DNA of 23,052 bases from the IMG/VR virus record IMGVR_UViG_3300046314_000359, positions 1 to 23,052 of that record; one strand, given 5' to 3'. The notes under the pieces are model-generated. The model did no database searches. It saw nothing but the letters and a program-made list of their open reading frames with translations, and was not told where the DNA came from. Position 1 is the first letter of the stretch. Each line of letters begins with the position of its first letter. The position numbers and the translations under genes are program-made. Below are positions 1 to 23,052 of this stretch, one piece after another. The DNA is from a virus.

Positions 1-58
1 GTCCTATGCATCTTTCACAGTACCTTTTTATACCCTTATTTGTGATTTTAACATGCAT
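1..58 (-). CDS. Possible N-terminus of a small protein cut by the left edge
   Basis: A minus-strand reading frame opens with ATG at 58 and stays open to the window edge, giving about 19 residues with a Cys-Glu-Arg-Cys motif near the end. It lies beyond the tandem terminators that close the phage operon, so it would be a separate transcription unit. No promoter box is clear upstream. The frame is too short to tell coding from chance, and I do not recognise a family. Confidence 0.2.
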   Translation of the reverse strand, partial: MHVKITNKGIKRYCERCIG

Positions 59-478
59 TTAAGCAACGATAAACAATAAATAAATAATTATCCTTACTTC
101 GGAAAAACAAAGCCTTAAACTCGTTAATTTACATCCTCGACAATATGTGTATTAGTTTATTTAAGGCACGTTAATTTATACGTGGTGTTTCGGTTCACTC
201 TCTTGTATTCTCCTCTCTGCGACTGTCTAATGGGATTGATTGATAATGTTTATTGTTTGCTTATGTTGTAGGCTGGTGTCTGGTTTACCATGATGTATGA
301 TTGTTGGGCCTATTGGCCTGTACTTCTAGGCTACCTACGTACTACGATTTCTTTTTTGAATTAGGGTTTTTGCTTATTCAAAATAGCCTATCGTATATGA
401 TCCTAATCCGTATAATAATAATATGTTCTCAAAACCATTGCGAAGTATTGATAATAAAGGAATTTACCAACGCAAAAA
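59..478. other. Intergenic region without a convincing gene
   Basis: About 420 bp between the tandem terminators and the left edge. I read both strands and saw only short, unconvincing frames, no tRNA-like cloverleaf and no CRISPR repeat. Visible structure is limited to a 10-bp direct repeat (CGTTAATTTA at 122-131 and 169-178) and a 7-bp inverted repeat (GCCTTAA at 112-118 with TTAAGGC at 161-167). Positions 190-350 are less A/T-rich than the phage genes around them, so this could be a junction or an untranslated RNA region, but nothing shows that directly. Confidence 0.4.
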
Positions 479-506
479 GCCCCGAAAGTAATAATACTAT
501 CGGGGC
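479..506 (-). terminator. Rho-independent terminator (second of a tandem pair)
   Basis: GCCCCGA (479-485) pairs with TCGGGGC (500-506). Read on the minus strand the hairpin is followed by five T. It is the distal member of a tandem pair that closes the leftmost phage operon. Confidence 0.8.
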
Positions 507-508
507 AT

Positions 509-533
509 AAAAAAACCCGCTATAATTAGCAGG
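509..533 (-). terminator. Rho-independent terminator (first of a tandem pair)
   Basis: CCCGCTA (516-522) pairs with TAGCAGG (527-533), with one G-U wobble on the minus-strand transcript and a 4-nt loop. Seven T follow (the A-run at 509-515). It begins only about 15 nt after the stop codon of the 29-aa gene at 548, so it ends that operon. Confidence 0.8.
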
Positions 534-547
534 CTTGGTATTGTATT

Positions 548-637
548 TTAAACGTTAAAAATTATTGATACTAATATTCGAGAAAAAAAATATCCGAAGA
601 TTACAACGGCTATTTTGGTTGTGGTTTTTTGCTTCAT
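548..637 (-). CDS. 29-aa membrane microprotein, translationally coupled
   Basis: A short frame whose ATG (637-635) overlaps the TGA stop of the 67-aa gene upstream in an ATGA junction, a classic sign of translational coupling. The product has a charged N-terminus (MKQKTTTK) followed by a continuous hydrophobic stretch rich in I, V and F, which would form one short transmembrane helix. It is the last gene before the tandem terminators. Size and topology fit small phage membrane proteins (holin-like or accessory lysis proteins), but no family is recognisable. The coupling and packing argue that it is real; the function is open. Confidence 0.5.
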   Translation of the reverse strand: MKQKTTTKIAVVIFGYFFSRILVSIIFNV

Positions 638-837
638 TTTGCTTTATTCCAGATTGATTGTAAAGCTTGTTTTTTTGTAGTTCCGAAACATTTTTCATCG
701 CTTTTTATAGCGTCTATTAGTGTCATATCGGTTATTAAAACCTTTACTTCTTTGCCGTAACGACTAACAAAAGCGTTGTAATGTCCTGCGCCTGAAAATT
801 GTAGTTTGATTTTATCTGATAATTGCGAAGTTGTCAT
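634..837 (-). CDS. 67-aa protein of unknown function
   Basis: A small soluble protein starting MTTSQLSDKIKLQF, with no signal peptide or membrane segment. The C-terminal part (TKKQALQSIWNKAK) is basic and probably helical. It is the second gene of a three-gene operon (63, 67 and 29 aa) driven by the well-formed promoter at 1106-1136. Its stop codon overlaps the start of the 29-aa gene. No family is recognised. Its position next to the tail spike, with its own promoter, suggests an accessory or late-regulated phage function, but that is inference from context only. Confidence 0.6.
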   Translation of the reverse strand: MTTSQLSDKIKLQFSGAGHYNAFVSRYGKEVKVLITDMTLIDAIKSDEKCFGTTKKQALQSIWNKAK

Positions 838-873
838 AATTTCTATTTTTTAAGTGATTTTTATTTGAGTTAT

Positions 874-1065
874 TTAGTCTTCGATTATCGCCAAATAATC
901 GGCGCTTACTGGCAATAATTTAAATTCAACATTAACGATAGTGTGCGAGGCCTCCAGTGTGTATCCATCGTTTAAAAGTTCATTTACTCGGCTTTCGTAA
1001 AAGAAAGCAAATGTAACAGCGAAAAGAACTAGAATAGCGATTGAAATTTTAAAAAGATTTTTCAT
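874..1065 (-). CDS. 63-aa membrane-anchored or exported small protein
   Basis: The protein begins MKNLFK and then has a hydrophobic helix at about residues 7-22, followed by a polar tail ending in acidic residues. This is a single N-terminal anchor or an uncleaved signal. It is the first gene downstream of a near-consensus Bacteroidota promoter (TTTG, 19 nt, TATATTTG) and of a leader hairpin 16 nt before the ATG. It could be a small lysis or superinfection-exclusion protein, since both classes often look like this. No family is recognised and no lipobox cysteine is present. Confidence 0.65.
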   Translation of the reverse strand: MKNLFKISIAILVLFAVTFAFFYESRVNELLNDGYTLEASHTIVNVEFKLLPVSADYLAIIED

Positions 1066-1081
1066 AATATTTGAAATTTAC

Positions 1082-1101
1082 AGAATTCGTCGTTGAATTC
1101 T
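1082..1101 (-). promoter_or_regulatory. Inverted repeat with AACGAC loop in leader (copy A)
   Basis: AGAATTC (1082-1088) and GAATTCT (1095-1101) form a perfect 7-bp inverted repeat. The 6-nt centre reads AACGAC on the minus strand. It sits 4 nt downstream of the -7 box and 16 nt before the ATG of the 63-aa gene. The same loop and placement recur at 3075-3098, so it is probably an operator or an RNA leader hairpin. Confidence 0.5.
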
Positions 1102-1105
1102 TTAG

Positions 1106-1136
1106 CAAATATAGAACTATATTTTAGAAAAACAAA
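1106..1136 (-). promoter_or_regulatory. Bacteroidota-type promoter for the 63-67-29 aa operon
   Basis: On the minus strand TTTG (1136-1133) is followed after exactly 19 nt by TATATTTG (1113-1106). Both boxes match the TTTG / TAnnTTTG consensus of the main Bacteroidota sigma factor. Transcription would start near 1099, about 35 nt before the ATG at 1065. Confidence 0.75.
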
Positions 1137-1159
1137 CATTATTTTAAGTTTATTTACAT

Positions 1160-1174
1160 TTATTTTAGATTAAA
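1160..1174 (-). repeat. 15-bp element upstream of promoter (copy A)
   Basis: TTATTTTAGATTAAA is identical to 3161-3175. In both places it lies 47-48 bp upstream of the -7 box and directly after the previous gene's terminator. It is a candidate binding site for a shared activator. Confidence 0.5.
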
Positions 1175-1179
1175 CAAAA

Positions 1180-1213
1180 AAACCCTTGTAAACATTGGTG
1201 TTCACAAGGGTTT
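1180..1213 (-). terminator. Rho-independent terminator after the spike gene
   Basis: AAACCCTTGT (1180-1189) pairs with ACAAGGGTTT (1204-1213), a 10-bp stem. On the minus strand it runs into a T-rich tract. It lies about 20 nt beyond the spike stop codon. Confidence 0.8.
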
Positions 1214-1235
1214 ATTTTTTTACAAAAAAACAGGT

Positions 1236-1724
1236 TTATTTTAATTTTATTGTTTCACTTTCGCAATTTGAAATATCCAAGGATATTGGCGCAGTAATAT
1301 ATACCCCGCCAAGATTTGAAATTGCTGCGCTGATCTTTGTCAATTCCGTATTAATATCTGTTACTTCTTGGCTTAATTTTGCGTTTAAATTTTCAAATCT
1401 AACGGCCGAAAACCCGCCACCGTTCATAATTATTGAACCATCATTTTTAAGCCATAATTCCGCCTTTAAAACGCCTGTGTTATCCATGCTGAATAGTCTG
1501 GTTTCGCCTGGTTCCGATAGTTGAGACTTATTTATATATCCAATAATCACACTTTCGCCAGCGTTTGAAGTCTCGGAAAAAATAGCGGTCATATTTTCTA
1601 TCGGGGAACTATCAACCCCGAATGGCCCAGACTCATTGGCCGTTTTAGCACCAAATTGTAAAACCTTTAAAATTCTCTTGCCTTGATCTATCGTGCTGCT
1701 TTTTAATTTTGAAAATGTTATCAT
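1236..1724 (-). CDS. Baseplate spike / central puncturing protein (Mu gp45-like)
   Basis: Resembles the gp45-type spike proteins of Mu-like phages, which form the trimeric tip under the baseplate hub and pierce the host envelope. Recognisable segments are PFGVDSSP (about residues 34-41), VIIGYINKSQ (59-68), GETRLFS (73-79) and LWLKNDGS (90-97), followed by a heptad-like stretch (NAKLSQEVTDINTELTKI) that could trimerise. I start at the ATG at 1724, giving 162 aa. The in-frame ATG at 1748 would add eight residues translated from the promoter-like TAATTTTG and its A-rich leader. In Mu the spike gene directly follows the hub gene; here it is 1.5 kb further downstream with its own terminator on each side. 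Family assignment is from remembered motifs and is fairly confident. Confidence 0.8.
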   Translation of the reverse strand: MITFSKLKSSTIDQGKRILKVLQFGAKTANESGPFGVDSSPIENMTAIFSETSNAGESVIIGYINKSQLSEPGETRLFSMDNTGVLKAELWLKNDGSIIMNGGGFSAVRFENLNAKLSQEVTDINTELTKISAAISNLGGVYITAPISLDISNCESETIKLK

Positions 1725-1735
1725 ATTTTTTTTTA

Positions 1736-1743
1736 CAAAATTA
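1736..1743 (-). promoter_or_regulatory. Candidate -7 box for the spike gene
   Basis: TAATTTTG on the minus strand matches TAnnTTTG. No TTTG box is seen at the proper spacing; the closest is TTTC at 1765-1762, inside the upstream terminator stem. The leader to the ATG at 1724 would be very short. Supported mainly by position between a terminator and a gene. Confidence 0.4.
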
Positions 1744-1753
1744 AACAAAAAAA

Positions 1754-1783
1754 AATCCTTTGAAAACTCAATTTCAAAGGATT
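1754..1783 (-). terminator. Rho-independent terminator after the 77-aa gene
   Basis: AATCCTTTGAAA (1754-1765) pairs perfectly with TTTCAAAGGATT (1772-1783) around a 6-nt loop. Seven T follow the stem on the minus strand. This is a 12-bp stem, the longest perfect one in the window. Confidence 0.85.
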
Positions 1784-1807
1784 GAAAAAAAATAAATAAA
1801 CGACTAT

Positions 1808-2041
1808 TTATTTTTTAATTTCGTCGATGGCAAGTGTAACGTCATGAAGTTCATTTATGAGATTCTTCCTCTCGCTTTCCAATTTGGTTAAAATTTCGGC
1901 CGTAAAAAGGTCACAAATCAAAGCTATTTCTTTTGTTGAGAAATCAGAAGTAAAAATATCATTAACCATTGCAGACGCTTTAATTTCTGCTACTTCGTAT
2001 CTGCATTTGCGTTTGAACAAGTTTTGAAAATAATTTTTCAT
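1808..2041 (-). CDS. 77-aa protein of unknown function
   Basis: A small, mostly helical protein: a basic start (MKNYFQNLFKRK) and a C-terminal half (about residues 48-77) with charged heptad-like spacing that could form a coiled coil. The ATG overlaps the TGA of the 40-aa membrane protein upstream (ATGA), so the two are probably translated together. It is the last gene of the operon that begins at 3059 and is followed by a strong terminator. A membrane microprotein coupled to a small coiled-coil protein would suit a holin/regulator or spanin-like pair, but no family is recognised. Confidence 0.6.
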   Translation of the reverse strand: MKNYFQNLFKRKCRYEVAEIKASAMVNDIFTSDFSTKEIALICDLFTAEILTKLESERKNLINELHDVTLAIDEIKK

Positions 2042-2160
2042 AATAAATAAATTAAGGTTGAAATTATTAAAATTGAAAATAAAATAACGATTGCCAAAAT
2101 TAACAAAATTACTTCTAAAGTCCTGCGCTGGTATTCGCTATCAAAATTTTCGTGTATCAT
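2038..2160 (-). CDS. 40-aa single-span membrane microprotein
   Basis: ATG at 2160, TGA at 2040-2038 overlapping the next ATG. The first 16 residues are polar and charged (MIHENFDSEYQRRTLE), followed by about 24 strongly hydrophobic residues to the C-terminus, a clear single transmembrane helix. The ATGA overlap with the 77-aa gene and the tight packing of this block support it as genuine. Small one-span membrane proteins in phage late regions are often holins or lysis accessory proteins; that is inference here. Confidence 0.6.
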   Translation of the reverse strand: MIHENFDSEYQRRTLEVILLILAIVILFSILIISTLIYLL

Positions 2161-2165
2161 TTTTT

Positions 2166-2225
2166 TTATTTAGAATTAAAAAAATGCGCATGGTCATATC
2201 CACGGTTACCCGCTTCAAAGCGCAT
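2166..2225 (-). CDS. Possible 19-aa microprotein inside a structured RNA segment
   Basis: A frame of 19 codons (MRFEAGNRGYDHAHFFNSK) lies between the 29-aa and 40-aa microprotein genes, ending 5 nt before the next ATG. It sits inside the long hairpin at 2178-2251. The coding case rests only on spacing. The segment may instead be an untranslated structured RNA. Confidence 0.2.
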   Translation of the reverse strand: MRFEAGNRGYDHAHFFNSK

Positions 2226-2251
2226 TAAAGCTCATCACTACGCATTTTTTT
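2178..2251 (-). other. Long hairpin within the microprotein operon
   Basis: AAAAAAATGCG (2178-2188) pairs perfectly over 11 bp with CGCATTTTTTT (2241-2251), enclosing a 52-nt segment that is less A/T-rich than its surroundings. The stem ends in a T-run on both strands, so it could act as a terminator-like or structured regulatory RNA. It does not fit a tRNA. Confidence 0.45.
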
Positions 2252-2254
2252 TGT

Positions 2255-2293
2255 GCCGTTGTCGCTTCGATGCTACAACTAAATTGCAACGGC
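2255..2293 (-). other. Second hairpin next to the long hairpin
   Basis: GCCGTTG (2255-2261) pairs with CAACGGC (2287-2293), with an inner TTGT/ACAA pairing. It lies 3 nt from the hairpin at 2178-2251 and just after the stop codon of the 29-aa gene. The two hairpins together fill most of the only non-coding gap in this operon. Confidence 0.4.
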
Positions 2294-2299
2294 TTTGGT

Positions 2300-2389
2300 T
2301 TATACTACTGGCGAAAAAACAACAACTAAAATAGTTGAAATAAGAACGATCGACCAGAAAACAAGGGAATTAATAGATTGTGATTTCAT
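2300..2389 (-). CDS. 29-aa membrane microprotein
   Basis: ATG at 2389, stop at 2302-2300. The product starts MKSQSINSLVFWS and continues as one hydrophobic helix rich in I, L and V to a short C-terminal SPVV. It begins 5 nt after the stop of the 33-aa membrane protein, in the same operon and orientation. Overlapping frames on the other strand are less consistent with the one-directional layout. Function unknown; holin-like by size only. Confidence 0.5.
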   Translation of the reverse strand: MKSQSINSLVFWSIVLISTILVVVFSPVV

Positions 2390-2394
2390 AATGA

Positions 2395-2496
2395 TTAATT
2401 TAAAATGATTGAAAAAATTAAGACTAATGACAAAAAAAGAAAAATACGAGGTATTAATATCTGCACCTCTGATGGCTTACGGGGTTTGGTTCGCAT
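2395..2496 (-). CDS. 33-aa single-span membrane microprotein, basic N-terminus
   Basis: ATG at 2496 lies 5 nt after the stop of the 185-aa gene. The N-terminus is highly basic (MRTKPRKPSE), followed by about 22 hydrophobic residues (ILIPRIFLFLSLVLIF and on), predicting one transmembrane helix with the basic end in the cytoplasm. The tight spacing on both sides supports it as part of the operon. No family is recognised; small holin-like or lysis-regulating proteins share this layout. Confidence 0.5.
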   Translation of the reverse strand: MRTKPRKPSEVQILIPRIFLFLSLVLIFSIILN

Positions 2497-2501
2497 AATT
2501 A

Positions 2502-3059
2502 TTAATTTTTAATGAAATTAACCATACTTTTAATTTCATGTTCACAAATCAACGTTTGATCGCCACCATACCAATTTAAATTCTGCGAATTGAAACTATA
2601 AGATTCAATTCTAATTTCTTTGAATTCTTTCAAATGAGATTCCATGTTTACATAAACTGTTTCAGTATCATAAAGGCCTCTAGTAGTTCTAGTCAAAAAC
2701 ATATCTTTAAATTCTCTCGGCAAAATCATAACTGGGATGTTAAGCCAGAATTTTAAACCATTAATTAACTCAAATTCAAAGTTCAAAATACGATCGTAAT
2801 AATTATTTTTTAATCTAATAACGTATTCCGAAGTCAAATAAACAGGCGTTTTATGCTCTATTTTATGCCCATTTTTAAAGGGAGTTAAAGTAGTCATTAC
2901 TTTTTTCAAGTCTGAAATTTCCGAAGCATTAATACTAATGAACTCATCATTTATAACACTTATTTTTGATGCTTCAACACCTGTAATCCTAGACCAATTT
3001 TCTTGTCTTCTGTTTCTTAATTCTAATTCTGCGTTTTTCAAAATTACTAATGTTTCCAT
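2502..3059 (-). CDS. 185-aa protein of unknown function
   Basis: The start METLVILKNAELELRNRRQE is helical and charged, and the rest alternates beta-like and helical segments with no signal peptide, membrane span or obvious catalytic motif. It is the first gene of the unit that also carries the membrane microproteins and the 77-aa protein, downstream of the promoter at 3106-3113 and the AACGAC-loop hairpin. It lies between the hub and spike genes, where Mu-like phages normally have nothing. It could be a structural, chaperone or lysis-related protein; I do not recognise it. Confidence 0.7.
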   Translation of the reverse strand: METLVILKNAELELRNRRQENWSRITGVEASKISVINDEFISINASEISDLKKVMTTLTPFKNGHKIEHKTPVYLTSEYVIRLKNNYYDRILNFEFELINGLKFWLNIPVMILPREFKDMFLTRTTRGLYDTETVYVNMESHLKEFKEIRIESYSFNSQNLNWYGGDQTLICEHEIKSMVNFIKN

Positions 3060-3074
3060 GATATTTTTGTTTTT

Positions 3075-3098
3075 AATAAAGAAGTCGTTTTCTTTATT
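3075..3098 (-). promoter_or_regulatory. Inverted repeat with AACGAC loop in leader (copy B)
   Basis: AATAAAGAA (3075-3083) and TTCTTTATT (3090-3098) form a perfect 9-bp inverted repeat around AACGAC (minus strand). It lies 7 nt after the -7 box and 15 nt before the ATG at 3059, matching copy A at 1082-1101 in loop sequence and placement although the stems differ. Confidence 0.5.
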
Positions 3099-3105
3099 CT
3101 TGGGT

Positions 3106-3113
3106 CAAAGATA
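3106..3113 (-). promoter_or_regulatory. Candidate -7 promoter box for the 185-aa/microprotein operon
   Basis: TATCTTTG on the minus strand matches TAnnTTTG. A TTTG box is absent at the usual spacing. The 15-bp element 48 bp upstream suggests an activator-dependent promoter. Confidence 0.55.
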
Positions 3114-3160
3114 ATGCATATAAATTGTATTATCCTAATTTATTTTTAGTTTTCTTTTAA

Positions 3161-3175
3161 TTATTTTAGATTAAA
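3161..3175 (-). repeat. 15-bp element upstream of promoter (copy B)
   Basis: Identical to 1160-1174 (TTATTTTAGATTAAA), at the same distance from the -7 box and just after the hub gene's terminator. Confidence 0.5.
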
Positions 3176-3181
3176 TAACAA

Positions 3182-3203
3182 AACCCCTTATTTTAAAGGG
3201 GTT
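3182..3203 (-). terminator. Terminator after the hub gene
   Basis: AACCCCTT (3182-3189) pairs with AAGGGGTT (3196-3203) around a 6-nt loop. On the minus strand it runs into TTTTGTTATTT. It lies about 28 nt beyond the hub stop codon. The T-tract is interrupted, so it may be leaky. Confidence 0.7.
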
Positions 3204-3230
3204 CACAAGGTATAAAATTTTCAATATATT

Positions 3231-4415
3231 TTATAAAACATCCTTTTTATTCGTATATTGGCTGCTTTCCTCGTTTAAATGGGGTTCCAAGTGTCCATCG
3301 CTATCGTGGTGGTTAAATAAGATATTACGAATTAATGGACCACCGGTAAAGGCCTCGGGTATCAATAAATCTAGTTCCGTGGTTTCCTCGATTTCGGAAA
3401 AATTAAAACGAATTGACTGAACTATATATCTATTGTAGGCGTAGGCATATATATAATGGTTGTGTACATTTACTATCTCGCCAGGCGTTAAGGTTTCAAA
3501 TGGCTCGACCCCCTGTAATTTTAAATTTACTGTGATTGCGGCCAATTCTGCTGCTAGTTCGTTGTTGGCACCCTCTTTAACGTCTGTGTCCTCTCCGGAT
3601 GTCAAAATCTTGGTTGTAGGCCTGTTAACTGGTATTAAGGTATTAATAGCTTTGTCTGTCGTTGAAACTCCTTCATTATCTGCCGATGGTTGCCGTACTA
3701 CATTAATCTCTGAATGTAAACTTTGCCCGTTAAATTGGCTTTGCATACTTATTGTATTTCCTTTCGTAAAGAAAAAACGTGGCTTTTGGTTGTAGTCTAT
3801 TGTAAATAAAAGGACCTCGCCTTTATTAGTATGCGATAATAAAATGTTTTTTTGACTGGCTAATTTTGCTAAATATCCTTTTATTGTTTCCGTTGGGCTT
3901 GCTGCGGATCTTCCAAATTTAGAATTTACTTTTGCTTTTAATTTTTCAAATACTGTTTTGTCAGAAAAAAAAATTTTTTTTTCTTTTGGTAGTGGATCAT
4001 AGGCCAGCACTTCGCTGTTATCTGCAATGACTAAGCCAATGTTATAGAGCGAACATAGCCGAGTAGCTATATCTTTTAAGGACCTACCGGTACTTTCCAA
4101 AGGATAGGCTTTTATTGGTATTGTAACGTCCTCTAAAATTCCGCTTAAGGAATAGCCCGAAATACTCACCAAGTGCCTTCCAAAATCACTCGTGAAAGAA
4201 TGGTTTAAAATAGTCCCAGTGAAAAGCAAGCTGCCTTTCGAGTTGAAAATCTCCACAAGCTTGTATTGTAGGGGTTTGAAAAGCTCTTGGTGTTCCAAAT
4301 TCTGAGCATCAAATCTGGACTGAAAAGCAAATGTAGAAGCAATAGAATCTAGTTTTAATTCAATAGTTCCCGAAGTAAAGAAGTCAATTATTTTTCCTTG
4401 TATCTTAATTATCAT
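3231..4415 (-). CDS. Baseplate hub protein (Mu gp44 / gpP-like)
   Basis: A 394-aa protein with the features of gp44-type baseplate hubs: a beta-rich N-terminal domain (IKIQGKIIDFFTSG, then a FxSRFDAQN-type segment), a central LysM-like/linker part (ATRLCSLYNIGL) and a C-terminal domain ending in the conserved position for joining the spike (TTELDLLIPEAF). It would form the trimeric hub between the tail tube and the spike. I choose the ATG at 4415; the frame runs open to 4520, but that extension translates only A- and T-tracts (runs of K and F) and crosses a promoter box. An A9T9 tract inside the gene (3965-3982) encodes KEKKIFF. It follows the gp43-like gene, as in Mu, but with a terminator and promoter between them. 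Confidence 0.8.
   Translation of the reverse strand: MIIKIQGKIIDFFTSGTIELKLDSIASTFAFQSRFDAQNLEHQELFKPLQYKLVEIFNSKGSLLFTGTILNHSFTSDFGRHLVSISGYSLSGILEDVTIPIKAYPLESTGRSLKDIATRLCSLYNIGLVIADNSEVLAYDPLPKEKKIFFSDKTVFEKLKAKVNSKFGRSAASPTETIKGYLAKLASQKNILLSHTNKGEVLLFTIDYNQKPRFFFTKGNTISMQSQFNGQSLHSEINVVRQPSADNEGVSTTDKAINTLIPVNRPTTKILTSGEDTDVKEGANNELAAELAAITVNLKLQGVEPFETLTPGEIVNVHNHYIYAYAYNRYIVQSIRFNFSEIEETTELDLLIPEAFTGGPLIRNILFNHHDSDGHLEPHLNEESSQYTNKKDVL
3965..3982. repeat. A9T9 palindrome inside the hub gene
   Basis: Nine A followed by nine T, in frame in the hub coding sequence (KEKKIFF). It is the only member of this tract family that lies inside a gene. Confidence 0.6.
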
Positions 4416-4432
4416 AATAGTATATTTTTTTA

Positions 4433-4440
4433 CAAAGTTA
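4433..4440 (-). promoter_or_regulatory. Candidate -7 promoter box for the hub gene
   Basis: TAACTTTG on the minus strand matches TAnnTTTG. Upstream lies the A14T12 tract, which could act as an UP-like or bent-DNA element, and beyond it a terminator. The ATG is only 17 nt downstream, so the leader would be short. Confidence 0.4.
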
Positions 4441-4445
4441 ATACC

Positions 4446-4499
4446 AAAAAAAAAAAAAATTTTTTTTTTTTCATTATCCCCAAAAAAAAATTTTTTTTT
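4446..4499. repeat. Two A/T palindromes (A14T12 and A9T9) upstream of the hub gene
   Basis: A14T12 at 4446-4471 and A9T9 at 4482-4499, separated by ten bases (CATTATCCCC). They fill the space between the gp43-like gene's terminator and the hub promoter box. Such A-tracts are intrinsically curved, and each is a perfect or near-perfect palindrome. Confidence 0.65.
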
Positions 4500-4514
4500 A
4501 TTTCTGCACAAAAA

Positions 4515-4536
4515 AGCCATTGAATAAACAATGGCT
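4515..4536 (-). terminator. Rho-independent terminator between gp43-like and hub genes
   Basis: AGCCATTG (4515-4522) pairs with CAATGGCT (4529-4536) around a 6-nt loop, and six T follow on the minus strand. It ends the unit that carries the tape measure, baseplate and gp43-like genes. Confidence 0.8.
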
Positions 4537-4553
4537 AAAAAAAAATTTTTTTT
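4537..4553. repeat. A9T8 palindrome at the end of the gp43-like gene
   Basis: Nine A and eight T lie directly between the stop codon region of the gp43-like gene and the terminator stem. The T-run overlaps the stop codon. Confidence 0.6.
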
Positions 4554-5778
4554 ATTTTATATACACAATTTTCCGACCTTTAGCTATGGTAAACAATTCA
4601 TTTAATCGAATATCATTTCGCTTTATAAAATCAGCCAAATTAGTATCCTCATTATCTAAACCAATATACCGATGAACTAATAATATTGGGTTTGTTTTTT
4701 TATCTGTATAAATAACACGTTCTCTCTTGGCATTAAATGTTAGCTTAAACAAATTAGCCAAAGTGTAGGTTACTATTTTATTCAATTCTTCTTGAAGCGT
4801 AGCATCTGGATTATAACTTTTCTTTACATCATAAATTGAAATATTTTTATCATCCAAAATTTTTAAATAGTCTTGGTATAAAATATCAATTTGGCTATAT
4901 GATTTTTCAATATCAGAAACCAAAATATAATCTCCATCAATTGGATTAACCGAAGCATCACAAATTGAAGCTATAACAGAAGCTCCAACGCTCTCAAAAT
5001 ACTTTTTATCGGATAAACTATCAATAGAATCTTTTAATCGTTCATACGTGCTTAAATACAATCCAATTCTTCCGTCAACTGCTCTTTCATACCTTGAAGG
5101 CAAATCTAAGAATTGTTGAATACTTTCAATTGCATTCAAAGGATTTTCTAATAAAAAATCAATTGCTTTCAATCCTTTATTCAAAGCATTTTGAAAAAAA
5201 GAATACGTACTGTTATCTTGTGTCTTTTTGGCAGTTCCTGCAATGGTAAGAATGCTTAATTGATTTTTGGCAATATCGGTTGACGTAAAATTACTATTAT
5301 TTACATAGCTATTTGAAGCTGCCAAATAAACGGAATCATGTAAATCTCTAGTATTATCCTTGATGCTGTAGTTTCGGGTTGGGTAATCCACTTCGATACT
5401 CTCCCAAAAATCCACAGAAACCTCCGTAGAATTCAAAAAATTATCCTTTCGGGATATAGATAACGGTTGCCCTACAATGCGCCCGTAAAACGGATGAATT
5501 ACAATCCATGGTCTTGGGTCATCTGCTGAGTTTTCAAAAATATCGGCTTGTGTGATATTATCCTCTCCTTCAAAATAAAACGTCAATGGAAATTTTCCTG
5601 ATTTTGGTTTCTTTCTATCAACTAATGTTCCGTAAACATTGATGAACTCAAATGTTGAGGTATTGAATTCTTTTGATTTCTCGCTATCCGAACTTTTAAA
5701 CAATGGTAAAAATTCATTTCCATCACCTGTAATTATCTTAAACGGGATATTATCTATCTTCTCTTTCCAAGTTGCCAT
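4552..5778 (-). CDS. Mu gp43-like tail protein (DNA-circularisation N-terminal family)
   Basis: 408 aa. The first about 130 residues match my memory of the DNA_circ_N family (Mu gp43): a WKEKIDNIPFKI start, the KEFNTSTFEFINVYGTLVDR segment, then FPLTFYFEGEDN and DPRPWIVIHPFYGRI. In Mu-type phages this protein is a baseplate component encoded next to the hub gene, despite the family name. The C-terminal two thirds are helical and less conserved, with a RERVIYTDKKTNPILLVHRYIGLDNED segment near the end. A/T palindromes flank the gene on both sides, and a terminator follows it. Its place after the tail-fibre genes, not between tape measure and gp46, is a rearrangement relative to Mu. Confidence 0.75.
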   Translation of the reverse strand: MATWKEKIDNIPFKIITGDGNEFLPLFKSSDSEKSKEFNTSTFEFINVYGTLVDRKKPKSGKFPLTFYFEGEDNITQADIFENSADDPRPWIVIHPFYGRIVGQPLSISRKDNFLNSTEVSVDFWESIEVDYPTRNYSIKDNTRDLHDSVYLAASNSYVNNSNFTSTDIAKNQLSILTIAGTAKKTQDNSTYSFFQNALNKGLKAIDFLLENPLNAIESIQQFLDLPSRYERAVDGRIGLYLSTYERLKDSIDSLSDKKYFESVGASVIASICDASVNPIDGDYILVSDIEKSYSQIDILYQDYLKILDDKNISIYDVKKSYNPDATLQEELNKIVTYTLANLFKLTFNAKRERVIYTDKKTNPILLVHRYIGLDNEDTNLADFIKRNDIRLNELFTIAKGRKIVYIK

Positions 5779-5794
5779 AATTATTTTGTTTTGT

Positions 5795-5813
5795 AAAAAA
5801 AAATTTTTTTTTT
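5795..5813. repeat. A9T10 palindrome between the basic-protein and gp43-like genes
   Basis: Nine A and ten T occupy the start of the 33-bp junction and overlap the stop codon of the gene at 5812. Confidence 0.6.
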
Positions 5814-6597
5814 ATTTTGTTGATTTTAAAACTTTGTCAAATTGATATTGAGCATTTTTTTTATAAAAATCATCCATCATTTTTGATGTTTCAATAGCTG
5901 CTTCTCGATTGAAATGCGTTGCTTTAGCTCTTGCTTTTTTATGCGTTCTATCCATCATTAATAGAGTAGAATTTATTTTAAGATTGCCTTTTGCTACTCC
6001 TTTTCCCTTGTTAGCTCGTTTGTATTTTGTAATGGATTTTACTTTAATTAAAGCACGTCCTTTTGATGTGTTTACAAAAACTGCTTTTTTGGATTTTAAA
6101 GAAGCATAGGCTCTAGCCATATAAGAATCACTAGCTAATTTTTTTGTATTAATATTTGAGCTTTTATAACTTTCGGTTATATTATTTTTATCATAGTACT
6201 GCGACCTTTTTACCATTCCTCTTGCTCCACGTGTAGCAGGATAGTACTTTAATCCTGTATCATCCGTATCTCCTGATTCATTGGCTTCCATACCATACGT
6301 TACGGCTTTGTTGGCTGTTTCACCTCTTTTGTTCATAAAACCAACCGTAGCACTCATTTGATTTACATTGAATCCTTTGGCTTTCTCTACTCCTGTATTT
6401 GCCTTAAAAAAATTTGGAGCTTTTACTTTCATGTTCTTTTTTGCTGATTTCAAAATACCACCTTGTTTCATGGAAAATGCACCATCGGATAAAGTTGACC
6501 TAACAGCACTTGGAAAAGCTGATTTATTCAACCTTTCCAATTTAGCTGTTAATATTATTGCAGCATCAGTATTTACATTAAAAGTCATATTTCCCAT
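5812..6597 (-). CDS. 261-aa basic protein, possible minor tail or tail-completion protein
   Basis: A lysine-rich, helical protein. The N-terminal part (AAIILTAKLERLNKSAFPSAVRSTLSDGAFSMK) has the look of phage minor tail/HK97 gp10-type proteins that begin with a helix and a run of alternating small and charged residues. The C-terminal part repeats short K-rich helices (RTHKKARAKATHFNREA). It lies between the tail-fibre and gp43-like genes inside the baseplate block, so a virion role is likely. The family match is weak. Its ATG is directly preceded by an A9T8 palindrome. An alternative is a DNA- or fibre-associated chaperone. Confidence 0.6.
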   Translation of the reverse strand: MGNMTFNVNTDAAIILTAKLERLNKSAFPSAVRSTLSDGAFSMKQGGILKSAKKNMKVKAPNFFKANTGVEKAKGFNVNQMSATVGFMNKRGETANKAVTYGMEANESGDTDDTGLKYYPATRGARGMVKRSQYYDKNNITESYKSSNINTKKLASDSYMARAYASLKSKKAVFVNTSKGRALIKVKSITKYKRANKGKGVAKGNLKINSTLLMMDRTHKKARAKATHFNREAAIETSKMMDDFYKKNAQYQFDKVLKSTK

Positions 6598-6614
6598 AAA
6601 AAAAAATTTTTTTT
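6598..6614. repeat. A9T8 palindrome between the tail-fibre and basic-protein genes
   Basis: Nine A and eight T fill the whole gap between the stop codon of the gene at 6613 and the ATG at 6597. Confidence 0.6.
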
Positions 6615-7770
6615 ATAATAACCAGCTTTTAGCAATTTCGCCTGAGCCAAAATAAATTTTATTATTAAACCCAAAAATATTTCCTGAAATACCACCATAA
6701 TCCCCAAGAATTATTTTAACACCCGTATTCAAATTAAATGAAGATAAAATTCCTGAATTTAAGGTATAAAGCAAATCTGTTTTTACAACTGCATTAGACG
6801 TTTTTATAAAAGAAACATCTAAACTAACTGTAGAGACATTTGTCAATGTCCCCGCTACTGGATTATAATTTAATTTATTGATGTTATAATCATAAGTAGT
6901 AGAATTCATGTCATTAGTAACATAAACAACGCCACTTTTAAAATACACATAAGGACTTAAATTACTGGCTGTAGCAAATGAAGCTCCCGATATAGTTACT
7001 GCTGTAGAAGCACTTAAATCAGTCAAAGCAAATTGTCTGAAAAAATAGGTGTTTGTAGCCGCTATAAAACAAAAACAAAGCACATAACCATTTGAAATAA
7101 TAATATCATTTACAATCACCGTTCCATTACTAACATCTACTCTAATGATATTCTCTAAGTAATTTACGGTAGGCACATCACTTATTAATCTTCCATCTGT
7201 TTGGTAGTACATTTTATCGCTATCATTGAATGCTAATGGAGAACCCATAACCGTACTTACTTCATCTGAAACAGAATCTAAAAAGGACAAAGAAAAGGCT
7301 CTGACGCCTGATGTGTCTAGTATTAACAAAACCTCATCCGAAGGATTAAAACCACTTGAAGTAAAATTATAAGTAGTAGCACCCGTTCCTTTAAAAGTAT
7401 AAATTCCACCCGAAGCATAAGCATCAGCTGCTTTTGCAATAAAAAAATATTTATTTGGTAATAACTCAATCGCTTTTGGAATACTCCAAACCGTTCCCGT
7501 CAAGGTTAATATCTGCTCGGAATCATTTAAGGAATTAGGTAGTTTTTTTAAAGCTTCAATAATTTGGTACCCATTTGCTTCGCTATCTTCTAAACCTGTA
7601 GCCGTAATTCCAGCCAATTCTAAAAGTTTATAAAAATTAACTAATGGGTCGTTGTATATCTCTCTTACCACGGGAGTTCCTGATGCTGTATCTGTTTCGT
7701 TCAATATGGCTCCAGAAGGAAAATTTGAATTTACTTCTTTAACTATCGGTAGTTGACTAATTTTTCTCAT
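6613..7770 (-). CDS. Tail-fibre-like protein 2
   Basis: 385 aa. The first about 75 residues share a module with the neighbouring 346-aa protein: a polar lead, then a helix ending in GITATGLEDSEANGYQIIEA (NGYQIIEA at 66-73). The next about 100 residues also look related (a segment like IPKAIELLPNKYFFIAK). After that the protein becomes a beta-rich, Ser/Thr/Asn-rich region with repeated NINKLNYNPVAGTLTNVSTV-type strands, typical of receptor-binding or propeller-like domains. The shared N-terminus probably attaches to the same baseplate site, while the divergent C-terminus may bind a host glycan or surface protein. No chaperone gene follows directly. Confidence 0.7.
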   Translation of the reverse strand: MRKISQLPIVKEVNSNFPSGAILNETDTASGTPVVREIYNDPLVNFYKLLELAGITATGLEDSEANGYQIIEALKKLPNSLNDSEQILTLTGTVWSIPKAIELLPNKYFFIAKAADAYASGGIYTFKGTGATTYNFTSSGFNPSDEVLLILDTSGVRAFSLSFLDSVSDEVSTVMGSPLAFNDSDKMYYQTDGRLISDVPTVNYLENIIRVDVSNGTVIVNDIIISNGYVLCFCFIAATNTYFFRQFALTDLSASTAVTISGASFATASNLSPYVYFKSGVVYVTNDMNSTTYDYNINKLNYNPVAGTLTNVSTVSLDVSFIKTSNAVVKTDLLYTLNSGILSSFNLNTGVKIILGDYGGISGNIFGFNNKIYFGSGEIAKSWLL

Positions 7771-7780
7771 TTTTTTTATT

Positions 7781-8821
7781 TTATAATTGAACTACTTCTA
7801 AATGAACTTTTAAACTTTGAGTTATAGATCCGTTTTCTCTAATACTTACTTGAAATTGTGTTGTAGATATTACTTTGAAAACAAGTTGAAAAATATCATT
7901 ATCACTATCTAATGATGCAGATTCCCCTTGGATAAATGCTCTAACATAGTAATTTGTATCATCCATTGTGTTAGACATCGTACAAGTAATAAATGAATCT
8001 GGACCAGTACTTGTTAATGTTGCTGCTGTAATATCCGCACTTACTGGCAAACTTCCAGAGGCACCCACATTTAACCCCGAAAACCAACCTACATTTTTCA
8101 CAGGACTTGCACCAATTCCATCCACAATAACAAAATGCTCTTTTGGATACAAACCATTACGTATTGCAGTAGCCAAATAACTCCCTGAATCAGCACCGAT
8201 AACTCTTTTTATAAAAGCAGTTAAATTTTTCAAAGGAGTTGTTGCTTTTGTATCAATTATTCCTGCATCTTCTTCGGCTTGAGAGGCTTTTTTCAAATAT
8301 AAAAAATCATTTACCATAGCATCTAAACTTGATGCATCGGCTAAACGAACTAATGTAACTCCACCGCTTGTTTTAATCAGCCTAACATACTCATTTGTTT
8401 TAAATGAACCTTCATTAGTCAAAGTAAAAGTAACTGCATCTGAGCCTTTAATTTGAGTTTGTGCTCCTAAATTAATTCCTGATTTACAAATAATAGATTC
8501 ATTTGTAAGCATAAAAGATAATTTTATCGGAACACTCAAAACTCCTGACACATCTGTTATAGCATAAATAGAATCATTTTTGCTCGCTAATGCTTTTACC
8601 GCTTCAATAATTTGATAGCCATTTGTAACATTATCTGGCAATCCATTTGGAGCAATACCATACAATCGCATTAATTTAGAAATAGTCTGATGAATATCCC
8701 CGTTGGTTTGTTCATTTACGCCAGTACCATTTCCTGAACCATCATTATTTTTTATCCTTCCATCTGGATAATTTGTCAAATCACTATTGTCTACATTTGG
8801 ATTGCCGTTTAGTGGTCTCAT
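7781..8821 (-). CDS. Tail-fibre-like protein 1
   Basis: 346 aa, following the gp48-like gene where Mu-type phages encode their tail fibre. It carries the shared NGYQIIEA module (67-74) and then a segment (about residues 175-205: KKASQAEEDAGIIDTKATTP) that matches the short repeat seen in many phage tail fibres. The C-terminal about 110 residues form a beta-rich domain (SLPVSADITAATLTSTGPDS and on) likely to contact the receptor or form the trimeric tip. Only 10 nt separate it from the second fibre gene. Confidence 0.75.
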   Translation of the reverse strand: MRPLNGNPNVDNSDLTNYPDGRIKNNDGSGNGTGVNEQTNGDIHQTISKLMRLYGIAPNGLPDNVTNGYQIIEAVKALASKNDSIYAITDVSGVLSVPIKLSFMLTNESIICKSGINLGAQTQIKGSDAVTFTLTNEGSFKTNEYVRLIKTSGGVTLVRLADASSLDAMVNDFLYLKKASQAEEDAGIIDTKATTPLKNLTAFIKRVIGADSGSYLATAIRNGLYPKEHFVIVDGIGASPVKNVGWFSGLNVGASGSLPVSADITAATLTSTGPDSFITCTMSNTMDDTNYYVRAFIQGESASLDSDNDIFQLVFKVISTTQFQVSIRENGSITQSLKVHLEVVQL

Positions 8822-8832
8822 AATTTTTTATT

Positions 8833-9630
8833 TTAAATATAATTGATAAATGTAAATGCTGCTAAATGTGCGGGTTTTAATGTCAATACTAATTCCCTAA
8901 ATTCTTGTTCTCTTATTGCAGGAATAACCGTTAATTCCCCTAAAACCAAACCTCCAATAAAGAACGTAGCCCAAAGATTTTCAGAACCCACAGAATAACT
9001 TTCATTTGGAGTTGATAAATTAGCTATAATCTGATATTCTGATGAGCCATATTGCATTCCTAAACCATATTGAGAATCACCCCCGTATTGAACATTATTT
9101 GCTAACATTCCTGTTATATCCCCTGGTGTTTTATAAACCCATTCGCCTCCTTCAAAAAATTTATTTTCATGTAGATAAACATCAAATCCTGCTAGTTGCA
9201 ATTGTGCTTCGATATAGTCTTTATGCTGTCTAGCCAAAACATTTCTACCAAAACTCATTTTTCTAAGAATTGCTTTTTTTCGGGTTTCAATATCTAATGA
9301 ACTATTGGTCACAATACCCAAACGATATTCCCATAAATTACAATCATTAATATCAAAACTTATATTATCAGGAAAACAAGAATTAATAGTTGCTTGTGAA
9401 TCATCTAAAACTCTAATCATGCTTCTATTTATAGCCTGATGTAATTTATCCAAAACACCATCTTTAACCATATTAAAAGCCCGACCTGTAGGATATAATT
9501 GTAAAGCTAAATCACCCATAATAATAGGCAAACTTTGGCTTTGAGAAATTGGATACCTATGCGGAGTTTTTAATCCATGAGGTGTATTTTCCCCATGCAT
9601 TGTGCTGTTATCTGTTACTTCATATCCCAT
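8833..9630 (-). CDS. Baseplate protein, Mu gp48-like (YmfQ/DUF2313 family)
   Basis: 265 aa. The N-terminal half carries the family signature: LALQLYPTGRAFNM, a helix, then the LWEYRLGI and ETRKKAILRKMS segments. The C-terminal half is beta-rich with a YGGDSQYGLGMQYGSSEYQI stretch. In Mu-like tails gp48 closes the wedge and links the baseplate to the tail fibre. The start overlaps the gp47-like stop (TAATG), and a fibre gene follows 11 nt on, matching Mu order 46-47-48-fibre. Confident by sequence and synteny. Confidence 0.8.
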   Translation of the reverse strand: MGYEVTDNSTMHGENTPHGLKTPHRYPISQSQSLPIIMGDLALQLYPTGRAFNMVKDGVLDKLHQAINRSMIRVLDDSQATINSCFPDNISFDINDCNLWEYRLGIVTNSSLDIETRKKAILRKMSFGRNVLARQHKDYIEAQLQLAGFDVYLHENKFFEGGEWVYKTPGDITGMLANNVQYGGDSQYGLGMQYGSSEYQIIANLSTPNESYSVGSENLWATFFIGGLVLGELTVIPAIREQEFRELVLTLKPAHLAAFTFINYI

Positions 9631-10808
9631 TACACTACATAGGTTAAGTTTCTTAAATAAGGTATATTACCAAGGTCAAAATCATAAAAAACAACCGAAT
9701 TACCATCTACTGACAAAACCAATTGATTGAAGAAATTACCATTAGACAAAGAATCTGTAACAACGGACTGCACCTTTCCTGAATATAAAATATTATTTTT
9801 ATTTCTCAATAAATCAGCTCCAGAAATAAAAGGACGTACACCATAAAGCATATCAGTAATACTACTTTCAATAACGTCTTTTACCGATTGAGAACTATCG
9901 AATAATCCTGTAATTTCTACATCCACAGGAAGTAATGAAATCGGTAAAGCAAAAACATTCGCTTGAATAGGTCTACGCCCTCTTTCGTTAATCGGTTTGG
10001 TAACATCGGGGTCTTGTTCAATTACTGCAAGGACTTCATTTAAAATTGTAGATGTCGGTGTTCCTTTATCATCAGTACTATCCGCTATTGTTGCTTCTAC
10101 ATAAACATCTACAATACCTGCGTCTGTATCTCTAACATAAGGATATACTAATCGAACACCTTGCGCATCTGTTGACCATTGTCTATAATCTGATTTAGAA
10201 CCTCCTTGTGGCTCCAACTGAATGGCTTTTAAAATTGCTTCCCGATAATTTTCGGTAGTTTCTCCTGCCGTTGGTTGGGTTACAACTGTGCTTACTGTAA
10301 CCGTTTTGTCAATTCCAATTACAGGTTCCGTAATGGTTAATTTATCGGCAATTGCTAAATTATAACTTGTTCCTGCTCCCAAAGAACGAACTTCAATTAT
10401 ATCTGTTGTTCCAATCATAGTGTGTGCAGAATCCAATACATAAAGTTGTCCTGCATTCAAAGCATCATCATTAGATTTAAACGTCAAATCAGCTCTTAAA
10501 ACTGACCCAATAACACCACTCACCGCAATATTAAAAACACCTATAGCGTCAGGAAAGGGCAACCTATTAAGATAAATCATTCCCATTCTATTTAAAGTAC
10601 CTCCTTGGTCTTCGGTATTAGCAGTATCAGGAAAAATATTATTTTGAATATCGCTTAAAAACAAATAAAGTAATTTCAATTGAGCCGAAATAACCAAATT
10701 AAAAGCGTTTATTGTTTTCTTTAAATCATCATCTGACAAGTCTAATTTATTGCGAAAATCATCCTCCAAAAGTTGCTGTAATTCTACTATACTAGGTATC
10801 GGCTTCAT
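9630..10808 (-). CDS. Baseplate J-like wedge protein (Mu gp47-like)
   Basis: 392 aa. Typical of the baseplate J family: EDQGGTLNRMGMIYLNR (about 66-82) followed by a beta-rich middle domain (FNIAVSGVIGSVLRADLTFK), then TENYREAILKAIQ and GGSKSDYRQWSTDAQGVRLVYPYV, and a C-terminal domain. J-like proteins form the wedges that change shape to trigger sheath contraction. The gene abuts the gp46-like gene (ATG one base after its stop) and overlaps the gp48-like gene by one base. Confidence 0.9.
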   Translation of the reverse strand: MKPIPSIVELQQLLEDDFRNKLDLSDDDLKKTINAFNLVISAQLKLLYLFLSDIQNNIFPDTANTEDQGGTLNRMGMIYLNRLPFPDAIGVFNIAVSGVIGSVLRADLTFKSNDDALNAGQLYVLDSAHTMIGTTDIIEVRSLGAGTSYNLAIADKLTITEPVIGIDKTVTVSTVVTQPTAGETTENYREAILKAIQLEPQGGSKSDYRQWSTDAQGVRLVYPYVRDTDAGIVDVYVEATIADSTDDKGTPTSTILNEVLAVIEQDPDVTKPINERGRRPIQANVFALPISLLPVDVEITGLFDSSQSVKDVIESSITDMLYGVRPFISGADLLRNKNNILYSGKVQSVVTDSLSNGNFFNQLVLSVDGNSVVFYDFDLGNIPYLRNLTYVV

Positions 10809-11288
10809 CTAAATTATTTTTTCAATTATTAATTCATTTTTGGCATTATCATAAACTAATTGTAATACCTTATTTTGTTGATTTCCTTTCTGTGTAAAAT
10901 TAACTGTTATTTTTAAACTATTCACACTCAAAACAGAAACTTCAACTGAGTAGGATAAAAGCGAAGTTAAATAACTCAAATCTGTATTAACCGCTTGTAA
11001 AATTGCCAAACGCCCCGAACTATTCAAGGCGTTATTCCGTAAAGCTCGCTCCGTTTCTGAATTGAATTGCTTTGTAGTTTTTACATTCCAAATCAAACTA
11101 TTGCCCCAATAGTCAAAACGCTCTTCGCTTTCAATGTATTTAGTCTTTGTATTTGCCTCCACATTACCCCCAAACAAAGCTAAATATACTTGTTGGTATA
11201 ATGCCTCGGCCATAACTAAATCATTGTTTAAAATGGCTAAATCACCTCCACTTCCTGTTTCGTATAATAATAAATCTGTTGTTTGCAT
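10809..11288 (-). CDS. Baseplate wedge protein (Mu gp46-like)
   Basis: 159 aa. The start DLLLYETGSGGDLAI followed by VYLALFGGNVEANT matches the phage GP46 family, a gp25/W-type wedge component that connects the inner baseplate to the sheath. The segment SNALNSSGRLAILQAVNT-like region and the beta-rich C-terminus are also usual. It lies between the tape measure and the J-like gene; Mu has gp43-gp45 in between, which here are moved downstream. Confidence 0.85.
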   Translation of the reverse strand: MQTTDLLLYETGSGGDLAILNNDLVMAEALYQQVYLALFGGNVEANTKTKYIESEERFDYWGNSLIWNVKTTKQFNSETERALRNNALNSSGRLAILQAVNTDLSYLTSLLSYSVEVSVLSVNSLKITVNFTQKGNQQNKVLQLVYDNAKNELIIEKII

Positions 11289-11292
11289 AGTT

Positions 11293-13281
11293 TTAGTTAT
11301 TTCCTCGTTGCCCTTGGGTTGATCCTAAATTTACTTTTACTCCTGTTGCTTTAGAATTATCCACACTACCAACTACTCCTGGAGGTGCGTTTAGATTTAA
11401 TTCTAACACACCACCTTTTTCTATTATTTTAAGCATATCTTGTAAACTAGATTCCACACTTGACATATTACTTCCTGCTAAATTAGGTGATTGATTTGTA
11501 TTCCATTGTGGCATTAAACCCCCAAATGTGCTAAATTGATTTGAACCTGTAGCATTTCCTATTGATGTTTCTGATGGTACTTTATCTCTAACACTTTCTA
11601 AATCAACAGCCATTTCTTTAAATGAAGAACCAACACCTGGGATGAAAGACGTTAATCTCCCCATTATATTAAAAATACCGATTAAAGGTGATAATATTAA
11701 ATCTTCAAGCATTACTCCAATAGCTTTAATTCCACTTCCCCATCCTTCAAAAGCAAATTTATTACTAATGTTATCAGAATGTTTTGATATTTTTTCTAAT
11801 AATAAAACAACCCATCCTAAAGGACCTATCAAAAGCATAATAATATCATTCCAATCTTCCCAATGCTGAACCATATCTATTACTACCCAAATAAGAAGTC
11901 CTAATGCTAACATAGGCCACACAGTAGCCCAAAGACCAATAGCTGCTTCATAAGCAACAACAGTAACGCCTCTTAACCCAAAAGACATAACCATTGTAGA
12001 AAAAGTATACGCTTTAGTAGCAATATTTACAATAGCCAATGCCCTAGAATATCCTAAAAGATAAAAAGCACCTGCTTTTAAAACGACACCCATCGCAAGC
12101 AATCCTATTGTTAAATAAAAAACAGCTTTAATTAAACGTTTATTTTCTTTTGCCCATATAGTAAGGTTTTTGATAATAGGAATTAATTTAACTACCAATT
12201 TTGAGATTAAAGGCAATAAAGCTTGGCCTATTACAATGGCTAAAAATATCATCGTGTTTTTTAAATCCTTTAGTTTTTTTGAAAACGTTGCGTTATTTTT
12301 ATCGGCTTTTGCTTGTGCAGTATTATTCTTTTCAATAAAACTTAAGTAATCTTCAAACATTTTAAAACTACTCAAGAATGTAGCCCCTGTTTCAAATCCT
12401 GTTTTTTTGAAAAACATTCCCATTGCCTGCTTGTTTGAAAGCAATTTTTTTACTTCTCTTAATTTATCTATAAATTTTGTAGTAGGGTTAATAATTTTAT
12501 TTATATCAGCTCCAACCATTACTAATGCTTTTTGCTTATTTTTATCCATTCCTTTACCCGTATTCAAATCAACCATTAAATTTCTAAAACCTCTACCTAC
12601 GCCATCTTTACCCAATGTTTTTGTCGTTGTTTGAACCAAAGCTATAGTCTCTTCTAAACTAGCTCCAGCCATTCTTGAGGAAGCTGCAAATTGTCTAACT
12701 ACATCCGCAGATTCAGAGATGGTACTAGCCCCAATATCTTCCCCAGAAGACAATTTATTTATAACTCTATTCGCATCTTTATAACTTAACTTAAATTGAT
12801 TTAAAATTGAAGTTAAATTATCCGTCGAATCTTCAATACTCATTTTTGAAGCATCAGCCAGTAATATTGATTGTTTGGCAATTTCTCTTAGAGCAGTTGG
12901 ATTTTTTAAATATTCAGACATTTTTGATCCAATTGTTTCAAAGCCTTTGGCAATATCAATTACAGACCTACTTGTTTCTAAACCTAAACTTTCAATATCT
13001 TTATTCATTGACCCAACTGATGTTCCTGTAACAGCGGCCAAACTAGCTATTGCAGTTTCATATTTAGATGCTTGGTCAATTACTAAACCTATCCCTACCG
13101 CCATTCCTGCTCCAGCAGTAAGCATAGAAGACCCATAATCATTCATTTTTCTACTAGCACGCATAGAAGCTGCTTGTGCCGTTTCTCCAAAAGCAGAAAC
13201 ACTTCTTGACATCCTACTTACAACCCCACTAAACCTATCCACCGCAGTAAATATAGTTGGAACCCTCATTGTTGTAGCCAT
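11293..13281 (-). CDS. Tail tape measure protein
   Basis: 662 aa. It has a TP901-type tape measure core (about residues 70-330, including SKYETAIASLAAVTGTS and FAASSRMAGASLEETIALVQ), then four hydrophobic segments at about 344-372, 384-412, 452-471 and 479-496, and a low-complexity C-terminus. Tape measures set tail length and are ejected through the tube; at about 0.15 nm per residue this would give roughly 100 nm. The gene follows the tail chaperone, as expected, but a terminator lies between the two. The hydrophobic segments may help cross the host inner membrane. Confidence 0.92.
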   Translation of the reverse strand: MATTMRVPTIFTAVDRFSGVVSRMSRSVSAFGETAQAASMRASRKMNDYGSSMLTAGAGMAVGIGLVIDQASKYETAIASLAAVTGTSVGSMNKDIESLGLETSRSVIDIAKGFETIGSKMSEYLKNPTALREIAKQSILLADASKMSIEDSTDNLTSILNQFKLSYKDANRVINKLSSGEDIGASTISESADVVRQFAASSRMAGASLEETIALVQTTTKTLGKDGVGRGFRNLMVDLNTGKGMDKNKQKALVMVGADINKIINPTTKFIDKLREVKKLLSNKQAMGMFFKKTGFETGATFLSSFKMFEDYLSFIEKNNTAQAKADKNNATFSKKLKDLKNTMIFLAIVIGQALLPLISKLVVKLIPIIKNLTIWAKENKRLIKAVFYLTIGLLAMGVVLKAGAFYLLGYSRALAIVNIATKAYTFSTMVMSFGLRGVTVVAYEAAIGLWATVWPMLALGLLIWVVIDMVQHWEDWNDIIMLLIGPLGWVVLLLEKISKHSDNISNKFAFEGWGSGIKAIGVMLEDLILSPLIGIFNIMGRLTSFIPGVGSSFKEMAVDLESVRDKVPSETSIGNATGSNQFSTFGGLMPQWNTNQSPNLAGSNMSSVESSLQDMLKIIEKGGVLELNLNAPPGVVGSVDNSKATGVKVNLGSTQGQRGNN

Positions 13282-13301
13282 ATTTTTTTTGTTTTAAGAA
13301 A

Positions 13302-13333
13302 AAACCTCTAGCAGTTTAAGCTACTAGAGGTTT
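13302..13333 (-). terminator. Terminator-like hairpin between chaperone and tape measure
   Basis: AAACCTCTAG (13302-13311) pairs with CTAGAGGTTT (13324-13333). With one G-U wobble the stem extends to 13 bp around a 6-nt loop. Six T follow on the minus strand. It lies 4 nt after the frameshift extension's stop codon and 21 nt before the tape measure ATG. No promoter box is visible between, so it probably works as an attenuator, not a full stop. Confidence 0.8.
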
Positions 13334-13336
13334 AGT

Positions 13337-13507
13337 TTATTTTTTCTTCATTTCTTTGTTGATGCGTATTAATTCAGAATACCAATAAAAAAGACCTAAA
13401 TAATCGTAATCATCACAATACATTTCGCTTATTACTTGTGGTGTCCAATGATGATAATCTACAAGGCTTTTAATTACATTGTCCAAACTATCTACATCAT
13501 AATTACG
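13337..13507 (-). CDS. Tail-assembly chaperone, C-terminal extension (reached by frameshift)
   Basis: This 56-codon frame directly continues the 138-aa chaperone in another phase (a shift of -2 or +1) from CGT at 13507 to TAA at 13339-13337. It has no start codon near its beginning; the first ATG lies about 28 codons in, and an in-frame TAA precedes the overlap. The product is acidic then aromatic (DYHHWTPQVISEMYCDDYDY), ending KKK, which looks like the T part of G/GT-type chaperones. In lambda the GT fusion recruits the tape measure and tail tube. Its position between tube and tape measure is exactly right. Confidence 0.75.
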   Translation of the reverse strand, partial: RNYDVDSLDNVIKSLVDYHHWTPQVISEMYCDDYDYLGLFYWYSELIRINKEMKKK

Positions 13508-13919
13508 AAAAAACTGCTGATACTGAACTTACAACATCATAATCATAACGTGATAAACTATCCAAAATCGCCACAGGTTGACCGATAATGTTTGCAACCA
13601 TTCTCAATTGAAGATTCAACGGATCTTTAGCTACATCCAATCCTTTTGCTAAATTAGCCAATGTTGTAGGCTTAATTCGTGTTGCAAAAGTAATTTCTGA
13701 AATAAAAATCCCTCCATCATCATTCTTAATAGGTGATTTAAGTTTTAAAGTTGGTACTTGACCATCATCAAAAGTCAAAAATCCATCGACAATTGCATCT
13801 AAAATATCAGGATATGTATTTTCTAACATATCTTTTGAAACTGGTTTTTTAATCCAATTATTTACAAATACTTCTAAATCATTCAATGCAACTTCCTTGT
13901 TCACAATTACTGTTTTCAT
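13503..13919 (-). CDS. Tail-assembly chaperone, main product (G-type)
   Basis: 138 aa, acidic and helical, starting MKTVIVNKEVALNDLEVFV and containing TRIKPTTLANLAKGLDVAKDPL, a pattern usual in tail-assembly chaperones. It follows the tail tube gene, as in lambda and Mu. It binds or coats the tape measure during tail assembly and is not normally in the virion. It ends with A-V-F-S-stop on a run of six T, where ribosomes could shift into the frame at 13507-13337 to make a longer product of about 193-194 aa. Confidence 0.75.
   Translation of the reverse strand: MKTVIVNKEVALNDLEVFVNNWIKKPVSKDMLENTYPDILDAIVDGFLTFDDGQVPTLKLKSPIKNDDGGIFISEITFATRIKPTTLANLAKGLDVAKDPLNLQLRMVANIIGQPVAILDSLSRYDYDVVSSVSAVFS
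13507..13514 (-). promoter_or_regulatory. Probable slippery site for programmed frameshift
   Basis: Minus strand reads GTTTTTTC: six T spanning the codons GTT TTT TCG, two codons before the stop TAA. A Phe-tRNA can slip on the T-run. A shift of -2 (or +1) joins the two frames; a -1 shift meets a TAG five codons later. The distance and T-run fit recoding. Confidence 0.6.
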
Positions 13920-13944
13920 ATTTTGGTTTTTTAGTTATTTATTA

Positions 13945-14355
13945 TTATGAAATTTTTGCTAAAATTCCACCGCCAACAACTTTTAAAGTCATTGTACCCG
14001 CATTTGAATCTCCTTGTAAGTCTCCAACAGGCATTCCATTTCCTGTGTAAATTCCTCCTGAAAGGAAAGAAAATGTCCATGTACCTGTAATCGGACTTTC
14101 TGTAATTTGATTCAGCGTAGTCATTTGATCGTCTGAAATTTGGTCAAATGCAATAGGACCTTCTACCGACCATCTTGTGCGATTCTTTTGAATCATCAAT
14201 TGACCATTAGATGTTATTTGATTTGCATCATCATTATTTCTAATACCACCTTTATCGATTGTGAAACTTTCATTAGCTTTAGGAAAGTAGCTAAAACGCC
14301 CTAATACATGCTGACAAGTAATCTCAACACAATCCCCAAAAACAAAATTTGCCAT
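13945..14355 (-). CDS. Tail tube protein
   Basis: 136 aa, beta-rich. The gene follows the sheath gene and precedes the chaperone, the standard place for the tube protein in contractile-tail phages (Mu gpM-like). Segments such as TSNGQLMIQKNRTRWSVEGPI and GTWTFSFLSGGIYTGNGMPVGDLQGDSNAGTMTLKV look like the repeated strands of a Hcp-like tube fold. Rings of this protein form the inner tube through which DNA passes. The family match itself is by position and fold look, not a clear motif. Confidence 0.75.
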   Translation of the reverse strand: MANFVFGDCVEITCQHVLGRFSYFPKANESFTIDKGGIRNNDDANQITSNGQLMIQKNRTRWSVEGPIAFDQISDDQMTTLNQITESPITGTWTFSFLSGGIYTGNGMPVGDLQGDSNAGTMTLKVVGGGILAKIS

Positions 14356-14372
14356 ATCTTCTTATTTTAAAA

Positions 14373-15890
14373 TTAAAATCCTGCGCTTGCAGTTGTACTT
14401 TCGATTCTTGCAATTCCGGTACGCTTGTACTTGAATGCGGTTTCAAATCGGTTTGGGTTTGAAGTTGAAATAGAAACTACCAAACTTGATTTTGAGAACT
14501 CAGGGTCGTTTATCAATGCTTTTTTAGCAGCATTATCAAACATATCAAAAAGAATAGCTTTCCATTCTCTTGGTTTAATACATCCATCCACTTCTACAAC
14601 TTGATTGTCCGCAATCAATGTCTTATCCTTCAAGAAAGTAGCTTCCAAAGTTCTTAAAGAATCAGACATATTGAAGTCGATATTTAAGTTTCTTGGATAA
14701 GCATATTGTAGTGGCAATTCTCCATCAGGATGATAAGTAGTAACCAAGTCTTGAACTTGATATGCTCCATTAACTAACATTACTGTAGAACAACCTTTCT
14801 TAACTAAATAATCACGGTTATTGTAGTCTCTCATATCCCCAATGTTTCCATCAGAAGGGATTGGCATATCTGGATAAGATAAAGCATTCACATCTAAGTT
14901 TGGATTGTTTTGAAAAATAACAGCTCCTAAACTAACCACGTTGGCCGCAGCTTCAAATGTAAATCCTTTTGAATTTGGAGCCACACAAATAGCGTTTGTA
15001 ACTTGATTAATTCTAGCAGAATCATTTGTAATTGCAGCTAAAACTGTTTTATCTCCTGATACATTTCCGATATAAGATACGAATGGTTTGAAAATCAATC
15101 CTGAATATCTTCCCGTTGGATTAATCTCAGAAGGAATCCCATTAAAGGCTTCTAATTCATCCAATTGATCTGCATAAGGATTTATTACAGAAGTATACCA
15201 ATCGTCTCCAAATTGATCTAAAGAAGCGGCTAAACTTACAACTCCTGCTCCATTTGTAGAAGCAGTTTGTGAATAGCTTACGCCTGCAGCATTTAAACCA
15301 AAATCAATTGCAATATTTAATTCTGCACTAGTGATTCCTTTCCATTTTGAAGTAATAGTAACTACCCCAACAGCAGAACTTGCTGTACAAGGTGCACCCA
15401 AAACGCCATTGATTGCATCTCTTAATTTTCCTGCAATTATAGTAGGTGTATCTCCCACAGCTACAGAATAAGAATAGGTTTGAAAATCTAATGAAGTTCT
15501 ACCATTTACAACCACCGTATGAGTAGCATTTGCTGTAGCAGTTCCTGTAACTGTCCAAGCTCTTGTTGTAGCAGTAGCCCCTACATCTGTAATTTGAGGA
15601 AAAATAATAGTTGGTATTCCGCCAACACCATCACCTGATTTAGGACGTAAAATCCTCATTATTGAGTGAATTGGAGAACCATATCCAAATAATGTAGCGG
15701 CTTCTGACGCGCTTGTAACTTCTACCTTTGTAGTAGTCAAACCTGCTTGATTCGCAGTATTTGCTTCACCAAAAACTGCAATAATTTGTGGCAAATTCTG
15801 GGTATCGTTATTGGAAAAATACTTCTTGATATTATATCCACTAACTCTTGAAATTCTATCAAGACCAACAGCCGTTGAAATTGTAGCCAT
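14373..15890 (-). CDS. Tail sheath protein
   Basis: 505 aa, close to Mu gpL (about 495 aa). The N-terminal part contains LPQIIAVFGEANTANQAGL and SEAATLFGYGSPIHSIMRIL; a middle beta-rich insert (about residues 115-205: VVVNGRTSLDFQTYSYSVAVGDTP) follows, then DDWYTSVINPYADQLDELEAF, and a C-terminal domain with NRDYLVKKGCSTVMLVNGAYQVQDLVTTY and FLKDKTLIADNQVVEVDG, which is the conserved sheath core. It makes the phage a contractile-tail type. The protein forms a helical sheath around the tube and contracts on infection. Confidence 0.93.
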   Translation of the reverse strand: MATISTAVGLDRISRVSGYNIKKYFSNNDTQNLPQIIAVFGEANTANQAGLTTTKVEVTSASEAATLFGYGSPIHSIMRILRPKSGDGVGGIPTIIFPQITDVGATATTRAWTVTGTATANATHTVVVNGRTSLDFQTYSYSVAVGDTPTIIAGKLRDAINGVLGAPCTASSAVGVVTITSKWKGITSAELNIAIDFGLNAAGVSYSQTASTNGAGVVSLAASLDQFGDDWYTSVINPYADQLDELEAFNGIPSEINPTGRYSGLIFKPFVSYIGNVSGDKTVLAAITNDSARINQVTNAICVAPNSKGFTFEAAANVVSLGAVIFQNNPNLDVNALSYPDMPIPSDGNIGDMRDYNNRDYLVKKGCSTVMLVNGAYQVQDLVTTYHPDGELPLQYAYPRNLNIDFNMSDSLRTLEATFLKDKTLIADNQVVEVDGCIKPREWKAILFDMFDNAAKKALINDPEFSKSSLVVSISTSNPNRFETAFKYKRTGIARIESTTASAGF

Positions 15891-15902
15891 ATTGTTAATT
15901 TT

Positions 15903-16520
15903 TTAATTGTTAAATTTTAATTGAAATCCTTTGCTAGTATTGTCTAATGTCACTAAAGTATCATTTCCTAATAACGGAATACCCGTCCATAAAGCTTGAT
16001 TCTCTTGTATTCTAACCGTAAATAATATCCTTGCAAAACGAATAAAAGAACCATCATAATTAGAGTGATTTCCAAAATTTGAAAAGTCAATGTCAAATTT
16101 TATAGATTCGACATATTTCCCTCCGATTAATCCTTGTGGCAAACCTAAAGACTGATATTTTGTACTACTAAGTATGTATCGTATCATCCCAACATATTCA
16201 AAAATCTTTCGTCTTGCAGCGATACTTGGTTGCTCTGTTGGAGTACCTGCTCCACCTGCAAAAACGTCAATAATATAAGATGTATGTCCTTGTGAATCTT
16301 TTTGTGTAAATCCTGCATAATCCGAACCATGAAGCATTACCGTAATCATCACATCTTCCGATTTATCATAAGGCTCTTCACGCTCTAAGAAAACCCCAAA
16401 ATCACTCTCAATACCTTGAATGCTTTTTTGATGTGTCAATTCAGTAAGTAGTATTTCTCCAATTCTGTTTTGAACAACTTCAAATCCCTGTGCTGGTATA
16501 ATTTCTGTAATTAAAGCCAT
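15903..16520 (-). CDS. Possible tail terminator / head-tail joining protein
   Basis: 205 aa with mixed alpha/beta character. It begins with a helix (QNRIGEILLTELTHQKS) and then strands ending in VMITVMLHGSDYAGF and SYIIDVFAGG, then a helical RRKIFEYVGMIRYILSS and VRIQENQALWTG. This layout, together with its position between connector-type genes and the sheath, fits a tail terminator or tail completion protein that caps the tail before head joining. No exact family is recognised. Confidence 0.55.
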   Translation of the reverse strand: MALITEIIPAQGFEVVQNRIGEILLTELTHQKSIQGIESDFGVFLEREEPYDKSEDVMITVMLHGSDYAGFTQKDSQGHTSYIIDVFAGGAGTPTEQPSIAARRKIFEYVGMIRYILSSTKYQSLGLPQGLIGGKYVESIKFDIDFSNFGNHSNYDGSFIRFARILFTVRIQENQALWTGIPLLGNDTLVTLDNTSKGFQLKFNN

Positions 16521-16524
16521 TTTT

Positions 16525-16905
16525 CTAAGGTATATAATCGCCTAATATTAAAACTATCATTCCAAGTGTTTCGTCAGGGAAATTTTCTCTTACAATGTAA
16601 TTCTTAACTTCATCTGAACTGTCCTTAAATGAAACCAAATGTCTTAATAAGGCAACTTCTTTTTTTGAATTTCTTACGGGGTAGTTATTAGCCACCAAGA
16701 CTGATTCGTCAATGGTGGCTCTAACATTTTTGGTATTTACTTGATTACCATCTGAATCAAAAGAAATATGGTGTTTTATAGCCCATCCAGTAAAAGTTAT
16801 CGTTAGATTTCTGTCAGGTGTAGTCATTTGAATTTCTTCTCCAAACCCTCCTTGATTCAAAAACCGTTTTGCATCTCTCTTCACTAATTCTAGTAGGCTA
16901 CCCAT
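16525..16905 (-). CDS. Probable head-tail connector (lambda FII-like by position)
   Basis: 126 aa, mostly beta with a basic start (MGSLLELVKRDAKRFLNQGG), then RNLTITFTGWAIKHHISFDSDG and IVRENFPDETLGMIVLILGDY. Lambda gpFII (117 aa) has similar length and occupies the same place after the capsid protein and a short gene. Its ATG immediately follows the stop of the 60-aa gene. Assignment rests on position, size and the beta-rich look. Confidence 0.5.
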   Translation of the reverse strand: MGSLLELVKRDAKRFLNQGGFGEEIQMTTPDRNLTITFTGWAIKHHISFDSDGNQVNTKNVRATIDESVLVANNYPVRNSKKEVALLRHLVSFKDSSDEVKNYIVRENFPDETLGMIVLILGDYIP

Positions 16906-17088
16906 TTACTTTTTCTTTTTTGGTTTATCTACCAATTCCTCTTCTTCGGCAACTAATTCAATGAATCCTGCTTCTACCAATTCCTCCGCAGGACTTGTTA
17001 ATTGGGATTCATCTATAATTTCGTTACTCGATGCAATCACATTATTTTTCAAACAATGTGCTATCACTAATATTTTATACCTTGCCAT
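16906..17088 (-). CDS. 60-aa small protein next to the capsid gene
   Basis: Starts MARYKILVIAHCLKNNVIAS, then an acidic helical part (EELVEAGFIELVAEEEEL) and a basic end (DKPKKKK). It lies between the capsid and connector genes, where lambda has FI. Charged ends suggest a DNA- or capsid-binding role. No motif supports a specific function. Confidence 0.55.
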   Translation of the reverse strand: MARYKILVIAHCLKNNVIASSNEIIDESQLTSPAEELVEAGFIELVAEEEELVDKPKKKK

Positions 17089-17092
17089 AAGA

Positions 17093-18166
17093 CTAAGCTA
17101 AAACTTTCATTGTGTAAATCTTATCAATTGAAAAAGGAATTACCAAAGGAGCAGAAGTTAATTCCAAAGTTCTTCTATCGCTATAAGCTCTCAATAAGAA
17201 ATCTTTTTCAACAATACCAGGAACGATTTCAGTAACCCCTCCAACTGTAGACATCACCTCAGCAGGCAATGCTCCAAAAACAGTTTTGCCTTCAAAATCA
17301 GTTGGAATCATCACCACATTTCCTTCATCTAAATAGTAGACAATGTTACCAGAAGCATCTTCATAGAATTCATTATACGTCCAAACATTTACAACAAAAT
17401 CACCAGCAGCTAAACGCCCTTGATAAGCCATTCCTGTCGCCTCTGAAAATATTGGAAAACCTACGTCAATACGCTCAATTCTTCTGAAATCAGCAAGATC
17501 TTTTACTTGTGTAGCGTTCATAAATGCAGTAAAAGCAGTATCTCTCATTACTACATTAACCGAAGCTAAACCACCGCTTCTACCAACTTCTCTCAAAAAC
17601 TTCAAGCCTTTTTGAATATCAGTTATAGGCGTTGCAGTCGCAGAAACACTCCAATAATCCCCTAATGTGTCAACGTTAACAATAGATGCAGCTTTACGTT
17701 TATAATCAATATTATCCCCGTTTTTAATTACAACAATACCGGTTTGAAGAACACTTGCTTGTTGGATTCTGATTGCTCTTGTAATTTCATCTTTATTTGA
17801 CATTACAGCCTCCAAAGCCGTATCGTGCATCAATTTATTGGCAGTTTTATTTCCTGTTGTTCCAAATGCAGCAGTAGTCAAATAAATATCTTCTTTAGAG
17901 TAATCATAATCTTTTTTGTAAAAAGGTGGTAAATACTTTTTCTCAGTAGTTACCGACATCTTCGTTTTATCACCTTCTGCAAAACGCATAACATCCACAG
18001 CAGCTCTAGCAGTACCTCTTTTAACGGTAATATCTACATAAAGCGTAGGAGTTGTTTCGGAAGGAAATAATCCAGAAAATCCTTCTCTAATTGGATTTTT
18101 GTCTGTGAAAGAACCTATAACTTTAGAAGTCAATAGAGAACTATGTTCTTGAATTGAAATAGCCAT
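17093..18166 (-). CDS. Major capsid protein (lambda gpE-like)
   Basis: 357 aa, similar in length to lambda gpE (341). Matches the gpE family in the N-terminal RGTARAAVDVMRFAEGDKTK and LPPFYKKDYDYSKEDIYL, the central TRAIRIQQASVLQTGIVVIK and VNVVMRDTAFTAFMNATQVK segments, and the C-terminal DFVVNVWTYNEFYEDASG and KDFLLRAYSDRRTLELTSAP. These occur in the same order as in lambda-type capsids. It forms the icosahedral shell and is matured with the S49 protease upstream. The decoration gene stops 3 nt before its ATG. Confidence 0.92.
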   Translation of the reverse strand: MAISIQEHSSLLTSKVIGSFTDKNPIREGFSGLFPSETTPTLYVDITVKRGTARAAVDVMRFAEGDKTKMSVTTEKKYLPPFYKKDYDYSKEDIYLTTAAFGTTGNKTANKLMHDTALEAVMSNKDEITRAIRIQQASVLQTGIVVIKNGDNIDYKRKAASIVNVDTLGDYWSVSATATPITDIQKGLKFLREVGRSGGLASVNVVMRDTAFTAFMNATQVKDLADFRRIERIDVGFPIFSEATGMAYQGRLAAGDFVVNVWTYNEFYEDASGNIVYYLDEGNVVMIPTDFEGKTVFGALPAEVMSTVGGVTEIVPGIVEKDFLLRAYSDRRTLELTSAPLVIPFSIDKIYTMKVLA

Positions 18167-18168
18167 AA

Positions 18169-18612
18169 TTAATTATTTGTTTTTGAGATTTCAGTAACAA
18201 TGTTTGGAACGATACCTAAATCAGTTAATATATCTTTTAATGCTTTTGCTCCCACAACCGTGTCTAATGTTACAGTAGCAGGTAATGTCAATAACCCTGC
18301 GTCTACATCTCCACTTATGCAATAATTTACATTTGCAGTTGCTCCATCAGCTAGAACTAATGGCCCGTCTACAAATAATATCCCAATAACATTGGCTAAA
18401 GTAGCACCAGCGATAGCAGGAATAATTGTGTCGGCAAGTGAGGCATGTCTTAATACCAAACTTCCTGAGTTGATTGTCAAAGAACCACCCGTATTGTTTG
18501 AAAAAATAGCAGTTCTATATCTGTTACCAAAAGTAAAGATGTTTTTTCTTGTAATATCTATTGTACTCTGATTTCTAGTAGCGTCTCTTTGTACTGCACT
18601 TACTGTAGCCAT
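18169..18612 (-). CDS. Head decoration protein (lambda gpD-like)
   Basis: 147 aa, longer than lambda gpD (110). The beta-rich core (about residues 30-110, with GSLTINSGSLVLRHASLADT and GILFVDGPLVLADGATANVNYCISGDVDAGLL) fits the gpD-type decoration fold, whose trimers stabilise the capsid. It lies between the protease/scaffold and the capsid gene, as D does between C/Nu3 and E in lambda. The C-terminal about 35 residues (AKALKDILTDLGIVPNIVTE) form an extra helical tail. Confidence 0.8.
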   Translation of the reverse strand: MATVSAVQRDATRNQSTIDITRKNIFTFGNRYRTAIFSNNTGGSLTINSGSLVLRHASLADTIIPAIAGATLANVIGILFVDGPLVLADGATANVNYCISGDVDAGLLTLPATVTLDTVVGAKALKDILTDLGIVPNIVTEISKTNN

Positions 18613-18630
18613 ATCTTTATTTTTTTATGA

Positions 18631-18957
18631 TTAAAAATCAAAAGCCGCTGTGGCTTCTCTTTGATGTTCCGCAATAGATGCATTATCTACTGTTGTGCTT
18701 TCTTTTGTAGCCAATTCTTTTGGGCTATCATTTTTCAAGTTCTCCAACATCCCATTAGATGCTAATTTTGCAAGAAACTTGTGTGATTGTGCAGTTGTGA
18801 TTTCTAAACCACTTTCAATACCTTCTTGAACTGCTGTTGGATCGGCTTTTGAGTATGCCATCCAAGACTCTACTCTGTTTTTTTCTTGTGCCATTCCTTC
18901 ATTCAGAATTTCGGCATAAACAGTAGGATGTTCGCTTTTGAATTCCTGTTTTGTCAT
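18631..18957 (-). CDS. Possible nested scaffold protein (Nu3-like), internal start
   Basis: The C-terminal 108 residues of the protease gene, starting at the internal Met306, look like a separate helical scaffold (MTKQEFKSEHPTVYAEILNE and on). The ATG at 18957-18955 is preceded by an A/T-only stretch encoding the linker SNINSNSNK that resembles the A-rich leaders in this phage. In lambda, gene C carries the nested scaffold Nu3 in the same way. Inference, not shown directly. Confidence 0.5.
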   Translation of the reverse strand: MTKQEFKSEHPTVYAEILNEGMAQEKNRVESWMAYSKADPTAVQEGIESGLEITTAQSHKFLAKLASNGMLENLKNDSPKELATKESTTVDNASIAEHQREATAAFDF

Positions 18958-19872
18958 TTTATTTGAATTTGAATTAATATTTGATTTTGAACTATTATTT
19001 TTCACTTTTTTCTCTGATAAAATCATGGACACAACATCATCAAAACTAGCAATACCATCAATGAATGTTCCAATAGCATCTTTACTGAAAACTGTGTGAC
19101 CATTATCATAACTGCTTCCTGCTAATTGTGGTCTGTTTGATAATACTGTTGATATGAAATTTTCATTAATTGGGTCCAAAAATTCATTAACTAACATATC
19201 GTAATTATCGTTGTTTAAAGCTTCCTCAAATGCTTTGTTTTTAGCTGTAGATTTAGAAGCATATAAAATAACTGTTTTCTCTCCATCTTGGTCTACATTG
19301 CCATGAGGCTTACCACTAAACTTAATCATTGTACCAACACTACCAACTATATTCATCCCATCTTCTGAATATATTCCTGTGCAAGCCGATATAATTCCGT
19401 ATGCTGCTGAACCTGCCATTCCTCCTTTTTCAACTAAAGCATAAACGGGTTTTAGTTGCTTCACTTGATTTATAGCGTCCACCATCAATTGAACGGCTCC
19501 TGTAGCACCACCCCCAGAATCAGTTTTTATCACAAATCCTTTTACTCTGCTGTCATTTGCCATTGAAAGCATCGTATTTGACAACTCTTTTGTTCCAAAT
19601 GAAGACATACCTCCATTTTTAGTAATAGGACCGTTCAAATTTATAACTCCAATACCTTCAAATGAATCTGTATTGTTTAAATCCCATTCATCATTTAGAA
19701 TTCGAGTATCATTTTTGATTTCTAAAAAACTAATTGAATTTAACCTTTTTTCTGGAGCATCTAATACCACTCCATTTTGAATGTTTTTCAATATTGAAGA
19801 TAAATGCATTAATGATACTGCATCTATGCTCCAAGGTTGCCCGTATATTTCTTTCGCTAATGGAAAATTCAT
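18631..19872 (-). CDS. Prohead protease with C-terminal scaffold domain (S49 family, lambda gpC-like)
   Basis: 413 aa. An S49/SppA-like protease domain (about residues 70-285) carries IGVINLNGPI, VIKTDSGGGATGAVQ and the GMAGSAAYG motif with candidate nucleophile Ser155. Lys207 (ILYASKSTA) is a candidate partner base of the Ser-Lys dyad. A low-complexity Ser/Asn linker (about 292-305) leads to a helical scaffold-like domain. The enzyme would cleave scaffold and portal/capsid parts during head maturation. It is the first gene of the head operon, after the leader hairpin. Unusually, no portal or terminase gene lies upstream. Confidence 0.85.
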   Translation of the reverse strand: MNFPLAKEIYGQPWSIDAVSLMHLSSILKNIQNGVVLDAPEKRLNSISFLEIKNDTRILNDEWDLNNTDSFEGIGVINLNGPITKNGGMSSFGTKELSNTMLSMANDSRVKGFVIKTDSGGGATGAVQLMVDAINQVKQLKPVYALVEKGGMAGSAAYGIISACTGIYSEDGMNIVGSVGTMIKFSGKPHGNVDQDGEKTVILYASKSTAKNKAFEEALNNDNYDMLVNEFLDPINENFISTVLSNRPQLAGSSYDNGHTVFSKDAIGTFIDGIASFDDVVSMILSEKKVKNNSSKSNINSNSNKMTKQEFKSEHPTVYAEILNEGMAQEKNRVESWMAYSKADPTAVQEGIESGLEITTAQSHKFLAKLASNGMLENLKNDSPKELATKESTTVDNASIAEHQREATAAFDF

Positions 19873-19896
19873 AATGTGTTTTTTAGGATATAAACA

Positions 19897-19936
19897 AAAA
19901 ATCAGTTACCCGCAATTAAGCAGACAACTGATTTTT
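19897..19936 (-). terminator. Terminator-like hairpin in the leader of the head operon
   Basis: AAAAATCAGTT (19897-19907) pairs with AACTGATTTTT (19926-19936), an 11-bp stem with an 18-nt loop, and six T at the 3' edge on the minus strand. It lies only 24 nt before the protease ATG and downstream of the promoter candidate, so it may attenuate the head genes or end a small RNA. Confidence 0.75.
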
Positions 19937-19983
19937 GATATTTTCAACTCGATGTTTCACAACACTAAGGTTTTAATTCTCTA

Positions 19984-19991
19984 CAAATGTA
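19984..19991 (-). promoter_or_regulatory. Candidate -7 promoter box for the head operon
   Basis: TACATTTG on the minus strand matches TAnnTTTG. No clear TTTG lies at -33, only an A/T-rich stretch. Transcription would start near 19977 and reach the leader hairpin after about 40-80 nt. Confidence 0.5.
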
Positions 19992-20036
19992 TAATTTTTT
20001 TTATTATAAAATGTTTTTTATTTTTTTTTCGATAAA

Positions 20037-20071
20037 AAACCCTACTCTTTGTTATTCACAAGGTAGGGTTT
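20037..20071 (-). terminator. Rho-independent terminator ending the recombination module
   Basis: AAACCCTAC (20037-20045) pairs with GTAGGGTTT (20063-20071). On the minus strand six T follow. It ends the unit that carries the ATPase and exonuclease genes, about 36 nt beyond the last stop codon. Confidence 0.85.
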
Positions 20072-20106
20072 CTAATTAATAGAATAGTCGCTCGCCTGAC
20101 TATCGT

Positions 20107-20475
20107 CTATTTGTTTGTTTTTAAAATCTTGTCAATTATACCTTCAATTGCTTTTGGGTTTATTTCTCTTGCCATCATTGCTTGACAAATAAAACTTTTA
20201 TCTAAGAGATTATTTCTCATTACTAATAAAGCATTCGCTTGTGTTGTTTGATAAAAAGCAGTTGTACCTTCTTCTGATGCTTCAAAAATATCATTATATT
20301 TTCTAGTTTCTTTATCCAAAGGACCATATAATGCTTTCAACTGAGACTTTAACTTTTTGTTTTTTGGTTCTGGATTATTAATTTCTAAATCATCCATAAG
20401 TTCAATAGCTCTTTGTAGTATTACTCTAAGTTCTATTTGGTCAAACCCGATTTGCTGTTCTTTGGTTAATTTCAT
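20107..20475 (-). CDS. 122-aa helical protein of unknown function
   Basis: Largely helical, starting MKLTKEQQIGFDQIELRVIL, with a charged centre (NPEPKNKKLKSQLKAL) and a C-terminal helix (EGIIDKILKTNK). No motif is recognised. Its ATG overlaps the stop of the 120-aa gene by one base (TAATG), and it is the last gene before the terminator. As part of the recombination unit it may be a DNA-metabolism accessory or regulatory protein. Confidence 0.65.
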   Translation of the reverse strand: MKLTKEQQIGFDQIELRVILQRAIELMDDLEINNPEPKNKKLKSQLKALYGPLDKETRKYNDIFEASEEGTTAFYQTTQANALLVMRNNLLDKSFICQAMMAREINPKAIEGIIDKILKTNK

Positions 20476-20837
20476 TAATCAAACATATTTAAAGTTCCTT
20501 TTGTTCTTGCATTATTCTGTTGACGTACTTTAAACTCTTTTGAAATCCATGTACGAATTAAACATCCCTTACTTTCTGGAGTAATTGAATTAATCGCTCC
20601 TTGTCTAAAAATTAATCCTTCCTTAGCTAAATTATTAAAAACGGATCCAAATACATTTACTTGTTGTGGCATTTCGTGATTTTCTAAAAACGCTTTCTTA
20701 AAATCATTAGCACTAAATACTCTAAACTGAACCTTTACCCAATATACAGCAAAGTCAAAGATAATGCAATAATCATTTTTATTTGCCATACCTACACGAA
20801 GTAATGCTTCTTCTTTTGTTTCTTGATAGTTTTCCAT
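20475..20837 (-). CDS. 120-aa protein, possible winged-helix fold
   Basis: The central part (FSANDFKKAFLENHEMPQQV then FGSVFNNLAKEGLIFRQGAI) has the helix-turn-helix/wing rhythm of small phage winged-helix proteins, followed by a basic KGCLIRTWISKEFKVRQQ. It lies 3 nt after the exonuclease gene and overlaps the next gene by one base, so it is co-transcribed with the recombination genes. A role in replication or recombination is plausible, but no specific family is recognised. Confidence 0.6.
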   Translation of the reverse strand: MENYQETKEEALLRVGMANKNDYCIIFDFAVYWVKVQFRVFSANDFKKAFLENHEMPQQVNVFGSVFNNLAKEGLIFRQGAINSITPESKGCLIRTWISKEFKVRQQNNARTKGTLNMFD

Positions 20838-20840
20838 TGT

Positions 20841-21569
20841 TTAAAATGTTAGTAACTCTTCAGCCATTAGTACTCTTTTTGTTAAGAAAATAATATCCTC
20901 AGTAGGAACTTCAAATTCAAACTTTACACAATTAGGCCATTGAATGTTTCCTGGTATATAGGGTAACTCGTAAAGCTCTTTCTCATAAATCCAACGAACT
21001 TGCCAATCCATCATACCTAATTTTTCTAAAGCAAAATCTGTATCTGATAGTTTTTCTCTAACCTCAATCAATTGTTTTTCTGTTGGTGTGAATGCAATGA
21101 TTTCAGCTTTGTTTACGCCTAATATAATCGCATTGCCTACAACTTGCCAATAAATTTCTTTATGGTTTGCTTTGATTTTGTCACGGTTCTCTAACATCAA
21201 ATCTCTTGACAATTCATAAAATGCTTTTGGGTAAAAACATTTCATTTCAACTGCTTTATCAACTGTTTTGGCATCTGGAGACCCACTCCAAAAATTATAC
21301 TTTGGATGCAATAAACTTTCTTGGGAACAAAGGGTATAATTAATACCCATTTCTTCCTCAAAACCTATCACTTCCATAACCTTACCCCAAGTCAAAGCTT
21401 GTGAATGCGCCCCTAAATCTATTGATCTACCCAAACATCTTTCTGCTCTTTTTTCTTCGATGTATGTTATTGCAGGTGCGCCAAAACCCATATCCCCACG
21501 ACCATCCGTAGTGAGTTTCCAAATATTACTATTCGTAAATCTTCCTATTCTATTTTTTTGTGCTATCAT
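20841..21569 (-). CDS. YqaJ-type exonuclease (PD-(D/E)XK, lambda-exonuclease family)
   Basis: 242 aa. The catalytic core is clear: GSPDA with Asp99, then E108-M-K110 (the ExK motif) in KAVEMKCFYPKAFYEL, and later the YWQVVGNAIILG helix with a conserved Gln. Upstream, TWGKVMEVIGFE supplies a likely additional acidic residue. Such enzymes resect one strand of double-stranded DNA and work with a single-strand annealing partner. The start overlaps the ATPase gene by 20 nt. Together they form a phage recombination pair. Confidence 0.85.
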   Translation of the reverse strand: MIAQKNRIGRFTNSNIWKLTTDGRGDMGFGAPAITYIEEKRAERCLGRSIDLGAHSQALTWGKVMEVIGFEEEMGINYTLCSQESLLHPKYNFWSGSPDAKTVDKAVEMKCFYPKAFYELSRDLMLENRDKIKANHKEIYWQVVGNAIILGVNKAEIIAFTPTEKQLIEVREKLSDTDFALEKLGMMDWQVRWIYEKELYELPYIPGNIQWPNCVKFEFEVPTEDIIFLTKRVLMAEELLTF

Positions 21570-22635
21570 AAATAAAATCAGGTTTAGTTTGTTTTAAAGT
21601 TAAAAACTTAATTGCTTTGTCATAAGAAGAAACTTCTTTTTCTTTGATGATTCTATCAACATCAAATTCTTCTTGAGCTGAAAGATTTTTTAAAGTTTTT
21701 GACCTTAAATTTGTCAATAAATTAAATTTTTCATCATCACTCTCAAATTCTGATTCCATTCCTTGATTATCATAAGCCAATGCAGATTCTTTACAAATGT
21801 TAACGTGGTCCTTTAAAACCATTTTATTTTCCTTGGATAACGTATTCCATAATTGCTCTAATGCTTTCACTCCTTGCTCAGCAACCATTAAAAATTCAGA
21901 CTTTAGTTTGAGAATTTCAGGACTATCTTTTTTACCCTTATTCAACCAATCTCTAATTTTTTTACCAGTATCTATCCCCAAATAATCTTGACCATTTCCA
22001 AAAGCTTCTTTCAAAAAAGAGGGTATTTTTAATTGCCTTTGCGTTTTACCTTGATTACCCATCATAATAGAAGCAGTTAATTCAAACATAAAATTCTTTT
22101 CGCATATTGGCAAAATACCTAAACTAACTGGCTTTGTCGGGTCTTTAAAGTCTGTCTTTTCTCTGGCACGAATACAACAAATAATATCCATATTAGATTG
22201 TAAAAGAACATTCATAAACTTTTTATGTTCTCGCTTTGCGCCTATCCAATTAGCTACTTTTCTTGGAGTTCCATCTGCCTTTGGACCATTAGCAATATCA
22301 TCACAACCTCCATCGCCTTCCCATTCGTGAGTAACAGAATCAATCACTAAAACTTTTACGCCTGCTTCCTGAAATTCTTTTATCGCATCAGCATATCTAT
22401 TTGGACTAAATGGAGGATACAAATCCCCAATCATAAATTGTCCATCTAAAATATCAGCATATAAAGAACCTCTTCTATTTTCTGTATCTAAAAATCCAAT
22501 CTCAGAAGCTTTATTTACCATTCCCCTCGCAATTAGTAAAGCAGTATATGTTTTTCCATCACCGCTTATCCCTGCTATTCCTAAAACTGCTTTTGATTGT
22601 CCGCTTTCTACTGGACGTATGTTAAGTATTGCCAT
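21550..22635 (-). CDS. RecA-like phage ATPase (Sak4-like recombinase candidate)
   Basis: 361 aa. Walker A GISGDGKT at 22-29 (Gly22, Lys28, Thr29), and a Walker B strand KVLVIDS with Asp99 followed by THEWEGDGG. These match the phage AAA/RecA-core ATPases of the Sak4 kind, which act as single-strand annealing recombinases. The C-terminal about 110 residues (from about 240) are helical and charged. Immediately upstream of a YqaJ exonuclease, this is the expected partner. A general phage AAA ATPase without annealing activity is the alternative. Confidence 0.75.
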   Translation of the reverse strand: MAILNIRPVESGQSKAVLGIAGISGDGKTYTALLIARGMVNKASEIGFLDTENRRGSLYADILDGQFMIGDLYPPFSPNRYADAIKEFQEAGVKVLVIDSVTHEWEGDGGCDDIANGPKADGTPRKVANWIGAKREHKKFMNVLLQSNMDIICCIRAREKTDFKDPTKPVSLGILPICEKNFMFELTASIMMGNQGKTQRQLKIPSFLKEAFGNGQDYLGIDTGKKIRDWLNKGKKDSPEILKLKSEFLMVAEQGVKALEQLWNTLSKENKMVLKDHVNICKESALAYDNQGMESEFESDDEKFNLLTNLRSKTLKNLSAQEEFDVDRIIKEKEVSSYDKAIKFLTLKQTKPDFIYDSTKK

Positions 22636-22637
22636 AA

Positions 22638-23052
22638 TTAAAATTTATTTAAGATTGATTCAAAATCTGATTTAACCGCTATTAGCACGTTTAATAATTC
22701 ATCTAATGCAGGTTGTAAGTCCTCATTTTCAAGTTCAGGAATTGGATTTCTAAAATCAAGGCTATTGACAAAATCTAACAAAACTGATTTATCATTAGCA
22801 TATTTTTTAACACGTGCTTTGTTTGCTGATTTCATTTTGATTGCGTCAGCTTTAGCTAATTCTAAATCTTTCGTTTTTTGATTTTCAGCTTCTTCTGCAT
22901 CTGATTTAGATTTTTCAATAGCCAATTTTGCATCTGTAATGATTGTTTCAAAGTCAATTGCATCCGAATCAAAAATAGTTTCTTTTAAAGTTGCCAAAAG
23001 AATATTTTCGTGAACAAAAACATCATTATCTAAACTATCGTTTATTTTACCC
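22638..23052 (-). CDS. Coiled-coil protein, cut by the right edge
   Basis: The frame is open from the stop at 22638 to the window edge, so the true start lies beyond it. The visible part is at least 138 residues. A TTG at 22997 can serve as a formal start but looks arbitrary, since the upstream codons (GKINDSLDNDVFVHENIL) continue without a break. Residues after ETIFDSDAIDFETIITDAK form a long Lys/Glu/Ala-rich coiled coil (EKSKSDAEEAENQKTKDLEL). It is first in the recombination unit and ends 2 nt before the ATPase start; it could be an accessory to the recombination or replication complex. Confidence 0.65.
   Translation of the reverse strand, partial: GKINDSLDNDVFVHENILLATLKETIFDSDAIDFETIITDAKLAIEKSKSDAEEAENQKTKDLELAKADAIKMKSANKARVKKYANDKSVLLDFVNSLDFRNPIPELENEDLQPALDELLNVLIAVKSDFESILNKF

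Follow-up and report, generated by a model that had tools for sequence, protein, structure and literature searches.

Probable -2 or +1 frameshifting joins the two halves of a phage tail assembly chaperone in a family that mostly uses the -1 frame

How does a phage express an open frame that overlaps the end of a tail gene and has no conserved start codon of its own? The question is raised by a locus on the minus strand of a metagenome virus contig (IMG/VR IMGVR_UViG_3300046314_000359), of which a stretch of 23,052 nt was analysed and is referred to here as the window. The host of the virus is a Flavobacterium-type bacterium. Reading along the minus strand, the genes are ordered tail sheath, tail tube, a 138-aa protein, tape measure protein and then the baseplate genes, which include a Mu gp48-like protein. 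The two overlapping frames sit between the tail tube and tape measure genes, as in lambda G/GT-type chaperones. The features of the region are as follows.

14373-15890, minus strand: tail sheath, upstream of the tail tube
13945-14355, minus strand: tail tube protein, 136 aa (phrog_4699, E 4e-45)
13503-13919, minus strand: short form of the very probable tail assembly chaperone, 138 aa (phrog_4648), between the tube and the tape measure (phrog_28)
13507-13514, minus strand: putative shift site G TTT TTT C, zero-frame codons GTT TTT TCG TAA
13337-13528, minus strand: extension frame, stop to stop, +1/-2 relative to the chaperone, with a phrog_5697-like helical domain
13437-13507, minus strand: region of the relatives' 3' hairpin, where the window has just a weak stem-loop, -10.4 kcal/mol
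13302-13333, minus strand: terminator-like hairpin ending in a T tail, in the gap that separates extension and tape-measure gene
11293-13281, minus strand: tail tape measure protein, 662 aa (PF10145, E 2e-18; phrog_28, E 3e-45)

The chaperone frame runs from 13919 to its TAA stop at 13505-13503, immediately after a run of six Ts (13513-13508) that is flanked by G13514 and C13507. The +1/-2 frame is open from 13528, directly behind an in-frame TAA at 13531-13529, and closes with the TAA at 13339-13337. It comprises 63 codons, 56 when counted from the CGT at 13507, and 3' of the T run it encodes FRNYDVDSLDNVIKSLVDYHHWTPQVISEMYCDDYDYLGLFYWYSELIRINKEMKKK. An earlier note on this DNA had described the same layout, with the chaperone frame ending just after T6 and a TAA preceding the overlap with a 56-codon extension, and the coordinates agree. 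The stop that it placed about five codons into a -1 shift in the window is a TAG, and the long product, which it expected at about 193-194 aa, is predicted to have 194 residues after a -2 shift and 193 after +1. Its view that the extension lacks a start needs qualifying: no start is conserved, but an in-frame TTG at codon 8 (13486-13484) had been missed.

Both parts have relatives of their own. They match two families listed as of unknown function, phrog_4648 for the 138-aa protein (E 2e-32) and phrog_5697 for the extension (E 8.8e-17). By tblastn, 86 phage records proved to carry each part, 79 from Flavobacterium and 7 from Cellulophaga phages, and the extension is 60% identical to its counterpart in the isolated phage FL-1. 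The phrog match, these 86 records and about 100 loci show that the extension frame is not there by chance.

An AlphaFold2 model of the 138-aa protein has a pLDDT of 91.8. In BFVD, Foldseek matched it to viral proteins named as tail assembly or tape measure chaperones with probabilities of 0.97-1.0 and weak E values of 0.06-0.2; the top three hits, at E about 1e-5, are unnamed. In the PDB there was a weak structural match to YqbN, with no close solved structure and no relative found by sequence search. The window protein matched no chaperone family in Pfam, nor the Mu gp41 family, and PF08748 (Phage_TAC_4) was found in 2/13 relatives with a best E value of 6e-5. The extension is modelled as three helices (pLDDT 86). 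Based mainly on position, the two-frame layout and the predicted fold, the 138-aa protein is very probably a tail assembly chaperone. The earlier note's identification, a tail-assembly chaperone with a T6 shift site, is supported.

Scans of viral contigs and one genome collection gave 100 distinct pairs, and with one incomplete pair left out 99 loci were compared. The window locus occurs in identical form in two further IMG/VR contigs. A search of 395 bacterial genomes of one class yielded no copy beyond the Pedobacter genome already known, so prophages add little. The extension is conserved as a protein in all 99 loci, in whichever frame it falls, and this frame is -1 in 91 and +1/-2 in only eight: the window, FL-1 and the loci L008, L009, L016, L021, L025 and L094. 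FCL-2 and phiSM belong to the -1 group. The proposal that the extension can be reached only by -2 or +1 holds in the window, but the use of the -1 frame at the same site by 91/99 relatives had not been seen, nor had a hairpin 3' of the run.

The two groups differ by one base. In -1 relatives the sequence is, for example, TTTTTTCATAAGGTGG (F I R W), against TTTTTTCATAGATGG (F H R W) in the +1/-2 group; the T6 run itself is unchanged and the difference lies 3' of it. A -2 shift would give a fusion of the same length as in the -1 relatives, and +1 a fusion one residue shorter. As the one-base difference falls after the T run, it is not an error in homopolymer length. A sequencing or assembly error that hides a true -1 frame in the window might be considered for a metagenome contig, but eight distinct sequences share the frame, including that of the isolated phage FL-1, and we regard this as the least probable of the explanations.

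Relatives lacking the T run or the downstream frame, which the earlier note held would speak against its proposal, were looked for. A run of at least five Ts stands at the end of the chaperone gene in 99/99 loci, always with the extension. The codon phase is NTT TTT at 58/62 of the sites with T5 or T6; in a distant clade the runs are T7-T8, many with the classical T_TTT_TTY heptamer. All eight +1/-2 loci have the site (G/A)TT TTT TC(G/A) TA(A/G). From the start of the overlap to codon 14, 46/99 loci have no ATG, GTG or TTG.

To look for structure, the roughly 70 nt that follow the run were folded and scored against synonymous recodings that leave the peptide unchanged. Single-sequence folds were used with this synonymous-codon null since RNAalifold gave no consensus structure across the -1 loci, probably owing to differing stem registers. 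The 54 -1 loci with T5 or T6 gave a mean z of -2.73, with p <=0.05 in 65%. Mean z was -0.72 for T7/T8 loci and -1.08 for the eight +1/-2 loci, and four control regions in the same loci gave -0.05 to -0.45. Often the stem begins 6-7 nt past the TTT codon; it pairs the codons of RW with those of W-x-P. Pairing is kept while the arms vary between relatives (GGTGG/CCACC, TTGGGG/CCCCAA, TTGGTG/CACCAA). Within the +1/-2 group, L016, L021 and L025 keep a significant 3' hairpin. The window's clade (L006, L008, L009) has no significant 3' structure, and the window's own is no better than chance (z -0.31 and -0.06); L008 and L009 are the closest to it of the relatives. An Rfam search returned nothing relevant.

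Across the family, structure tends to be weak where the run is strong and canonical, and strong where the run is short. The long canonical T7/T8 loci (for example L032, L038 and L164) mostly have no significant 3' hairpin and the T5/T6 loci have one, as if site strength and structure traded off. A terminator-like hairpin such as that at 13302-13333 is found in 7/8 of the +1/-2 loci, 14/53 of the T5/T6 -1 loci and 0/36 of the T7/T8 loci, similar in form and different in sequence; in the window it may lower tape-measure expression. Elsewhere on the minus strand of the window, adjacent A8-A12 and T9-T14 runs form blocks (4459-4553, 3973-3990, 5803-5870 and 6606-6622), most of them at gene borders in the baseplate region. 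One such border is probably the 5' portion of the ORF at 3231-4520 (KKKFFF...KKKIFFFFG), which would then be non-coding.

The T run, the conserved extension and the excess of structure in relatives beyond what the protein sequence needs make programmed frameshifting very likely. From these sequence comparisons we put the probability that a programmed -2 or +1 frameshift joins the chaperone to the extension at about 0.87. Two other routes to the extension would do without a ribosomal shift. It could be a separate small protein, initiated internally, for example at the TTG at 13486, or made by ribosomes that reinitiate behind the chaperone stop. An in-frame TTG does exist, and in phiSM (gp24) and VK58 (ASD53319.1) the extension is annotated as a hypothetical gene with its own assigned start; in the FL-1 and FCL-2 records it carries no annotation. 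But the starts assigned in phiSM and VK58 are not conserved, the window's TTG is, among the loci examined for it, present in L008 and absent from L009 and FL-1, nearly half of the loci lack any candidate start up to codon 14, and a fixed T run and hairpin would be needless for such a protein, which leaves this route very unlikely. Alternatively, RNA polymerase could add or drop a U within T6, so that part of the mRNA would carry the fusion in one frame. The run is indeed present in every locus, but many sites in the family have only T5, a polymerase would not require the NTT TTT phase, and a hairpin that follows after some 6 nt is in keeping with slipping by the ribosome. The fixed phase points to the ribosome, not the polymerase, as what slips, and we consider polymerase slippage more improbable still. 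Given the phase of the T run, the absence of a conserved start and the eight loci that share a frame, separate initiation, transcriptional slippage and assembly error were all rejected.

This leaves the direction of the proposed frameshift. The earlier note leaned to -2 by reference to Mu; the net frame fits, but +1 is also plausible. A -2 shift requires a T as third base of the V/I codon before TTT, and it is T in 8/8, where only 10/128 such third-base columns are invariant among the eight +1/-2 loci. A +1 shift requires T (or C) after TTT. This too is T in 8/8, and of 33 columns with a first base that varies in -1 relatives only 3 are invariant in the +1/-2 loci. The two signals weigh about the same, each of them weakened by the common descent of the loci, and a slip in two steps of -1 would depend on both bases.

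In the +1 route the tRNA-Phe would move from UUU to the overlapping UUU, free of any hairpin, while the rare UCG waits in the A site. The codon is rare here (4.6 per 1000), although the choice of TCG over TCA is also constrained by the overlapping extension codon. According to a review, UUU_Ynn is especially prone to +1 in bacteria, and a fungal gene that shifts -1 in most species, with U_UUU_UCC in one, shifts +1 in some (PMC5009743). The absence of a significant hairpin in the window's clade leaves +1 open. Against +1, the conserved third-position T is unneeded, other members of the family would slip backward at the same site, and in the part of the tree with L016, L021 and L025 their hairpin speaks for a backward slip. 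The same review reports a -2 shift in the tail chaperone genes of Mu (PMC5009743), and the arterivirus site G_GUU_UUU, where both -2 and -1 are described (PMC6675879), is a precedent for the two on one site. On balance we give -2 an even chance, and find +1 a possible, if somewhat less favoured, direction.

Under the -2 or +1 frameshift, one gene would yield two tail assembly chaperones, as in lambda G/GT. The majority of ribosomes would end at 13503 and give the 138-aa form. In a minority, tRNA-Phe would slip on U6 (GUU UUU UCG UAA) into the +1/-2 frame, adding a helical domain of 56-57 aa. By analogy, the short part may coat the tape measure protein and the extension may recruit tail tube subunits. 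The usual slip in this family at the U5-U6 site would be -1, aided by the hairpin about 6-7 nt downstream. The stretch from the run to the extension is one base shorter in the window's group, so the productive slip would now be two back or one forward.

The arrangement has parallels in several known systems. In lambda G/GT the genes lie between tube and tape measure, as here; a short and an extended chaperone are made and the shift falls near the end of the first frame, as is predicted for the window. In chaperones of this type the fusion is the minor product and does not enter the virion. The lambda shift site is GGGAAAG, whereas the putative site of the window is a U run and the shift would be into the +1/-2 frame. 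A further difference is that the window protein has no Pfam match to a chaperone family. The programmed -1 frameshift of lambda has been described (Levin 1993; Xu, Hendrix and Duda 2004 and later; cited through PMC5009743). The tail chaperone genes of Mu (PMC5009743, PMC2628397) share the net frame, and both phages have a contractile tail, the window's with a Mu gp48-like baseplate protein. However, -2 is reported for Mu, whereas here the bases for -2 and +1 are both conserved and in close relatives the same site serves for -1. The arterivirus nsp2 site likewise has GUU UUU in frame, with -1 and -2 both possible on one U run, but it works with eukaryotic ribosomes, a protein transactivator and a C-rich motif (PMC6675879), unlike a bacterial group with a hairpin in which different relatives use different frames. 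The Flavobacterium and Cellulophaga phages FL-1, FCL-2 and phiSM carry direct homologues of both parts in the same order, yet in their records these are listed as of unknown function and are not joined.

How often did the frame change? The best tree of both parts, from which the junction columns were left out, calls for three changes to the +1/-2 state, and 0/200 bootstrap trees had one change. An AU test did not reject a single +1/-2 clade (p 0.096), and together with the three-change best tree this gives one to three switches. By far the commoner state, -1 is probably ancestral, though the tree method infers no root. It is a coin-toss, in our estimate, that one U5-U6 cassette in a single gene family changed its productive direction one to three times, leaving a hairpin-stimulated -1 shift for -2, or in the window's clade for +1 without a hairpin, through a one-base change in length just past the site. 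If so, the ancestral cassette must have leaked into the other frame enough for tail formation.

Frameshifted tail chaperones are well known, and phage -2 shifting rests on few cases. We found no paper on recoding in the tails of Flavobacterium phages. The contribution of this analysis is the frame switch inside an otherwise -1 family. A natural switch between -1 and -2/+1 is rare, as are sets of closely related genes that use both at the same run. The comparison also names a function for phrog_4648 and phrog_5697, which are very probably the two halves of one frameshifted tail chaperone, and the set of 99 sequences, with hairpins of varying strength, makes the determinants of slip direction in Bacteroidota testable.
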